From: Altererythrobacter sp. TH136
GTDB taxonomy: Bacteria; Pseudomonadota; Alphaproteobacteria; Sphingomonadales; Sphingomonadaceae
Direction: 5' to 3'
Assembly (NCBI RefSeq): GCF_007065885.1
Contig: NZ_CP041409.1
Span: forward strand, 1,287,501-1,351,500
DNA length: 64,000 nt
In this document: positions 1 through 64,000 of the stretch, in pieces
Layout of the letters: every line of letters begins with the position of its first letter
Numbering within the stretch: position 1 is the first letter of the stretch
Program-made: the position numbers and the translations under genes
Notes under the pieces: generated by a model
Told to the model about the DNA's origin: nothing
What the model saw: only the letters and a program-made list of their open reading frames with translations
Databases searched by the model: none

Positions 1-1398
1 ACCAAGAGCATCGATTCGATGCTCTATTTCCTGCTGTTCAACATCGCGCCGACCATCCTTGAACTGATCGCGGTGGCGGTGATCTTCTATACGCTGTTCG
101 GCCTGCCCCTGGTGATCGCAACCGCTATCACCGTCGCGATCTACATCGTCGCCACCCGCGTGATCACCGAATGGCGCACGGCGCTGCGCAAGCAGATGAA
201 CGACCTCGACGGGACCGCGCTCGCGCGGGCAGTGGATTCGCTCCTCAACTACGAGACGGTGAAGTACTTCGGCGCTGAAGAGCGGGAGCGGGAACGGTAC
301 GGCCGGGCTGCCGGCGCCTATGCCGAAGCGGCGATCAAGTCTGAGAACTCGCTGGGCCTGCTCAACATCACCCAGGCGCTGATCATGAACGGCCTGATGC
401 TGTTCGCGCTGGGTTTCACGGTCTGGCAATGGAGCCAGGGGCGCCTGTCGGTCGGCGATCTGGTGGCGGTGCAGACGTACCTCACCCAGTTGTTCCGCCC
501 GCTCGATATGCTCGGCATGGTGTATCGCACCATCCGGCAGGGACTGATCGACATGGCGGCGATGTTCAAGCTGATCGACGCCGACATCGAAGTGGCTGAC
601 GTCCCAGGCGCACCTGCGCTCATCGTCCGGCGTCCCACCGTCGCGTTCGAAGATGTGATTTTCGGTTACGAGCCCGATCGGACTATCCTGCACGGCCTCA
701 GCTTCGAGGTGCCGGCAGGCGCGCAGGTGGCGATCGTCGGTCCATCAGGCGCGGGTAAGAGCACCATCGCCAGGTTGCTGTTCCGGTTTTACGATCCTTG
801 GTCCGGCCGGGTCCTGATCGATGGGCAGGATATCTCGGAGGTGACGCAGGCGTCCGTCCGGGCTGCCATCGGCATCGTGCCGCAGGACAGCGTCCTGTTC
901 AACGATACGATCGGTTACAACATCGCCTACGGCCGCCCGTCCGCGCTCGGCAGTGCGAGCGACGAGGATATTGTTCGAGCAGCGCGAGGCGCCGCGATCC
1001 TGCCCCTTATCGAGCGCTTGCCGCAAGGTTTCGCCACCGAGGTGGGCGAACGCGGGTTGAAGCTGTCGGGCGGCGAGAAGCAGCGCGTTGCCATCGCGCG
1101 GACGCTGGTCAAGGATCCGCCGATCCTGGTGCTCGACGAGGCGACCAGCGCCCTGGACTCGCGCACGGAGCAGGACATCCTGGCGACGCTGCACCGGGTG
1201 AGCGCGCATCGCACCTCGCTCAGCATCGCTCACCGTCTGTCGACGGTCGCCGACGCGGACCAGATCCTGGTGCTCGATCAAGGCCGGCTGGCAGAGCAGG
1301 GCAGTCACCCTGCCCTGCTACGGAAAGGCGGACTCTACGCGGAAATGTGGAACCGCCAGCAGTCCGAAAGCGAGATCCTGGGCGAAGCCGCGGAATAA
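1..1398 (+). CDS. Atm1-type ABC exporter, permease plus ATPase (5' truncated by window)
   Basis: The frame is already open at base 1, so the N-terminus lies outside; 465 residues are visible. Hydrophobic helices fill about the first 170 visible residues. A nucleotide-binding domain follows, with Walker A GPSGAGKST (about residue 246), signature LSGGEKQR (about 354), Walker B LVLDEAT and H-loop AHRLST. The layout and the sequence around the motifs fit the Atm1/HMT1 half-transporters. These are inner-membrane homodimers that export glutathione-linked sulfur or metal compounds and support Fe-S metabolism or metal tolerance. The substrate is inferred from the family only. The gene converges on a GFA gene 6 bp downstream. 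Confidence 0.9.
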   Translation, partial: TKSIDSMLYFLLFNIAPTILELIAVAVIFYTLFGLPLVIATAITVAIYIVATRVITEWRTALRKQMNDLDGTALARAVDSLLNYETVKYFGAEERERERYGRAAGAYAEAAIKSENSLGLLNITQALIMNGLMLFALGFTVWQWSQGRLSVGDLVAVQTYLTQLFRPLDMLGMVYRTIRQGLIDMAAMFKLIDADIEVADVPGAPALIVRRPTVAFEDVIFGYEPDRTILHGLSFEVPAGAQVAIVGPSGAGKSTIARLLFRFYDPWSGRVLIDGQDISEVTQASVRAAIGIVPQDSVLFNDTIGYNIAYGRPSALGSASDEDIVRAARGAAILPLIERLPQGFATEVGERGLKLSGGEKQRVAIARTLVKDPPILVLDEATSALDSRTEQDILATLHRVSAHRTSLSIAHRLSTVADADQILVLDQGRLAEQGSHPALLRKGGLYAEMWNRQQSESEILGEAAE

Positions 1399-1404
1399 CC
1401 GCCG

Positions 1405-1803
1405 TCAGGCCCCGGGATAGCGGTCAAATCGCGGCAGAGTGCCGAGGGACTCTTCCCACGGAAGACTGTCGGCAACCTGGATATGAGCCTGCGGCGCGCG
1501 CTCCGCCGCATCGTCGAACGAGACGGCCTGTATATCGACGATCCCGGGCAGCATCTGTTCGTTGTAGTAGAACAACCCCGTGCCGCACCGGCCGCAGAAG
1601 TGCCGCTCACCGTATTCGGACGATCGATAGACGCTCGGCGTACCGCTCTCCACCGTAAGGGCGTCCTTCGCGAAGGCTGCCCAAGGCACCATGATCGCCC
1701 CGCTGCTGCGCCGGCAGTCGCTACAGTGACACACCGCATTGTGATGCATCTCTCCGTCCACCGTATAGCGCACCGCACCGCAGTGGCAGCCTCCGCTCGC
1801 CAT
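1405..1803 (-). CDS. GFA-family (CENP-V/GFA fold) zinc protein
   Basis: A 132-residue protein of the glutathione-dependent formaldehyde-activating (GFA) family. The zinc-binding cysteine pattern is visible: GGCHCGAVRY near the N-terminus, then CHCSDC and CGRCGTGLFY. Family members bind zinc and sometimes glutathione, and most have no proven reaction, so catalysis should not be assumed. Of the two nearby ATG codons, the inner one (1801-1803) is chosen because GAGGGAG lies 6 nt upstream of it. The outer ATG at 1807-1809 is too close to that ribosome-binding site. It converges with the Atm1-type exporter gene, and both may relate to glutathione chemistry, which is only a guess. Confidence 0.85.
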   Translation of the reverse strand: MASGGCHCGAVRYTVDGEMHHNAVCHCSDCRRSSGAIMVPWAAFAKDALTVESGTPSVYRSSEYGERHFCGRCGTGLFYYNEQMLPGIVDIQAVSFDDAAERAPQAHIQVADSLPWEESLGTLPRFDRYPGA

Positions 1804-1893
1804 AACCATCTCCCTCGTCTGGCGGGCCGAGTGTAGTGGCAGCACAGGCCGCGAAGCAAGCGCCGCCACCGCCCGCGCGAATGACGCCGCCAG

Positions 1894-3192
1894 CTAGAGA
1901 ATGAATTTCGACAGATCGCTGTCCCCAGCCAGTGCGCCGAGCCGGTCGCGCACGTAAGGCGCGTCGATCGTCACGGTCTCGCCCTTACGATCCTCCGCCT
2001 CGAAGCTGAGTTCTTCGAGCAGCTTTTCCATCACCGTCTGCAAGCGGCGCGCACCGATGTTCTCGACGCTCTGGTTCACCTGCGCCGCGATGCGTGCGAT
2101 CTCGCGCACGGCATCTTCGCCCAGTTCGAGCGTGACCTCCTCGGTGCCGAGCAGCGCCTTGTACTGCGCGACCAAGTTAGCGCGGGTCTCGCTGAGGATG
2201 CGCACGAAATCTTCCTCGGTCAGCGACTGCAATTCGACGCGGATGGGCAGACGCCCCTGCAATTCAGGCAACATGTCGGACGGCTTCGCCACATGAAACG
2301 CCCCGCTCGCGATGAACAGGACATGGTCGGTCTTCATCGGCCCGTACTTGGTCGAAACGGTGGTGCCTTCGATAAGCGGCAACAGGTCACGCTGGACGCC
2401 CTCGCGGCTGACTGAGCCGCCGCGCACGTCGCTCACCGCGATCTTGTCAATCTCGTCGAGGAAAACGATGCCGTTGCTCTCGGCGTTGGCCAGGGCGACG
2501 CGGGCCACGTCGTCCTGGTCCATCCGCTTTTCAGCTTCTTCTTCGACAAGCTTGTCCCACGCGTCCGGCACCTTGAGCTTGCGACGCTTCAAAGGCGACT
2601 TGCCCATGGCCTTGGACATCATATCGCCAAGATTGATCATGCCGACGTTGCCGCCCATCCCGCCCAGGTCGAACGGCATGGCCGCCGCTTCCTCGACCTC
2701 AATCTCGACCTCGACGTCGTTCATGGCGTTCTGCGTGATCCGCTCGCGAAAGCTTTCGCGCGTCGCTTCGCTGGCGTTCTCGCCGACGAGCGCTTTCAGC
2801 AGGCGGTCCATCGCGGCCCTGCTCGCAGCCTCGCGCACCGCCTCGCGCCGGCGGTCTTTCTCCAGCCGGATCGCTTCTTCGACCAGGTCGCGCGCGATCT
2901 GTTCAACATCCCGGCCAACATAGCCGACTTCGGTGAACTTGGTCGCCTCCACTTTCACGAACGGCGCTTCGGCAAGCTTCGCCAGGCGCCGGCTGATCTC
3001 GGTCTTTCCGCACCCGGTGGGCCCGATCATCAGGATGTTCTTGGGGCTGACCTCGTCGCGCAGTTCAGGCGAAAGGCGCTGGCGCCGCCAGCGATTGCGC
3101 AAGGCCACGGCGACCGCGCGCTTGGCGTCGGCCTGGCCGATGATGTGCTCGTCGAGCGCGGCGACAATCGCCTTTGGGGTCAGGTTGTCCAT
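1894..3192 (-). CDS. hslU: HslU, ATPase/unfoldase subunit of the HslUV protease
   Basis: A 432-residue AAA+ protein of normal family length. Walker [10 protein letters not shown] lies at residues 57-65, Walker [11 protein letters not shown] near residue 250, and an acidic intermediate (I) domain lies between them. It ends in KFIL, the kind of C-terminal tail that HslU inserts into HslV pockets to activate the peptidase. It forms a cytosolic hexamer that unfolds substrates and threads them into HslV. It follows hslV with a 5-bp gap, so the two are co-transcribed. Heat-shock control is usual for the family, but I could not identify a promoter. Confidence 0.97.
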
Positions 3193-3197
3193 GAGTT

Positions 3198-3773
3198 TCA
3201 GACCGTTTCGACCGTCACGCGGTCATTGGTAAATACGCACACTTCGGCTGCAACCTGCATCGCGCGGCGGGCGATCTTTTCGGGATCGTCCTCGTAATCG
3301 GATAACGCCTTGGCCGCGGCGAGAGCGTAATTGCCCCCGCTGCCGATGGCGGCGATCCCGCCTTCCGGCTCCAGCACATCGCCATTGCCGGTCAGCACCA
3401 GCAACACGTCCTTGTCCGCTACGATCATCAGGGCTTCAAGGTTGCGCAGGTATTTATCGGTGCGCCAGTCCTTGGCGAGTTCGACCGCTGCGCGCATCAG
3501 CTGGCCGCTGTATTGCTCCAGCTTCTTCTCCAGCCGCTCGAACAGGGTGAAGGCGTCAGCGGTCGCTCCCGCGAAGCCTGCGATGACGGCGCCTTCCCCG
3601 TTCGTGTCCCTGGGGCCGATCCGACGCACCTTGCGCGCGTTCGGCTTCATGACGGTATTGCCCATCGACACCTGACCGTCGCCCGCGACGACCGTCCGGT
3701 CCCCGCGCTTGACGCCGATGATGGTGGTTCCATGCCACGGGGTCAGGCCGTGCGCCGAATGTCTCTCATCCAT
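3198..3773 (-). CDS. hslV: HslV, threonine peptidase subunit of HslUV
   Basis: A 191-residue proteasome-beta-fold peptidase. The conserved block [21 protein letters not shown] begins at residue 14. The likely nucleophile is therefore Thr16 (the first T of GTTI), preceded by a 15-residue leader that must be removed. In E. coli only the initiator Met is cleaved. The downstream GNTVMK and [11 protein letters not shown] blocks are typical of the family. It forms a dodecameric cytosolic chamber gated by HslU, which is encoded immediately downstream. It lies 41 bp after bamE on the same strand. Confidence 0.96.
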
Positions 3774-3814
3774 GCCGCCGCATATGGGGGGCGGCTGGTG
3801 CGCTTCAAGCGAGG

Positions 3815-4285
3815 TTAGGGGCCGGTAGGGCCCGCGCCGCCGGCGCCAGGCGCGCCGACCGCGCCGATGTTTCCGAACAGGTCTTCGAAGAACCCGCGGT
3901 TGCGGCCGACGGTCGCGGTCTCGTCACCATCCGGATTGAGGAACACGACCTGGTCAAGGCCGGTGCGCTGCACATTGGCGACGTTGCCCGCGGCGTCGAA
4001 TTGGACGGCCAGCACCTGGTGTTCGGCAATCTTGGGGTCCGAGAACGGCCGCCGCGCCGTACGGCTCGATACATAATACCAGGTCGGCTGGCCGAACTGG
4101 CTTTCGAAGCTGGGATGGCCGAGGGTACCCTGAACCGACTGCCGATTGTCGATACCCGGCTGGATGGAGCTGGTTAGCGTCTGGTCGACGATATAGCCGC
4201 GGCTCTCCTTGATCGAGGCGCAACCGCCCATCGCCAGCGCCACTGCTGCCAGCGCGCCCGCGCCCAGGAACCGAACAGCCGTCAT
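3815..4285 (-). CDS. bamE: BamE/SmpA-family outer-membrane lipoprotein
   Basis: A 156-residue lipoprotein: a short hydrophobic signal ends in AMGGC, a lipobox with Cys near residue 22. The body carries the SmpA/OmlA pattern ([21 protein letters not shown]). The C-terminus is Gly/Pro-rich. BamE is an accessory lipoprotein of the BAM complex, which inserts beta-barrel proteins into the outer membrane. AGAGG sits 8 nt upstream of the ATG. The 142-bp gap to the divergent bc1-chaperone gene should hold both promoters. hslVU follow on the same strand. Confidence 0.88.
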
Positions 4286-4427
4286 CGAAAACCTCTTTGT
4301 CCTAACCGGGAGTCTCGCCCGTCGCCGCTCGCCTTAGGGTGGCGGAACCACGCTGGCAATCGCGCGACCGCGTCCGCCTGTGCCCTGCTGCTTGAATTGG
4401 CGGTGAATGCACGCGACATGACGGCGC

Positions 4428-4943
4428 ATGACCCTTTTGCACCGACTGTTCGCGCGCAAGCCTGACGAACGCGAAGACCTGCGGCCCCTGTGGCAAGCGA
4501 TCGTGGACGAGGCGCGTCGTCCCGTCTGGTACGCCGAATTCGGAGTGGAAGATTCGGTCCCCGGGCGGTTCGACATGGTGACTGCGGTGCTTGCAGCGGT
4601 GCTGGTGCGAATGGAGGCGGCGCCGCCGCTCCTGCGATCCTCGGTCTACCTGACGGAGCTGTTCGTGCACGACATGGACGGCCAACTGCGCGAACTGGGC
4701 GTGGGCGATCCGGTTGTCGGCAAGCACGTGGGCAAGCTGGTGGGATCGATGGGGGGGCGTCTGTCGGCATACCGCGCAGGGCTCGCTGGTGATGAAACCG
4801 CCCTGCAAGACGCGGTACAGCGCAACCTGACCGTGCGTGAAGGCGGCGATGTCGCCGCGGTCGCAGGTTGCTTGCGGGACTTCGCCGGTCGGCTCGCGCG
4901 AACGTCTGACGACGAATTGGTCGCAGGAAAGATCGCACGGTGA
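4428..4943 (+). CDS. Ubiquinol-cytochrome c chaperone (CBP3-like) family protein
   Basis: A 171-residue soluble protein of the Ubiq_cyt_C_chap family, recognised from the helical pattern RPLWQAIVDEARRPVWYAE, then LTELFVHDMDGQLRELGVGD and GKHVGKLVGSMGGR. In mitochondria the homologue Cbp3 assists cytochrome b folding and bc1 assembly. The bacterial role is assumed to be similar. Its TGA overlaps the start of the DUF177 gene, a pairing often seen in alphaproteobacteria, so the two are probably translated together. Confidence 0.85.
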   Translation: MTLLHRLFARKPDEREDLRPLWQAIVDEARRPVWYAEFGVEDSVPGRFDMVTAVLAAVLVRMEAAPPLLRSSVYLTELFVHDMDGQLRELGVGDPVVGKHVGKLVGSMGGRLSAYRAGLAGDETALQDAVQRNLTVREGGDVAAVAGCLRDFAGRLARTSDDELVAGKIAR

Positions 4944-5473
4944 TGGCCACCGAGGATCCCGGCGTGGAATTTTCCCGGATGGTCCGCGTGCGGCCGGCCG
5001 TGCCCGAGCGCGTGACGATCGAAGCGGACGAAGGGGAACGGGCCGCCCTTGCCGCGCGGTTCGGCGTAGTGGGCATTACCAGCTTCAGCGCCGAATTGAC
5101 GTTTGAGCCAGACGGCGATGCTGTCGACGCGCGGGGCTTCCTGAGAGCGCAGTTGATTCAGGCGTGCGCGGTCTCCGGCGATGACTTTCCGGTGAAAGTG
5201 GAGGAGCCGCTGAGCCTGCGGTTCATGCGCGAAGTGCGCGCGGTTGATCCCGAGGAAGAGGCCGAGCTGCCTGCCGACGAGCCGGATGAAATCGAATTCA
5301 CCGGCGATAGTTTCGACATCGGCGAAGCGGTCGCCCAAAGCCTTGGCCTAGCGATCGACCCTTACGCCGAAGGGCCAAATGCCGACGCTGTCCGGCGCGA
5401 GGCGGGCATTGCCCCTGAAGGCGAAGCCGAAGGTCCGCTTGCCGAACTGCTAAGAGGCCTCAAGCCGACCTAG
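4943..5473 (+). CDS. DUF177 (YceD-type) family protein
   Basis: A 176-residue acidic protein with the DUF177 core: a CAVSGDDFPVKVEEPLSLRF segment, then an acidic stretch and DIGEAVAQSLGLAIDPYAEGP. YceD/DUF177 proteins are usually encoded next to rpmF. Related proteins have been linked to 23S rRNA accumulation, but the function is not settled. No rpmF follows here. The gene converges on ssb instead. ATG 4943 overlaps the upstream stop as TGATG; GTG 4940 is the alternative start. Confidence 0.85.
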   Translation: MATEDPGVEFSRMVRVRPAVPERVTIEADEGERAALAARFGVVGITSFSAELTFEPDGDAVDARGFLRAQLIQACAVSGDDFPVKVEEPLSLRFMREVRAVDPEEEAELPADEPDEIEFTGDSFDIGEAVAQSLGLAIDPYAEGPNADAVRREAGIAPEGEAEGPLAELLRGLKPT

Positions 5474-5513
5474 CGGCACCTCGTCCCCCGCGCGGCCGGT
5501 GATCATTGGACGA

Positions 5514-6047
5514 TCAAAAGGGAATATCGTCGTCGAGATCGTCGTAGTTCGATCCGCCGCCCGACGACGCGCCGCCCGCTGCACCGCCCTGGTTCCAGCC
5601 GCCCCCCGAAGAGCCGCCGCTCGAAGAGCTGCCGCCGCTCCAGTCATTGCCGCCGCCACCGCCGCCGCGCTGGCCACCGCCACCGCCACCGCCTTGCGCG
5701 CCGTCGAGCATCGTCATGACCGCGCCCGGCCCGCCGACGGAAATCTCGGTCGAGTAGCGATCGTTACCCGATTGATCCTGCCACTTGCGGGTGCGCAGGC
5801 TGCCTTCGATATAAACCTTGCTGCCCTTGCGCAGATAGCGTTCGGCCACCCCGATCAGGCCGTCCGACTGCAGCACCACCGTGTGCCATTCGGTGCGTTC
5901 CTTGCGCTCGCCAGAGTTCTTGTCTTTCCAGCTCTCGGACGTCGCGATGCGCAGGTTGGCGATGCGCCCGCCGTTCTGGAAGCTCTTGACCTCGGGATCC
6001 GCGCCCAGGTTTCCGATCAGCATGACCTTGTTGAGGCTGCCCGCCAT
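5514..6047 (-). CDS. ssb: Single-stranded DNA-binding protein SSB
   Basis: A 177-residue SSB. The N-terminal OB fold (about residues 1-110) begins [20 protein letters not shown] and includes the WHTVV strand. It is followed by a long Gly/Ser linker containing runs of six and four glycines. The C-terminus is the acidic tip DLDDDIPF, which recruits replication and repair partners. The start at 6045-6047 is chosen over an ATG 13 codons upstream, because the family begins here and a purine-rich stretch precedes it. Confidence 0.96.
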
Positions 6048-6180
6048 CTCTCTCGCTTCCCTTCTACAGCTCAAACACGACTGCATCCGCAGGCGCGCCT
6101 GTTAAGTGATTCTCGCCTCGATGTAGGGCCGGCGCCGCCGTCCCTCAACCAGCCGTCAGCCGCTTATGCCCGAAGCTTGG

Positions 6181-8043
6181 CTAAAGGCCGAGCGCGGTCG
6201 CTGTCCAGAACGTGAGGCCGGCGAAAATATAAGCGAGCCCAAACAGGTACGCGAGCATGAACGCCGGCCATTTCCACCCGTTCGTCTCGCGCCGGGTGAC
6301 GGCGATCGTCGAAAGGCACTGCGGCGCGAACACGAACCACGCCAGGAAGGCGAGCGCGGTCGGCAAGCTCCACTTCGCGGACAACTGGCTGGCGAGGCCC
6401 TGCGCCGCCGCTTCCTCGTCAGGGGCGTCGACTGCGTAGGTCGTGGCCAAGCTCGACACGGCCACCTCGCGTGCGGCCATCGCGGGAATGAGCGCCAGCG
6501 CGATCTCGCGGTTAAAGCCGATCGGCTCCACCACGACCGCCAGCCCCTTGCTAACCTGACCGGCGATCGACGCCTCCACCTGGCTTTCGCCCGGCGCCGC
6601 GCGCGGGAAACTGAGAAGGACCCACAGCACGACCGTGACGGTGAAGATAATCGTGCCGGCGCGCCGCAGGAACACCCATGCACGTTGCCATAGCCCGATC
6701 GCCAGGTCCTTGAGCAGCGGCATCTGATAACGGGGCAATTCCATGATGAACCCCGAGGCTGCGCCCTTCGCGACAGTTCGCCGCAGCACGAGCGCTGCCG
6801 CCATCGCGCCGACGATACCCGCCACGTACAGGCCGAACAGCACCAGTCCCTGCAGGCCGATAATTTCGAATCCTTCCGGACCGATCGCCGTGCGGGGGAT
6901 AAACGCCGCAATGATCACCGCATAGACCGGCAGCCGTGCTGAACAGGTCATCAGCGGGGCGATCAGGATAGTGGTCAGGCGATCCTTGGGATCGGCGATC
7001 GAGCGGGTCGCCATGATGCCGGGAATGGCGCAGGCGAAGCTGGAGAGAAGCGGAATGAAACTGCGCCCGGACAGCCCCACGCCCTGCATCATCCGGTCCA
7101 TCAGGAACGCGGCACGCGCCATGTAACCGGACGCTTCCATCGCAAGGATGAAGGCGAACAGGATCACGATCTGCGGCAGGAAGACGACGACCGAGCCAAC
7201 ACCCCCGATAATCCCCTCCGTCACCAGGTCGCGCACCAGACTGGCGCCGACGTTGTTGCGGATCGAATCGGAGATCATGCCCGCGAACATCTCCAGCCCA
7301 TCCGCGAACGGAGTGGCCCAGGCGAAGACTGCCTGAAAGACGACGAACAGCAGGCCAAACAGGATCAGCGGCCCGAACCACGGGTGAAGCAGCACCCGGT
7401 CCAGACCCGCGTGGAGCCGGTGCTGGGCGGTTTCCGACAGCACTGCGCCGCGCGCGATGTTGGCCGCGGCCAGACGCCGTTCGGGAAGCGTCAGGTGCGC
7501 GCGGGGGTGCAACTCATGCGCCTCGGCGTGCCGCTCCGCACTAGCGATCGCCTCGCTCAACTCGGTCAGGCCCCTCCGGCGCACGGCAACGGTCGGGATC
7601 ACCGGCACGCCCAAGCCTTGTGACAGTGCCGCGGGATCAAGCGTCAGCCCGTCCCGTTCGGCAAGGTCGACCATGTTGAGCGCGACCACGGTGGGCCGGC
7701 CCAGCGCAATCACCTCCTGCGCGAACACCAGATGCTGTTCGAGGTTAGCCGCGTCGAGCACCACGATGAGCACTTCAGGAGTCGCTTCACCGGCGAATTC
7801 ACCGTGCACGACCTTTCGCGTGACTTCTTCGTCAGGGCTCGACGGGTCGAAGGAATAGGCGCCCGGCAGGTCGATCAGTTCGACCGGTTCTCCGCTCGGC
7901 AGCGTAAGGCGGCCCGCCTTGCGTTCGACGGTGACGCCCGGATAGTTGGCAATCTTTTGGCGCGCGCCTGTCAGCGCGTTGAATAGTGCGCTCTTGCCTG
8001 CATTGGGGTTGCCGACCAGCGCGGCAGTGCGCAGTCGGCTCAC
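6181..8043 (-). CDS. feoB: FeoB ferrous iron transporter
   Basis: A 620-residue inner-membrane protein. The N-terminal G domain shows G1 GNPNAGKS (about residue 12), the ANYPGVTVE switch, G3 DLPG and G4 NMVD. About eight membrane helices follow, with the SFACAIPGI and CSARLPVY segments typical of FeoB. It imports Fe(II) with the help of its GTPase domain. At 620 residues it is shorter than E. coli FeoB (about 770) and lacks an obvious FeoC-binding extension. Its ATG overlaps the feoA stop by 4 bp, so feoA-feoB is an operon, probably controlled by the palindrome at 8310-8324. Confidence 0.96.
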   Translation of the reverse strand: MSRLRTAALVGNPNAGKSALFNALTGARQKIANYPGVTVERKAGRLTLPSGEPVELIDLPGAYSFDPSSPDEEVTRKVVHGEFAGEATPEVLIVVLDAANLEQHLVFAQEVIALGRPTVVALNMVDLAERDGLTLDPAALSQGLGVPVIPTVAVRRRGLTELSEAIASAERHAEAHELHPRAHLTLPERRLAAANIARGAVLSETAQHRLHAGLDRVLLHPWFGPLILFGLLFVVFQAVFAWATPFADGLEMFAGMISDSIRNNVGASLVRDLVTEGIIGGVGSVVVFLPQIVILFAFILAMEASGYMARAAFLMDRMMQGVGLSGRSFIPLLSSFACAIPGIMATRSIADPKDRLTTILIAPLMTCSARLPVYAVIIAAFIPRTAIGPEGFEIIGLQGLVLFGLYVAGIVGAMAAALVLRRTVAKGAASGFIMELPRYQMPLLKDLAIGLWQRAWVFLRRAGTIIFTVTVVLWVLLSFPRAAPGESQVEASIAGQVSKGLAVVVEPIGFNREIALALIPAMAAREVAVSSLATTYAVDAPDEEAAAQGLASQLSAKWSLPTALAFLAWFVFAPQCLSTIAVTRRETNGWKWPAFMLAYLFGLAYIFAGLTFWTATALGL

Positions 8044-8279
8044 AGCGGCTCGATCTCCATGGCCGAGGCATGGACCCGGCGTACCGCCACGGTCATCCGG
8101 CCGATCATCACCGCAATCGGGTCGCGTCCGCCAAATACGCCGCGATGTGCAATCGCCACCCGCGCGCCCGCGTCGAGACCCAAAGCGCGTAGTCGCATTC
8201 CATCCTGAGGGGCGAGGCGATCCCAGTCCACTGCCACGATGCGCGCGCGGTGACCGCGTTCAAGTCCCTCCAGAGTCAT
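8040..8279 (-). CDS. feoA: FeoA, accessory protein of ferrous iron transport
   Basis: A 79-residue SH3-like FeoA protein. The LGLDAGARVAI turn and a C-terminal RHxxA-like MEIEPL end are visible. FeoA is a small cytosolic partner needed for FeoB function. It is the first gene of the feoAB operon and overlaps feoB by 4 bp. No strong Shine-Dalgarno sequence is visible. A TGCAA-N5-TTGCA palindrome lies 30 bp upstream. Confidence 0.9.
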   Translation of the reverse strand: MTLEGLERGHRARIVAVDWDRLAPQDGMRLRALGLDAGARVAIAHRGVFGGRDPIAVMIGRMTVAVRRVHASAMEIEPL

Positions 8280-8309
8280 TATTCGCAGGTAGGCAAACGC
8301 GCCGCTAGT

Positions 8310-8324
8310 TGCAACTGATTTGCA
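8310..8324. promoter_or_regulatory. Candidate Fur/iron-responsive operator upstream of feoAB
   Basis: The 15-bp inverted repeat TGCAACTGATTTGCA lies between the end of the COQ9 gene and the feoA start, 30 bp upstream of feoA. Its TGCAA/TTGCA arms are exact. The spacing and AT-rich centre resemble alphaproteobacterial Fur-family operators. feoAB is a classical iron-repressed operon, which supports the assignment. The regulator's identity (Fur, Irr or another) is inference. Confidence 0.5.
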
Positions 8325-8332
8325 ATAGTGGA

Positions 8333-8995
8333 TCAGGACGCCGGGTAGCGCAGCCTCCCCAAGAAGCGCGCGACGCTGAACCGCTCGCCGCTGGGCCGCA
8401 GAAGCTGCGCCTTAACTTTCTCGAACTGCATCACGCCCTCGATCCGGCGGTCGAGGAAGGCGCCGGTGGAGGTCTTTCCCTCGCTCTCATCGTCGACAAA
8501 TACCGCCAGGGTGGCGGCGTAGATGCCGGCGAGCAGGGCCCGCTTGGTGTAGTGGTTGTAATCTGTCGCCGTGTCGCCTGCGAGCCGCCACATCGCGTCC
8601 GCGCTGGCCCAGCCCAGCTTCCCAGCGCGCACCGCGTTCTGCGGCAGCGACATGATCGCAAGCGCGCGCCGCAGCGCCTCTTCCCGTCCGGCAATCGCCG
8701 CGAGACGCGCCTGCACCAGCGCACGTATGCGCTCACGAATCTTGAGCGCGCCGAGGGTCTCGGGCGGCAGGGCATGCGCCATCGCCAGGTCGACGCTGCC
8801 GACCCATGCCGCAATCATGTCCATCGCTCCGCCGGGAAAGGCGAGCCGCGCCACATCGGCGTCGACCGCGTCCATCTGCGCGGCGGATACAAGCGCGGCG
8901 TCAGTCCACCCGTCGAACACGGCCGCATCGGCGATCGCCGGGGCCAGCGCCACTCGCAGTTCGTCCAGGGTCAGGTCAGCGCTCGCCGCCGTCAC
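8333..8995 (-). CDS. COQ9-family ubiquinone biosynthesis protein
   Basis: A 220-residue protein of the COQ9 family: a TetR-like helical fold with the C-terminal segment DYNHYTKRALLAGIYAATLA followed by FLDRRIEGVMQFEK. In eukaryotes COQ9 presents lipid intermediates to COQ7, the hydroxylase of ubiquinone synthesis. Its presence is characteristic of alphaproteobacteria. The ATG overlaps the stop of the ankyrin gene by 4 bp, so the two are translationally coupled. UbiB and UbiE are encoded about 8-10 kb away. Confidence 0.85.
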   Translation of the reverse strand: MTAASADLTLDELRVALAPAIADAAVFDGWTDAALVSAAQMDAVDADVARLAFPGGAMDMIAAWVGSVDLAMAHALPPETLGALKIRERIRALVQARLAAIAGREEALRRALAIMSLPQNAVRAGKLGWASADAMWRLAGDTATDYNHYTKRALLAGIYAATLAVFVDDESEGKTSTGAFLDRRIEGVMQFEKVKAQLLRPSGERFSVARFLGRLRYPAS

Positions 8996-9609
8996 AGACC
9001 GGGACCGTAAGTTTCCGATTGCGGGGCAGCCTTGCGCGCCGCTTCCGCGCGGTCGATCTCCGCTGTGACCCCGGCCGAACCGCCCATGAGTTTCGCGTAT
9101 TCGCGCGCCGAGCGTCCCGAAGTGTCGGCCCGATCAGCGCTTGCGCCGTGCTGCAGCAGCAGCCGGATCATTGGGACGTCGCGCCGATGCACCGCCGCGA
9201 TCAGCGGCGTTTCGCCCGACGCGTTGACGACATCGACCCGAGCGCCCCTTTTCAGGAGAAGCTCCACCCCTTCGGTAAACCCGAGACCCGCCGCCAGGGC
9301 CAGCGGGGTGACGCCTCGCTTGTCGCTCTTATTGGGATCCGCCCCGCGGTCGAGCAGGAACCGGGTCCATGTCTCGTCCCGCCGCTGCACCACGATGTGC
9401 AGCGCGGTCTCGCCAGTGGTCTGATCAGTCGTCTTGATCAGGGTGCTACCCGGTTCGCTCAAGAACTCGGTCGCCTTCGTCCCGTCGCGATCCTTGACCG
9501 CCTTCAGGAAGCTATAGCCATCGCGCATCTGTGCCGCCGCAGGCGCGGAAGCGAACATGGCGCCGAACGCCAGAAACGCGGCCAGATTGCGGAAAACGAC
9601 CCCCGGCAT
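8992..9609 (-). CDS. Secreted ankyrin-repeat protein
   Basis: A 205-residue protein with a signal peptide (hydrophobic residues 8-24, predicted cut after APAAA). About three and a half ankyrin repeats follow: GETALHIVVQ...[19 protein letters not shown]...LLKRGARVD, GETPLIAAVH...LLQHGASAD and a partial GRSAREYAKL. Ankyrin repeats mediate protein contacts, here presumably in the periplasm. Coupling to COQ9 (4-bp overlap) suggests co-expression but does not define a role. It is transcribed away from the SCO gene. Confidence 0.85.
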   Translation of the reverse strand: MPGVVFRNLAAFLAFGAMFASAPAAAQMRDGYSFLKAVKDRDGTKATEFLSEPGSTLIKTTDQTTGETALHIVVQRRDETWTRFLLDRGADPNKSDKRGVTPLALAAGLGFTEGVELLLKRGARVDVVNASGETPLIAAVHRRDVPMIRLLLQHGASADRADTSGRSAREYAKLMGGSAGVTAEIDRAEAARKAAPQSETYGPGL

Positions 9610-9688
9610 CTTTCAGCCCCTCTCTTCAAACCTTACGTAAACGCGCCAGTCGGCAACGGCGCCCTTGCCGCCCACCCGTTAGCAGACC

Positions 9689-10291
9689 ATGAACCGCCGC
9701 GCCATGCCTCGCCTCCTTACAGCAGCCCTCCTCTTTCTGTCTCTCGCGGGATGTCAGCAGTCCCCCGCGCCAGCGGACGAGCCTCCCCTGGCGGGCGCAA
9801 CGATCGGCGGTGATTTCACGCTGACCGACCAGCATGGGCAAACGAAGCGCTGGGCCGACTTCCGCGGCAAGTATGCGGTGGTGTATTTCGGCTATACCTA
9901 CTGCCCCGACATTTGCCCGACGGATGTCCAGCGAACCACGCAGGGATTGAAGGAGTTTGCCCGCGAGCACCCGGATTTGCGGGCCAAGGTCCAGCAAATC
10001 TTCATCACCATCGATCCCGAGCGGGACACCCCCCAGGTGGTCGGCCAGTTCGCCGCCGCGTTCGATCCCAAGATGGTCGCTCTCACCGGCACGCCTGAAC
10101 AGGTGCAGGCCGCTGCGGATGCCTTCAAGGTTTATCATTCCAAGGGCGAGCAGGAAGACGGCGGGGCCTATCTCGTGAACCATTCCGGCATCACGTACTT
10201 GTTCGACCCCGCCGGGCTCCCGCTCGCAACCCTGCCGACCGATCAGGGCGCATCCGCCGTGGCCAAGGAACTGGCGAAATGGGTGCGCTAA
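9689..10291 (+). CDS. SCO1/SenC-family copper chaperone lipoprotein
   Basis: A 200-residue lipoprotein: signal with lipobox LAGC (Cys near residue 22), then a thioredoxin-like SCO domain. The copper ligands are visible: the CPDIC motif (CxxxC, about residues 73-77) and the later His in VNHSG. IDPERDTPQ is a family signature. SCO proteins deliver copper to, or reduce, the CuA centre of cytochrome c oxidase on the outer face of the inner membrane. It overlaps the YcgN gene by 13 bp. Confidence 0.93.
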   Translation: MNRRAMPRLLTAALLFLSLAGCQQSPAPADEPPLAGATIGGDFTLTDQHGQTKRWADFRGKYAVVYFGYTYCPDICPTDVQRTTQGLKEFAREHPDLRAKVQQIFITIDPERDTPQVVGQFAAAFDPKMVALTGTPEQVQAAADAFKVYHSKGEQEDGGAYLVNHSGITYLFDPAGLPLATLPTDQGASAVAKELAKWVR

Positions 10292-10740
10292 GGGACGACT
10301 TCTGGAACCTGCCCCTCGCAGACCTCTCCCGCGACGAGTGGGAGGCGTTGTGCGATGGCTGCGGTCTATGCTGCCTGCATAAGCTGGAGGACGAGGATAC
10401 GGGCGAGATCGCCCATACCAACGTCGCCTGCAAGCTGCTCGACACCGGCACCGCGCTGTGCGGGGAATACCGGCACCGCAAGGCTTTCGTGCCCGATTGC
10501 ATGCGCCTGACGCCCCGCCTGGTCAAACAGGTCAGCTGGCTGCCCGAGACATGCGCCTATCGTTTGCGGGCGGACAACCAGCCGCTGGCGGAATGGCACT
10601 ATCTCGTGAGTGGCAACCGGGAGTCGGTCCACGCCGATGGCCCCGGCGTCGCGGGCCGGGTCATCAGCGAAACCGTGGCTGGGCCGCTCGAAAATCACGT
10701 CGTGGACTGGATCCGGTTGGACGAGGACGCGGACGCATGA
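10279..10740 (+). CDS. YcgN/UPF0260 cysteine-cluster protein
   Basis: A 153-residue protein with the YcgN-type cysteine cluster CDGCGLCCLHK near residue 30, followed by further Cys residues (VACKLL, ALCGEYR, VPDCMRL, ETCAYRL). This looks like a metal or Fe-S site, but the function of the family is unknown. It starts inside the end of the SCO gene and ends in an ATGA overlap with the metallopeptidase gene, so it belongs to the same transcription unit. Confidence 0.88.
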   Translation: MGALRDDFWNLPLADLSRDEWEALCDGCGLCCLHKLEDEDTGEIAHTNVACKLLDTGTALCGEYRHRKAFVPDCMRLTPRLVKQVSWLPETCAYRLRADNQPLAEWHYLVSGNRESVHADGPGVAGRVISETVAGPLENHVVDWIRLDEDADA

Positions 10741-11459
10741 TCGGCTGGCTGGCGCGCGATGCGGCCGGTCCGACAGTGGAGATAGCGGGGCGGGTCCTCC
10801 CCGTGGCGTTGCGCCGCGACGCGCGAGCCCGGCGCCTGACCCTGCGCCTTGCGCCGGACGGCAGCGAAGTGCGCCTGACGCTCCCGCGCTGGTGCCCGGA
10901 GCGCGAAGCGCTGGGGTTCGTCCGGGCGCGTACGCAATGGCTGGCAGACCAGCTCGCCCGGGTGCCGGAACAGCGCGCACCGCGCGCCGGTGGAACGATC
11001 TTCTATCGCGGAGGGGAACTGGCGATCGACCACCGAACGGTCCATCCACGCACCCCGCAGCTGGAGGACCACCGCATCGTCCTCGGCGGTCCGGCCGATC
11101 AGATCGCGCCGCGTCTTCAGCGCTGGCTCGAGCGATCGGCACAGGCGCTGCTGGTCGAAGACCTCGCCTTCTACGCCGCCCGGGCGCGGATACCGACACC
11201 GCAACTGCGGCTGAGCCGGGCGCAACGCCGCTGGGGCAGTTGCTCGACCAACGGCACGGTGCGAATCAACTGGCGGCTGGTGCAGGCGCCGGATGCGGTG
11301 CGCCGATCGGTGGTCGCGCACGAAGTCGCGCATTGCCTGCACTTCGACCATAGCCCGGCGTTTCACGCGGCGCTCGGCGAACTGTTCGAAGGCGACCTCG
11401 CGGCCGCAGACGCATGGATTAAGGCGCACGGCCTCTCACTTTACGCCAGCTTCGGCTAG
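10737..11459 (+). CDS. YgjP/DUF45-type zinc metallopeptidase
   Basis: A 240-residue protein. The zinc motif HEVAHCLHFDHSPAFH (HExxH plus a distal His) lies near residue 193, preceded by the family signature RWGSCSTNGTVRINWRLV. These SprT/YgjP-like (DUF45) proteins are predicted cytosolic metallopeptidases and often sit near restriction or housekeeping genes. The substrate is unknown. ATG 10737 overlaps the upstream stop as ATGA and fits the family start. Confidence 0.88.
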   Translation: MIGWLARDAAGPTVEIAGRVLPVALRRDARARRLTLRLAPDGSEVRLTLPRWCPEREALGFVRARTQWLADQLARVPEQRAPRAGGTIFYRGGELAIDHRTVHPRTPQLEDHRIVLGGPADQIAPRLQRWLERSAQALLVEDLAFYAARARIPTPQLRLSRAQRRWGSCSTNGTVRINWRLVQAPDAVRRSVVAHEVAHCLHFDHSPAFHAALGELFEGDLAAADAWIKAHGLSLYASFG

Positions 11460-11492
11460 GCGAAGGCGGAACCAGCTCCTAGATTGGGTGCC

Positions 11493-12077
11493 ATGCGGAT
11501 CATCCAGCGCCTCAACCCCGGTCCGGGCATCGCCGATTTCTGGACCGAGTTCAAACGGCCCAATCCATACCGGTGGCCGATCCTCGGCGGCTCTGCGCTG
11601 CTGACCGCGTCCCTCATGTTGCTGCTGAGCGATCGCGCCGCGGACTTCGACTGGCTGGTGGGCGCCGCGCTGGCGCTGATCGCGGGAGTTGCCATTGCCG
11701 CGGCCATCGCCGAGCACGTGCGAATCCGCGTCGGGGTGCTCGCGCTCGCGGGGCTGATGACCTTCACCTTGATGTATCAGTTCACCAAGGAGCGGGTGAT
11801 CGTCCCGCCCCGGCCGCCGGAGGTGACCTTCATCTCCACCTTTGCCGATGGCCGCAGCGATGCGGAAATCCAGGCGTCGAACATCGCCAATCAGGCGGTA
11901 CAGGACCGCTGGCAGGCCGAGCTGGCCCGGCGCGAGGAAGAGGCGAAGGATGCTTACCGCGCGCTCGGCCGGGCGACCGGGCTCGATGTGGATGCGATGG
12001 AACGCGAGATCGCCCGTCAGGAAGCGCAAGCGCAACCCAGTGCTAGCGCCAGCGGAGCCGCCCGCCCTGCCCGATGA
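11493..12077 (+). CDS. Conserved membrane protein of unknown function
   Basis: I do not recognise a named family. The 194-residue protein has three hydrophobic segments in its first half (about residues 29-46, 52-70 and 75-92). A cytosolic or periplasmic tail with a charged helix follows (QAELARREEEAKDAYRALGR), then an Ala/Ser-rich end. The start could be ATG 11493 or TTG 11484; neither has a strong ribosome-binding site. Its 3' end overlaps the ribD start by 38 bp, which suggests translational coupling to ribD. Confidence 0.65.
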   Translation: MRIIQRLNPGPGIADFWTEFKRPNPYRWPILGGSALLTASLMLLLSDRAADFDWLVGAALALIAGVAIAAAIAEHVRIRVGVLALAGLMTFTLMYQFTKERVIVPPRPPEVTFISTFADGRSDAEIQASNIANQAVQDRWQAELARREEEAKDAYRALGRATGLDVDAMEREIARQEAQAQPSASASGAARPAR

Positions 12078-13041
12078 TCCGCAGTGGCTCGCTGCTGCGG
12101 CACGGCTGGCGGCCCGCGGGCGCGGGCTGACCCGGCCGAACCCGGCGGTCGGCTGCATTATCGTCCGCGATGACCAGGTGCTGGCGCGCGGCTGGACCGC
12201 GCCGGGCGGGCGTCCGCATGCCGAAGCCATCGCGCTGCGAGCCGCCGGCGACCGCGCATACGGGGCGACCGTTTACGTCACGCTGGAGCCTTGCGCGCAT
12301 TTGTCGGCACGGGGGCCAGCGTGCGCGGACCTGCTGGTCGCGGCGCGCCCCGCGCGCGTGGTCGTGGGGGTCGAGGATCCAGACCCGCGCACCGCCGGCA
12401 GTGGACTTGCCCGGTTGCGCGACGCCGGGATCGCTGCCGAACTGGTCCGGTCCGCCGCTGCAGCGGATAGCCTGGAAGGGTACCTGACCCGCGCCCGGCT
12501 GGGCCGGCCGCATGTCACTTTGAAATTGGCCATGTCCCTCGATGGATGCATCGCGCTTGGCGATGGTACCAGCCAGTGGATCACGGGCCCCAAGGCGCGG
12601 GCGCATGTCCACGCCCGGCGCGCCCGGGCCGATGCGATCCTGGTCGGGGGCGGAACGTGGCGCGTGGATGCGCCGCGCCTCGACGTCCGGCTCCCCGGGC
12701 TGGAGCATCGCTCGCCGGAGCGGTGGGTGCTGAGCCGCCAGGCTGCCGACGGAGCGCAGACCATCGCCGCGCCCGATGACATCCGGTCAATGGACGGCGT
12801 GCACTACCTTTACATCGAGGGCGGCGCGCGGACGGCGGCGGCATTTCTGTCGGTCGATCTCATCGATCGGCTGGAGATTTATCATGCTCCGATCGTCATC
12901 GGCGATGGCTTGCGGGCTTTGACCTCCCTTGGCGTGTCCGACTTGGCAGCGACTCACGGACGCTGGGCTGTCACCGAGCAGGCCCGGGTTGGCAGCGACC
13001 AGTTCACCGCTTATCGCCGCGTCCGAGAAGGAGAGGCCTGA
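12040..13041 (+). CDS. ribD: RibD, bifunctional riboflavin deaminase/reductase
   Basis: A 333-residue protein with an N-terminal CMP/dCMP-type deaminase domain: zinc ligand HAE at residue 60, and PCAHLSARGPAC with Cys at about 85 and 95. A C-terminal RibD reductase domain follows (LKLAMSLDGCIALGDGTSQW, ARADAILVGGGT). It catalyses deamination and then side-chain reduction of the pyrimidine intermediate in riboflavin synthesis. GTG 12040 is the only well-placed in-frame start ahead of the domain; no strong ribosome-binding site precedes it. The TGA overlaps the ribE ATG by one base. Confidence 0.92.
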   Translation: MLAPAEPPALPDDPQWLAAAARLAARGRGLTRPNPAVGCIIVRDDQVLARGWTAPGGRPHAEAIALRAAGDRAYGATVYVTLEPCAHLSARGPACADLLVAARPARVVVGVEDPDPRTAGSGLARLRDAGIAAELVRSAAAADSLEGYLTRARLGRPHVTLKLAMSLDGCIALGDGTSQWITGPKARAHVHARRARADAILVGGGTWRVDAPRLDVRLPGLEHRSPERWVLSRQAADGAQTIAAPDDIRSMDGVHYLYIEGGARTAAAFLSVDLIDRLEIYHAPIVIGDGLRALTSLGVSDLAATHGRWAVTEQARVGSDQFTAYRRVREGEA

Positions 13042-13658
13042 TGTTCACCGGTATCGTCACTGCCGTCGGCACTATCGAGAGCGTCGAGCAGCGCGGCGAC
13101 ATGCGGGTGCGGATTGCCTGTCCGTGGGATCCCGATCGGATCACCATCGGTGCCTCGATCGCCTGCGCCGGCGTGTGCCTGACGGTGGTCGAGCGCGGCG
13201 GGGAGGCGGGCGACGCGTGGTTCGCAGTCGACGTCTCGGCCGAGACTGTCAGCCGCACCGCCCGCGGCATGTGGCACCAAGGCGCGCGCATCAATCTCGA
13301 ACCGTCGCTCAAGGTCGGTGACGAACTGGGCGGGCACATCGTCTCAGGGCACGTGGACGCGGTAGGCGAGGTGGCCAACTGGGAACCGGAGGGCGATTCC
13401 ATGCGGGTAACCGTGCTCGCCCCGCGCGAACTCGCGCCGTTCATCGCCGCCAAGGGCTCGATCACGGTCGACGGCGTATCGCTGACGGTCAATTCGGTGG
13501 AAGATCGGAGCAACGGCTCGGTCCATTTCGGGCTCAACATCATCCCGCACACCGCTGAGGTCACCACGCTGGGGGAATTGGCCCAAGGGTCCGAGGTCAA
13601 CCTCGAGATCGACACCGTCGCGCGCTATCTTCAGCGGCTCGAAAGCCTGCGCGCCTAG
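13041..13658 (+). CDS. ribE: Riboflavin synthase, alpha subunit
   Basis: A 205-residue protein with two lumazine-binding repeats. The first begins MFTGIVTAVGTIES and the second begins near GGHIVSGHVDAVGEV. It dismutates two molecules of 6,7-dimethyl-8-ribityllumazine to riboflavin. The start overlaps the ribD stop (TGATG), with AAGGAGAGG upstream. It converges on the response-regulator gene, and the two stop codons share bases. ribBA and ribH are not in the window after it. Confidence 0.95.
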   Translation: MFTGIVTAVGTIESVEQRGDMRVRIACPWDPDRITIGASIACAGVCLTVVERGGEAGDAWFAVDVSAETVSRTARGMWHQGARINLEPSLKVGDELGGHIVSGHVDAVGEVANWEPEGDSMRVTVLAPRELAPFIAAKGSITVDGVSLTVNSVEDRSNGSVHFGLNIIPHTAEVTTLGELAQGSEVNLEIDTVARYLQRLESLRA

Positions 13659-14065
13659 AGGGCCCGCTCTTCGGGTGGCTTGGGCGCCTCGCGGGTGCGG
13701 GACCATTCGAGCAACTGATTGACCATGCTGACCAGCCGCTCGGGCTCGAACGGCTTGCGCAGATAACCGTTGGCGCCTGCCTGGCGAGCGATCGCCTCAT
13801 CCTCAGCGGATCGCCGGGCGGTCAGTACTAGGATCGGAATGGCGTAGAGCTCGGGATCGCGGCGGACGATCTTGATCAACTCGGACCCGCTTATCTGCGG
13901 CATCGCCATGTCCACGATCGCGAGATCCGGCTTGCGGCGACGCAGCGCGCGCAGGGCATCCTCGCCGTCGCCCAGCACCCCGACCGCGTGACCTGCATCC
14001 AGCAGCGTGGCCTGGACCAGCTCGCCCATCAGCGAATCGTCTTCGGCATAGAAGATCAACGCCAT
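13655..14065 (-). CDS. Single-domain response regulator (CheY-like receiver)
   Basis: A 136-residue stand-alone receiver domain. Acidic pair EDD near residue 9, phospho-acceptor Asp in AIVDMAMPQ (about residue 53), Thr in LVLTARRS, and Lys in LRKPFEPE. It has no DNA-binding output domain, so it probably acts by protein contact, like CheY or DivK. No kinase is encoded nearby. ATG 14063-14065 is chosen because GGGAG lies about 8 nt upstream. It starts 4 bp after dut and is probably the last gene of coaBC-dut-RR. Confidence 0.88.
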   Translation of the reverse strand: MALIFYAEDDSLMGELVQATLLDAGHAVGVLGDGEDALRALRRRKPDLAIVDMAMPQISGSELIKIVRRDPELYAIPILVLTARRSAEDEAIARQAGANGYLRKPFEPERLVSMVNQLLEWSRTREAPKPPEERAL

Positions 14066-14069
14066 CCGC

Positions 14070-14537
14070 TCACTCCCGTGAGAGGCGCGCGTGTCCACCG
14101 GTCGAGCCGAACCCGCCCGATCCGCGCTCGGTGTCGGACAGCTGCGAAACCTCGTGCCAGTCCGCCCGCAGGACAGGCGCCAGCACGAGCTGTGCGATCC
14201 GGTCTCCGCGTTCGATGGCGAATGATTCCGCGCCGTGGTTGATCAGGATGATTTTAAGCTCGCCGCGGTAATCGCTGTCGATCGTGCCGGGCGCGTTCGG
14301 CACGCTGATACCGTGCTTGAGCGCCAGGCCCGAACGCGGGCGCACCTGGATTTCGAACCCGGCCGGGATGGCGAGCGCCAATCCGGTGGCAACGGCGTGG
14401 CGGGCGCCGGGCGCGATGGTCACCTGTTCCGCGGCAAGGACGTCCATCCCCGCCGCGCCGCCGGTTGCGTAAGCGGGCAATGCCAGCCCTACGCCGTGCG
14501 GCAGTCGCTTTACCTCGACGCCAATTGCCTCACTCAT
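14070..14537 (-). CDS. dut: dUTP diphosphatase
   Basis: A 155-residue trimeric-type dUTPase with all five motifs: [32 protein letters not shown] (catalytic Asp), [10 protein letters not shown] and the C-terminal [10 protein letters not shown] arm. It hydrolyses dUTP to dUMP, which keeps uracil out of DNA and feeds thymidylate synthesis. Its start overlaps the coaBC end by 8 bp, a common alphaproteobacterial arrangement. Confidence 0.96.
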
Positions 14538-16137
14538 CGCGAGGATCGATCCTGTCGAGCGCCTTCGCCAGCCGCTCGGCGAGTGCCAGCGCGACGTCGT
14601 TCTTGGCCATCGGCGGCAGGTCCTCGATCCCCTCGCTCGTGACGATATGCACCGTGTTGGCATCGCCCCCCATGACGTCTCCCGACACGTCGTTGGCGAC
14701 GATCCAGTCCGCCGCCTTGCGCTTGCGCTTCACGATCGCGTTTTGCACCACGTCCTCGGTTTCCGCGGCGAAACCGACCAGCAGCTTGGGCCGCTGCTTG
14801 CCACTGGCGACCTGCGCCAGGATGTCGGGGTTCTCCGTCAGCAGCAGCGCCGGCGGGGCGGACCCGCGCTTCTTCATCTTTTCGGGCGCGTAATCCTTGC
14901 TCCGCCAATCGGCGACCGCGGCCACCATTACCGCCGCATCGACCGGCAGCGTCTGCTTGACCGCTTCGGCCATCTCGCGCGCGGACTCGACGTCGATGCG
15001 ATCGACCCCTGATGGGGTCGGCAGCGACACCGGTCCAGCGATCAGCGTGACCCTGGCACCCAGGGCGGCAGCGGCGGCCGCGATGGCGAAACCCTGCTTC
15101 CCGCTCGACCGGTTGGCGATGTAGCGCACCGGATCGATCGGTTCGTGAGTCGGACCGGCCGTGACCAGTACGTGGCGGCCGTAGAGTGGGCGGTGCACCG
15201 GATCGATGTCGAAGTCGGGCTGTCCGGATAGCGGATCGGGCAGCGCCTCGGGCAGTTGCTCGCCGGCACCGGTAAGCACCGTGTGGTTGAGGGCCGCGGC
15301 GTCCGTCGGCGGAGCGGCCCGCGCCTTGCCTTTCTTGGCCATCAACGGGGACGACAAATCCGGCGTTCGAGCATGCTCGTCCTCCTCCACGGGGGGCAGC
15401 GGCGCGGCCAGGTCATCGTCACCGTCGGACGGCTGCCGCAGCGCGGTCGTGCGCGGCACGAGGGAGGAAAGCAGCGAGCTCAGACGCCCGCCGCCGTCCA
15501 CCTCGGCCTCGGGCTCCAGCGCCTCGACCAGCCCGCCTTCGCAATCGGCAACCAGGCCGAACCGCGCGGCGATCTCCGCCCATACTACTTCGGGATCGGG
15601 CAGGCGACCGGGGCCAAACTCGCCGCACGCCATCGGGCCCTCGTCGGGCTCCATCACGTCAACGCCCGCTTCGCGCAGCCAGGCCACGTTGCGGCGGGTG
15701 GCCTCGTGCAGCCACATCTTCACGTTCATCGCGGGAACCGCGAGCACCGGCTTGTCGGTCGCCAGGATCAGCGTGGTGGCTAGATCGTCCGCGATGCCGG
15801 CCGCCATCTTGGCGAGCAGGTCCGCCGTCGCGGGACAGACCACGACCAGATCGGCCGCGCGGCTGAGCTGGATGTGGCCCATCTCGACCTCGTCCTTCAG
15901 GTCGAACAGGCTGGTATAGACCTTGTTCTCGCTCAGCGCCGCCAGCGCCAGCGGGGTGACGAACTGGCTCCCGCCTTCCGTCAGCACGCAGGTGACTTCG
16001 CCCCCGCCGCGACGGATCAAGCGCACCAGCTCGCACGATTTGTACGCAGCGATCCCGCCGCCGATCACGAGCAGGACCTTGGGCCCGCTCAAACGAGACG
16101 GCTCGCGGTGCGGTCGCTGACCGACCAGCTCGTGCAT
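14530..16137 (-). CDS. coaBC: CoaBC, phosphopantothenoylcysteine synthetase/decarboxylase with a long linker
   Basis: A bifunctional coenzyme A enzyme of 535 residues, against about 400 for the family. The N-terminal CoaC flavoprotein domain (about 18-195) shows GGGIAAYKS, the catalytic-His segment [17 protein letters not shown] and [12 protein letters not shown]. The C-terminal CoaB domain (from about 315) shows [27 protein letters not shown] and the Lys-rich [17 protein letters not shown]. About 115 extra low-complexity residues separate them (about 200-312). Both active sites look intact. It begins the coaBC-dut-RR operon. Confidence 0.94.
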
Positions 16138-16279
16138 GAAACCCCTCGCATCACCACCATTGCGCCAGGATAGCCAAGGCGCACAATCCGCGCCAGCCCT
16201 AGGGGGGCGGTGGTTAAGATTGCGCTAGCGCAAGTTTGGCGCGTCCTTCACAAGACCTGCAATCCGAGGGGGAAACACC

Positions 16280-16663
16280 ATGCGCCTGATCCTGACCGCC
16301 CTGATCTTCATCGAAGGGCTGTTCTTCCTTGTCATGGGGCTCGGCTTCCTGGTGATGCCCGCCAGCACCGTGACCAGCTTCCACCTCGCGCCCGACGGGG
16401 CAGGCGGACTGGCCGTGCTGCGGGCCGATTTCCCGGCGTTGTTCTTCGTCGGCGGCGGGGCGATGATCTGGGGCGCGTGGAAGCGCAACGGGGACTTGCT
16501 GCTGGTGCCCGCGGCGATCTTCGGCATCGCGCTGCTCGGCCGGTTCGTCAGCCTGCTGGCCGACGGGCCTTACCCGCAGTTCTGGTCACCGATGATTGTC
16601 GAGGCGATCGCGGTCATCCTCTCGCTTGTCGGCGGCCGCGTGCTGCCTCACCGGCTGACGTGA
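16280..16663 (+). CDS. DUF4345-like small membrane protein
   Basis: A 127-residue integral membrane protein with four hydrophobic segments (about residues 2-27, 46-65, 72-90 and 103-120). The pattern resembles the DUF4345 family, whose function is unknown. A good ribosome-binding site (GAGGGGGAA) precedes ATG 16280. It lies alone between two minus-strand operons and converges on ubiB with a 4-bp gap. Confidence 0.6.
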   Translation: MRLILTALIFIEGLFFLVMGLGFLVMPASTVTSFHLAPDGAGGLAVLRADFPALFFVGGGAMIWGAWKRNGDLLLVPAAIFGIALLGRFVSLLADGPYPQFWSPMIVEAIAVILSLVGGRVLPHRLT

Positions 16664-16667
16664 GCGA

Positions 16668-18227
16668 TCAAGTCAGCAACCCGCCCAGCGAAGCGGCAGC
16701 CACAGCCGCGCCACCGGCCACTGCGGCCAGAAGATAACCGGGCCAGCGCGGTCGTCCCAGGCTCCGCTCCCACATCAGCGGGATGACCGGCAGCGGCGGC
16801 GGCTCGGGCGCCCCGCCGCGCGCGGGATAGCGCTCCTCGATCCGGCGGACGAGTTCGGGCAGCCGGAACAGCGTCTCGACATCGGTGCGCAGCCGATCGG
16901 CCAGCGCGGCTTCCGGGCCCAGTTCGTCGCGGATCCATTCGCGCACGAACGGTGCCGAGACCTCCCACATGTTGATCGACGGATCGAGACTGGTGGCGAG
17001 ACCCTCGACCATCACCATCGTCTTTTGCAGCAACAGCAGGTGCGGCTGGGTCTGCATGTCGAAGTCGCGAGTGATGGCAAACAACCCGTCGAGCATCTGC
17101 CCGACGCTGAGCTCGCTGACCGGCTTCCCGCGCATCGGCTCACCCACCGCGCGCAGTGCGGTCGCGAATTCGTCGACCGAGTGGTAGGCCGGGACGTACT
17201 GCGCTTCGAAATGAATTTCGGCCACGCGCTTGTAGTTGCCGGTGGTCAGGCCATACAGGATCTCCGCCAGCCACTGGCGCGCGCGCCGGTCGATCCTGCC
17301 CATGATGCCAAAGTCGATCGCCACGATCGTTCCGTCGGCGCGCACGAACAGGTTACCCTGGTGCATGTCGGCGTGGAAGAACCCGGCGCTGATCGCCTGC
17401 TGCAGGAACGCGAGCACCAGCCGGCGGGCAAGCGCGGGGAGGTCGTGACCCGCCGCGATGAGCGCGGCACGATCGGAAATCTTGACGCCGTCGATCCACT
17501 CGATCGTCATCACCCGGCCGTTGGTGCGATCCCAGTCGATCGTCGGGATGCAGTACCCGTCAAAGCCCCGCATCGCGTCAGCCAGTTCCGAAGCGCTGGC
17601 GGCTTCCCGGCGCAGGTCAAGCTCGCGGTTGGTCCAGCGCTTGAAATTGGCGATAGTGAGCCGAGGGCGCAGGCGCGATGCCTCCCCGCCCATCGCCTCC
17701 AGATGCGCGGCCGCCCATTCATAGGTCGCGATGTCCCGCGCCAGCTTGTCGCGGATCCCGGGCCGCTGCACCTTGATCGCGACCGTTCGCCCTTCGGTCG
17801 TCACCGCGCGGTGCACCTGCGCGATTGAAGCGGACCCGACCGGGACCGGGTCGATCGAGGCGAACAGCGACGCCACCGGCGCATCGAAGCTGCGCGCGAT
17901 CTCGGCCTCGATCGCCGCGAATGGGACCGGGGGCAGGCTGTCTTGCAAGGCCAACAGGTTATGCGCCGCCTCTTCGCCGACAAGATCGGGCCGGGTAGCG
18001 AGCGACTGACCAAGCTTGATGGCCGCCGGTCCGATCTTCTGGAACGCGGCTGCATAGTCGGGCTGCCCCGCCTTGCTGGTCAGCGCGGCCCAGCGCGCCA
18101 GGCGCGCCATCCGCGACACCGGTGCCGGAGTGTTGGGATCGGTTTCGATCCCCACGAGCGCGCGATGACGGGCCGCCGTCATGCCCCACAGAAACAGCCG
18201 CCAGATGTGCGTTGCCGGACGGGTCAC
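16668..18227 (-). CDS. ubiB: UbiB, atypical kinase/ATPase of ubiquinone biosynthesis
   Basis: A 519-residue ABC1/UbiB protein. It carries the KxGQ motif (AAIKLGQSLATRPD), Ala-rich-loop region SASIAQVHRA, ATP-site VAIKVQRPG, catalytic HADMHQGNLF and DFGIMGRID, and one or two C-terminal membrane helices. UbiB is needed for coenzyme Q synthesis; its ATPase activity probably helps extract lipid intermediates. GTG 18227 is chosen because it follows the ubiE stop by 1 bp and matches the family start. An upstream ATG at 18296 would overlap ubiE. Confidence 0.95.
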   Translation of the reverse strand: MTRPATHIWRLFLWGMTAARHRALVGIETDPNTPAPVSRMARLARWAALTSKAGQPDYAAAFQKIGPAAIKLGQSLATRPDLVGEEAAHNLLALQDSLPPVPFAAIEAEIARSFDAPVASLFASIDPVPVGSASIAQVHRAVTTEGRTVAIKVQRPGIRDKLARDIATYEWAAAHLEAMGGEASRLRPRLTIANFKRWTNRELDLRREAASASELADAMRGFDGYCIPTIDWDRTNGRVMTIEWIDGVKISDRAALIAAGHDLPALARRLVLAFLQQAISAGFFHADMHQGNLFVRADGTIVAIDFGIMGRIDRRARQWLAEILYGLTTGNYKRVAEIHFEAQYVPAYHSVDEFATALRAVGEPMRGKPVSELSVGQMLDGLFAITRDFDMQTQPHLLLLQKTMVMVEGLATSLDPSINMWEVSAPFVREWIRDELGPEAALADRLRTDVETLFRLPELVRRIEERYPARGGAPEPPPLPVIPLMWERSLGRPRWPGYLLAAVAGGAAVAAASLGGLLT

Positions 18228-18228
18228 G

Positions 18229-18972
18229 CTAGACTTTCCACCCCGAATGAATCGCCACCAGTCCGCCCAGGATCGGCTCGACCTTGGTCCGCGCAAAGCC
18301 AGCGTCGCGGATCATCGCTTCGAACGCGGGCATGGTGGGAAAACGGCGGATCGATTCGATCAGGTAGCGATAGCTGTCCGCGTCTCCGGCAATCGCCTCG
18401 CCGATCCGGGGGACCAGCCGGTGCGAATAGAAGTCGTAAGCGTCCTTGAACCCCGGCCACTCGGTGCTCGAGAACTCCAGGCAGAAGAACCGTCCGCCGA
18501 ATTTCAGCACCCGGTGCGCCTCCGCCAACGCGCGATCGATACGGGTCACGTTGCGGATGCCGAATGCGATCGTGTAGGCATCGAAACTGCGCGCGGGATA
18601 CCGCAGGTCCTCGGCGTTCTGCCGGCTCCACACGAGCCCGTCGATGCCGCGTTCCAGCGCTCGTTCGACACCGACGTCCAGCATCTCCTGGTTGATGTCC
18701 GCCACCGTCACGCTCGCGCCGCGGTCGGCCAGCCGGAAGGCGATGTCGCCGGTGCCGCCCGCCATGTCGAGAATCGCCTCACCCGGCTGCGGCTTGACCC
18801 GGCGCACGAAGGTGTCCTTCCACAACCGGTGCATCCCGCCGCTCATGGCGTCGTTCATGACATCGTACTTCGCCGCCACGCCGGAGAACACCGCACCGAC
18901 GCGGCGGGTTTTCTCTTCGGGGTCCACTTCTTCGTAGCCGAAGGACACGGTGTCGCGCGCAGGTTCGCTCAT
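18229..18972 (-). CDS. ubiE: UbiE, ubiquinone/menaquinone C-methyltransferase
   Basis: A 247-residue class I SAM methyltransferase with the UbiE signatures: VFSGVAAKYDVMNDAMS near residue 30, the SAM motif DMAGGTGDIAFRLAD, and LEFSSTEWP. It methylates carbon on the quinone ring during ubiquinone synthesis. ATG 18970-18972 matches the family N-terminus. The stop is 1 bp before the ubiB GTG, giving a ubiE-ubiB operon. It is divergent from mutM across 114 bp. Confidence 0.96.
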   Translation of the reverse strand: MSEPARDTVSFGYEEVDPEEKTRRVGAVFSGVAAKYDVMNDAMSGGMHRLWKDTFVRRVKPQPGEAILDMAGGTGDIAFRLADRGASVTVADINQEMLDVGVERALERGIDGLVWSRQNAEDLRYPARSFDAYTIAFGIRNVTRIDRALAEAHRVLKFGGRFFCLEFSSTEWPGFKDAYDFYSHRLVPRIGEAIAGDADSYRYLIESIRRFPTMPAFEAMIRDAGFARTKVEPILGGLVAIHSGWKV

Positions 18973-19086
18973 GGCACGCGCCTTAGCATCGCACCGACAA
19001 GTGGGAACCGGTTTTCGCCATTCAGGCGATGTGATCGAATGGGCCGGGCAATTGCAGGTTGCGCAAAGGCTGTTAGAGGAGCGGCG

Positions 19087-19902
19087 ATGCCCGAGCTTCC
19101 CGAGGTCGAAACCACCGTGCGCGGGCTGGCTGCAACGCTTGACGGCGCCCGGATCGCACGCGTTTCGCTGAACCGCCCCGACATGCGCCGGGCCTTCCCC
19201 GAAGGGCTGGTCCAGGCCTTGACGGGGGCGCGGGTCACGGGGCTCGGCCGGCGGGCCAAATACGGTCTGATCCACACCGATCGCGACACCACGCTGGTAT
19301 TCCACCTGGGTATGAGCGGGCGCTGGCGGATCGATCCGTCGCAAGCCGACAAGCACGATCATCTGGTGCTGGAAACCGCCGATCACCGCTATGCGCTGAA
19401 TGACGCACGCCGGTTCGGGTTCGTCGATCTGGTCGATACCCCGGCCCTCGACAATTGGCCGGCGTTCGCGGCGCTGGGACCCGAGCCGCTCGGCGAAACG
19501 CTGAGCGCGGCGCATCTGAAGGCGGCGTTCGACGGGCGCAAGCAGGCGATCAAGCTGCTGCTTCTCGACCAGCGTATCGTCGCTGGCCTGGGCAACATCT
19601 ACGTGTGCGAAGCGCTGTGGCACGCGCGCATCAACCCGCGCAAGGCGGCGGGCAAAGTCTCCAAAGCTGCGCTCGAGCGTCTGGTGCCGGCCATTCGTGA
19701 CGTGCTGGAGCGATCGATCGACGACGGCGGCTCGACCTTGCGCGATTATGCCCAGCCCGATGGAAGCCTCGGCTACTTCGCTACCCGCTTTGCCGTCTAT
19801 GGGCGCGAGGGGGAGGCATGCCTGCGCGAGGATCGCGGCACGGTATCCCGCTTGGTACAGGGCGGCCGCAGCACCTGGTTCTGTCCCAAATGCCAGCGCT
19901 AG
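19087..19902 (+). CDS. mutM: MutM/Fpg, formamidopyrimidine-DNA glycosylase
   Basis: A 271-residue Fpg with N-terminal catalytic PELPEVETTVRGL (Pro2, Glu3) and the helix-two-turn-helix GLGNIYVCEALW. It excises 8-oxoguanine and cleaves the AP site. The C-terminal zinc finger appears incomplete. CPKC is present at the end, but the first pair reads EACLREDRG, with Glu where the second Cys is normally found. Position and length are otherwise normal. It starts the mutM-rpsT-dnaA series typical of alphaproteobacteria. Confidence 0.95.
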   Translation: MPELPEVETTVRGLAATLDGARIARVSLNRPDMRRAFPEGLVQALTGARVTGLGRRAKYGLIHTDRDTTLVFHLGMSGRWRIDPSQADKHDHLVLETADHRYALNDARRFGFVDLVDTPALDNWPAFAALGPEPLGETLSAAHLKAAFDGRKQAIKLLLLDQRIVAGLGNIYVCEALWHARINPRKAAGKVSKAALERLVPAIRDVLERSIDDGGSTLRDYAQPDGSLGYFATRFAVYGREGEACLREDRGTVSRLVQGGRSTWFCPKCQR

Positions 19903-20033
19903 CTTGACGGAATCGGGTAGCGACGCTAGGGGCGCGCCTTTCCCGGCGGGTCCGCCCGTCGCGAGCAATCACGCAAACACAAGACTTCAGGCCGCGCTCC
20001 GTCGGCCCATCGAGGACAGACCCGAGGACCCTT

Positions 20034-20294
20034 ATGGCCAACACGCCGCAAGCCAAGAAGCGCATCCGCCGCAACAATGCCCGCGCGGAGATCAACACCA
20101 ACCGCGTGAGCCGCATCCGCAGCTTCATCAAGAAGGTCGAGACCGCGATCGCCGGAGGCGACAAGACTGCCGCCGCCGATGCGCTCAAGGCTGCCCAGCC
20201 CGAACTGGCGCGCGGCGTTGCCCGCGGCGTGCTTCACAAGAACACCGCCAGCCGCAAGATGAGCCGCCTCTCCAAGCGAGTCGCCGGCCTCTGA
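20034..20294 (+). CDS. rpsT: Ribosomal protein S20
   Basis: An 86-residue basic protein with the S20 pattern [17 protein letters not shown] at the N-terminus and the C-terminal [16 protein letters not shown]. It binds 16S rRNA in the 30S subunit. GAGGA lies just upstream of the ATG. A strong hairpin follows at 20345-20375. The rpsT-dnaA order is conserved in alphaproteobacteria such as Caulobacter. Confidence 0.97.
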
Positions 20295-20707
20295 TTCGGC
20301 CTAACCCCGGCAGACACCGGGGCGGATAAGCGGAACAAAAGCGAACGACGCCGGCGGTGATTCCGCCGGCGTTGTCGTTTGCGCTTCGTGCATCTGATGC
20401 AAATGACGGAATTCCCGCGATTCGCGCGCCATGCATTGGCTTTGCCCAAAATTTTCAACGACTTGGACGCAGCTCTGCCGGTTAGACCGAGTCAACAGCC
20501 AATATTTCATTTTTTTTGCACCGCCGGCCTTGCCAGTCGCCCGGTGGTGTTCAAAAAGAGCCCTCGTTCGCGGCTTGGACGGCGCGAGCTCTTTTAGGTC
20601 TGGACTCACGGCAAACCCGGCAATCCTTGCGATTCCGGGTGGTGGCGAAGCTTTGTCCAGGGGGGAAACGGTCCGATCTCGGTCGGGCAATTGGGGACAG
20701 GCATCCG
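20295..20707 (+). promoter_or_regulatory. dnaA leader region with a cluster of GANTC methylation sites
   Basis: This 413-bp gap between rpsT and dnaA holds no convincing gene. It contains the rpsT terminator and an AT-richer stretch around 20450-20520. GANTC sites lie at 20293, 20359, 20419, 20489, 20603 and 20631; the first straddles the rpsT stop and the second sits in the terminator loop. GANTC is the CcrM target in many alphaproteobacteria, and methylation of such sites modulates dnaA in Caulobacter. I see no clear DnaA boxes (TTATCCACA type) and no CtrA-type TTAA repeats. Promoter elements could not be placed with confidence. Confidence 0.5.
20345..20375 (+). terminator. Hairpin terminator after rpsT
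   Basis: An inverted repeat of GCCGGCGG (20350-20357) and CCGCCGGC (20363-20370) with a 5-nt loop, extended by five more pairs including one G-U. The T-rich tail is poor (GTCGTTTG). It lies 50 bp after the rpsT stop and probably separates rpsT from dnaA transcription. Confidence 0.65.
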
Positions 20708-22168
20708 ATGGACAGCATCATCGGCGGCGGCAACGCCGCGCGGCGCAACAGTGGGAATGGCATGGAAGATCTCGAAGCGGTGAACCTGGCGGCCGATTGG
20801 GCCGACATCAGCCAGGGCCTGCGTAAAGACCTCGGCCATCAGATCCACAGCCAATGGATCAAGCCAATTCAGGTTGGCTCGCTGTGCGAAGATACCGGCA
20901 CGCTTGAACTGTACCTGCCGACCGAATTTTCCGCCAACTGGGTGAACGACCGCTTCCATGACCGGCTGAGCCTGGCGTGGAAGATCGCGCGGGGCGAAGT
21001 GCGCCAGCTGCGCATCACCGTGCACCCGGGCCGCCGCAAGCTGCCCGAGCTCAGCCTGGCCGATGGCCGCCGTCCGGCGAACGACGGTGACACCAGCATG
21101 ATCGCGGTGGCCGCAGGCACGATCGGCGATCGCGGGTTCACCTCATCGGTCGGGCTCGATCCCACGCTGACTTTCGGGGCGTTCGTCACGGGTGAGGCGA
21201 ACGTGCTCGCGTGCAACGCAGCGCAGCGGATGGCCGCAAACGAGGCTCCGCAGTTCTCGCCGCTCTACCTCAAGGCGGCGACCGGCCAGGGCAAGACCCA
21301 CCTGCTCCACGCCATCGGTCATTCGTATCTCACGGCACATCCACGCGCGCGGATCTTCTACTGCAGCGCCGAGCGGTTCATGGTCGAATTCGTCCAGGCG
21401 CTGAAATCCAACCAGACGATCGAATTCAAGGCGCGGCTACGTAGCTTCGACCTGCTTCTGGTGGATGACATCCAGTTCATCATCGGCAAGGCATCCGCGC
21501 AGGAAGAACTGCTCTACACGATCGATGCGCTGCTTGCTGAAGGCAAGCGGCTGGTGTTTGCCGCCGATCGCGCGCCGCAGGCCCTGGACGGGGTCGAGCC
21601 GCGCCTGCTCAGCCGCCTCAGCATGGGCCTCGTGGCTGACATCCAGGCCGCCGATATCGAGCTGCGCCGATCGATTCTGCAGTCGAAGCTGGTCCGCTTC
21701 GCGCCGCTCGAGGTGCCCGAGGACGTGATCGATTTCCTCGCGCGCACGATCACGCGCAATATCCGCGAGCTGGTCGGCGGCCTCAACAAGTTGATCGCCT
21801 ATGCCCAGCTGACCGGGCAGGAAGTCTCGCTCCAGCTTGCCGAAGAGCAGCTGACCGACATTCTTTCGGCCAACCGGCGCCGGATCACGATCGACGAAAT
21901 CCAGCGGACGGTGTGCCAGTTCTACCGCATCGATCGTTCGGAAATGGGCTCCAAGCGCCGCGCGCGCGCGGTGGTCCGCCCGCGGCAGGTGGCGATGTAC
22001 CTCGCCAAGGTTCTCACCCCGCGCAGCTATCCCGAGATCGGGCGCAAGTTCGGCGGGCGGGACCATTCCACGGTCATCCACGCGGTTCGCCTGATCGAGG
22101 ATCTGCGCCTGCGCGATGCGGACATGGATGGCGACGTGCGGAGCCTGCTGCGCCAGCTGGAGAGCTGA
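20708..22168 (+). CDS. dnaA: DnaA, chromosomal replication initiator
   Basis: A 486-residue initiator. Domain I covers about residues 18-100. Domain III is an AAA+ domain with Walker A AATGQGKTHL (about 191), Walker B LLLVDDIQF (about 249) and the arginine-finger region PRLLSRLSMG. Domain IV has the DnaA-box-binding signature PRSYPEIGRKFGGRDHSTVIH. It binds oriC and melts the origin. The start may be ATG 20708 or ATG 20762 (MEDLEAVNL, 468 residues). dnaN does not follow, as is usual in sphingomonads. Confidence 0.96.
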   Translation: MDSIIGGGNAARRNSGNGMEDLEAVNLAADWADISQGLRKDLGHQIHSQWIKPIQVGSLCEDTGTLELYLPTEFSANWVNDRFHDRLSLAWKIARGEVRQLRITVHPGRRKLPELSLADGRRPANDGDTSMIAVAAGTIGDRGFTSSVGLDPTLTFGAFVTGEANVLACNAAQRMAANEAPQFSPLYLKAATGQGKTHLLHAIGHSYLTAHPRARIFYCSAERFMVEFVQALKSNQTIEFKARLRSFDLLLVDDIQFIIGKASAQEELLYTIDALLAEGKRLVFAADRAPQALDGVEPRLLSRLSMGLVADIQAADIELRRSILQSKLVRFAPLEVPEDVIDFLARTITRNIRELVGGLNKLIAYAQLTGQEVSLQLAEEQLTDILSANRRRITIDEIQRTVCQFYRIDRSEMGSKRRARAVVRPRQVAMYLAKVLTPRSYPEIGRKFGGRDHSTVIHAVRLIEDLRLRDADMDGDVRSLLRQLES

Positions 22169-22196
22169 CCCTCCACAATCCGCTGACAATGCATGC

Positions 22197-22218
22197 ACAG
22201 GGCTGCCCACAGCCCTGT
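22197..22218 (+). terminator. Hairpin after dnaA
   Basis: A perfect 9-bp inverted repeat, ACAGGGCTG (22197-22205) and CAGCCCTGT (22210-22218), with a CCCA loop, 29 bp after the dnaA stop. No T-run follows, so it may be a weak or Rho-assisted terminator or a leader structure for the next gene. Its right arm is also the first unit of an 11-bp repeat array. Confidence 0.4.
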
Positions 22219-22251
22219 CGACAGCCTGTGCGCAGCCTGCCAACAGCCTGT
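22207..22251 (+). repeat. Four 11-12 bp tandem repeats abutting the next start codon
   Basis: The units are CCACAGCCCTGT, CGACAGCCTGT, GCGCAGCCTGC and CAACAGCCTGT, a near-regular 11-bp period around the core CAGCCTG. The array ends 2 bp before the ATG of the MoeB/ThiF gene and occupies the place where a Shine-Dalgarno sequence would normally be. Whether it is a protein-binding array, an RNA element or simple slippage is not clear from sequence alone. Confidence 0.75.
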
Positions 22252-22253
22252 CC

Positions 22254-23033
22254 ATGGAGTTTTCCCCCGAGCGTCTGGACCGGTTCGCGCGCCAGATCGT
22301 CATCCCCGAAGTGGGCGGCGCCGGCCAGTTCACGCTCGCGCAAGCGCATGTCGCTCTCGTCGGCCTCGGCGGGATCGGGTCGCCGGCGCTGCAGTATCTC
22401 GCGGGAGCGGGAATTGGCCGGCTGACGCTCATCGATGACGGCAAGGTCGAGCTTGGCAACCTCCATCGCCAGACGATCTATTCCGAGCGCGACATCGGCC
22501 ATGGCAAAGTAGTCGCCGCGAGCCGCTGGCTGGCCACCTTCGATCACAAGCTCACCCTCACGCTGCATGACCGGCGGATCGATGCGGAGAGCGCGCCGGG
22601 CATGATCGCGGGCGCTGACCTGGTGCTCGACGGGACCGACACTTTCGCGACGCGCCTTGCCGTGGCCGACGCATGCGTTGCGGAGAGTGTCCCGCTGCTA
22701 TCTGCCGCAGTCGGACGCTTCCAGGGGCAGGTCGGCGCCTTCGCCGGCCACTTGCCCGACCAGGCGTGCTACCGCTGCTATGTCGGCGACGCGTTCGACG
22801 CCGACGACTGCGATACCTGCGCCGAGGACGGCATGTTGGGCGCGATGGCCGGCTGGGCGGGCACCCTGGCCGCGCTCCAGGCAGTCCGGTTGCTGGTAGC
22901 CCCGGCCATGGGCGAACCACAGTGGAGCACGCTCCATCTGCTCGATGGTCTGGCCCCGTCGATGCGCAGTTTCCGGGTCGCCAAGGACCCCGGATGCCGG
23001 ACCTGCGGGGCGGCCGGCGAGGACGTCAGCTAA
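22254..23033 (+). CDS. MoeB/ThiF-family adenylyltransferase (E1-like)
   Basis: A 259-residue E1-like enzyme: nucleotide motif GLGGIGSPALQYLAGAG near residue 39, DDGKVELGNLHRQTIY (the R-Q-T segment), LDGTDTFATR, and zinc CxxC pairs (YRCYVGD, CRTCG). Such enzymes adenylate the C-terminus of ubiquitin-like sulfur carriers (MoaD, ThiS) for molybdopterin or thiamine synthesis. Sequence alone does not decide between MoeB, ThiF and HesA. No Shine-Dalgarno is visible; tandem 11-mers precede the ATG. The 3' end overlaps the convergent sirtuin by 8 bp. Confidence 0.88.
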   Translation: MEFSPERLDRFARQIVIPEVGGAGQFTLAQAHVALVGLGGIGSPALQYLAGAGIGRLTLIDDGKVELGNLHRQTIYSERDIGHGKVVAASRWLATFDHKLTLTLHDRRIDAESAPGMIAGADLVLDGTDTFATRLAVADACVAESVPLLSAAVGRFQGQVGAFAGHLPDQACYRCYVGDAFDADDCDTCAEDGMLGAMAGWAGTLAALQAVRLLVAPAMGEPQWSTLHLLDGLAPSMRSFRVAKDPGCRTCGAAGEDVS

Positions 23034-23748
23034 CCGATCGCGCCAGCATCTGCTCCACCCACGCGGGCACAAGTTCGCTCGCCGGGCCCAGCTGCGTCTC
23101 GTCGAACCACGCCGAGCCCTGACTACGTTCGAGGTTCAGTTCCAGCGTCGCGATACCAAGTTCGCGCGCATCGCGGACCAATCCCGCCGCCGGGTAAACC
23201 GCGCCGCTCGTGCCGATCGAGACGAACAGGTCGGCCGCGCGAAGCGCCGAATAGATCTCGTCCATCCGATACGGCATTTCGCCGAACCAGACGACGTCGG
23301 GGCGCAGCGACCGCTCGCCGCAACGGGGACAGGGCGGCCGGTCGACCAATGGCTGGGTCCAGCGGGAACGCGTGTCGCACGCGGTGCACCAGGCGTTGAG
23401 ATGCTCGCCGTGCATGTGCAGCACGCGGCGGGCGCCGGCCCGTTCGTGCAGGTCATCTACATTCTGCGTGACGATCAGCAATTCGCCGGTCCATTCGGCA
23501 TCGAGCCGAGCGAGCGCGTTGTGAGCCGCATTCTGCTGCTTCGTCTGAATTGCCGCGCGGCGCATGTCGTAGAACCGTTGCACGAGCTCCGGGTCGCGGC
23601 GGAACGCCTCAGGCGTGGCGACGTCCTCCACCCGGTGCTGCTCCCACAAGCTGGGACCGCCATCGGCACCGCTGCGAAACGTATCGATCCCGCTCTCGGC
23701 GCTGATCCCAGCGCCGGTCAGGATGACGATATTGCGGATAGAGCGCAT
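23026..23748 (-). CDS. cobB: CobB-like NAD-dependent protein deacylase (sirtuin)
   Basis: A 240-residue sirtuin: GAGISAESGIDTFRS for NAD binding, TQNVDDLHERAG, catalytic HMHGEH, and a zinc site CTACD...CPRCGE. FYDMRR near residue 59 fits the Tyr-x-x-Arg motif that marks class III sirtuins able to remove succinyl or malonyl groups (as in CobB and SIRT5). That is a prediction from family knowledge. The start could be ATG 23748 or 23757; neither has a strong ribosome-binding site. It is divergent from dapB with a 34-bp spacer. Confidence 0.92.
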   Translation of the reverse strand: MRSIRNIVILTGAGISAESGIDTFRSGADGGPSLWEQHRVEDVATPEAFRRDPELVQRFYDMRRAAIQTKQQNAAHNALARLDAEWTGELLIVTQNVDDLHERAGARRVLHMHGEHLNAWCTACDTRSRWTQPLVDRPPCPRCGERSLRPDVVWFGEMPYRMDEIYSALRAADLFVSIGTSGAVYPAAGLVRDARELGIATLELNLERSQGSAWFDETQLGPASELVPAWVEQMLARSVS

Positions 23749-23782
23749 GTCGCGCATGAAGCACGGGCAATCGGGAGTGGCA

Positions 23783-24511
23783 ATGGCGCGGATCGGCATC
23801 ATCGGCAGTGACGGACGCATGGGCCAGGCACTCGCGCGCGCGCTTGCCGAAGCAGGCCACACATGCGCCGGCGGGGTGGACCAGGGGGGCAACACCGCGA
23901 ACCTGGCCGAAGCCAGCGATGCGCTGCTCGATTTCACGTCGCCAGCCGCGCTGGAGACGAACCTCCATGCCGCGGTCGGAGCCGGCATTCCGATCCTGGT
24001 GGGGACCACGGGACTGGAAGAACGGCACTTTGCCGCCATCGATTCCGCCGCCGGCGCCATCCCGGTTCTCCAGACCGGCAACACCTCGCTGGGCGTGACG
24101 CTGCTAGCGCATCTGGTGCGCGAGGCCGCGGCGCGGCTGGGGCCGCAATGGGACATCGAGGTGCTGGAGATGCATCACCGGATGAAGGTAGACGCGCCCA
24201 GCGGCACCGCGCTGCTGCTTGGGCAAGCCGCGGCTGACGGGCGGGGGATCGATCTGGCGAGCCGCAGCGAGCGCGGGCGCGACGGGCACACCGGCGAACG
24301 CAGCGAGGGCGCGATCGGGTTCGCATCGCTCCGCGGGGGCACCGTGGCCGGCGAGCACAGCGTGATCCTTGCCGGAGAGCAGGAGCGGCTGGTGCTGTCG
24401 CACAGCGCGGAGGACCGGATGATCTTCGCTCGCGGTGCGGTGGCGGGCGCGGCCTGGCTGATCGGGCGGGAGCCGGGGCGCTACACGATGCCGCAGGTGC
24501 TCGGCCTTTGA
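23783..24511 (+). CDS. dapB: DapB, 4-hydroxy-tetrahydrodipicolinate reductase
   Basis: A 242-residue reductase: N-terminal dinucleotide motif GIIGSDGRMGQ and the catalytic/substrate block EMHHRMKVDAPSGTA. It makes tetrahydrodipicolinate with NAD(P)H in lysine and meso-diaminopimelate synthesis. GGGAGTGG precedes ATG 23783. Its TGA overlaps the TTG start of nth, so the two are probably co-translated. dapE of the same pathway lies about 2 kb away on the other strand. Confidence 0.96.
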   Translation: MARIGIIGSDGRMGQALARALAEAGHTCAGGVDQGGNTANLAEASDALLDFTSPAALETNLHAAVGAGIPILVGTTGLEERHFAAIDSAAGAIPVLQTGNTSLGVTLLAHLVREAAARLGPQWDIEVLEMHHRMKVDAPSGTALLLGQAAADGRGIDLASRSERGRDGHTGERSEGAIGFASLRGGTVAGEHSVILAGEQERLVLSHSAEDRMIFARGAVAGAAWLIGREPGRYTMPQVLGL

Positions 24512-25182
24512 CCAAGGCGGACGTGTTCGAGTTGTTCCGCCGACTCGCCGAAGACAACCCCGATCCTGAGACCGAACTAGACTACGGCAATCCCTTCCAG
24601 CTGGTGGTTGCGGTCGCGCTCAGCGCGCAGGCGACCGACGTCAGCGTCAACAAGGCGACCCGGCAGCTGTTCACTCAGGTGACCACCCCGCAGCAGATGC
24701 TGGATCTGGGAGAAGAGGCCCTGCGCGAGCAGATCAAGACGATCGGCCTGTTCAACACCAAGGCGAAGAACGTGATCGCCCTGTCCCAGATGTTGATTGA
24801 CGACTTTGGCGGCGAGGTGCCCACATCCCGCGACAAACTGGTCCGGCTGCCCGGCGTGGGCCGCAAGACCGCCAACGTCGTGCTCAACTGCGCGTTCGGG
24901 CAGGACACCTTCGCGGTCGACACCCATGTGTTCCGGGTCGGCAACCGCACCGGCCTCGCGCCCGGCAAGACGGTGGACGAGGTCGAAGCGAAGCTGGACC
25001 GCAGGGTCCCGCAACCGTTCCGCCGCCATGCGCATCACTGGCTGATCCTGCACGGCCGCTACACCTGCAAGGCGCGCACCCCCGAATGCTGGCGCTGCCC
25101 CGTGGTAGACCTGTGCCGCTTTAAAGCGAAGGTGCTGGAACCGCCCCGGCGTCCCCCAGCACGTCCTTCGAATACGCACTGA
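24508..25182 (+). CDS. nth: Endonuclease III
   Basis: A 224-residue DNA glycosylase/AP lyase: the helix-hairpin-helix LPGVGRKTANVVLNCAFG with catalytic Lys, the Asp in AVDTHVFRVGNR, and a C-terminal 4Fe-4S loop CKARTPECWRCPVVDLC (Cys-6-2-5 spacing). It repairs oxidised pyrimidines. TTG 24508 overlaps the dapB stop and fits the family length. The last 62 bp run antisense into the end of the symporter gene. Confidence 0.93.
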   Translation: MTKADVFELFRRLAEDNPDPETELDYGNPFQLVVAVALSAQATDVSVNKATRQLFTQVTTPQQMLDLGEEALREQIKTIGLFNTKAKNVIALSQMLIDDFGGEVPTSRDKLVRLPGVGRKTANVVLNCAFGQDTFAVDTHVFRVGNRTGLAPGKTVDEVEAKLDRRVPQPFRRHAHHWLILHGRYTCKARTPECWRCPVVDLCRFKAKVLEPPRRPPARPSNTH

Positions 25183-26464
25183 TCACGGTCGCGCAGACGA
25201 GGTCGCCGATCACGTTCAGCACCGTCCGGCACATGTCGAGGAAGCGGTCCACCCCCAGGATCAGCCCGATGCCTTCGGGCGGCACCCCAACCCCGCCCAG
25301 GATCAGCGCGATGACCGGCAGCGATCCGCCCGGCACGCCGGCCGTGCCGATCCCGGCCAGGATGCAGATCACCATGACGAATATCTGATCGGTCAGCGAC
25401 AGGTCCACGCCGAAGAACTGGGCGAGGAAGAGCACGGTCACCCCTTCGAACATCGCGGTGCCGTTCTGGTTCGCCGTCGCGCCGATCGTCAGGACGAAGC
25501 GCGACACCCGGGGCGGCAGCTTCAGGCGGGTTTCCGCGACCCGCAGCGCGGTCGGCAAGGTGGCGTTGGAGCTCGCGGTGGAGAACGCCATCAGGCTGGC
25601 TTCGCGCGTCTCCTTGAAGAACGTGATCGGGTTCATGCGCGCGAAGAACGCCAGCAGGATCGGGAACACCCCGAACATCTGCAGGCCCAAGGCTAGCAGC
25701 ACCACCGCAACGAACGCGGCCAGTTTAGCGAGCAGGTCCCACCCGAACTGCGCCGCGAGGTTGAACATGAAGCAGAACACCGCGATCGGGGCGAGCTGGA
25801 TCACCAGCCCGATCAGCTTCATCGATACCTCGAACACGCCCTCGAATGCCTGCTTGAGCACCTCGGTCCGGGGCGAGCTCATGAGCAGCAGGCCGATGCC
25901 GAAGAACAGCGCGAAGAACATCACCGCCAGGATGTCGTTGTCGCCCATGGCGGTGATGAAGTTCGACGGGATGATCCCGATCACCGCGTCCACGCCGGTC
26001 TTCGCCTCGCCCGAGCGCTCGATGATGCTGCGCGCGCCTTCGCCGCCCTGCGCCAGCAGCGCCCGCGCCTCCGCCGGATCGACCCCGGCCCCCGGCTTGA
26101 TGAGGTTGGTGATCGCGATGCTGATCGCGACCGCGATCGAGGACACGATGATGGTGTAGAGCAGCGTTCGCAGGCCCACTTTCTTGAGCGCGCGCACTTC
26201 TCCCATGTCGGCGATGCCGACCACCAGCGCGCTGACCAGCAGCGGGATCACCAGCATGAACAGCAGGCGCAGGAAGATCTGACCGAGCGGGTTGGTGACG
26301 TAGGTGACCAACGTTTCCACCCACGCCGCATCGCGCGCGAAGGTATAGGCCAGGATGCCGGCGACCAAGCCCAGCACGAACCCGGCGGCGATGCGCCACT
26401 GCAGGCGGCCATAGTCCGGCCCCCCTTCTTCGGCTTCGATCTCCGCTACCGCTTCGCCCGTCAC
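25121..26464 (-). CDS. Dicarboxylate/amino acid:cation symporter (DAACS family)
   Basis: A 447-residue secondary transporter with about eight membrane helices and two re-entrant hairpins. The family landmarks are the serine-rich AFSTASSNATLPTALR, ATANQNGTAMFEG and GIGTAGVPGGSLPVIALIL, and the terminal GVDRFLDMCRTVLNVIGD. These GltP/DctA-type proteins import glutamate, aspartate or C4-dicarboxylates with Na+ or H+. GTG 26464 is preceded by GGGGAGGAAG. The 3' end overlaps nth antisense by 62 bp. It is 12 bp after dapE on the same strand. Confidence 0.93.
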   Translation of the reverse strand: MTGEAVAEIEAEEGGPDYGRLQWRIAAGFVLGLVAGILAYTFARDAAWVETLVTYVTNPLGQIFLRLLFMLVIPLLVSALVVGIADMGEVRALKKVGLRTLLYTIIVSSIAVAISIAITNLIKPGAGVDPAEARALLAQGGEGARSIIERSGEAKTGVDAVIGIIPSNFITAMGDNDILAVMFFALFFGIGLLLMSSPRTEVLKQAFEGVFEVSMKLIGLVIQLAPIAVFCFMFNLAAQFGWDLLAKLAAFVAVVLLALGLQMFGVFPILLAFFARMNPITFFKETREASLMAFSTASSNATLPTALRVAETRLKLPPRVSRFVLTIGATANQNGTAMFEGVTVLFLAQFFGVDLSLTDQIFVMVICILAGIGTAGVPGGSLPVIALILGGVGVPPEGIGLILGVDRFLDMCRTVLNVIGDLVCATVISAYSKDVLGDAGAVPAPSL

Positions 26465-26476
26465 TCGCTTCCTCCC

Positions 26477-27610
26477 CTAAACCGTGGCCCCGGAACCGTG
26501 GCTAAGCGCCGTGCGGGCGACCCGGGTGTAGATGCGCGCTAGCACCTCAAGGTCGGCCAGCGCCACCGCTTCATCGGTCTTGTGCATCGTGGCGTTCAGC
26601 AATCCAAACTCGATCACCGGACACAGGTCCTTCAGGAACCGGGCGTCCGAGGTGCCCCCGGTGGTCGACAGCTCCGGGGTGAGACCGGTTTCGGCGTGGA
26701 TCGCGTCCGCCACCAGCGCCGAAAACGCGCCGGGAGGGGTCAGGAACGCCTCACCGCTGATCATCGCCAGCGCCCTGCCGCCGTGCCGCTCGGCCACCTC
26801 CGCCACCCGCTGCACCAGGTCCGCGCCGGTGTGCAGCGCGTTGAAGCGGATCGACAGACGCGCGGTGGCCTTGGCCGGGATCACGTTGGTGGCAGGGTTG
26901 CCGACCGCGAGATCGGTCAGTTCGAGATTGGACGCCTGGAACCATTCGGTCCCGCGGTCCAGTTCGATGGAGCCGAGTTCCTCCAGCATCTTCACCAGCT
27001 TGGGAATCGGATTGTCGGCCAGGTGGGGATAGGCGACGTGCCCTTGGGTGCCGTCAACTTCCAGCCAGATGTTGACCGATCCGCGCCGGCCGATCTTAAT
27101 CATGTCACCCAGCCGGACGGTCGAGGTAGGCTCTCCTACAAGGCACAGGTCGGGAAGGTCGCCGCGCGCGCGAATGCGGTCGATCAGCGCGCGGGTGCCG
27201 TGGATCGCCGGGCCCTCCTCGTCGCCGGTGATGATGAAGCTGATCGTGCCGGCGTCGATCGGCACTTCGGCCACCGCGGCGACCATCGCGGCGATCGCCC
27301 CCTTCATGTCCACCGCGCCGCGGCCGTAGAGCAGCTCTCCCCGCCGTTCGGGCGCGAAGGGCATGGCCGACCACCCCTCACCGGGCGGCACCACGTCAAG
27401 GTGTCCTGCAAAAGCGAAATGGCGGCTACCCGGCGGCCCGCGGCGGAGGGCGAACAGGTTCTCGACCTTCTCCTCGCCCGCCACGAAGCGTTCGATCTCG
27501 AACCCGAGCGGCGTCAGCATCGCCGCCAGCTCGTCGAACACCGGCCCCGATGCCGGCGTGACGCTGGGCCAGGCGATCAGACGTTCGGCCAGGACCGCGA
27601 CGTCCGTCAT
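26477..27610 (-). CDS. dapE: DapE, succinyl-diaminopimelate desuccinylase
   Basis: A 377-residue M20-family metalloenzyme: AGHLDVVPPG, YGRGAVDMKGAIAAMV, ITGDEEGPAIHGT (general base Glu), VGEPTST and a C-terminal NATMHKTDEAV. It removes succinate from N-succinyl-LL-diaminopimelate in lysine and peptidoglycan synthesis. Its ATG overlaps the nuclease stop by 4 bp. The run GST-nuclease-dapE-symporter is therefore tightly packed and probably co-transcribed in part. Confidence 0.95.
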   Translation of the reverse strand: MTDVAVLAERLIAWPSVTPASGPVFDELAAMLTPLGFEIERFVAGEEKVENLFALRRGPPGSRHFAFAGHLDVVPPGEGWSAMPFAPERRGELLYGRGAVDMKGAIAAMVAAVAEVPIDAGTISFIITGDEEGPAIHGTRALIDRIRARGDLPDLCLVGEPTSTVRLGDMIKIGRRGSVNIWLEVDGTQGHVAYPHLADNPIPKLVKMLEELGSIELDRGTEWFQASNLELTDLAVGNPATNVIPAKATARLSIRFNALHTGADLVQRVAEVAERHGGRALAMISGEAFLTPPGAFSALVADAIHAETGLTPELSTTGGTSDARFLKDLCPVIEFGLLNATMHKTDEAVALADLEVLARIYTRVARTALSHGSGATV

Positions 27611-28521
27611 CGCGCCAGCGCCGCCGTGGGTTGCGGCAGGGGTCCGGGCGCGAACGCCGCGTCCAGCAGTTCCGCGATCCTCAGACCCGCCTGCGTGATG
27701 CGCCGCTCGGCCACCGGCACCGCCGCGACGATCGCCTCCTGCGTCAAGGTCGCTTCTTCGGGCGAGGCTTCGCCCGCGGCCAGCGGACGACCCAGCGCGT
27801 TGGGGTAAACGAAGCGGCCCGCCAGCTCCCAGCTTTCGCGCCCCCAGTCGGCGGGGCCGCCGCCCGCCAGAGCGGCGCGTTCGGCCGCAGAGTACCGCCG
27901 CACCAGCGGCGGTGTGGCACCCGAGATCGCCCGTTCCGCCAGAGCGCTGTCCCACACCGAATGGAGGTTGAAGCCCGGCGCGATGCCGTACGTGGTGTCG
28001 ATCGAGTTGCCGCCCCGGTCGTCGTTGTCGCCAGAATGGAGCGGCATGTGAATGTCGCCGGCGAAGTGGACCATGAACGCCAGCGCCTCAAGCCGCACGT
28101 TGGCGGGCAGGCTTTCGTCGGCCAGGATGCGCTGGTTGCGCTCGATCTGGGCAGACACGCAGGCGCCGCCGCTGCAGTTCTTGCGGGCGTCATAGGGCTC
28201 TCCGACCGGCTCCGTCTGGTAGTGCCAGGCGAAGGTATACCCCCAGCGCCAGCTTTCCGACCGCAGGCAATCGGGCCAGGTCGCGGCGGTCGCGAGGTCG
28301 CGAATCTGGCAATCGGGAGTGCCCAGTTCGCGGTTGTGCGCAATCAGCCGCGCGATGGCCGTCCGTGTCGAAGGCTCCACGTTGGCGAGTGCGATCCGCC
28401 CGGTAGTCTGGTGGCCGTAATAGCCCCACGCCTGCGCCGCGCCCGGCTGCGCCAGCGCCAGCAGCGCAGCCAGCGCGCCGGTCAGGCGGCGGAGATACTG
28501 TCGTACTGTTCGATTACCCAT
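27607..28521 (-). CDS. Secreted S1/P1-type nuclease
   Basis: A 304-residue protein with a signal peptide ending AAQA before WGYYGHQ. The mature N-terminal Trp is itself a zinc ligand in S1/P1 nucleases, which supports both the cleavage site and the start. Further zinc residues are visible in TWPDCLR and HFAGDIHMPLH, with GGNSIDTTYG downstream. The enzyme should be a periplasmic or secreted zinc nuclease acting on single-stranded nucleic acid and 3'-nucleotides. The start overlaps the GST gene by 40 bp in another frame; GAGGA lies 7 nt upstream. Confidence 0.92.
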   Translation of the reverse strand: MGNRTVRQYLRRLTGALAALLALAQPGAAQAWGYYGHQTTGRIALANVEPSTRTAIARLIAHNRELGTPDCQIRDLATAATWPDCLRSESWRWGYTFAWHYQTEPVGEPYDARKNCSGGACVSAQIERNQRILADESLPANVRLEALAFMVHFAGDIHMPLHSGDNDDRGGNSIDTTYGIAPGFNLHSVWDSALAERAISGATPPLVRRYSAAERAALAGGGPADWGRESWELAGRFVYPNALGRPLAAGEASPEEATLTQEAIVAAVPVAERRITQAGLRIAELLDAAFAPGPLPQPTAALAR

Positions 28522-29150
28522 TGCTCGTCCTCGGATGCCTTGATCCACGCCTGCATCCACTCGTGTTCCCACATCGCCTCCATGTATGCCTGCGCGAAGC
28601 CGGGCACGCCGATGCCGTAAGTCATGAAGCGGCTGACCACGGGTGCGTAGAACACGTCGGCTGCGCCGAACGTGCCGAACAGGAACGGCCCGCCGCGACC
28701 GAACCTCGCGCGCGCTTCGGCCCACAGTTGCAAGATCCGCACGATATCGGCCTTGGCGTCATCGGAAATGCGCAGCCCCTGGTGGCGCATCCGCACGTTC
28801 ATCGGGCATTCCCGCCGCAGGGCGAGATAGCTGGAGTGCATTTCGGCCACGAGCGCGCGCGCCATGCCGCGTGCGCCATCGTCCTTGGGCCAGAAGCGGT
28901 CGCGTCCCACTTTGTCGGCGAGGTATTCGAGGATCGCCAGGCTATCCCAGATCACCGCGTCGCCATCCCACAGGACCGGGACCTTGCCGCTCGACGGCTG
29001 CAGGTCGCCCATATCGCGCTTCACCTGCTCCCACTCGTCGCCATAGAGGCTGACGGTCAGCTCCTCGAACGCGAGGCCGGACTGCTTGCAGGCCAGCCAG
29101 CCACGCAGGCTCCAGCTTGAATAGTTGCGGTTGCCGATAATCAGCTTCAC
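28482..29150 (-). CDS. Glutathione S-transferase family protein
   Basis: A 222-residue GST: a thioredoxin-like N-terminal domain with the active-site segment IGNRNYSSWSLRGW, the GSH-binding GKVPVLWDGD and IWDSLAILEYLAD, then an all-helical C-terminal domain. It resembles the maleylacetoacetate-isomerase-like/YfcF-like bacterial GSTs; the substrate is unknown. GTG 29150 is chosen because AGGTGG lies 5 nt upstream. The 34-bp palindrome at 29210-29243 lies just upstream. Confidence 0.9.
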   Translation of the reverse strand: MKLIIGNRNYSSWSLRGWLACKQSGLAFEELTVSLYGDEWEQVKRDMGDLQPSSGKVPVLWDGDAVIWDSLAILEYLADKVGRDRFWPKDDGARGMARALVAEMHSSYLALRRECPMNVRMRHQGLRISDDAKADIVRILQLWAEARARFGRGGPFLFGTFGAADVFYAPVVSRFMTYGIGVPGFAQAYMEAMWEHEWMQAWIKASEDEQWVIEQYDSISAA

Positions 29151-29209
29151 TTGCGCCACCTGTAGTCCCACCAGCGCGCGGCCTAGGCGTTCATCGCCAA
29201 GGTGTCGAG

Positions 29210-29243
29210 GCTGAACGGTGTCACACGTGTCACACTGTTCAGC
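29210..29243. promoter_or_regulatory. 34-bp near-perfect palindrome between divergent GST and VOC genes
   Basis: The arms GCTGAAC and GTTCAGC flank GGTGTCACACGTGTCACACT, with an exact ACACGTGT centre. Fifteen of the 17 base pairs match; only two positions per arm break the symmetry. A GTGTCACAC 9-mer is also directly repeated inside. It sits 59 bp upstream of the GST start and 95 bp upstream of the VOC-protein start, as expected for an operator shared by divergent genes. No T-run follows on either strand, so an intrinsic terminator is unlikely. Confidence 0.6.
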
Positions 29244-29338
29244 TGATCTTTTCGCTTCCCCGCGATCCTTTCGGTTGGCTCCACTCGCACGGCAGCGGGG
29301 CTGTAGGAAAATCCGATCCGGTCGGGTAGGCAGCCGCC

Positions 29339-29758
29339 ATGTCCTTACGCCCGTTCCATCTCGCCTTCCCGGTTCGCGATCTGGCGGAGGCGCGGGCGTT
29401 CTATGGGGGACTGCTCGGCTGCGCGGAGGGACGCTCCAGCGCCGAGTGGATCGATTTCGATTTCTTCGGGCACCAGATCGTGGCGCATCTTGCCCCGGCA
29501 TCGGCCCGCGATGCGGCGGTCAACCACGTCGACGGTCACGGCGTTCCGGTGCCCCATTTTGGCGTCGTGCTGACGCTGGCGGATTTCAATAGCCTCGCCA
29601 AGCGGCTGCAGGCGGCTGGCGTGGTGTTCGAGATCGCGCCCTATACCCGCTTCAAGGGACAGCCGGGCGAACAGGCCACCATGTTCTTCCGCGATCCCAG
29701 CGGCAACGCGATCGAGATGAAAGCGTTTGCCAGCCTCGCCAGCCTGTTCGCGACGTAA
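29339..29758 (+). CDS. VOC-superfamily (glyoxalase/dioxygenase fold) protein
   Basis: A 139-residue protein with the two beta-alpha-beta-beta-beta modules of the vicinal-oxygen-chelate fold: FHLAFPVRDLAEARAFYGGL, then HFGVVLTLADF, and the C-terminal FFRDPSGNAIEMKAF (a metal-ligand Glu is expected in this last strand). It is probably a small metal-dependent lyase, isomerase or dioxygenase of unknown substrate. It is divergent from a GST gene, which hints at electrophile detoxification without proving it. Confidence 0.85.
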   Translation: MSLRPFHLAFPVRDLAEARAFYGGLLGCAEGRSSAEWIDFDFFGHQIVAHLAPASARDAAVNHVDGHGVPVPHFGVVLTLADFNSLAKRLQAAGVVFEIAPYTRFKGQPGEQATMFFRDPSGNAIEMKAFASLASLFAT

Positions 29759-30007
29759 GCGGCCCGGCCCGCGACGCTTGCCCTGCCTGCGCCGCCGCAC
29801 CGCGCCGTTTACCTGAAATAAACCAGTAATATCTGACACATCGCGGAACGACATAGGCAAATCCACGTAGAGTTCGCAGGGACTCTGGAGGGTTTTCGTG
29901 CGCAGGACCGAATCAAGGATTACCGCCGTGGCGCGATGCGTCATGGCTGACAGGCCGCCCGGCGGGAGCGGCCGCGACGATTTCGCTGACTTAAGGCAGC
30001 GCTGACG

Positions 30008-30430
30008 ATGGAACGGGTCGCGCCACTTCCAATCGCTCACCTGGCAATCCCCCAGTCCTTGCCGGCTGCTGAGGACATCCTGGTCGGCCGGCGGGAGGAT
30101 TTGCGTCATCGGCTCGATCTGTCAGCCAGGTTCGTCACGCCGGGTGCCAACACGCGAGTGCAGCTGGAAGACATCTCCGCCAGCGGGGCGTGCATCCGCC
30201 TTAAGCAGGCGCGTCCGCTAGAGGACGGCCGACTGTGCTGGCTCAACTTCTCAGTGTTCGCCCGCGTGGTGTGGAAGGGAGATATCCGCTGCGGGCTGCG
30301 GTTCGAAGAGCCGCTGAGCGCGGAATGCCTGGCGCAGACGATCGAATTCGGCGAGCTGATGACGGGAGACTGCGGTGACAAGTTCCTGCGGCTGGCGACC
30401 GCCTGGACCCACGGGCCCGGCGACTGGTAG
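30008..30430 (+). CDS. PilZ-domain protein
   Basis: A 140-residue protein. A PilZ domain is suggested by the Arg-rich RREDLRHRLDLSARF segment followed by LEDISASGACIRL, the D/NxSxxG motif that binds cyclic di-GMP, and later strands FARVVWKGDIRCGLRF. No other domain is present, so it may act as a c-di-GMP adaptor. The canonical RxxxR spacing is present only approximately. The 249 bp upstream hold no gene and include an AT-richer stretch near 29810-29870 that could be its promoter. Confidence 0.75.
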   Translation: MERVAPLPIAHLAIPQSLPAAEDILVGRREDLRHRLDLSARFVTPGANTRVQLEDISASGACIRLKQARPLEDGRLCWLNFSVFARVVWKGDIRCGLRFEEPLSAECLAQTIEFGELMTGDCGDKFLRLATAWTHGPGDW

Positions 30431-30433
30431 CCG

Positions 30434-30679
30434 CTAGCGCGAGAGGTATTGCTCCAGCTCTTCGCTGCCGCCGATCCGTTCACCCTCGACGAACACCTGC
30501 GGGGTCTTTTCGACGCCGTGCTTTTCCTTGAAGGCGTCGACTTCCTCGCGGGAGGACAGGATCTGGTCGTCGACCTCGTAACCGGCGCTTTCCAGCAGTT
30601 CCTTCGCGCGCACCCCGAACGGGCACGTGTGGTCGGGCAGGATCATGCGGTAAAGCTGTGCGGTGCGGCGATCGGACAT
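30434..30679 (-). CDS. Small glutaredoxin-like protein
   Basis: An 81-residue thioredoxin-fold protein with the redox motif TCPFG (a single Cys near residue 19, not CPYC), the cis-Pro loop KTPQVFVEGERIGG and a C-terminal SEELEQYL helix. It is probably a monothiol glutaredoxin-type oxidoreductase or an electrophile-site variant. The start at 30679 lies just after GGAGTCTCACC in the leader. It follows the sulfotransferase by 32 bp and faces the PilZ gene. Confidence 0.83.
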   Translation of the reverse strand: MSDRRTAQLYRMILPDHTCPFGVRAKELLESAGYEVDDQILSSREEVDAFKEKHGVEKTPQVFVEGERIGGSEELEQYLSR

Positions 30680-30711
30680 TGGTGAGACTCCTTTGATGGA
30701 TTGAGCGAACG

Positions 30712-31998
30712 TCAGGACAGCGACGGGTCCAGCCGGCGGGGCGCCAGCCGCTGAAGATCCTGGCGATGGTGGTGGTGCGGGTCGCTGGCCGCAGCCGCGC
30801 ATTCGCGCTCCATCGCCGCCCACGCCGCCGGGGTGACTTCTAGCCCGAGCGTGCGATAGATCGCCGCGATGCTGCCGCGCCAGTCGCGCTGGAGGGCGTC
30901 GAATCCGGCCGTCGCGACGCGCCCGGCAAAGCGCGCCAGCGCCGCGTTGGTGCGCGCTTCACGCAGGGCGAGCTTGCGCCGGGCCTCGCGCTCGAGCTCG
31001 GGGACCGAGATGCTGTCACTCTGCATCGCCATCTGGTTGGCGCACAGCGAGACCGCGCTGGTCACCACCGCTTCGGCATCGCGCTGGCAGCGGATCACGC
31101 GGGCGGTGGGGAAGACCTGCAACAGCTCGGCCAGATCCTCGCTGAATTGCGGCACTTTCAGTACCCGCGGTAGGGCAGCGTTGCGCCGGTGCGCGGCATC
31201 GGTGGCGAGAATTCGGGCGAATTCGCGGTAGACCGGCAGGGCGCCGCGCGCCTCGCTCCACGCGGTGAATGCGGGAATTCTCCACTGCGCCTCGTACGCA
31301 CAATGGTCGAGCGCCGCCGCCAACCAGCCGAGTTCCTCGTCCGCCCGGGCCGAGCCGAACGGGTGCAGGGTGTCGAGCCAGGGATTGAGCAGCCGCGCGA
31401 ACCACAGCGCGCCCGCGCCCTGCCACCGGCGCAGGTCGACCCGGCTTGGCACCGGCAGCCAGCTGTCGCAGAAGCGGGTGGAGCTGAAGCGTGGGTCAGC
31501 GGACAACAGCCGGTGCAGGCGGGTGGTGCCCGACCGCATCTGGCCCACCACGATGATCGGCGGTGCCAGTTGGGTGTCCAGGAGGTGGGGCCGGGCGCGC
31601 CATAGCCGCCCGAGCGCGAGGCGTTGACGAATCACCCGCACCAACTGGCCATGCGCGATCGTCCGGCCGAGCGGATTGAGATCGGCGTCACCGCGGATGC
31701 TGTCGGTCAAGCGCTCCAGCCGGGTGCGGAAGTCTTCGACCTCGTCGGCACTGCGGCCACCGGCCTCGTCGGCGTGCTGAAACCCGCGAGAGGCCTTGGC
31801 CCATAACGCCTCGGCCGTCAGCGGGGGGTCTTCGCACCAGCCGCGTGCCCACGCGTGGGCGAGCAAGCCGTTCAGCCGCTCGGCGAACGGGGAGCGGTCC
31901 AGCAGGTGCTCTCTGGTGGGCGGGGGCAGCGCTCGTCTCCTGCGCGGCGACCCACCAGCGGGTCCCGGTTGCCGAAGAATACGGTCACCGCCCGGCAA
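30712..31998 (-). CDS. Sulfotransferase family protein
   Basis: A protein of about 428 residues with the PAPS-binding 5'-phosphosulfate loop PPIIVVGQMRSGTTRLHRLL near residue 150 and a 3'-phosphate-type segment (RVIRCQRDAEAVVTSAVSL). It would transfer sulfate from PAPS to an unknown acceptor. The N-terminus is uncertain: TTG 31998 is the first usable start after the engB stop, 13 bp upstream, and no ATG is in frame in this region. It lies in the rpmH-rnpA-yidD-yidC-engB run but is not normally part of it. Confidence 0.8.
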   Translation of the reverse strand: MPGGDRILRQPGPAGGSPRRRRALPPPTREHLLDRSPFAERLNGLLAHAWARGWCEDPPLTAEALWAKASRGFQHADEAGGRSADEVEDFRTRLERLTDSIRGDADLNPLGRTIAHGQLVRVIRQRLALGRLWRARPHLLDTQLAPPIIVVGQMRSGTTRLHRLLSADPRFSSTRFCDSWLPVPSRVDLRRWQGAGALWFARLLNPWLDTLHPFGSARADEELGWLAAALDHCAYEAQWRIPAFTAWSEARGALPVYREFARILATDAAHRRNAALPRVLKVPQFSEDLAELLQVFPTARVIRCQRDAEAVVTSAVSLCANQMAMQSDSISVPELEREARRKLALREARTNAALARFAGRVATAGFDALQRDWRGSIAAIYRTLGLEVTPAAWAAMERECAAAASDPHHHHRQDLQRLAPRRLDPSLS

Positions 31999-32011
31999 TC
32001 GTTCCGCCCGC

Positions 32012-32659
32012 TCAGCTTTCCGCGTCAGCCAAGACCGCTGCGCGCAATTCGGCGATGCCCATGCCTTTTTCGGAGCTGGTGACGTGGACGTGCGGGAATG
32101 CCGCGGTGCGCTTGCGCGCTTCCGCCAGCGTGCTGGCGTGAACCGCGGCAAGATCGCTCGCCTTGATCTTGTCCGCCTTGGTCAGGACGATGCGATAGCC
32201 CACGGCCGCCTCGTCGAGCATCTTCATCATCTCGCGGTCGACGTCCTTCACGCCGTGGCGACTGTCGATCAGCACCAGCGCGCGTTTCAGCACCAGCCGC
32301 CCGCGCAGATAATCGCGCACCAGCATTTTCCAGCGTTCGACGACGTTGAGCGGGGCCTTGGCAAAGCCGTAGCCGGGCATATCCACCAGCCGCAGCGCGA
32401 GCGGCTCGCCCACTTCGAAGAAGTTCAGCTCCTGCGTCCGGCCCGGCGTCACCGACGCGCGGGCCAGGCTCTTGCGGTTCGTCAGCGCATTGAGCAGCGA
32501 ACTCTTGCCCACGTTGGAACGCCCGCCAAAAGCAATTTCGGGCACGACCGGTTCGGGCAGAAACTCCAGCTTGGGGGCGGACAGCAGGAATTCGACCTTG
32601 CCGGTCAGCAGCCGCCGCGCCCGCTCCTCCAGCTCCGCCTGCGCGTCTTCGGGGGTCAC
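32012..32659 (-). CDS. engB: EngB/YsxC ribosome-biogenesis GTPase
   Basis: A 215-residue GTPase: G1 GRSNVGKSSLLNAL, G2 TPGRTQELNFF, G3 DMPGYGFAKAP and G4 TKADKI. It acts in assembly of the 50S subunit. GTG 32659 overlaps the yidC stop by 4 bp, as is usual for this cluster, so translation is coupled. Confidence 0.95.
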   Translation of the reverse strand: MTPEDAQAELEERARRLLTGKVEFLLSAPKLEFLPEPVVPEIAFGGRSNVGKSSLLNALTNRKSLARASVTPGRTQELNFFEVGEPLALRLVDMPGYGFAKAPLNVVERWKMLVRDYLRGRLVLKRALVLIDSRHGVKDVDREMMKMLDEAAVGYRIVLTKADKIKASDLAAVHASTLAEARKRTAAFPHVHVTSSEKGMGIAELRAAVLADAES

Positions 32660-34431
32660 CCCTTGACCTTCCCGTCGCGCGCCACGGCCCGGTCGCGGTC
32701 GACCTTGTCCTTGTCGGCCTGCGCCTTCAGCTGCGGATGCTTGGAGTACAGATAGCTCTGCTGGGCCAGCGTCAGGATGTTGGAGGTGATCCAGTAGATC
32801 AGCAATCCTGCCGCGAACGGCGCCATCACGAACATCAGCACCCACGGCATGATCGAGAACATCTTCTGCTGGATCGGGTCCATCGCCGTCGGGTTGAGGC
32901 GGAACGTCGCCCACATCGTGATGCCGAGCAGCACCGCCAGCACGCCGATCGCCAGGAAGCTGGGCGGCGTGAACGGCAGCAGACCGAACAGGTTGAGGAT
33001 ATGCGCGGGGTCCGGAGCGGAGAGATCCTGGATCCACAAGGCGAACGGCTTGTGGCGCATTTCGATGCCGACCATCAGGACCTTGTACAGACCATAGAAA
33101 ATGGGAATCTGCAGCAGGATCGGCAGGCATCCAGCCAGCGGGTTGATCCCTTCGCTCTTATAGAGCCCCATGATCTCCTGTTGCTGCTTGGCCTTGTCGT
33201 CCTTGTAGCGTTCCTGAATCGCCTTCATCTTGGGCTGGACCGCGCGCATGGCCGCCATGCTGGCAAACTGCTTCTGCGCGATCGGGAACATCACGCCGCG
33301 CACGATCACGGTCAGCAGGATGATCGCGAGGCCGAAGTTGCCGACCAGCCCGTAGAGCGTGCGTAGCAGCCACAGGATCGGCTTCTCGATGATCCCGAAC
33401 CAGCCCCAGTCGATCACGTTGTCGAACCCGGCGATGCCCGCGCGTTCGTAATCGCCCAGGACCTGGCTGTCCTTGGCGCCGGCGAACAGGCGGGTGGTGC
33501 GGGCGATCTGGCGCCCGGCGGGCACGGTCAGAGGGTTGTAGATCACGTCGGCGCGGAACTTGTCATTGCCGAGCGAGCGGAAATCGGCGTCGACCGTCGC
33601 GTTCGACTGCGGGACCAGCGCCGACAGCCAGTAGATGTCGGTGAACCCGATCCAGCCGGCGTCGCCTTCGGGCGTGACCTTTCCGGCCTCCGCCACGTCC
33701 TCGTAATTGTTGCCGAAATTCACCCCGCTGCCGAAATACCCGACCGGGCCCGAGTGGATGGTCCACTGGTCGATGCTGGCGGTCTGGCTGGTGCGGTTGA
33801 TCAGCGCGAACGGCTGCACCACGACCGGCCCGGCACCGGCGTTGGCGACGGTCTGCTTGGCGGTGATGAGATAATTCTCGTCGATCGCGAATTCGATCCC
33901 GAACCGCTGGCCCTGCCCGTTGTCCCAGGTCAGCGTGACGGGACGACCAGGCGACAGCGGGCCCTCGGTTGCCTGCCAGACCGTGTTGGCATCGGGCACT
34001 TTCACGCCATTGCCGACCCAGCCGAACTGGGCGAAGTGCTGCGCCGGCGTGCCGGCGGGGCTGAACAGGCGCACCGGGCCGGAATCCCGGTCGGCCGTCT
34101 GGCGGTGAGCGGTCAAGGTCAGGTCGTCGATCCGCGCGCCGACGAGGTCGATCGAGCCGGCAATCTCGGGTCCGGCGATGCGCACCCGCTGCGGGCTCTT
34201 CAGGGCGGTGGCGAGATCGCGCCGCTCCAGCGCCTCGGCCGCCGGATTGGTGAGGCCGCCCTCGCGGGTGCGGACGACGGCGCCGGGATTGTCGGCCGCC
34301 GCTTCGATCCGCTCCTGCGTCTTCACGCTCTCGGCGGGTTGCGGGTAAAACCACTTCGTCCCGGCATCCCAGCCGAACAGCAGCAGTCCGCACAGGACCA
34401 CGGCGAGAAGAAGGTTGCGCTGGTTGTCCAA
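32656..34431 (-). CDS. yidC: YidC, membrane protein insertase
   Basis: A 591-residue Oxa1/YidC insertase of Gram-negative type: N-terminal anchor (about residues 6-22), a large periplasmic beta-domain to about 350, then five conserved helices including LLTVIVRGVMFPIAQKQF, the cytosolic KAIQERYKDD hairpin and GCLPILLQIPIFYGLYKVL. It inserts and folds inner-membrane proteins with or without SecYEG. It lies 51 bp after yidD. Confidence 0.97.
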   Translation of the reverse strand: MDNQRNLLLAVVLCGLLLFGWDAGTKWFYPQPAESVKTQERIEAAADNPGAVVRTREGGLTNPAAEALERRDLATALKSPQRVRIAGPEIAGSIDLVGARIDDLTLTAHRQTADRDSGPVRLFSPAGTPAQHFAQFGWVGNGVKVPDANTVWQATEGPLSPGRPVTLTWDNGQGQRFGIEFAIDENYLITAKQTVANAGAGPVVVQPFALINRTSQTASIDQWTIHSGPVGYFGSGVNFGNNYEDVAEAGKVTPEGDAGWIGFTDIYWLSALVPQSNATVDADFRSLGNDKFRADVIYNPLTVPAGRQIARTTRLFAGAKDSQVLGDYERAGIAGFDNVIDWGWFGIIEKPILWLLRTLYGLVGNFGLAIILLTVIVRGVMFPIAQKQFASMAAMRAVQPKMKAIQERYKDDKAKQQQEIMGLYKSEGINPLAGCLPILLQIPIFYGLYKVLMVGIEMRHKPFALWIQDLSAPDPAHILNLFGLLPFTPPSFLAIGVLAVLLGITMWATFRLNPTAMDPIQQKMFSIMPWVLMFVMAPFAAGLLIYWITSNILTLAQQSYLYSKHPQLKAQADKDKVDRDRAVARDGKVKG

Positions 34432-34482
34432 AGAGATCGATCCCGGTCTAGCTTAGTCGTGTCTGGCGGTAGTGTCTGGCCA

Positions 34483-34692
34483 TCAGGGCACCGGGTCGTA
34501 GCCGTGCCCGCCCCAGGGGTGGCAGCGCATTATACGCTTCATGGCCATCCATCCACCCCTCAATCCGCCGTGCTTCTGCAGCGCCTCGATCGCGTACTGG
34601 GAGCACGAGGGCGCGTAGCGGCAGCTTGGCGGCAGAATACGGCTGGGGCCCCACTGCCACGCCCGCGCGATCAGGATCAGCGCCTGCTTCAA
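34483..34692 (-). CDS. yidD: YidD, membrane-protein insertion efficiency factor
   Basis: A 69-residue protein with the family signature [18 protein letters not shown] and the end [14 protein letters not shown]. It is a small, membrane-associated, amphipathic protein that aids YidC-dependent insertion. Its ATG overlaps the rnpA stop by 4 bp. Confidence 0.94.
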
Positions 34693-35078
34693 CGCCCGGC
34701 GCTTTGGGGCTTGGAGCTTGGGGGTTTGCGCCGGCGCGGGGGATCGCCCCTGCCCGCCGCCGCGCGGGACAGCGCGAGGGCGAGTTCCTCGCGGAGCAGG
34801 GCAAAGTCGCGCTCCACCCCCCCATCGCGGCCGATCAGCACATGGTCGTGATCGGCGAGACCGGCGGAGGGCAACGCCGCGCGCAGCAATTCGCGGAAGC
34901 GCCGCTTCATCCGATTGCGGACCACCGCGTTGCCGATCTTCTTGGTGACGGTGACCCCGAACCGCGTTCCGCGCCCGCCATTGGGATGCGCCAGCAGCAC
35001 AAACCCCGGCCGCGCCACGCGGATGCCGCGATTCGCGCTGATGAAATCGGCCCGCTTGCGGATGATCTCGACGGTCAT
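34689..35078 (-). CDS. rnpA: RnpA, protein component of RNase P
   Basis: A 129-residue basic protein with the RNase P motif [18 protein letters not shown] near residue 50. The C-terminal tail ([19 protein letters not shown]) is basic and probably disordered, making the protein slightly longer than usual. It binds the catalytic RNA and pre-tRNA leader. It lies 152 bp after rpmH; the gap contains a terminator-like hairpin. Confidence 0.95.
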
Positions 35079-35128
35079 ATCAAGCGATATAGGTGGCTAA
35101 TACACCGGCGCAACGGGGCGCACTAAAA

Positions 35129-35151
35129 CGGGCTCCCGGCCAGGGAGCCCG
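35129..35151 (-). terminator. Attenuator-like hairpin between rpmH and rnpA
   Basis: On the minus strand a perfect 9-bp stem, CGGGCTCCC and GGGAGCCCG, with a 5-nt loop is followed directly by TTTTAG. It has the look of an intrinsic terminator with a short U-run. It lies downstream of rpmH and upstream of rnpA, so it probably lets most transcription stop after rpmH. Confidence 0.65.
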
Positions 35152-35230
35152 CAAGGCCGAACGGCCGCCCGCAACAGCCCCGAAGGAACAGCAGCGAGGA
35201 CGAGCGCGCGGAGGCGCGCCCGAATAGATG

Positions 35231-35365
35231 TCAGGCGCAGAGCTTCTTGCGGCCGCGCGCGCGACGGGCGCGCAGGATATTGCGCCCACCGGGGGTCGCC
35301 TTGCGGGCGAAGAAACCGTGGCGACGGGCGCGCACGAGATTGCTGGGCTGGAATGTCCGCTTCAT
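35231..35365 (-). CDS. rpmH: Ribosomal protein L34
   Basis: A 44-residue, very basic protein: it begins [18 protein letters not shown] and ends RGRKKLCA, matching bacterial L34. It is a component of the 50S subunit. First gene of the conserved rpmH-rnpA-yidD-yidC-engB cluster. Confidence 0.97.
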
Positions 35366-35388
35366 CGGATCCTCGGATGTCTAAATGC

Positions 35389-35413
35389 AAAGGGCCCCCA
35401 CGCGGGAGGCCCG
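35389..35413 (-). terminator. Terminator after the COG3904-like gene
   Basis: On the minus strand GGGCCTCCC, CGTG-type loop and GGGGGCCC form a bulged 8-bp stem followed by TTTGCATTT. It sits between the end of the periplasmic-protein gene and rpmH, and probably isolates the ribosomal operon. Confidence 0.5.
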
Positions 35414-35427
35414 TCAGGTGGGCGCCA

Positions 35428-36177
35428 CTATGGGAAGCGGCGGTCCAAGTCAAGATAGGCGATCGCCGGCGCGGAGCCCGCAGTCGGCGCGGTTGTCGCC
35501 GTGCCGCCCGGCTGCCCCTCGCCCACCCATTCGCGCATGTCCTGTGCGGTGAGCCAGCGGGCGGTGTCATTCGGTACGGCGTTGGTCATGTCGTAGAACG
35601 CCTGCGGCCGCGCCAGGCCCATCTCACGGTAGTAATCGAGGTAGGCGCGGTTGACCGGCGAATCCGCGCCGTAGTCGCCCGGACCCAGCCCGTCGCTGTC
35701 CCGCCACGCATGGACCGCGAACTCCGCCCCATCGTCGATCGCGCGGGTCCGTCCGGCCAGGAACAGCTCGACCGCGCCTGAGCGAACCGAACCGCCTGCT
35801 GGCACGTGCGTGGCGATACCCGCGGCGCGGATCATCCGGCCCAGCCGCAGGTTGGCGCCGTCATCGTCGGTTCCGGGGCACTCGACCATTTCAAGCACGG
35901 CGATGTCCGGGTGATCGCGCAGCAAGGCGGCGAAATAGTCAGGCGAGGCGCCATCGGTCGCTTCGACCAGCGCAGCGCGGCGCCCGTCGATCACGCGGAA
36001 CGGCCCATATGCCGGCCCCTGGGCGAGCGCGGCGGCGCGGGCGGCGACCAGCCGCTCGGCACCTGCGTCCACCCATTCCTCTACCGTGACCGTGTGACGG
36101 ACGACGAAGCTTTGCGCGTGGCCGGGCGCCGCGAACATCGCGAACAGGCTGGCGGCAAGGATCGCGGACCGGCGCAT
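35428..36177 (-). CDS. Predicted periplasmic protein with ClpP/crotonase-like fold (COG3904-like)
   Basis: A 249-residue secreted protein: signal peptide ends near APGHA. The central part LGRMIRAAGIATHVPAGGSVRSGAVELFLAG...GAEFAVHAW resembles the ClpP-like periplasmic proteins of COG3904. The usual Cys-flanked CASAC element is replaced by VRSGA, which keeps a Ser. No function is established for the group. The C-terminus is Thr/Ala/Gly-rich. ATG 36177 is chosen because it gives a proper signal peptide. It is divergent from comM. Confidence 0.6.
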   Translation of the reverse strand: MRRSAILAASLFAMFAAPGHAQSFVVRHTVTVEEWVDAGAERLVAARAAALAQGPAYGPFRVIDGRRAALVEATDGASPDYFAALLRDHPDIAVLEMVECPGTDDDGANLRLGRMIRAAGIATHVPAGGSVRSGAVELFLAGRTRAIDDGAEFAVHAWRDSDGLGPGDYGADSPVNRAYLDYYREMGLARPQAFYDMTNAVPNDTARWLTAQDMREWVGEGQPGGTATTAPTAGSAPAIAYLDLDRRFP

Positions 36178-36325
36178 CGGACTCAGGTGCGCCCCGCCTG
36201 CTTGCCGAATTGCCAAGAGCCATGCTTGCGAATTCGTTGACCATCCTGCGAATTCGTCGGCCGCACCGCTCGGCCACTCGACTTGGCGCCCGAATTCCGC
36301 CATCACCCGCGCCGCAGGGGGTTTC

Positions 36326-37836
36326 GTGGTCGCACTCGTCAGGACGGTAGCCTATCTCGGGCTGGAGGCGCGCGCCGTGGAGGTGCAGTGCCAGGTCGCG
36401 CCCGGCCTGCCGCGCTTCAACCTCGTCGGCCTGCCGGACAAGGCGGTGGGCGAAAGCAAGGAGCGGGTCCATGCGGCGCTCGCCGCCATGGGCCTGTCGC
36501 TGCCGCCCAAGCGGATCACCATCAACCTGTCGCCAGCCGACCTGCCCAAGGAAGGCAGTCATTACGACCTGCCGATCGCGCTCGCGGTGCTGGCGGCGAT
36601 GGGCGTGACCGACGCCGAGCAGCTGGGTGACTGGATCGCGGTTGGCGAATTGGCGCTGGATGGCCGCATCGCCCCCTCGCCCGGAGTGCTGCTGGCGGCG
36701 ATCCACGCCAGCGAACAGGAAGCCGGCCTGATCTGTCCCGCCGCGCAAGGGAGCGAGGCGCGCTGGGCGAGCGGCGTCCCGGTCCTCGCCGCGCCCGATC
36801 TCGTTAGCTTGCTCAATCATCTGAAGGGCACTCAGCGGCTGCCCGATCCGCCGGCGGGAGAGGTCGCGGAGCCGGGCTACGGCCCGGACCTGAAACAGGT
36901 GAAAGGCCAGGAAACTGCCAAGCGCGCGCTGGAGATCGCCGCGGCGGGCGGGCACAACCTGTTGATGATCGGCCCTCCCGGCGCGGGCAAGTCGCTGATG
37001 GCGAGCTGCCTGCCCGGCATCCTGCCGCCGCTGACGCCGGGCGAGGCGCTGGAAACCAGCATGGTCGCCTCGGTCGCGGGCATCCTGGAAGGCGGCAAGA
37101 TCAGCCGCCAGCGCCCGTTTCGCGCGCCGCATCATTCGGCCAGCATGGCTGCGCTCACCGGCGGCGGCCTGCGGGTCAAGCCGGGCGAGGTGAGCCTGGC
37201 GCACCTCGGCATTCTGTTCCTCGACGAACTGCCTGAATTCCAGCGCGCGGTGCTCGATTCGCTGCGCCAGCCGATCGAGACCGGCAAGGTGGATGTCGCG
37301 CGCGCCAACGCGCACGTCAGCTTTCCGGCGCGGGTGCAACTGATCGCGGCGATGAACCCGTGCCGCTGCGGGCACCTCGGCGATCCGGCGCTCGCCTGTT
37401 CCAGAGCGCCGCGGTGCGCGGCGGATTACCAGAGCAAGGTGTCCGGCCCGATGCTCGACCGGATCGACCTGCATGTCGAGGTGGACCCGGTCAGCGCCGC
37501 CGACCTCGCGCTGCCGCCGCCCGCCGAAGGCAGCGCGGAAGTGGCCGCGCGCGTCGCGACGGCACGCGCGATCCAGACCGCCCGCGCGGGCGAGACAGGC
37601 GCGCGCACCAACGCCGAGCTGGACGGGGAGGCGCTGGACCGCTTCGCCACCCCTGACGAGGCGGGCGCCCCGGGCTGCTGATGCAGGCGGCGCAGGCGAT
37701 GCGGTTGTCGGCGCGCGGCTATACCCGGATGCTGCGCGTCGCCCGCACGATCGCGGACTTGGCCGGGGCTGAGCAGATCGGCCGCATCCACGTGGCCGAG
37801 GCGTTGAGTTACCGCCGGGTCGCTCCGCGCGCCTAG
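36326..37836 (+). pseudogene. comM: ComM/YifB-type Mg-chelatase-like AAA+ ATPase, frameshifted near its 3' end
   Basis: Starting at GTG 36326 (GCAGGGGG upstream), 451 codons are open to TGA 37679. The N-terminal Lon-like domain is followed by Walker A GPPGAGKSL (about residue 216) and Walker B GILFLDELPEF. The family's last 50 residues continue one frame over, from ATG 37681 (MQAAQAMRLSARGYTRMLR) to TAG 37836. A single-base loss around 37655-37672 (GGGCGCCCCGGG) explains this; restored, the protein would be about 503 residues, the normal length. ComM promotes branch migration in recombination and transformation. Without the C-terminal helices it is probably impaired, unless this is a sequencing error. 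Confidence 0.88.
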
Positions 37837-37872
37837 ACCGCGCCGCCAATCGGTCGCATGGCCTGAGTTCGC

Positions 37873-38700
37873 ATGATCGCTGCCGAGCATACATCAGCCG
37901 ATCGCGCTGAAACCCCGGCGAACGGCTCCGCGTGGCTGGCGCGGGTGGACGCGCGCTGGCCCGGGCTGCGCCGGCGCGCGGGCGGTCTGGCCTTGGCGCT
38001 GGGGATCGAGCTGGCCCTGTTCCTGGCGTTGCTTACGCTGGGCCCCGGGGCGGGCAAGCGAGAGGCTCCCGCGGCGCTGACGACAATTGATTTCGCGCCC
38101 GAACCAGTGGCTCCGGACCAGCCCCCGCAGCCCGAGCAGGAGGCACCGCCCACCGCTTTGCCCAGAGCCGTGCCCGCGCCCCAGCCCGAGATCGTGCCAA
38201 TGGAGGTTCAGCCGCGGCCGACCAGCGAGCCGATCCCATTGCCGCCGCCCGCCACGATCATCCCGGCATCACCCCGCCAGGAGGCGGCGCCCGCGCCCTC
38301 GACGGCAAAGGCCCGCGCGGTGGTGCGCGACGACATGCAAGGCCCGATCGGCCCACCTAATCGCCCGTCGAGCGGAGATTCGCAGCGGGTCGGCAGCCGG
38401 CCGGGCGGGGAGCCGGTCTATGGCGCACGCTGGTACCGCGAACCGACCGACAGCGAGCTGCGTGGGTATCTCTCCACCGCGAGCGGCCCCGGCTGGGCGC
38501 TCATCACCTGCAAGACCGCGCCCGGTTACCGCGTCGAGGATTGCGAGCTGGAAGACGAATATCCCTCGGGGTCGCAGATCGGCCGGGCGGTGCTGGCCGC
38601 GGCATGGCAGTTCAAGGTCCGCCCTCCGCAGGTCGGCGGCCGGGTGCTGGTGGGCGAGTGGGTGCGGATTCGTATAAGCTACGAACAGCGGCGTGGGTGA
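37873..38700 (+). CDS. TonB-like proline-rich envelope protein
   Basis: A 275-residue protein with one N-terminal membrane anchor (about residues 38-55), then a Pro/Glu-rich periplasmic spacer (about 65-150) as in TonB. The globular end (about 180-275) has two cysteines and a terminal WQFKVRPPQVGGRVLVGEW strand. That end is reminiscent of a TonB C-terminal domain but is too divergent for a firm call. A second, clearer TonB lies at 60695-61417. No exbB or exbD is nearby. Confidence 0.55.
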   Translation: MIAAEHTSADRAETPANGSAWLARVDARWPGLRRRAGGLALALGIELALFLALLTLGPGAGKREAPAALTTIDFAPEPVAPDQPPQPEQEAPPTALPRAVPAPQPEIVPMEVQPRPTSEPIPLPPPATIIPASPRQEAAPAPSTAKARAVVRDDMQGPIGPPNRPSSGDSQRVGSRPGGEPVYGARWYREPTDSELRGYLSTASGPGWALITCKTAPGYRVEDCELEDEYPSGSQIGRAVLAAAWQFKVRPPQVGGRVLVGEWVRIRISYEQRRG

Positions 38701-38721
38701 ACCTGCCCCGGCGCCTGCCGG

Positions 38722-39273
38722 TCAGGGCCAGCGGCCGGTTTTCTTGCAGATGCCCCAGTCGTTCGCCGCGATCATCTTGCAGCCGCGATCGTCGGATGCG
38801 CACAGCGAATAGGCTTTGCCGTACATCTTGTAACAATACGGATTGTCGCTGCCGGCTTCGCTGGCGGCAGCCACCGCGGGGCGGGAGACCGGGGCCGGAG
38901 GCGGCGCGGCGGCCGGGGTGCTGAGCGCTTCCCCCCGGGCCACCAGCCGGTCCACCTCTGCCGACACGCGCTCGATCTCGCTCGCGACCTGATCGTCGCT
39001 CATCGCGCGGAGCGCAGCAACCGACGCTGCTCCAAGCGCTGGCAGCCCGGCCATGTCCGGCGCTTCCACCTTGTCCGGATAGCGCCGATGCAGCTCCGCC
39101 AGGTAATAGGTCAGCGCCGCCCGGTCTTCGTTGAGCGCTGCGACGACGCCCGGCAGGTCGAGCGCCGCGATCGTGGTGCGAGCGCCAGGCGTCTGGTCCG
39201 CCTGCCCGGCGGAAGCCCACGCCCCGCCCAGCATCATCGCCGCGGCGGCAACCGCCCAGCGCACTTTCTTCAT
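38722..39273 (-). CDS. Secreted protein of unknown function
   Basis: I do not recognise the family. The 183-residue protein has a signal peptide (AAAAMMLGGAWASAG), a helical middle part, an Ala/Pro-rich linker near residues 115-140, and a C-terminal 40-residue segment with four cysteines (PYCYKMYGKAYSLCASDDRG, then CKM and ICKK). The latter probably forms disulfides. GGGGGTG precedes the ATG. It converges on the TonB-like gene. Confidence 0.6.
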   Translation of the reverse strand: MKKVRWAVAAAAMMLGGAWASAGQADQTPGARTTIAALDLPGVVAALNEDRAALTYYLAELHRRYPDKVEAPDMAGLPALGAASVAALRAMSDDQVASEIERVSAEVDRLVARGEALSTPAAAPPPAPVSRPAVAAASEAGSDNPYCYKMYGKAYSLCASDDRGCKMIAANDWGICKKTGRWP

Positions 39274-39359
39274 CGGAGCACCCCCTCGCCCAATCACGCG
39301 GGCACAACCTAGCCGCGCTCGCGCGCGGGGGAAAAGGAAGGACGCGACAGGGGCGGCAC

Positions 39360-39641
39360 TCAGCTGTCGGAGGCGACCCGCTCGGCCCACTCGGCATAGG
39401 GCGTGTTCTTCGCCAGCTTGCGGTTGAAATCGGGCGCGCCGTCGCTCCACCAGACTGGGCCTCGCTCACCCAGCGCGACTTTGGCCTCGTGAACCTGCGC
39501 GCGGGCGGCCTTGCGCGCGGTCTCGTCTCCGGCGGCGTCCCGAACCGCGCGGCGCGCGGCCATCAGCGCCTGTACCAGTAGATCGCGCTCGTCTTCCGGG
39601 AGGCCGGGGTTGCTCGCGCGCCACAAGCGGCCCCGCACCAC
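39360..39641 (-). CDS. Small conserved hypothetical protein
   Basis: A 93-residue charged, helical protein ([21 protein letters not shown], then [16 protein letters not shown]). I cannot name the family. GTG 39641 is used as start. The frame remains open upstream through RYIVV and APRTPDG to a CTG that overlaps the HxlR-gene stop, so a longer form with a non-standard start is possible. Position and strand suggest it is co-transcribed with the regulator. Confidence 0.5.
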
Positions 39642-39673
39642 GATGTAGCGGCCGTCAGGTGTGCGCGGAGCGG

Positions 39674-40231
39674 TCAGCGGGCGGCGGCGACGCGGGGTTG
39701 GCGCGCGGCGGACTCGTCGGACTGCGCCCGGTCGAACCCGGCCGCCGGCCGGGCCTGGGTTCCATCGGCCCGCTTGCCCAGATCGGCCCGCTGAACGAAC
39801 CGCAGATCCTTGCCCGAAAGCACCCGTCCGTCGTGCGCGAGGATCGACACCGGCCCGATGGGCAGGCGGTCCTGCTCGTCAACCAGCACCGGGTCTTCGG
39901 CCAATCCGCCGCCATAGCGCTGGCCCCACTCACGCAGCGCGACCATCGCGGGCAGGAGGTGAAAACCCTTCTCGGTCAAACGGTATTCGATCCGGCGGCG
40001 ATCGTCGGCGCATGGCTGGCGATCGAGGATGCCGTGCTCGACCAGCTTGGCGAGCCGGTTCGACAGGATGTTGCGGGCAATGCCCAGCTCGGTCAGGAAT
40101 TCCTCGAAATGGTGCAGCCCATTGAAGCTCGCCCGCAGGATCATGAACGACCAGCGTTCCCCCATCACCTCGAGTGCCTCGGGCAGGCCGCAGGCATTCA
40201 GGTCGCGCAAGGGTTCGCGTATCTTGTCCAT
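39674..40231 (-). CDS. HxlR-family winged-helix transcriptional regulator
   Basis: A 185-residue protein. The HxlR domain covers about residues 8-100: ALEVMGERWSFMILR, then FEEFLTELGIARNILSNRL (recognition helix) and the wing DRRRIEYRLTEKG. A C-terminal extension of about 80 residues is less conserved. Such regulators often sense electrophiles or redox state. Start 40231 is chosen because AGAGG lies 6 nt upstream; an ATG 7 codons earlier has no ribosome-binding site. It is divergent from a CC_3452-family gene across 163 bp. Confidence 0.88.
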   Translation of the reverse strand: MDKIREPLRDLNACGLPEALEVMGERWSFMILRASFNGLHHFEEFLTELGIARNILSNRLAKLVEHGILDRQPCADDRRRIEYRLTEKGFHLLPAMVALREWGQRYGGGLAEDPVLVDEQDRLPIGPVSILAHDGRVLSGKDLRFVQRADLGKRADGTQARPAAGFDRAQSDESAARQPRVAAAR

Positions 40232-40394
40232 GATGATCCTCTCGTTGCCCATGTTGTAGCGCCATTACCCGCAGCTTGTAGGGAAAAGTAAGTTTTCGGT
40301 TGCAACTCAAATTGCCTTCGATTAGGTAGCGATTCGCAACGGGTATCAAATCGAAACTCGTTTGGCAATTGAAGCTCAGCTCAGGATGCGACCC
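40232..40394. promoter_or_regulatory. AT-rich divergent promoter region (HxlR regulator / CC_3452-family gene)
   Basis: This 163-bp gap between divergent genes is clearly less GC-rich than its surroundings. It contains an 8-bp palindrome GTTGCAAC at 40299-40306. It should contain both promoters and perhaps the HxlR operator; exact -35/-10 elements are not evident. Confidence 0.35.
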
Positions 40395-40736
40395 ATGACC
40401 CTTGCTCTTCCCCGTTCCGCCAAGCCCCTCGCCGCGATTGCCGCGTTCGCCTGGACGGCTCTTTCCATTGGCGCCGCTGTGATGCCGGCTCCCGCCTATG
40501 CTGCCGAAGGCGCGTACTACCGTGCCGAACTGGCCGCGCCCGCCGCCAAGACCAGCGCCATCTCAGGCGGGGTGGCGTGGAAGTGTGCCGAGACCGAATG
40601 CGCTGCCGGCAAGGGCACCAGCCGCCCCGCCATCGTCTGCGCCCGCCTGGTGAAGGCGGTGGGCCCGGTGAACACCTTCACCGCCGGCGGCAAGGCGCTC
40701 GATGCCGAAGACCTCGCGCGCTGCAACGCCAGGTAA
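40395..40736 (+). CDS. CC_3452-family small secreted protein
   Basis: A 113-residue protein with a signal peptide ending PAYA. The mature part matches the CC_3452 family pattern: YYRAEL, GGVAWKCAETECAA, RPAIVCARLVKAVGP and FTAGGKALDAEDLARCN, with four conserved cysteines. The function is unknown, and the family is typical of Caulobacterales and Sphingomonadales. AGGA lies 9-10 nt upstream of ATG 40395. A strong terminator follows. Confidence 0.8.
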   Translation: MTLALPRSAKPLAAIAAFAWTALSIGAAVMPAPAYAAEGAYYRAELAAPAAKTSAISGGVAWKCAETECAAGKGTSRPAIVCARLVKAVGPVNTFTAGGKALDAEDLARCNAR

Positions 40737-40784
40737 TCCTTTCGATCACCCGGTCCCCTCTCCGACTTTCGGGTGCACTTTGAC

Positions 40785-40818
40785 GGGTCTCCAGCCTTGG
40801 CTGGGGACCCCTTTTTTT
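40785..40818 (+). terminator. Intrinsic terminator after the CC_3452-family gene
   Basis: GGGTCTCCAGCC and GGCTGGGGACCC pair through up to 12 positions (one G-U) around a tiny loop, followed by CTTTTTTT. A textbook rho-independent terminator 48 bp after the stop codon. Confidence 0.9.
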
Positions 40819-40835
40819 GTCTGCCGGCAAGACAC

Positions 40836-40864
40836 GCAAAAAGCCCCCGCGGCGGCGGGGGCTT
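40836..40864 (-). terminator. Intrinsic terminator of rpmJ
   Basis: On the minus strand AAGCCCCCGCC, a short loop and GCGGGGGCTT form a GC-rich stem followed by TTTTTGCG. It lies 43 bp after the rpmJ stop codon. Confidence 0.88.
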
Positions 40865-40906
40865 TCAAGATCGCCAGCGGCCGCGAACGGCTCGCCTGGC
40901 CGCGTA

Positions 40907-41032
40907 TCAGCCCTGGCGGGCCTTGAAGCGGCGATTGGTCTTGTTGATCACGTACGTGCGGCCGCGGCGGCGGATCACGCGGCAATCGCGGTGACGGTCC
41001 TTGAGGGACTTGAGGCTGTTGCGGATTTTCAT
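40907..41032 (-). CDS. rpmJ: Ribosomal protein L36
   Basis: A 41-residue basic protein beginning [19 protein letters not shown] and ending NRRFKARQG. It is the longer L36 type common in alphaproteobacteria, with a reduced cysteine set (only DCR visible). It is part of the 50S subunit. Monocistronic, with its own terminator. Confidence 0.95.
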
Positions 41033-41170
41033 GGCTGGTTCCATTGCCCCGGCACGCCGGGATCACTCGAAAAATGAAGCGCGGCGGTTAGGGGCGGTCC
41101 CGCGCCGAGTCAACCCTGCGAAGGAGGCGCCGCTTGCGTTCGCGTACCGCCCGCTGCACGGCACCCGGCG

Positions 41171-41938
41171 ATGGCCGCGCCCACGTCCTTGCCTGACCCG
41201 CGTTACCGCGACGTGCTGCGCCAGCCGGGGCAAGAGGTGTTCCTCAACACCCGGCTGATGGCGGCCAATGCGCTCGAGATCGATATCGACACCGCCATCC
41301 TGGCCGAGCTAGCGGAACTGGCGGCCGAGACGCGGGCGATGACATGCGTCGGCGAGACGTATGCGCTGACCAGCGGCGTGCGGCTTTACACCGAAAGCCC
41401 GTCCGCCACCTGGGGCAGCGACATCCGCTGGCTGAGCCATGCCGACGAGCCCTCGTACCGCTGGTTCGAGGCTTTGTACCACCGGCTCGACCTTGCCAGC
41501 CTGGTTGCCCCGTTCATTCCGCATGACGCGGCAATCCGGCTCTATGCGGGGTTCTTCGTCACCCGCAGCCGGTGCGACGCGCTGGGGATGCACTATGACT
41601 GGGCGACCGAAGGCAATCACGCCTTTACGCTGATGGCGCCGCTCACGCCCAATGCAGAGGCGATGGGCCTGACCTACGAGGATGCCCGCGGCCGGCAGCG
41701 GATGTACGACTACCGGATGGGCCACGGCATCGTGTTCGGCACGCGCTTCCTGCATTCGACCGCAGTCGGCACCCTGCCTGAATGATCAGTGTTCCTGTCG
41801 CTGACGTTCGGCACCGACCGGATGGAGCATTGGCCCGAACTGTCCGAAACGGCCGGCAAGCAGGCCGCGTTCTTCCGCCAGCCGGATGGCGCGTTCGTGC
41901 GCCGCGACGACTGGCTGGCGGCGCGCGCGGGTGGGTAG
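41171..41938 (+). pseudogene. 2OG-Fe(II) oxygenase-like gene interrupted by an in-frame TGA
   Basis: The frame opens at ATG 41171 and meets TGA at 41783-41785 (codon 205). It then continues in the same frame to TAG 41936-41938 with clearly related sequence (SVFLSLTFGTDRMEHWPEL). The iron motif HYD (GMHYDWATEGNHAF) and the distal His in TRFLHSTAVG lie before the stop. The last 50 residues, including a likely 2OG-binding strand, lie after it. A CGA to TGA change would explain this. The shortened protein probably does not fold normally. The substrate is unknown. Confidence 0.75.
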
Positions 41939-41941
41939 CGC

Positions 41942-42961
41942 CTAGCTGCCGCGCAGTGCGCCCAGCCGTTCTTCCCACGCCAGCGCATGGCCGATGATGG
42001 TCGGCAGGTCGTCGTACTGCGGCCGCCACGGCAGGGTTTCCAGGATGCGCGCGTTGTCCGACACCAGGCTGGCGGGATCGCCCGCGCGGCGGGGCTCGAT
42101 CCGCCGTTCGATCGGGCAGTTGGTCAGCCGGTCCACCGCGTCGAGCACCTGCGTGACCGAAAACCCCCGGCCATAGCCGCAGTTCATCTGCAGCGACCGG
42201 CCGGGCTGCGCGATCAGCGCCTCCAGCGCATGGACGTGCGCCGCAGCCAGATCCGAGACGTGGATGTAATCGCGCACCCCGGTTCCATCAGGAGTGTCAT
42301 AGTCGGTCCCGAACACGCTGACATGACTGCGCTTGCCCAGCACCGCTTCGACCGCGACCTTAATCAGGTGCGTGGCGCCCGCGGTCGATTGTCCGCTACG
42401 CCCCTGGGGGTCGGCGCCGGCCACGTTGAAGTAACGCAGGGCGCAGTAATTCAGCGGATGGGCAAAGGCGGTGTCCGCCAGCATCCGCTCGGTCATCAGC
42501 TTCGACCACCCATACGGGTTGATCGGCACCTGCGGACTGGTTTCGGACACCCGGTCGGTGTCCGGGATGCCATACGTCGCCGCGGTGCTGGAAAAGATGA
42601 AGTGCGGTACCCCCGCAGTCACGGCCGCTTCGATCAGTGCCCGGCTCTTGACCGTGTTGTTGTGATAATACTTCAGCGGGTTCTCGACCGATTCCGGCAC
42701 CACGATCGATCCGGCAAAGTGCATGATGGCGCGCGTGTTCCGTTCGGCGAAGATGCGGGCGAGCAGATCGGCATCCTCGATATCCCCTTCGTAGAACGCC
42801 ACGTCATCGGGAATTGCGAAGCGGAAACCCGTGGTCAGGTTGTCGATCACCGCCACCGGATATCCGGCGTCGCGCAGCGCGAGCACGGCGTGGCTGCCGA
42901 TGTAGCCGGCCCCGCCGGTGACGAGGACGGGAGTAGTCTGCGGGTCGTGCGCGTGAGTCAT
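41942..42961 (-). CDS. galE: UDP-glucose 4-epimerase
   Basis: A 339-residue short-chain dehydrogenase-type epimerase: NAD motif TGGAGYIGSHA at residue 15, catalytic Ser in FIFSSTAATYG, YGWSK (Tyr/Lys), and the C-terminal LEWRP-like LPWRPQYDDL. It interconverts UDP-glucose and UDP-galactose for envelope polysaccharides. It ends 4 bp from the interrupted oxygenase gene. Divergent from the DUF4136-like gene. Confidence 0.94.
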   Translation of the reverse strand: MTHAHDPQTTPVLVTGGAGYIGSHAVLALRDAGYPVAVIDNLTTGFRFAIPDDVAFYEGDIEDADLLARIFAERNTRAIMHFAGSIVVPESVENPLKYYHNNTVKSRALIEAAVTAGVPHFIFSSTAATYGIPDTDRVSETSPQVPINPYGWSKLMTERMLADTAFAHPLNYCALRYFNVAGADPQGRSGQSTAGATHLIKVAVEAVLGKRSHVSVFGTDYDTPDGTGVRDYIHVSDLAAAHVHALEALIAQPGRSLQMNCGYGRGFSVTQVLDAVDRLTNCPIERRIEPRRAGDPASLVSDNARILETLPWRPQYDDLPTIIGHALAWEERLGALRGS

Positions 42962-43091
42962 GCGGCGTGCGGTAAGCGAACGCGCGCAAACGGCAAGGCG
43001 TTCATCGCGCGGCCATGCCCGATCGCGTAAATACGCTGCAATATTCGGGGCATACATCCACGTCTTGCTCCATCCCAAGGGGTTTCGCATC

Positions 43092-43700
43092 ATGAAGAAG
43101 GCTATTCTGCCTGCGCTCGCGTTGCTGTCGCTCGCCGCTCCCGCGGCGGCGGCCACGCCGGTCGAGGTCACCCGCTTTCACACCGCGCAGACCGTTGGCG
43201 CGGCGATGCCGGGTCCGATCGCGGTGCGTGCCGGCGCGGGGCTTACCCCCGGCACGTTCGAAACGCAGATCTGGCTCGATGCGGTCGCTGCCGCGCTGTC
43301 CCGTCAGGGGTTCACCGTCGTGGCCGATGCGCCCCGGGTGGCCGAAGTGACTCTCGATCAGCTCGTGCTGGAGAACCAGCGCGCGCAGTCGGGTTCGGGC
43401 GTCAGTGTTGGCGTGGGGGTCGGTTCGGGCGGCGGCTGGTATGGCCGGCGCAGCGGGGTCAACCTGGGGCTGGGGCTCGGCTTCCTGCTCGGCGGCAACA
43501 AGTCTCGCGACACGCTGGACAGCACGCTGGCCGTGACGATTGTGGATACGGCGGGCACCCACTTGTGGGAAGGCCGCGCCCAGGCCCGTCCGGGCGAGCG
43601 GTCGAAGGACGCCGAACCGCGCCGCCTGTCGGCTGAAATGGCGGCGAAGCTGTTCTCCGGCTTCCCAGGCGAATCGGGAGCGACTATCGGGGCGCGATGA
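43092..43700 (+). CDS. Secreted DUF4136-like protein
   Basis: A 202-residue protein with a signal peptide ending AAAA. The mature part has a mixed alpha/beta pattern ([20 protein letters not shown]), a Gly/Val-rich strand region ([16 protein letters not shown]) and a final [20 protein letters not shown]. This is reminiscent of DUF4136 lipoproteins, but there is no lipobox, so the call is tentative. Its TGA overlaps the M14 peptidase start by 4 bp. Confidence 0.55.
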
Positions 43701-44848
43701 ACGCTCCCCAGACAGACTCCCCCATCCGCATCGACGCCCGGTTCGACAGCGGCAACATCGAAGTTCTCGGCATCGAGGGCGCCACTGCGCGCCTGTCGAT
43801 TCCGGCCGATCACCAGTCGGAATTCCGCCAGTGGTTCCACTTCCGCGTGTCCGGCGCGAAGGGCCGCCAGCTGACCTTGCGGATCGTCGATCTCGCCAGT
43901 TCCGCCTACCCCGAAGGCTGGCCCGGCTACCGCGCCTGCGTGTCGGAAGACCGCGACTTCTGGGGCCGCGCCGACACCACTTATGACAAGGACGCCGACG
44001 GCGGCACGCTGACGATCACCTACACCCCGGCAAGCGACATCGCCTGGTTCGCCTATTTCGCGCCCTATTCGATGGAGCGCCACCACGACCTCGTCGCCGA
44101 ATGCGCTGCGGCCGAAGGCGTGAGCTATCGCCACCTCGGCACCACGCTTGATGGCCAGCCGCTCGATTGCCTCGAAATGGGCGATGGTTCCACTCAGGTG
44201 TGGCTCTATGCGCGCCAGCATCCGGGCGAATCGATGGCCGAATGGTGGATGGAAGGCGCGCTGGAGTGCCTGACCGATCCCGCCGACCCTGTGGCACGCA
44301 GGTTGCGTCAGTTGTGCGCGTTCCACGTGGTGCCCAATTGCAATCCCGACGGCAGCCGACGTGGCCACTTGCGGACCAACGCGGCCGGCACCAACCTCAA
44401 CCGCGAGTGGCACGAGCCGACGCCGGAAAAGTCGCCCGAAGTGCTCGCGATCCGCAATGCGATGGACGAAACCGGGGTCGACTTCGCGATGGACGTCCAC
44501 GGGGACGAGGCGATCGCCGCGGTGTTCCTGGCGGGGTTCGAGGGGATCCCGTCGTGGACCGACGAACTGGGCGACCGGTACTACCGCTACCAGAGCATCC
44601 TGGAACGGCGGACGCCCGACTTCCAGAGCGCCAAGGGTTACGCCAAGTCCAAGCCCGGCACGGCCAACCTGTCGATGAGCACCAACCAGCTTGCCCAACG
44701 CTTCGGCGCTTGCGCGATGACGCTGGAAATGCCGTTCAAGGACAACGACGACCTGCCCGATCCGGCGCAGGGGTGGAGCCCGGAACGCACCAAGCTGTTG
44801 GCGCGCGACTGCCTCGCCAGCCTGCTGGAGTGGCTGGAGACGGCCTAG
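43697..44848 (+). CDS. M14-family (cytosolic-carboxypeptidase-like) zinc carboxypeptidase
   Basis: A 383-residue protein. The N-terminal beta-sandwich domain (about 1-125) ends in WFAYFAPYS, followed by the M14 catalytic domain: zinc ligands in ARQHPGES (His and Glu), a second His in MDVHGDE, and catalytic Glu in TLEMPFK. This two-domain layout marks the Nna1/CCP-type subfamily. No signal peptide is present. The substrates of bacterial members are mostly unknown. The stop overlaps that of convergent cdd. Confidence 0.9.
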
Positions 44849-45249
44849 CCCAGGCTGGCCGGCCCGAACGCGTGGGGCAGCAGGGCGCTGAGCTTGACCC
44901 GGTTCACCGCGTCTGGCCCCACGCACAGCACTTCGGGATCGGTCCCGCCCAGCTGCGCGAGTTCGTTGAGCACCTGCCGGCAGCGCCCGCAGGGGGTGAT
45001 CGGCTCGGCGCCCGGGCCGGTCACCGCCACCTGCACCAGCCCGCCGCGCTTGCCGCCCGCCATCGCCTTGCCCACCGCCACGGTCTCGGCGCACAGGCCA
45101 AGGCCGTAGCTGGCGTTCTCGATATTGGTGCCGGTCACCACGCTGCCGTCATCGAACAGCAGCGCCGCGCCGACCGGGAAATTGGAATAGGGTGAATAGG
45201 ATTGCGCGGCGGCCGTGCGGGCAGCGGCGATGAGTTCGGATTCGGTCAT
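44845..45249 (-). CDS. cdd: Cytidine deaminase
   Basis: A 134-residue tetrameric-type enzyme: [17 protein letters not shown] (catalytic Glu with zinc Cys) and [11 protein letters not shown] (zinc Cys pair). It deaminates cytidine and deoxycytidine in pyrimidine salvage. The start is an ATG at 45247-45249. It converges on the M14 peptidase with shared stop bases. Confidence 0.95.
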
Positions 45250-45272
45250 GCCCTGCCCTTAGCCGGCAAATC

Positions 45273-45968
45273 TCACGGACGCACCACCACCCAGCGCAGC
45301 GCCTCGTCGGCCGCCTCGGTGGATAGCGCGGTGTTCGCGGTCCACATCAGCCACGGACGCCCCGCGTAGCTGGGGCGTGCCCACGTGCCGACGACCCACA
45401 GGTTGCGTTCAAGCCGCCCGGCGAGGCCATAACGGTCCTCGAATGTCTTCGACACCTGCAGGATGGCGGGACGTCCGGCGTGCGCCTCGATCTGGTTGAT
45501 CAGCGTCATCAGTTCGCTTTCGACCGCCGCTTCGCGCACCCCGCACTCGTCACCCAGCGCATCGAGCGCGATCGCCGGGGGCAGCAGGTCACGCCCGCGC
45601 GGCACCAGCACGACGAAATTGGCCGACTGCCCATCGGCCATCGCACAGGGATCGAACCGGTGCACCGCGCCGATTTTCAGCCCCGCATCGCGCGCGGCAG
45701 CCAGATTGGCGGCGAAGCGCGGATCGCTGCCCCGCGCGCCGTTGCTAGCATCAAGATAGACGAACCCCCCGCCGAGCGCCTTCAAGGTGCCGAATCGCAC
45801 ATCGCCGTCGGCGGCGCCGATCTGGGCGCCTTGATCAGGGTAGTCGCGCGGGTCGGGCGTCCAGTGCTGCAGGCTCCACCATGCCCACGCTCCTGCCGCC
45901 AGCAGGCCCAGCAGCAATGCACCGAGCACGCGCGCGCGCCAGCCGATGCTCTTTTTCCTGCCTGCCAC
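45273..45968 (-). CDS. GH25-like (lysozyme-fold) membrane-anchored protein
   Basis: A 231-residue protein with an N-terminal anchor (about residues 12-30) and a GH25-like domain: FVYLDASNGARGSDPRFAAN, AARDAGLKIGAVHRF, and a late RPWLMWTANT. The catalytic Asp-x-Glu pair expected after LPPAIALD is not seen (the text reads LDALGDEC), so enzymatic activity is doubtful. GTG 45968 is the start; GGGG lies about 12 nt upstream. It lies between cdd and a UPF0262 gene. Confidence 0.75.
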   Translation of the reverse strand: MAGRKKSIGWRARVLGALLLGLLAAGAWAWWSLQHWTPDPRDYPDQGAQIGAADGDVRFGTLKALGGGFVYLDASNGARGSDPRFAANLAAARDAGLKIGAVHRFDPCAMADGQSANFVVLVPRGRDLLPPAIALDALGDECGVREAAVESELMTLINQIEAHAGRPAILQVSKTFEDRYGLAGRLERNLWVVGTWARPSYAGRPWLMWTANTALSTEAADEALRWVVVRP

Positions 45969-45999
45969 GAATCGCGCCCCTGCCCCGAAACCCTAGTTC

Positions 46000-46494
46000 T
46001 CAGCCGCGGATATGGAGCACGCAGATAAGGGTGAACAAGCGGCGTGCGGTGAGGTGATCGGTTTCAACCTTCCCGGCGAGCCGGTCGAGCAACAGGTCGG
46101 CGGCATCGTTGTGGATCGCGCGGCGGGCCATGTCGATCGTCTCGATCTCGGCCGCGGTCGCCTTGCGGATCGCCTGGTAATAGCTGTCGCAGATCGCGAA
46201 ATAGTCGCGGATCGGGCGGCGAAACCGCGCCAGTCCCAGGATCAGCGTTTCCAGCGGCTCGCCGGATTCGTCGCCAATCGTCAGCGCCAGTCGCCCGTCC
46301 TGCACCGCCAGCTTCAGCGCGTACGGCCCATGATGCCCCGCAGCCACCGCGCGCAGCGGTTTGAAGGTGTTCTCTTCGATCAGGTCGTAGATCGCGACCC
46401 GCCGTTCCTGTTCGACATCCGCGTTGCGCCAGAGGATCGTATCCTCGTCGAGCGTGATCTTGGCGATCCGCCAGGTCTCTTCGTGCGCGGCCAT
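46000..46494 (-). CDS. UPF0262 family protein
   Basis: A 164-residue protein of the alphaproteobacterial UPF0262 family: RIAKITLDEDTILWR, ALKLAVQDGRLALTI and the long block FRRPIRDYFAICDSYYQAIR. The function is unknown. It is divergent from dnaB across 115 bp. Confidence 0.9.
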   Translation of the reverse strand: MAAHEETWRIAKITLDEDTILWRNADVEQERRVAIYDLIEENTFKPLRAVAAGHHGPYALKLAVQDGRLALTIGDESGEPLETLILGLARFRRPIRDYFAICDSYYQAIRKATAAEIETIDMARRAIHNDAADLLLDRLAGKVETDHLTARRLFTLICVLHIRG

Positions 46495-46609
46495 TGTGGC
46501 CCGCTTTCGCAGAACCGCGCCCCTGGCGGCAAGCGTTTCCACAGGGCTGTGCGCCGTGGTGATCGCAAAGGCGCTTTGCGCAGGCGCCGCGATGCAGCAA
46601 GAGGGGCGC

Positions 46610-48130
46610 ATGGCCCAGACCGACCTCCTGATGCGCCCCGCGGCGCCAGCAAATGATTCGTCCCCCGTTCGCGCGCTGCCCGCCAATATCGAGGCGGAGG
46701 CCGCGTTCTTGGGCGCGGTGCTGATCGACAACCGGGTGCTGGAGGAACTGCCCACCCCGCTGCGTCCGCAGCACTTCTTCGAACCGGTCCACCAGCGGGT
46801 CTACGACCGGATCCTGACGCTGCTCGACCGCAATGCGGTGGTCACCCCCGTGACCCTGAAGCCGTATTTCGAGGCTGACGAGGCGTTGAAGGAACTGGGC
46901 GGAATCACCTACCTCGCCCGCCTTACTGCGGACGGGCAGGGCCTGCTCGCCCCGCGCGAACTGGCCGAGCAGATCTATGACCTGGCGCTGCTGCGCGAAC
47001 TGGTCAGCGTGGGACGCAACCTGGTCGAAGGCGCGCTCGACACCAGCGACAGCGTCGCCCCGATGGCGCAGATCGAAGCAGCCGAGGCGGCGCTGTTCGA
47101 AGTCGCTGAGGGCGCCGCCACCGCGACCGAGGCCGCCAGCTTCGGTTCCGCCACGCGCAAAGCGCTGGGGATGATCGAGAAGGCGATCAATTCCGGCGGC
47201 CATGTCTCGGGCAAGACCACGGGCCTCACCTCGATCAACGACAAGGTCGGCGGACTGCACAATTCCGACCTCATCATCCTCGCCGGGCGCCCCGGCATGG
47301 GCAAGTCGTCGCTGGCGACCAACATCGCGTTCAATTGTGCCGAGCGGCTGCTGCGCGACCGGCGCGACGGGATCGCCGAAAAGGATTCGGTCGGCGCCGG
47401 GGTCGCGCTGTTCAGCTTGGAAATGAGCGCCGACCAGCTCGCCACGCGTATCCTGGCCGAGCAGGCGGAAATCTCGAGCGAGGCGCTGCGCATGGGCAAG
47501 CTCAGCCGCGACGAATTCCAGAAGCTGTCGTTCGCCAGCCAGCGCCTGTCCGAGTTGCCACTTTATATCGACGACACGCCCGCGCTGACCATCGCGGCGC
47601 TGCGTACCCGTGCGCGCCGGCTGAAGCGCAAGCACGACATTGGCCTGATCATCGTCGACTACCTGCAACTGCTGCAGGGGACCGGGCGGGCGAACGACAA
47701 CCGGGTCAACGAGATTTCCGAGATCAGCCGGGGTCTCAAGACGCTCGCCAAGGAACTCGACGTGCCGGTGATCGCGCTGTCCCAGCTCAGCCGTGCGGTG
47801 GAAAGCCGCGAGGACAAGCGCCCCATCCTGTCCGACCTGCGCGAGTCCGGCTCCATCGAGCAGGACGCCGACATGGTGTGGTTCATCTTCCGCGAAGACT
47901 ATTACATCGCCGCGTCCGAACCCAAGCGGCCCGCCGCGGACGATCCGCAGGAAGTTCACGACGCCCACGAGGCATGGGCCCGTAAGATGGACCCGGTGTT
48001 CGGCCTCGCCGAGCTCGTCATCGCCAAGCAGCGTCACGGCTCGACCGGCAAGGTGCGGATGAAGTTCGAAGCCAAGATCACCCGCTTCAGCGACCTGGCC
48101 GAGGGCGCAAACAGCTACGGCTACGACTGA
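46610..48130 (+). CDS. dnaB: DnaB, replicative DNA helicase
   Basis: A 506-residue RecA-fold helicase. The N-terminal domain (about 25-130, PANIEAEAAFLGAVLIDNRVL) is joined to the motor domain with Walker A GRPGMGKSS (about 226), VALFSLEMSADQ, Walker B LIIVDYLQLLQG and the arginine-finger segment. It unwinds DNA ahead of the replication fork. GAGGGGCGC immediately precedes ATG 46610; an ATG six codons earlier lacks a good ribosome-binding site. No inteins are present. Confidence 0.97.
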   Translation: MAQTDLLMRPAAPANDSSPVRALPANIEAEAAFLGAVLIDNRVLEELPTPLRPQHFFEPVHQRVYDRILTLLDRNAVVTPVTLKPYFEADEALKELGGITYLARLTADGQGLLAPRELAEQIYDLALLRELVSVGRNLVEGALDTSDSVAPMAQIEAAEAALFEVAEGAATATEAASFGSATRKALGMIEKAINSGGHVSGKTTGLTSINDKVGGLHNSDLIILAGRPGMGKSSLATNIAFNCAERLLRDRRDGIAEKDSVGAGVALFSLEMSADQLATRILAEQAEISSEALRMGKLSRDEFQKLSFASQRLSELPLYIDDTPALTIAALRTRARRLKRKHDIGLIIVDYLQLLQGTGRANDNRVNEISEISRGLKTLAKELDVPVIALSQLSRAVESREDKRPILSDLRESGSIEQDADMVWFIFREDYYIAASEPKRPAADDPQEVHDAHEAWARKMDPVFGLAELVIAKQRHGSTGKVRMKFEAKITRFSDLAEGANSYGYD

Positions 48131-48139
48131 GCGGGCGCC

Positions 48140-49312
48140 CTACAGCCCCAGGTTCAGCCGCCGGCTGACAGTGTAGTCGACCACCGCCACCAGGAACCAC
48201 GAGACATTCCACCGCACGCGGTTGAGCAATCCTGCCCGTGACTTGTGCAGGCTGGGGGTGATCGCGGTCGACGCGGGGATCAGGTGGTCGATGAATTCCG
48301 ACAATCGATCCGCCATCGCGCGATCCTCGATCCGCAGCATGACCTCCAGGTTGAGGTAGAGGCTGCGCATGTCAAAATTGGCGCTACCGATGAAGCTCTT
48401 GTCGTCGATCACGATCAGCTTGGTGTGCAGCTTGGTCGCTTCGAACTCCCAGATTTCGGCCCGGCGCTTCAGCAGGAAATCGTACAGCGAGCGGGTCGCG
48501 CCGATGGTCGCGCCGTTGTCGCTTTTCGCGGCCATCACCAGCCTGGCGTGGCCGCGCCGCGCGACCCGGCCGATCGCTCGAAGGGCGCGGTTGGAAGGCG
48601 AAAAATAGGCCATCAGCATGTCCAGCCGGTCGGCGCTGTGCAGGTCGCTGCGCACGCATTTCGCCCAGCTCGACAGCCCGCGCGTCGGCCCCCCGATCAG
48701 CACCTGCACCGGGCCATGGCCCGGCTGCCAGGCGCGCACCATGCGCCGGATCGCGCGCCAGCTGGCACGCGGGTTCGCCGTCCACGCGTCGAGCTGATCG
48801 AACCAGCGCGACAGGTCGCTGACCGCTGACCCTTCCACCACAATGCCGAGATCGTTCCAGCCGTTGGCGTCCGGAGGCGCGAAATAGCTGTCTTCCACGT
48901 TGAAGCCGCCGATCATCGCGGTCCTGCCGTCGACGATGACGATCTTCTGATGATTGCGGATCAGATAGCGTTGCGAGATGCGGGGGGAGAAGCAGCAGAA
49001 GCTGCCCCCCGCGTCGCACATGGGTGCAAAGAACTCTTTCCGCGCATCTGCCCCGAACCCGTCGAGTATCAGGTTGACCTTGACCCCTCGCCTGGCGGCG
49101 GCCGCCAGGGCATCGCGCACTGCGATCCCGCTCGCATCCTCGGCGAAGATGTAGAAGCACATCCGGATCGTAGTGCACGCGCCTTCGATCAACGCCAGCA
49201 GCGCGGCCAGGCGATCCTTGCCGCCCGGGTAGAACACCAGTTTCTGACCCTGCGCTGCGATCTCGAACGGGGGCGGGTCGACATACTCCATCGGCGATGC
49301 GCCTAGAGGCAT
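48140..49312 (-). CDS. Phospholipase D/cardiolipin synthase-like protein
   Basis: A 390-residue protein with two HKD motifs: [18 protein letters not shown] (about 120) and [19 protein letters not shown] (about 295). No N-terminal membrane helices are present, unlike ClsA, but the last 40 residues contain a hydrophobic stretch. It probably makes cardiolipin or exchanges phosphatidyl groups at the inner membrane. The start may be ATG 49312 or ATG 49291. Confidence 0.88.
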
Positions 49313-49385
49313 TTTCTTGACTTGGCGACGCCTGGCGGGTAGTTGGCGCGCTTTCCTGCAGACACCTGTTTATTCGGAGTGCCCG

Positions 49386-49730
49386 ATGGCGCGCGTTACC
49401 GTCGAAGATTGCGTCGACAAGATTCCCAACCGCTTCGATCTCGTCCTGTTGGCCGCTCAGCGCGCCCGCGAGATTTCCGGCGGGGCCGAACTGACCGTCG
49501 ACCGCGACCGTGACAAGAACCCGGTCGTCGCCCTGCGCGAAATCGCCGACCAGACCGTGCGTCCGAAAGAACTGCACGAATCGGTCGTCGTGGGCCTGCA
49601 GAAGATCCTGCCCGATGACGAGGATGAAGCAGACGAGATCGGCAGCCTCAGCCAGTCGGCCGAAGCGTTGCGGATCACCGCTGCGGCTCCGGTGCGTTCG
49701 ACCAGCGTCGGCGGCGATTACGACGGCTGA
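49386..49730 (+). CDS. rpoZ: RNA polymerase omega subunit
   Basis: A 114-residue protein beginning [20 protein letters not shown], with the omega core [12 protein letters not shown] and [12 protein letters not shown], then an acidic, variable tail. It helps assemble RNA polymerase and, in many bacteria, mediates ppGpp control. spoT is not adjacent. It is followed by an intrinsic terminator. Confidence 0.96.
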
Positions 49731-49755
49731 TCGCCGGCTTCCGCCCAGATGAAAT

Positions 49756-49782
49756 AGGGCCGCCTGCGAAGGCGGCCCTTTT
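49756..49782 (+). terminator. Intrinsic terminator of rpoZ
   Basis: AGGGCCGCCT and AGGCGGCCCT pair perfectly over 10 bp around a GCGA loop, followed by TTTCG. It lies 25 bp after the rpoZ stop and may also act for the convergent DUF3072 gene. Confidence 0.85.
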
Positions 49783-49805
49783 CGTGTCCGCTACGCGGGC
49801 ATCCG

Positions 49806-50039
49806 TTATCTGCCGCGCCCGGTTTCTTCCTGGAGCGCATCGATCCGCTCCGATGCCTCGGCCTTGGTCAGTTCGGTGTCGTAGGCATCGGGATTGTGCG
49901 CTTCTTCCGTCAATGTCTTGAGGTAGCTCGCTTGCGCACCGGTCATCGGTTCGCCGCCGGTGACCCAGTCCGCCGGGTCCTTTTCCGCGTTCGAGACAGG
50001 TTCGCTCTTCGGGTGTTCGCTAGGGTGTTGGACAGTCAT
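49806..50039 (-). CDS. DUF3072 family protein
   Basis: A 77-residue acidic protein with the DUF3072 block DPADWVTGGEPMTGAQASYL followed by a Glu-rich helix (TKAEASERIDALQEE). The function is unknown. AGGAG lies 7-8 nt upstream of ATG 50037-50039. It is divergent from the DUF3667 gene. Confidence 0.82.
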   Translation of the reverse strand: MTVQHPSEHPKSEPVSNAEKDPADWVTGGEPMTGAQASYLKTLTEEAHNPDAYDTELTKAEASERIDALQEETGRGR

Positions 50040-50129
50040 CGGTTCGTCTCCTGATACCGCCACAAAACCTCCGAAGTTCTATGTTTGTTCCCGCTAGTCG
50101 CGGCGGTTCGCGTGGGGCAAGATGCGCGC

Positions 50130-51184
50130 ATGACGGGGGACATCGAAGGGATCGCCGGCGGCCTCGCCGACATCGGCACCGGCGCGTCAGTCGCCGGCGC
50201 GGTCGAGCGCGAACGGGGGGATGCGGCCGACGGCCGTACGCACGAAGGCGCCTGCCTCAACTGCGCGACCCCGCTCGTAGGATCGCACTGCCACGCGTGC
50301 GGCCAGCGGGCACACGTTCACCGCACGCTGGGCGCGTTCTTCCACGATCTGCTCCACGGAGTTTTGCATTTCGAAGGCAAGACCTGGCGCACTATCCCCA
50401 TGCTCGCCTGGCAGCCCGGCAAGCTGACGCGCGAGTATATCGACGGCCGGCGCGCCCGCTACGTCAGCCCCATCGCGCTGTTCCTGTTCGTCGTGTTCCT
50501 CAGCTTCGCGCTGTTTTCGATGCTGGGCGGGTTCGATCCCGCTGTTTCGAACCTGGGAGAGGCCAAGGCCGTGCAGGCCGAAAACGCCGGCAGATCGACG
50601 AGATCGAGGCGCAGCTCCCCTCGGCCACGGGTGCCGAGCGCGCGGCACTTGAGGAACGTCTGCGTTCGGTCAAGGAGGATCAGCAGGCCATGACGGCGGT
50701 CGTCGGGACGGTACAGAACGACTTCGAAGACGGCTTCACCGAATCGCCCATCCCCAAAGACAGCAAGCTGGCGCGGACGATCGATCACGTCCGCGAAAAC
50801 CCGCAGCTCGCCATCTACAAGGCGCAGACCAGCGCCTACAAATACAGCTGGATGCTGATCCCGCTGAGCGTGCCGTTCGTGTGGCTGCTGTTTCCCTTCA
50901 ACCGCCGCTTCCGGGGGTACGACCACACGGTGTTCGTGGCCTATTCGATCAGCTTCATGATCGCGCTGGTGGCGGTCGCCAGCCTCCTGTTTTACGTCAA
51001 CGCGGGCGCGGCGGGGGGCCTGCTGCTGCTCTATGCGCCGTATCACATGTACCGCCAGCTGCGCGGCACCTATGGGGTCAGCCGGGCGGGCGGCATCTGG
51101 CGGATGCTGGCGCTGAGCCTGTTCGCGTGGGTGGCGATCGGGCTGTTCGCCGGCATCATCACCTGGATGGCGATGGGGAGCTAG
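50130..51184 (+). pseudogene. DUF3667 membrane protein gene with a frameshift
   Basis: The first reading frame, from ATG 50130, carries the DUF3667 signature: zinc-ribbon CLNCATPLVGSHCHACGQR, then FFHDLLHGVLHFEGKTW and PGKLTREYIDGRRARYVSP, and one hydrophobic helix. It loses sense near 50580. The related sequence continues one frame over (RQIDEIEAQLPSATGAERAA onward) through three more hydrophobic segments to TAG 51184. One missing base near 50572-50590 (around GAAAACGCCGGCAG) restores a single protein of about 350 residues. The function of the family is unknown. Confidence 0.8.
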
Positions 51185-51328
51185 GCCCCGCCGCCTCCCG
51201 GCCTGGTCGGAACCGCGCCGGCCACTGCCCTACCCGCTCGGGTATCCCCACATATCACGCCGGCGGGCGCGTTTGCCGGGAATGTGCGGCGCTGCTACTC
51301 GCAGCTGCATTGAACAAAGGGGAACAGC

Positions 51329-51979
51329 GTGCGCAGACCGGTCGGCAAAGGGGCATGGGTGGCGCTCGCCGCGGTGGTACTGGCGACCGGGACGATCGGC
51401 TGGCGGCTCGTGTCCGACCGCAGTGCGAGCCAATCTGCCACACCCGGTGCGAACGACCCGCTGGCCGCGCTGGAGGCGGCAGCCCGCGCCAATCCCGGCG
51501 ATGCGGCGGGCTGGCAACGGCTGGGGTTCGCCTATTTCGACGCCGGCCGCTTCCCCGATGCGGCCAGAGCCTATGCCAGCGCGACAGGGGCGGCCCCGCG
51601 CAACGCAGCGCTGTGGTCGAGCCTGGGCGAAGCTCTGGTGATGGCGAGCGCCAACAGCCCCATGCCGCCGCGCGCGCTGTCCGCGTTCCGCAAGGCGGCG
51701 GAGCTCGATCCAAAGGACGCGCGGGCGCGGTACTTCCTGGCGGTGAACCGCGATGTCCGCGGCGACCACCAGGGCGCGATCGACGACTGGCTGGTGCTGC
51801 TGGCGGAAACGCCGCCGGGCGCGCCGTGGGAGGCCGATCTCAGGCGGACGATCGAGCAAGTCGGTAAGATCAACGGCATCGCGGTGGCGCCGCGCATCGC
51901 TGACGCCCTAGCCAGGCGTCCCACAACCACCGCTGCCCAGCCGGCATCCAGCGCCATTCCGGGACCCGCGCCTGAATAG
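51329..51979 (+). CDS. Membrane-anchored TPR protein (CcmH/CycH-like)
   Basis: A 216-residue protein with an N-terminal anchor (about residues 9-27) and about three tetratricopeptide repeats (GWQRLGFAYFDAGRFPDAAR, then ALWSSLGEALV, then ARYFLAVNRDVRGDHQGAID). This resembles the TPR half of the cytochrome c maturation protein CcmI/CycH. No other ccm genes are visible, so the role remains open. GTG 51329 is preceded by AAAGGGGAA. It converges on ftsH; a small GC hairpin (51984-51999) lies between them. Confidence 0.75.
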   Translation: MRRPVGKGAWVALAAVVLATGTIGWRLVSDRSASQSATPGANDPLAALEAAARANPGDAAGWQRLGFAYFDAGRFPDAARAYASATGAAPRNAALWSSLGEALVMASANSPMPPRALSAFRKAAELDPKDARARYFLAVNRDVRGDHQGAIDDWLVLLAETPPGAPWEADLRRTIEQVGKINGIAVAPRIADALARRPTTTAAQPASSAIPGPAPE

Positions 51980-52079
51980 CCTGACGCCGCTGGCGGCGTT
52001 CCTCCGGGCGGAAGGCTGAAGGACTGGCCGCGAGCCGGGAAGACAAGCTGGCAGCCGCCCCCCAACGTCCGGCGCTAGG

Positions 52080-54041
<1,962 letters not shown>

Positions 54042-54157
54042 CGGATGCGCCGTCCTTTCGCTAGGGAATGTAAGCGCGCCCGGGTGAATGGCAAGCTAAC
54101 CCCCGGCCGGAAATGAATGACCATTTTCGCGGCAAAGCCTGGCTCGACCGTCTCACC

Positions 54158-55000
54158 TCAGCGATCGATCTCGATGCGGTAGTCGTCGCGCAAGGCCTGG
54201 TAGCCCGCATCCTGCTGCCGCCGGCCCATCGCGGCGCGCCAGTCGTCCTCCACGCGAGACCGGATCGCGGCGAGCGGCGGAATGACGCCGGGCTGCTTCG
54301 CGGTCAGCCGCACGAGGTGCCAGCCCAGCGCACCTTCGACCGGCCCGTGCCACGCGTCGCCGAGCGCCAGACCTTCCAGCGCGTGCGCGAATTCCTGGCC
54401 CATCTCGTCGCTGACCGTCTGGCGGCTGGCGCCGTTGAAGTGCGCCGGCAGCGAAATCGCATCACCCACCCTGGTCCAGTTCGCCCCGCCGTCAAGCAGG
54501 GTCCGGGCCACCACCGCTCGGCTGCGGCTCGTGAAATAGAGCTGATCGAAGGTCAGCTTCATGTCCTGCGCAAACCGATCGGGGTGGGCCTGCAGCCATC
54601 CGTTCAAGGTGGCATCGTCGATCGTGCCGGTCCCGGCGGCACTGGCGGCGATCGCCTCCATCTTCTGCGCCAGCCGCTTGCGCACCACCGGATCGCCTTT
54701 GTCGAGGCCGCGCCGGAGCGCCTCTCGGTAGAGCACTTCCTCGCGCACCCGGCGACTGATGAGCGTATCGAGTTCAGCCTGCGTGGGCGGCCGCCCGGTG
54801 ACCTCGGCGAACTCGCGCGACAACTGCGCCTGGTCGCTGCGCGTCAGGTGAATGGAACGGCTTGAGTGATCGCCGGGAGCCGCCCGCCAAGACTTGGCGG
54901 CTAAGATGGCCGCGCCCGCTAGCAACACCAGCACCAGCACCAGCACCGGGAGGCGCCACCTGCGGAGCCGATCGGTCCAGTTCGCCGGGGAATCAGTCAT
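54158..55000 (-). CDS. Membrane-anchored parvulin-type peptidyl-prolyl isomerase
   Basis: A 280-residue protein with one N-terminal anchor (about residues 17-35). A SurA/PpiD-like helical region follows (QAELDTLISRRVREEVLYREA), then a PpiC-like rotamase domain (LALGDAWHGPVEGALGWHLVRL near 220). It should act in the periplasm on outer-membrane or secreted proteins. It lies 116 bp upstream of ftsH on the same strand. Confidence 0.82.
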   Translation of the reverse strand: MTDSPANWTDRLRRWRLPVLVLVLVLLAGAAILAAKSWRAAPGDHSSRSIHLTRSDQAQLSREFAEVTGRPPTQAELDTLISRRVREEVLYREALRRGLDKGDPVVRKRLAQKMEAIAASAAGTGTIDDATLNGWLQAHPDRFAQDMKLTFDQLYFTSRSRAVVARTLLDGGANWTRVGDAISLPAHFNGASRQTVSDEMGQEFAHALEGLALGDAWHGPVEGALGWHLVRLTAKQPGVIPPLAAIRSRVEDDWRAAMGRRQQDAGYQALRDDYRIEIDR

Positions 55001-55080
55001 GTCGGCGAGGGATAATCATCAACCTGCGCCGCTGCATCCGTCATCGCTCGGTGGGGTTTCTGTCGCTCACGCGAGATCGG

Positions 55081-55890
55081 TCAACCGGAACGCATGAGCG
55101 GCTGCGCGATCAAGGCCCGCCCGCCGCTGAATGCGATGTCCGACAACCGCTCCGCCATACCGCAGCCGCCCGGCTCGACCGCCTGTCCGGCCAGCGTAAC
55201 AGGGGCATCGACCGGGATCACCAGCAACGGCCCGCCGGCATAGCGCGCCGCGGTGGCCGCGTCAGGCTCTCCGTCGATCCGGTCCAGCCGGAAATGCGGT
55301 CCGTCAGCCAGCGTCACGTCGCCCCGATCGGGCACGTGCCGCCGAAGCTTCGGATCGTGCGGCCCGCCCTCGGCAACCGCAATTCCATCGTCGAGATGCA
55401 ATTCGCGCGGGCGGCCATAGTCGTATAGCCGATAGGTGATGTCGGAATTCTGCTGCACCTCGATCAGCGACAGTCCGGCGCCGATCGCATGCACGGTGTT
55501 GGCCGGCAGGTAGACGAAGTCGCCAGGCCCAACCTCGTGCCACGCGAGGAGTTGTTCGATCGATCCGTCCAGCGCGGCGGCGCGCATTTTTTCAGGCGAG
55601 ACCGGTTCGGTGAAGCCGATCGCCAGCTTCGCGCCCGGTTCGGCGGTCAGGACCAGCCAGCATTCCTCCTTGCCGCGGCTCCCGGCGGGGGCCTGCGCAT
55701 CGGACGGGTGCACCTGCACCGACAGGTTTTCGCTGGTGAACAGGTATTTCACCAGCAGTTCTGGCAGTTCGGGCGGTGGCTCGAACCAGATTTCGCCAAT
55801 CCGTTTCCCGTGGGGAGCGCTGAACGGCGGCGGGAGCGTGTCCTGGCCCCACGGCTTCTCGACCGATTTGGTGGGCAGCACCCGGCTCAT
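55081..55890 (-). CDS. manA: Type I phosphomannose isomerase (class I mannose-6-phosphate isomerase)
   Basis: A 269-residue cupin enzyme: the zinc ligands are visible in SVQVHPSDAQA (Gln, His), KEECWLVL (Glu) and PANTVHAIGAGL (His). It interconverts fructose-6-phosphate and mannose-6-phosphate and so feeds GDP-mannose synthesis. It is short for the family but has the full metal site. Its start overlaps the guanylyltransferase stop by 4 bp. Last gene of the four-gene mannose operon. Confidence 0.88.
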   Translation of the reverse strand: MSRVLPTKSVEKPWGQDTLPPPFSAPHGKRIGEIWFEPPPELPELLVKYLFTSENLSVQVHPSDAQAPAGSRGKEECWLVLTAEPGAKLAIGFTEPVSPEKMRAAALDGSIEQLLAWHEVGPGDFVYLPANTVHAIGAGLSLIEVQQNSDITYRLYDYGRPRELHLDDGIAVAEGGPHDPKLRRHVPDRGDVTLADGPHFRLDRIDGEPDAATAARYAGGPLLVIPVDAPVTLAGQAVEPGGCGMAERLSDIAFSGGRALIAQPLMRSG

Positions 55891-56921
55891 TGGTTGGCCG
55901 CCCCAGTCAGCTTGCCGACGAGTTGTGCTCCGGCGGCGCTGGTGACGAGAACCTCGTCCCCGTCCACCACCACGATGATGCCTTCCAGCCCAATCACCGA
56001 CACCCGCGGTCCGTCCGTTTCCACCAGTACGTTACGGCACTCGACCAGTTCGACGGGCCCATGCACCCGGTTGCCCGCATCGTCGCTGGGACGCGCATCG
56101 CGCAAGGCTTCCCAGTTGCCGATGTCGGACCAGCCCATGTCTGCCGGCACGACCGCTGCGCGCGCGGTGTTTTCCATGACGGCGTAATCGACCGACTCGC
56201 CATCAACGCCGGCGAAGGCGTCCGCCGCCGGATGAAACTCCTGCCCCTGGTACCGGCCCCCGGCGACCGCGCGGCGGACCGCTTCGGCCATGGCGGGCCG
56301 ATGCTGCTCCAACTCATCCATGAAGGCGCCTGCACGAAACGCGAAGATGCCGCCATTCCATGCGTAATTGCCTTCGGTCAGGAAGCGCTCGGCCGTCTCG
56401 CGATCCGGCTTTTCGACGAAGCGGTCGACCTTGTGGCCCCCCTCCATCGCCTCGCCCAGGCGGATGTAGCCGTAGCCCGTCTCCGCGCGGTCGGGTGCGA
56501 TGCCCAGCGCGACCATCCAGTCGTCCCCCGCCAGCCGGGCCGCTGCTCGCGCGGCGGCGGTGAAGCTGGCGATGTCGGCGATGTGGTGGTCGCTGGGGCA
56601 GACCAGCAGGATCGCGTCAGCCGGCAGCAGCGCCGCGGCGAGCGCAATCGCGGGCGCGGTGTTCTTCGCCGCCGGTTCGACGATCACCGTCGCCTCGGCC
56701 GGTGCCTGCTCGGCCAAGTGGCACAAGTGCCCCTGGCCCGCCACGATCACGGGTTCGGCGAAGTCGCTGGAGCCGTGCCATCGGTCGAGCGTAGCCTCGA
56801 GCAGGGTGCGCTCCCCCACCAGCGGGAGGAACGGCTTGGGCTTGGCCTTGCGGCTGCGCGGCCACAGGCGCGTGCCGCTGCCGCCGCACAGGATGACGGG
56901 ATGAATAAGAGCGGTGTTCAT
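55887..56921 (-). CDS. Mannose-1-phosphate guanylyltransferase
   Basis: A 344-residue nucleotidyltransferase: ILCGGSGTRLWPRSRKAKPK signature at about residue 9, VCPSDHHI, ETGYGYIRLGE, VEKPDRETAERF and NAWNGGIF-like YAWNGGIFAF. It makes GDP-mannose from mannose-1-phosphate and GTP. It has no C-terminal isomerase domain, which fits the separate isomerase gene next to it. The start at 56921 is preceded by GGGGG; a GTG two codons earlier is possible. Confidence 0.93.
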   Translation of the reverse strand: MNTALIHPVILCGGSGTRLWPRSRKAKPKPFLPLVGERTLLEATLDRWHGSSDFAEPVIVAGQGHLCHLAEQAPAEATVIVEPAAKNTAPAIALAAALLPADAILLVCPSDHHIADIASFTAAARAAARLAGDDWMVALGIAPDRAETGYGYIRLGEAMEGGHKVDRFVEKPDRETAERFLTEGNYAWNGGIFAFRAGAFMDELEQHRPAMAEAVRRAVAGGRYQGQEFHPAADAFAGVDGESVDYAVMENTARAAVVPADMGWSDIGNWEALRDARPSDDAGNRVHGPVELVECRNVLVETDGPRVSVIGLEGIIVVVDGDEVLVTSAAGAQLVGKLTGAANQ

Positions 56922-56942
56922 GATCACCCCCTTAACATTTGA

Positions 56943-58253
56943 TCAGACCATAAGTTGCAGCAGTTCGTCGATTTCGACCGATGCGAACCCCACTGAACTG
57001 TCGGAGATGCCGTAGGGCACGAACAGGCGCGAGCCCGTGCGCAGCGCGCCGCACGTATAGACCACGTTCGGGACATAGCCTGACCGGTCGGCGTTCTCGG
57101 CGCTCAGCACCGGTTCGGCGGTGCGACCGATCACCTTTGACGGGTCATCGAGGTCCAGCAGCGCCGCGCCAACGGTGTACTTGCGCATCGCGCCCACCCC
57201 GTGCGTGAACAGCAGCCAGCCGGCATCGGTCTTGATCGGACTGCCGCAATTGCCGATCTGGATGAACTCCCACGGATACTTGGGCTCCATCAGCAGGACG
57301 CCTTCGGTGTCCCACCGGTCGATCCGGCGCGAGCGAAGCAGGAACAGGTTCTTGCCGTCCTGCCGCCCGACCATGGCATACTGGCCGCCGACCTTTTCCG
57401 GGAACAGCGCCATGCCCTTGTTGCGCCCGGCGCGGCCCTGAATCGGTTCGAGCAGGAAACGGCGAAAGTCGGTCGTCCGCATCAGCTCGGACCGGATCGT
57501 GCTGCCCGAATAGGCAGTGTAGGTGCCGATCCATTCGAACTCGCCGCCGCCGTGGTCGAACCGCGTCAACCGCAGATCCTCCAGCCCCCCGCGCTGCTGC
57601 TCGGTGATCGGGAAGATGACCGTGTTCGACAGCGAGCTTTCCTGGTGGCGGTGCACCGTCACGCCCCGGTCGGCGTCATAAAGCGTGGAATCGTCCAGCT
57701 CGACCGACGTGGCGAACGCGCTCTGTGGCCACAGTTCGAAATGACCGTCGGGGTGCGCGATGCCTTCGCGAAACACGATCGAGCTGATGTGCCCTTCCCC
57801 CACCGCGCGCAGGGACATGACGAACCGCACCGCGCCATCCTCGCAGCCCGACTGATCGGGGTGCGGGACGATCGACGGGTTCATCAGGGCGGCCGCCGAA
57901 TACGTGTATTCGTGACAGAAATACGCCCCGATAAGCTTGCGGCGAACGGGCGAGAAATCGCACTCGTGAATGCCGAGATTGGTCGCCAGCTCGCGCCACC
58001 GCGTCTCGAAGATCGTCTCGGTCTGCCAATGCCGTTCTTTGAAGTCCGACAGGACCTTGCGATATTCGCGGCGCACCTGCGCCTCGCTCAGCGCGGCGAC
58101 GTCATTGACCAGCTTCTGCGCGCGGTTGCCCGGCGCGCCGGCGGCCTGCCATCCCAGGTGAAACGGGCGCAACACGACCCGCGACGGGTCGGCGTGAAGC
58201 CGTTGTTCAAGAATATGCAAGGGGCCGTGGACCGTCCTCTGCTCGATAGTCAA
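56943..58253 (-). CDS. GH130-family beta-mannoside phosphorylase-like enzyme
   Basis: A 436-residue protein. A helical N-terminal extension (about 1-110) precedes a five-bladed propeller with GH130 features: SSIVFREG, GLEDLRLTRFD (about 220, where most members read EDPR; the catalytic Asp is present), TYTAYSG, KGMALFPEKVGG and GNCGSPIKTDAGWLLFTHG. GH130 enzymes phosphorolyse beta-mannosides to alpha-mannose-1-phosphate; some are hydrolases. TTG 58253 is preceded by GGGGGAT and overlaps the upstream glycosyltransferase gene by 47 bp. Confidence 0.85.
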   Translation of the reverse strand: MTIEQRTVHGPLHILEQRLHADPSRVVLRPFHLGWQAAGAPGNRAQKLVNDVAALSEAQVRREYRKVLSDFKERHWQTETIFETRWRELATNLGIHECDFSPVRRKLIGAYFCHEYTYSAAALMNPSIVPHPDQSGCEDGAVRFVMSLRAVGEGHISSIVFREGIAHPDGHFELWPQSAFATSVELDDSTLYDADRGVTVHRHQESSLSNTVIFPITEQQRGGLEDLRLTRFDHGGGEFEWIGTYTAYSGSTIRSELMRTTDFRRFLLEPIQGRAGRNKGMALFPEKVGGQYAMVGRQDGKNLFLLRSRRIDRWDTEGVLLMEPKYPWEFIQIGNCGSPIKTDAGWLLFTHGVGAMRKYTVGAALLDLDDPSKVIGRTAEPVLSAENADRSGYVPNVVYTCGALRTGSRLFVPYGISDSSVGFASVEIDELLQLMV

Positions 58254-60558
58254 CGCGATCCCCCGCCGTTCGCGGCTTCGAATCGCCCGCGCTGTCCGGC
58301 GCGAGCGCTAGCATGGAATAGTGCCCCAGTTGAAACGCGAGGATCGATTCCGCACCGCAATTGATGTTCGCCCCGCGCGGGGTCAGCCCGTCCCGGCAGC
58401 GGCCCGTCGCCATGTCGGCCAGCACCACGCCGCGATCGTTGGCGCCGAAGAACCAGCTCCACGCCGCCGCCCCATGGGTCCGCCAGCGCTGATCGCCGGT
58501 GGCGCGCCAGGCCGCGAGCGAGGCATCGATGGCGGCCTGCGCCTCCAGCGGCTGCTGATCGAACGGGAGCTGCGCGTAAGGGTGGCCGAACGTCTCCGAC
58601 CCGATCGCCCGGAAATGTCCGTTCGGCGCGGTCTGGCGCTCCGCGATCCAGGCGAGGGTCTCGATCCCGCAGGCGGTCCATTCGGGGCGGCCAAGCACCT
58701 CGCCAGCCTCGATCAGCGCCTGCGACAGGCGCGGATTGTCGTATCCCAGCACCGCTTCGAACCACGCCCAATCGGGCCGCCGCGCGCCGCCAAGCAACCG
58801 TTCCAGCAAGGACGCGCCCTGCTCCAACGCCTCGAGCGAAGCCGCGTGACCGGGCCGGGCGCGCAGCATCGCCGCCGCGCCGAGCATGATGAACGCCACC
58901 GTACGAGGGCTTTCAAACCGCGCGAGGCACGGCAGCGCGGTGTCATACAGATCGGACGCCCACCGCTGGATGTCGGGATCGCTGCTGTCCTCGACCGTCC
59001 GGCCGAGCGTCCAGATCGCGCGGCCGTTGGAATCCTCCGACCCCAGATCCTCGCACCAGCTGCGGTCGAAGCGCATGAAGTTGCGGAACGCCCGCTTATC
59101 GGGATTCCACGCGTCCTGGATGAACGCGGCGTAGATCATCGCCAGCGACTGCCGTTCCTGCGGGCCGATGCCGTGCGCCTGGTTGATCAGCAACAGCGCG
59201 CGGACGTTGTCGTCCAGGCAGTACCCATGCCGCCGATCGGGCACGATGCCGATCGAATGCTGAAACATGCCCGTCCCATCGGTCATCGTGCGGACGCCGT
59301 GGAACGATGGCCGCGCGCGCGGTGCGTTTCGCGCAGGGGTCGCCACCGCCCGCTCGATCAGCGCGGCAGACGCGGCAGCGAAGCGCGGCCAGATGGTCTC
59401 GCGCCCGCGGGCATAAGCGCGCGCCTTCAGGGCGGCGAGTTCGTACGGGTCGTCGAGCAGGCCAATGACCGCATCGGCGATCGCCTTCGCCGAACGCGGT
59501 TCAATCAGCACACCCACCCCTTCCGCCAGCAGCTCGCGCGCATGGACGTAAGGGGTCGAGACGACCGCCTTGCCCAGCGCGACCGCATAGCTCAGCGTGC
59601 CGCTGGTCGACTGTTGCATGCCGGGATAGGGGGTCAGGTAGATGTCGCAGGCCTCGAGCTGGTCGAGGAGGTCGGGCGTATCGACGAACGTTTCCGACCA
59701 TTCGATCGCGTGCGCCACGCCCAGCCGTTCGGCGAGCGCCTTCAGCCCTTCGCGATAGCTTTCACCGTCGCGGGCCACCAGATTGGGGTGGGTCGCGCCG
59801 ACGATGCGATAGAGCACGTTCGGATGCCGAGCGAGGATGTCCGGCAGCGCCTCGATGACCGATTCCACGCCCTTGCTCGGTCCAAGCAGGCCGAAGGTGG
59901 TCAGGACCGTGCGCCCGGCCAGTCCGCGCCGGGCCTTGAACTCGTCCTCGCGCCCAAACGGGCGATCGGGCGCGCCATGCTCGATCACTTCGATCAGGTC
60001 GGCTGAGACGGCATAGAGTTCGACCAGCAGGTCGCGTGAGCGCTGCGACATGACCATGATCCGGGATGCGCGCCCGACAAGGTGCTCCATGATGCGACGC
60101 TGGCGTTCGGACGGCTCGGTCAGCACGGTGTGGAACGTGACGATCAGCGGCGCCGCCACCCGGTCCACGAAACCGCAGACCATCTCGCCATCGGGTCCGC
60201 CGAAGATGCCGTATTCGTGTTGCAGCCAGACCGCGTCGGCGCCAGTGGCGTCGATCGCCTGCGCGGCGCGGGCATAATCGTCCGGCTCGTCGCGCGCGAT
60301 CGTCCCGGCGATCGGGCCGTAGGAGAGCGGCGCGTCACGGTCTTCGAGTGCCCACACGTCCACGCTCACTTCGGGGCGGAAGCGGGCCAGTTGTTCGGTC
60401 ACATCGGCGGTGAAGGTCGCGATCCCGCATTTGCGCGGCGGGAAATTGCCGACCAGCGCGACGCGGCGCGGGGCGCGCGGGGATCGGAATGCGACCAGTT
60501 CTGTCTCGGCGCTCTCGGCACCCATGGGGAAGAGAGCGTTGGCGCGGCGTGCGTCCAT
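58207..60558 (-). CDS. Two-domain protein: GT4 glycosyltransferase fused to an (alpha/alpha) barrel-like domain
   Basis: A 783-residue protein. Residues about 25-400 form a GT4 (GT-B) glycosyltransferase: NFPPRKCGIATFTADVTEQL, FGLLGPSKGVESVIEAL, and the donor region PYPGMQQSTSGTLSYAVALG followed by VVSTPY. Residues about 415-760 are helical (HGYCLDDNVRALLLINQAHG, LGSEDSNGRAIWTLGR, TAPNGHFRAIGSETFG, CDQQP-like PFDQQPLEAQA) and resemble (alpha/alpha)6-barrel sugar enzymes. As first gene of a GDP-mannose operon, it probably uses GDP-mannose. ATG 60558 follows an AGGGAG with a long spacer. Confidence 0.82.
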   Translation of the reverse strand: MDARRANALFPMGAESAETELVAFRSPRAPRRVALVGNFPPRKCGIATFTADVTEQLARFRPEVSVDVWALEDRDAPLSYGPIAGTIARDEPDDYARAAQAIDATGADAVWLQHEYGIFGGPDGEMVCGFVDRVAAPLIVTFHTVLTEPSERQRRIMEHLVGRASRIMVMSQRSRDLLVELYAVSADLIEVIEHGAPDRPFGREDEFKARRGLAGRTVLTTFGLLGPSKGVESVIEALPDILARHPNVLYRIVGATHPNLVARDGESYREGLKALAERLGVAHAIEWSETFVDTPDLLDQLEACDIYLTPYPGMQQSTSGTLSYAVALGKAVVSTPYVHARELLAEGVGVLIEPRSAKAIADAVIGLLDDPYELAALKARAYARGRETIWPRFAAASAALIERAVATPARNAPRARPSFHGVRTMTDGTGMFQHSIGIVPDRRHGYCLDDNVRALLLINQAHGIGPQERQSLAMIYAAFIQDAWNPDKRAFRNFMRFDRSWCEDLGSEDSNGRAIWTLGRTVEDSSDPDIQRWASDLYDTALPCLARFESPRTVAFIMLGAAAMLRARPGHAASLEALEQGASLLERLLGGARRPDWAWFEAVLGYDNPRLSQALIEAGEVLGRPEWTACGIETLAWIAERQTAPNGHFRAIGSETFGHPYAQLPFDQQPLEAQAAIDASLAAWRATGDQRWRTHGAAAWSWFFGANDRGVVLADMATGRCRDGLTPRGANINCGAESILAFQLGHYSMLALAPDSAGDSKPRTAGDRVDYRAEDGPRPLAYS

Positions 60559-60694
60559 ACGGCGTGACGACTCCCTTGAGATTGGAAACTGACAAATGGC
60601 TGAATGAACGACGCGCGCGATGGTTCCATTGCGCTGCACCATTTCCGAGCGACCGGAAGCACGAACCGCGCCGCAATGCTGCGTCTGCGAACAG

Positions 60695-61417
60695 TCAGAA
60701 CCAGCGCTGTCGCCAGTAGAAGTCCGCCGCTACCGGATTGCCTGACGCGTCCGTCGCCGGGCGGAAGCGCAACCGCTGCTCGACCAGTCGGCAGGTGATC
60801 GCGTCTGCTTCCGGATCCGGGCTTGGCTTGTAGACGCTGCATCCTGATGCGCGTCCGTCGATCCCCACCGTCACCTTGACCACGACTTCGGACCCGATGC
60901 GTGCCTGCCGCCCGCCGGCCGGACGGGGGTAGTCGCGCGCGTTGTTGATCGCGCCACCGATCCATTCGGGCTTGGTCGCGATCCCGCCGCCCTGGCCCGT
61001 GCCGCCAGCGCCGCTCCCGGTCCCGGTGCCGGTGCCGCCCGCCCCCGTCCCAGTCCCGGCATCGCGCGCGCCCGAGCTGTTGTCGGTGCCGGTTGAGCTA
61101 GCCCGGGGCGCCGGGGGAGCCGGCTTGACGGTGATGGCGGGCACGGGCGCCACGACCGGGCGGGGAACCGCCTTGCGCCCTTCTTCCCCCGCAGCCCCGC
61201 TGTCGGGTTCCGGTTGCGGGGGCGGGGGCTCGTACTGTTTGGTCTCGACCGTGACGGTGACGGCGGACAGCACGGCCCGCTCCACCGAAGCGGTCTGCTG
61301 CGGGGCAAACGCGCGCGCCAGCGCATAGATCGCCAGCAGGTGCAGCAGCACGATCGCTGCCAGCGCAGCCGGCCGCGGCCGGCGCGGCATGGTGGAAAAG
61401 GAAGCCTCCGTCGCCAT
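60695..61417 (-). CDS. tonB: TonB energy-transducing protein
   Basis: A 240-residue protein: N-terminal anchor (about residues 17-36), a Pro-rich spacer (YEPPPPQPEPD, then APPAPR), an unusual Gly/Thr-rich repeat stretch (GTGTGAGG type), and the TonB C-terminal domain (SEVVVKVTVGIDGRASGCSV, then LVEQRLRFRPATDASGNPV). It couples proton-motive force to outer-membrane receptors. It lies just downstream of the TonB-dependent receptor gene, separated by a terminator. exbB and exbD are not in the window. Confidence 0.88.
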   Translation of the reverse strand: MATEASFSTMPRRPRPAALAAIVLLHLLAIYALARAFAPQQTASVERAVLSAVTVTVETKQYEPPPPQPEPDSGAAGEEGRKAVPRPVVAPVPAITVKPAPPAPRASSTGTDNSSGARDAGTGTGAGGTGTGTGSGAGGTGQGGGIATKPEWIGGAINNARDYPRPAGGRQARIGSEVVVKVTVGIDGRASGCSVYKPSPDPEADAITCRLVEQRLRFRPATDASGNPVAADFYWRQRWF

Positions 61418-61476
61418 TCCGTGATCAAACGACAAGCGCGGCAGGGGCGTTCCGCCGGTACCGCCCTCCGCACACG

Positions 61477-61511
61477 AAAACGGCGGCGCTCCCGCAGAAG
61501 GAGCGCCGCCG
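61477..61511 (-). terminator. Intrinsic terminator of the TonB-dependent receptor gene
   Basis: On the minus strand CGGCGGCGCTCC and GGAGCGCCGCCG form a perfect 12-bp stem with a 7-nt loop, followed by TTTTCG. It lies 24 bp after the receptor stop codon and 60 bp before the tonB start. Confidence 0.88.
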
Positions 61512-61535
61512 CTGTTCAAGTCGAAGCCGACCGGA

Positions 61536-64000
61536 TCAGAAGTCGTAGCTGATGCCGACCTTCAGGCGCCACACCGACGACGACACGTTGATGCCGTTGT
61601 CGTCATCGAACGGCACCACTCCGGTGGTCGCGTTCGCCGTGATGGTGTTCGCATTGGCGAAGATATAGCGCCCCTGCGAATCCACACCGGTGACCTGCGC
61701 GATGTCCTGACGGCCTGCGAAGTCCCGGCGCCGCTGGATGTTCCAGTCATTGTCGAGGAAGTTCAGGAAGTTGTCCATCGTGGCGTAGAGCTTGATGCTG
61801 TCCTCGCGTCCGAAGAAGCGGCCCGGTCCGGGGATCTCCTGCGAGAACGACAGGTCGAGGTCGTAGTACCAGTCGTTGGAGCAGGTGTTCCGCTCGATCG
61901 ACTGGCCGAGGTAATCCCGCGCGCACTTCAGACCGCTTGCGAAATCAGCCACCCGCTGCGCCACGCCCGCCGTCGAAAGCGGCGACACGTTCGGGTCGCT
62001 CGCGCCGGTCGGGATGTACAGCAGCGCGTTGTCCGCACCCGATGCCGAATCGTTGAACACGCCGCTGCCCGTGAAGGTCAGGCTGTACGGACGGCCCGAA
62101 CGCGCCACGAAGGTCAGGCCCAGTCGGGTCGACAGGTCGCTGAAGAACTGCTCCTCGAAGCTCGTCGACAACGAGATGTTGTGCTTGCTCGAGAAGAAGC
62201 CGCGCGATGCGGCCGGGTTCTGGCGATCGAACGCTGCGGACAGGTCGTAGTTCGACGTTGCGGTCGAGTTGTACATGTTCCGCCGGTCCTGCGCGGCCGA
62301 GAAGGCATAACCCAGGCTGAAGAACGTGGAGCCGCCGTCGGTGAACACACCGCCGTCGAAGTTCTTCGAGAGGATCGCCGAGGCATTGTGGCTGTTGAAC
62401 GCGCCTGCGTTGGTCAGCATCAGCTCGTCCTCACGCGCCGTAGTGACGCAAGCGGCGGTGACGCCGGTGAAGATCGGCGTCGGCGTGATGTCGGTCAGCT
62501 TCGCATTGCAACCGGCCCGCAGCGGATCGATCGTCACGTAGATCGGACGACCGTCGATCGTGAACCCGTTCAAGCCTGCACCCAGGTTCGGGGTCTGGCT
62601 GAGATCGACGATCGTGTACGGATCGCGCGTGCGGCTGAAGATGTAATCGAGGTTGAGATTCCATCCGCTGAAGAAGCCGCTGGGCGCGAAGTTCAGCTCC
62701 GAAGCGAAGCCGACGTTGGCGCGCAGCACGCTGGGCGTCTTGATGTCGGGATCGATCGACTGGGTGAAACCCTGGCCGGCGGATGCCGTTGCGATCGCAG
62801 CGTTGCGGAAGCAGGTCGGCACCCCGGTGAACGTGCCGTTGGTGACGACATCGATCTGCCCGGTGGGGCAACCGGCAGCCTGGGTGCTGGCCAGAGCGAA
62901 GGCGCTGCCATCGTTCTGGAACGCGTTGCCGAACCACACGAGCGGGTCGCCGCCCGAGAAGATGCCCACGCCGGCACGGAACTGGCTGCGCGAGAACACG
63001 GCGAAGTCATCCGCGTCGTAGGTGAACGCGACGCGCGGCATGATGATCGGGTCGAGATCGCTGAACCCGGCGTTGTTGTTGATGCCGTAACGCGACACGA
63101 ACACCGGGTTCCGTTCCGGGCGGCCACCGTCGTACCATTCCAGCCGCACGCCGGCCGTCACCGCAAGGGCGTCGGTCGCCTGCCACTCGTCCTGGAGGAA
63201 GGCCGAATAGATCGTCCGCTTGAACTCGGCACCTGCGTCGGTGACGTTGCCGGTGGCCGAAACGTTGCCGAACGCGCCTTCGGTGTTCCCGTTGACGATG
63301 TTGATCGGCGTGGTGCTGGTCGAGTTGTTGCCCAGACCCGGCGACAGCAAACCGGCGCGCAGGTCGTTGATGTTGCGGAAAACCAGCGTTCCGGTCGCGT
63401 TCGCCACGAACAGGTTGAACAGGTCCGCCCGGTTCGCTTCCATGCCGAGCTTGATCTGGTGCGCGCCGGCATCGAGGCGGAGGACGCCGCGGTACTGTTC
63501 GATCGTCGTCTGCAGGTCGTTCGCGGAGCGGTTGCTGCCCGGGCCGGCAAGCACCGCACCGTCAGGCGTGGTCCCGGTGTTGTCGATGCCGACGATGATG
63601 CGCGGGATCGGGTTGTCCGACTGCGCTTCGCCGCCGCCGATCGGATCCTGCAGATCCTGCACTTCCGAACGCGAGTAACGGAACTCGCTGGAGAGGACGT
63701 CGCTCCACTGCGAGAACAGGCGCGCCGAATAGTAGTTCGACTTGGTGCCGCTCAGGTAGAACGTGTTCTGGCCCACGACTTGCGGCGAGGACTGGCCGGT
63801 GAACAGATCGTCGGCGCGGGTCGTCGATTCCTCGAGGCGCTGATAGGTCGCTTCAAGGCGGTGATCGTCGTTGATCTGAAGATCGCCGCGGAGGAACCAG
63901 CGCTCGTTGCTGAAGGGACGGTTGTAGACCAGCGGGCCGGTGTCGATGCCGTAGACATCGCGGATGACCTGCGAGATTTCGTCGAACTGCGCCTTGGTGA
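61536..64000 (-). CDS. Oar-type TonB-dependent outer-membrane receptor (5' end outside window)
   Basis: The frame is open to the window edge; the C-terminal 820 residues are visible. They form alternating strands of a large beta-barrel and end in KVGISYDF, with the terminal Phe typical of outer-membrane barrels recognised by BamA. Segments such as DLDLSFSQEIPGPGRFFGRE and the long extracellular loops with paired cysteines fit Oar/CarboxypepD-regulatory-type receptors. The N-terminal plug and TonB box are not visible. The substrate is unknown; the adjacent tonB and the upstream mannose genes are suggestive only. Confidence 0.88.
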   Translation of the reverse strand, partial: TKAQFDEISQVIRDVYGIDTGPLVYNRPFSNERWFLRGDLQINDDHRLEATYQRLEESTTRADDLFTGQSSPQVVGQNTFYLSGTKSNYYSARLFSQWSDVLSSEFRYSRSEVQDLQDPIGGGEAQSDNPIPRIIVGIDNTGTTPDGAVLAGPGSNRSANDLQTTIEQYRGVLRLDAGAHQIKLGMEANRADLFNLFVANATGTLVFRNINDLRAGLLSPGLGNNSTSTTPINIVNGNTEGAFGNVSATGNVTDAGAEFKRTIYSAFLQDEWQATDALAVTAGVRLEWYDGGRPERNPVFVSRYGINNNAGFSDLDPIIMPRVAFTYDADDFAVFSRSQFRAGVGIFSGGDPLVWFGNAFQNDGSAFALASTQAAGCPTGQIDVVTNGTFTGVPTCFRNAAIATASAGQGFTQSIDPDIKTPSVLRANVGFASELNFAPSGFFSGWNLNLDYIFSRTRDPYTIVDLSQTPNLGAGLNGFTIDGRPIYVTIDPLRAGCNAKLTDITPTPIFTGVTAACVTTAREDELMLTNAGAFNSHNASAILSKNFDGGVFTDGGSTFFSLGYAFSAAQDRRNMYNSTATSNYDLSAAFDRQNPAASRGFFSSKHNISLSTSFEEQFFSDLSTRLGLTFVARSGRPYSLTFTGSGVFNDSASGADNALLYIPTGASDPNVSPLSTAGVAQRVADFASGLKCARDYLGQSIERNTCSNDWYYDLDLSFSQEIPGPGRFFGREDSIKLYATMDNFLNFLDNDWNIQRRRDFAGRQDIAQVTGVDSQGRYIFANANTITANATTGVVPFDDDNGINVSSSVWRLKVGISYDF

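Follow-up and report, generated by a model that had tools for sequence, protein, structure and literature searches.

In Leishmania, the mannogen enzymes belong to GT108 and combine GDP-mannose-dependent transferase and phosphorylase activities; the beta-1,2-mannan is stored and recycled via Man1P (PMC8950772). In bacteria, the known GH130 enzymes work on beta-mannosides (PMC8950772, PMC4264767). The catalytic Asp and the -1 subsite residues Asn28, Asp92/98 and Asp281/287 have been described in the Teth514 GH130 enzymes (PMC4264767), and beta-1,2 specificity has been associated with a Glu, not a Tyr, preceding the catalytic Asp, plus a beta-1,2-specific Lys (Lys199 of BT3780) (PMC4599007). In the literature searched, we found no description of a GH130 gene paired with a GT4-(alpha/alpha)-barrel fusion gene. 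We analysed such a pair in a 64,000-nucleotide stretch of the Altererythrobacter sp. TH136 genome, hereafter the window.

Operon layout and encoded proteins

Based on the ORF list and profile searches, four ORFs were identified on the minus strand of the window (55081-60558), encoding a GT4 fusion protein, a GH130 protein, a mannose-1-phosphate guanylyltransferase (GMP) and a mannose-6-phosphate isomerase (PMI). An earlier sequence-only reading had placed four minus-strand genes in one mannose unit, with overlaps of 47 bp between GT4 and GH130 and of 4 bp between GMP and PMI, and a 21-bp gap between GH130 and GMP; all of this was borne out. Its family assignments hold by Pfam for GH130, GT4 and GMP, while that of PMI rests on annotated homologues and candidate metal ligands, TIGR00218 being below cut-off.

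The GT4-fusion gene (58207..60558, minus strand; 783 aa) has an ATG start in a frame that opens at 60642, and encodes an N-terminal GT-B (GT4) domain (59329..60477, minus strand; residues about 28-410) followed by an all-helical (alpha/alpha)-barrel domain (58288..59301, minus strand; residues about 420-757). The GT4 domain matched PF00534 with 63 bits (cut-off 26.4) and PF13439 with 31 bits, and the Foldseek neighbours of the AlphaFold model (pLDDT 88.7) included MshA, PimA and YPO2471. Across 40 family members, the Arg of the R-x4-K motif is replaced by Leu (L224 in 40/40, with L/I at 225) and the Lys (K229) is retained; the second Glu of the E-x7-E motif is Ser or Ala in 40/40 (S323 here), and Q316 and S319-G320-(T/A)-L322 are invariant. 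As the family lacks both this Arg, the canonical residue for the donor diphosphate, and the second Glu, GDP-mannose is a presumptive donor and the actual one may differ. The C-terminal domain corresponds to no Pfam family; its invariant acidic residues include D449, D450, D509, E601, D667, D708 and E737, and it is homologous to exported YPO2471-type proteins (PDB 7TEM; profile E 2e-13, TMt 0.68).

The GMP gene (55887..56921, minus strand) has an ATG start, with a GTG at 56927 also possible, and its product is without the C-terminal isomerase domain. It matched PF00483 with 161 bits (cut-off 21.2) and TIGR01479 with 326 bits across profile positions 1-342, which correspond to the nucleotidyltransferase domain; lacking the PMI domain, it falls short of the full-length cut-off of 373. 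The short class I PMI (55081..55890, minus strand) had no Pfam match and scored 63 bits against the manA equivalog TIGR00218, below the cut-off of 116. Its homologues on annotated plasmids are labelled class I mannose-6-phosphate isomerase, and candidate metal ligands Gln/His/Glu/His lie in QVHPSD, KEE and HAIGAG.

In the 2.61-Mb genome, GMP and PMI are each single-copy, and they may also supply other glycans. As had been anticipated for the phosphomannomutase step, PGM/PMM genes lie at other sites of the genome, and a PMM gene adjoins the pair in Sphingobium xenophagum. Further GT4 genes are present besides the fusion, and no genomic protein scored above cut-off as a GDP-mannose dehydratase. 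Directly upstream of the operon, the window carries genes for a TonB-like protein and a TonB-dependent receptor.

Active site and predicted specificity of the long GH130

The GH130 gene (56943..58253, minus strand; TTG start) encodes a long-form, 436-aa protein resembling beta-1,2-mannoside phosphorylases. Its extra N-terminal region (57924..58253, minus strand; residues about 1-110), formed by strands and four helices, is missing from short GH130s (e.g., loci L041 and L042). The protein matched PF04041 with 98.8 bits (cut-off 26), and its model (pLDDT 90.3) is a five-bladed propeller whose top fold matches are all GH130 structures. The best profile matches were beta-1,2-oligomannan and beta-1,2-mannobiose phosphorylases (E 4e-47 and 1e-45), in agreement with the fold search. 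The scores against the NCBIfam beta-1,2-mannobiose phosphorylase equivalogs were far under their cut-offs (138.7 vs 450 bits and 134.2 vs 550 bits), which argues for a distinct subgroup.

GH130 phosphorylases carry three basic phosphate-binding residues, where hydrolases have acids. In the window GH130, R297 and H351 align with the Arg and His of the Teth514 phosphorylases, and K279 and R357 are also invariant, an assignment made by homology and not from a ligand complex. Residues N125, E225-D226, K279, R297, H351 and D418 are invariant in 36/36 family members; the alignments make N125, D226 and D418 the counterparts of the Teth514 catalytic Asp and -1 subsite Asn/Asp. The beta-1,2 signature is likewise present as the invariant E225-D226 and K279, the latter being common to both Teth514 enzymes and matched to Lys199 of BT3780 by elimination rather than by aligning BT3780 directly. 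On these residues, the protein is predicted to be of the phosphorylase type, with the residues of beta-1,2-mannoside phosphorylases, its phosphate-binding positions being assigned by homology.

A second genomic GH130 gene was located at C1:2553517-2554659. We dropped its classification as a GH130_1 enzyme, since its best PDB match was Lin0857, a beta-1,2-mannobiose phosphorylase. Such a Lin0857-like gene was present in 14 sampled genomes, all of them among the 20 with the GT4-fusion/GH130 pair.

Conservation of the pair, and a candidate promoter

A GH130 gene is found near the GT4 fusion in 77/80 loci, mostly overlapping it or less than 110 bp downstream. Across 149 sampled genomes of the order, 20 from the same family carry the fusion, and the long GH130 occurs in precisely these 20. 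Pair-bearing groups include Alphaproteobacteria, Bacteroidota, Verrucomicrobiota, Planctomycetota, Acidobacteriota and Ignavibacteria, as well as the fusobacterium Ilyobacter, and many plasmids also carry the pair. The fusion tracks GH130 far more closely than GMP does (77/80 vs 6/80). Conservation of the four-gene order across sphingomonads, proposed earlier as a check, proved partial: the exact order is rare, and besides the window 3/80 loci have it, namely Tsuneonella (L077), a Novosphingobium MAG (L083) and N. cyanobacteriorum (L114). The recurrence in three relatives, together with the proximity of the pair in 77/80 loci, indicates that the operon did not arise by chance. The four-gene operon is lineage-specific, with the pair as its conserved core.

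Within 3.5 kb of the pair and on the same strand, PMI, GMP, PMM or a mannose-isomerase-like AGE gene is present in 30/104 loci, either upstream or downstream depending on the lineage, in several arrangements such as GMP-PMI-GT4-GH130-PMM in Sphingobium xenophagum; about 70/104 loci have no mannose gene near the pair. Additionally, two distant genomes have unrelated type II PMI cupins in the vicinity of the pair. Transporter or export genes do not recur in these neighbourhoods, and blind clustering of neighbouring ORFs, which was dominated by spurious ORFs of GC-rich DNA, gave no further conserved partner. The surface mannoside considered in the sequence-only reading is not favoured, given that no signal peptide was apparent by eye and that no transporter or export gene is recurrent.

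EcfG is a general stress sigma factor whose motif has the consensus GGAAC-N17-20-GTT (PMC6599016). A candidate EcfG-like promoter, GGAAC-N17-ATT, was identified at 60603..60627 (minus strand), 69 nt upstream of the GT4 start; it differs from the consensus by one base, ATT for GTT, and Tsuneonella L077 has GGAAC-N17-GTT at the matching position. Among sphingomonads, the motif is present within 300 bp upstream in 11/66 loci, compared with 0.8 expected and 4/66 in the opposite-strand control. Outside the sphingomonads it was found in 0/36 loci, and EcfG control beyond this group was therefore rejected. Hsp20, USP or chaperone genes adjoin the pair in a few loci; a stress-island account of all loci was also rejected, as Hsp20/USP/PpsA genes occur in only 2-4/104. 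In S. melonis, the adjacent genes #1750 ('glycosyltransferase') and #1751 ('glycosidases') are EcfG-dependent (PMC6599016); these may or may not be the GT4-fusion/GH130 pair, and as the annotation wording is indecisive we did not count them as evidence.

Proposed function and comparison with known systems

Gene content, families, pair conservation, active-site residues, mannose-gene linkage and promoter-motif enrichment were computed; donor, acceptor, linkage, direction and role are what we infer. We tentatively favour, at a little under an even chance, the pair as a conserved module for the synthesis and turnover of an oligo- or polysaccharide that contains mannose, has two types of linkage and is kept within the cell. 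PMI would convert Fru6P to Man6P, a PGM/PMM encoded elsewhere would yield alpha-Man1P, and GMP would form GDP-mannose. From a nucleotide sugar, GDP-mannose being the probable one, the GT4 fusion would then build an alpha-linked primer or cap, on which the inverting GH130 would act reversibly (alpha-Man1P + acceptor <=> beta-mannoside, presumably beta-1,2-mannose, + Pi), high Man1P driving extension and high phosphate returning Man1P. In sphingomonads, the operon would be at least partly under EcfG control, and the product is thus likely a reserve or protectant for stress or stationary phase.

The loop put forward from the sequence alone, in which the GT forms a beta-mannosidic bond with GDP-mannose as donor and GH130 cleaves that bond by phosphorolysis to give back Man1P, agrees with the gene content, the gene coupling and the phosphorylase-type GH130. 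With GT4 as a retaining family and GDP-mannose as an alpha donor, an alpha-mannoside product is expected, and an enzyme of a family known to act on beta-mannosides (PMC8950772, PMC4264767) should not free Man1P from that bond. What survives of the loop is the mannose gene unit, the recruited Man6P/GDP-mannose enzymes and the phosphorylase-type GH130, while the closure on a single bond fails on stereochemistry and leaves it quite improbable. The GT4 fusion could instead move a non-mannose sugar, such as glucose, giving a mixed heteroside with mannose only at the residue handled by GH130. The donor-site replacements in 40/40 members would suit this, and the closest GT-B structures belong to users of UDP-sugars as well as of GDP-sugars; however, these include the GDP-mannose users PimA and PimB', and GMP as well as PMI has been repeatedly recruited beside the pair, so we regard it as rather improbable.

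Salvage is unlikely as well: GH130 would phosphorolyse imported beta-1,2-mannosides, Man1P would pass to GMP, and the GT would use GDP-mannose downstream. It has been proposed for a Thermoanaerobacter cluster with two GH130s, GMP and GT4 (PMC4264767), and the TonB-related genes just upstream would fit uptake, but that cluster's ABC transporter and GH5 do not recur beside the pair, and it is GH130, far more than GMP, that the fusion accompanies. Least probable is that PMI and GMP are a housekeeping GDP-mannose supply for envelope glycans, placed downstream for expression convenience only. Their single-copy status, the other GT4s and the scarcity of the exact order among relatives speak for it; the linkage of PMI, GMP, PMM or AGE to the pair in several arrangements and the fact that no GDP-mannose dehydratase in the genome exceeds the cut-off speak against it.

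More doubtful than the favoured module is a broader reading that gives bacteria an equivalent of Leishmania mannogen: a beta-1,2-mannan reserve inside the cell, widespread and induced by stress, primed by a new type of GT4-(alpha/alpha)-barrel enzyme and banked by the long GH130, with its genes in several phyla and also on plasmids. If a beta-1,2-mannoside is indeed made and banked, bacteria would possess, alongside glycogen and trehalose, a reserve or protectant built from mannose, a GH130 branch that has no physiological role would gain one, and a single small operon would allow an output of the general stress response of sphingomonads to be tested. The GT108 beta-propeller is related to GH130 (PMC8950772), but the window GH130 differs in having a GT4-type partner. 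Its fold search gave a bacterial GH130 at rank 1 (E 6e-22) and the Leishmania GDP-mannose-dependent mannosyltransferase at rank 37 (E 4e-6), and no GT108 entry was among its PDB sequence matches at E <= 1e-3; a GT108-type dual enzyme was rejected on this absent sequence match and weak fold match.

The window GT4 has in common with the GT4 mannosyltransferases PimA/PimB' and with MshA (GT4) the GT-B fold, the GT4 domains and the invariant donor-site Lys, and differs from them in the replaced Arg of R-x4-K and second Glu of E-x7-E and in the added C-terminal (alpha/alpha) domain. YPO2471 (PDB 7TEM) is an exported, stand-alone protein with no assigned function, a relative of which sits in a GH130/AGE/PMM catabolic cluster, whereas its homologous domain in the window is fused to a glycosyltransferase. 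The Thermoanaerobacter cluster (Teth514_1785-1796) likewise brings together GH130 beta-1,2-mannoside phosphorylases, GMP and GT4, and the two GH130 types of the genome studied here recall its oligomannan/mannobiose phosphorylase pair (PMC4264767). In that cluster the GH130s are short, the GT4 carries an alpha-mannosyltransferase annotation, an ABC transporter and a GH5 are present, and no PMI is listed (PMC4264767); the window locus, with no recurrent transporter, is instead distinguished by PMI, the N-terminal extension of its long GH130 and the GT4-(alpha/alpha)-barrel fusion.

The four genes and the conserved pair

The operon lies on the minus strand and comprises a short class I form of phosphomannose isomerase (PMI, 55081-55890), mannose-1-phosphate guanylyltransferase (GMP, 55887-56921), a GH130 protein with a TTG start (56943-58253) and a GT4 fusion (58207-60558). 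The positions, strand, overlaps of 47 and 4 bp and gap of 21 bp claimed in the sequence-only reading were all reproduced. Pfam and NCBIfam confirmed its assignments for GH130, GT4 and GMP, but the PMI scored under the curated manA cut-off; PMI homologues carry class I PMI annotation. In this complete 2.61-Mb sphingomonad genome, GMP and PMI are each single-copy, and two PGM/PMM-family genes lie away from the operon; therefore, the phosphomannomutase (PMM) that the same reading required from elsewhere can be supplied. The sequence directly upstream (60695-63998, minus) encodes a TonB-like protein together with a TonB-dependent receptor; in the Tsuneonella locus L077, too, the TonB end is upstream.

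The GT4-fusion/GH130 pair, rather than the four-gene set, is the conserved unit. Scanning GTDB contigs with the GT4-fusion alignment, we identified 80 loci in Sphingomonadales, Caulobacterales, Hyphomicrobiales, Bacteroidota, Verrucomicrobiota, Planctomycetota, Acidobacteriota and Ignavibacteria. At 77 of them a GH130 was present in the fetched flank, almost always directly downstream of the fusion, overlapping it or at most about 110 bp away. Of 149 genomes sampled from the order, 20 from the same family have the fusion, and within that family the long GH130 occurs in precisely those 20; a short GH130 replaces it as partner in three more distant genomes. The four-gene order, whose conservation across sphingomonads had been put forward as a check, was found at three other loci only: Tsuneonella rigui (L077), a Novosphingobium MAG (L083) and N. 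cyanobacteriorum (L114).

The pair also occurs on a conjugative plasmid of the fusobacterium Ilyobacter. On a Deinococcus plasmid, the fusion is accompanied by another GT4 and by a short GH130-like gene labelled hypothetical. On I. polytropus pILYOP02, a plain GT4, short GH130, long GH130 and GT4 fusion are consecutive (L041:8000-13726) and adjoin recombinase and IS256 genes. Solitary long GH130 paralogues without an adjoining fusion were seen at L040, L043 and L071-L076, one with a distant GT4; that of L040 is on a plasmid, flanked by copper-resistance genes.

Mannose-supply genes and candidate stress promoters

Repeated recruitment of mannose genes is the strongest evidence for mannose in the product. 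A same-strand PMI, GMP, PMM or D-mannose-isomerase-like epimerase (AGE) lies within 3.5 kb of the fusion at 30 of 104 loci; none was found at 17 related loci that lack the complete fusion alongside. The arrangements include GMP-PMI downstream (the window clade), PMI alone downstream, PMI upstream (Hyphomicrobiales), GMP upstream and AGE downstream (Rhizobium). Sphingobium xenophagum plasmid p1 has the full set GMP-PMI-GT4-GH130-PMM, and a non-homologous type II PMI cupin, recognized by eye from its RPWG-type cupin sequence, lies close to the pair in two distant genomes.

The motif of the general stress sigma factor EcfG, GGAAC-N17-20-GTT (PMC6599016), was present in the 300 bp upstream of the fusion at 11 of 66 sphingomonad loci, versus an expectation of 0.8 derived from random windows of those loci; it was present at 4/66 on the opposite strand and at 0/36 loci of other lineages. 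Tsuneonella has the motif at -56; at the aligned place, the window reads GGAAC-N17-ATT. A strict GGAAC-N15-18-CGTT scan of the window gave no site there; EcfG control of the operon in TH136 is therefore plausible.

Heat-shock, chaperone or universal stress genes adjoin the pair at a few loci. In two distant genomes (L191:6584-14986 and L192:6525-15319), the genes that follow a GT4-fusion/short GH130 pair encode a PEP synthase-like protein, a type II PMI cupin and a CBS protein, and universal stress and Hsp20 proteins are encoded nearby; these gene groups are possibly a dormancy or stress island.

The two enzymes and their proposed linkages

GT4 enzymes are retaining, forming alpha-mannosides from GDP-alpha-mannose, while GH130 enzymes invert configuration and have beta-mannosides as substrates. 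The closed loop of the sequence-only reading, in which GH130 phosphorolysis returns mannose 1-phosphate from the bond made by the GT, is at odds with this stereochemistry, and different bonds of one glycan are therefore expected. We propose, by inference, a two-linkage scheme with a presumed donor, acceptor, linkage and direction: the fusion would make an alpha-linked primer or cap, to which GH130 would reversibly add, and from which it would remove, beta-1,2-mannose against mannose 1-phosphate.

The nearest solved enzymes to the GH130 by sequence profile are Teth514_1788/1789, which are 1,2-beta-oligomannan and beta-1,2-mannobiose phosphorylases, followed by Lin0857, and fold comparison of its model (pLDDT 90.3) gave the same ranking. 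Across 36 family members, N125, E225-D226, K279, R297, H351 and D418 are conserved without exception, and the phosphate site is putative, assigned by homology. Its Glu before the catalytic Asp and its conserved Lys are features that mark beta-1,2-acting GH130 enzymes (Cuskin et al., PMC4599007; Chiku et al., PMC4264767). Its scores fall far under the NCBIfam cut-offs for equivalogs, and its N terminus is extended by about 110 residues; this GH130 therefore represents a distinct subgroup.

In the fusion model (pLDDT 88.7), the GT-B domain is closest in fold to MshA and PimA. All 40 aligned members have Leu, followed by Leu or Ile, in place of the Arg of the R-x4-K donor motif, and Ser or Ala in place of the second Glu of E-x7-E, with an invariant Q316..S319-G320-(T/A)-L322 there; paralogues encoded in this genome retain the Glu pair. 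Motifs therefore give no basis for naming the donor. The C-terminal domain matched no Pfam family, and its many invariant acidic residues suggest catalysis or sugar binding. This helical barrel resembles the exported protein YPO2471 (7TEM), a stand-alone, exported relative of which lies in a complete-looking mannoside catabolic cluster (L182:2262-19288) with an ABC transporter, LacI regulator, GH13, Lin0857-like GH130, DUF1861, TonB receptor, ROK kinase, AGE and PMM, a second link between this fold and mannoside metabolism.

The second GH130 and known clusters

A cluster of GH130, GMP and GT4 has been described in Thermoanaerobacter and read as salvage (PMC4264767). The present analysis adds the GT4-barrel fusion, the long GH130 and the near-strict pairing of the two across phyla, as well as recruitment of PMI/PMM/AGE and candidate stress promoters; no description of the pair was found among the open-access papers searched, subscription journals lying outside the search.

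The genome also encodes a second, Lin0857-like GH130 among histidine-biosynthesis genes (G000:C1:2553517-2554659; L003:9618-10763), in an apparent his run with hisB/hisH upstream and hisA/hisF downstream. It occurs in 14 sampled genomes, all 14 inside the set of 20 with the pair, a count inflated by kinship of the genomes. Three genera (g4, g6, g13) each include one genome with both the pair and the second GH130 and others with neither, and in four cases (L053, L055, L106, L118) they share a locus. The two GH130s recall the division of labour between oligomannan and mannobiose phosphorylases in Thermoanaerobacter.
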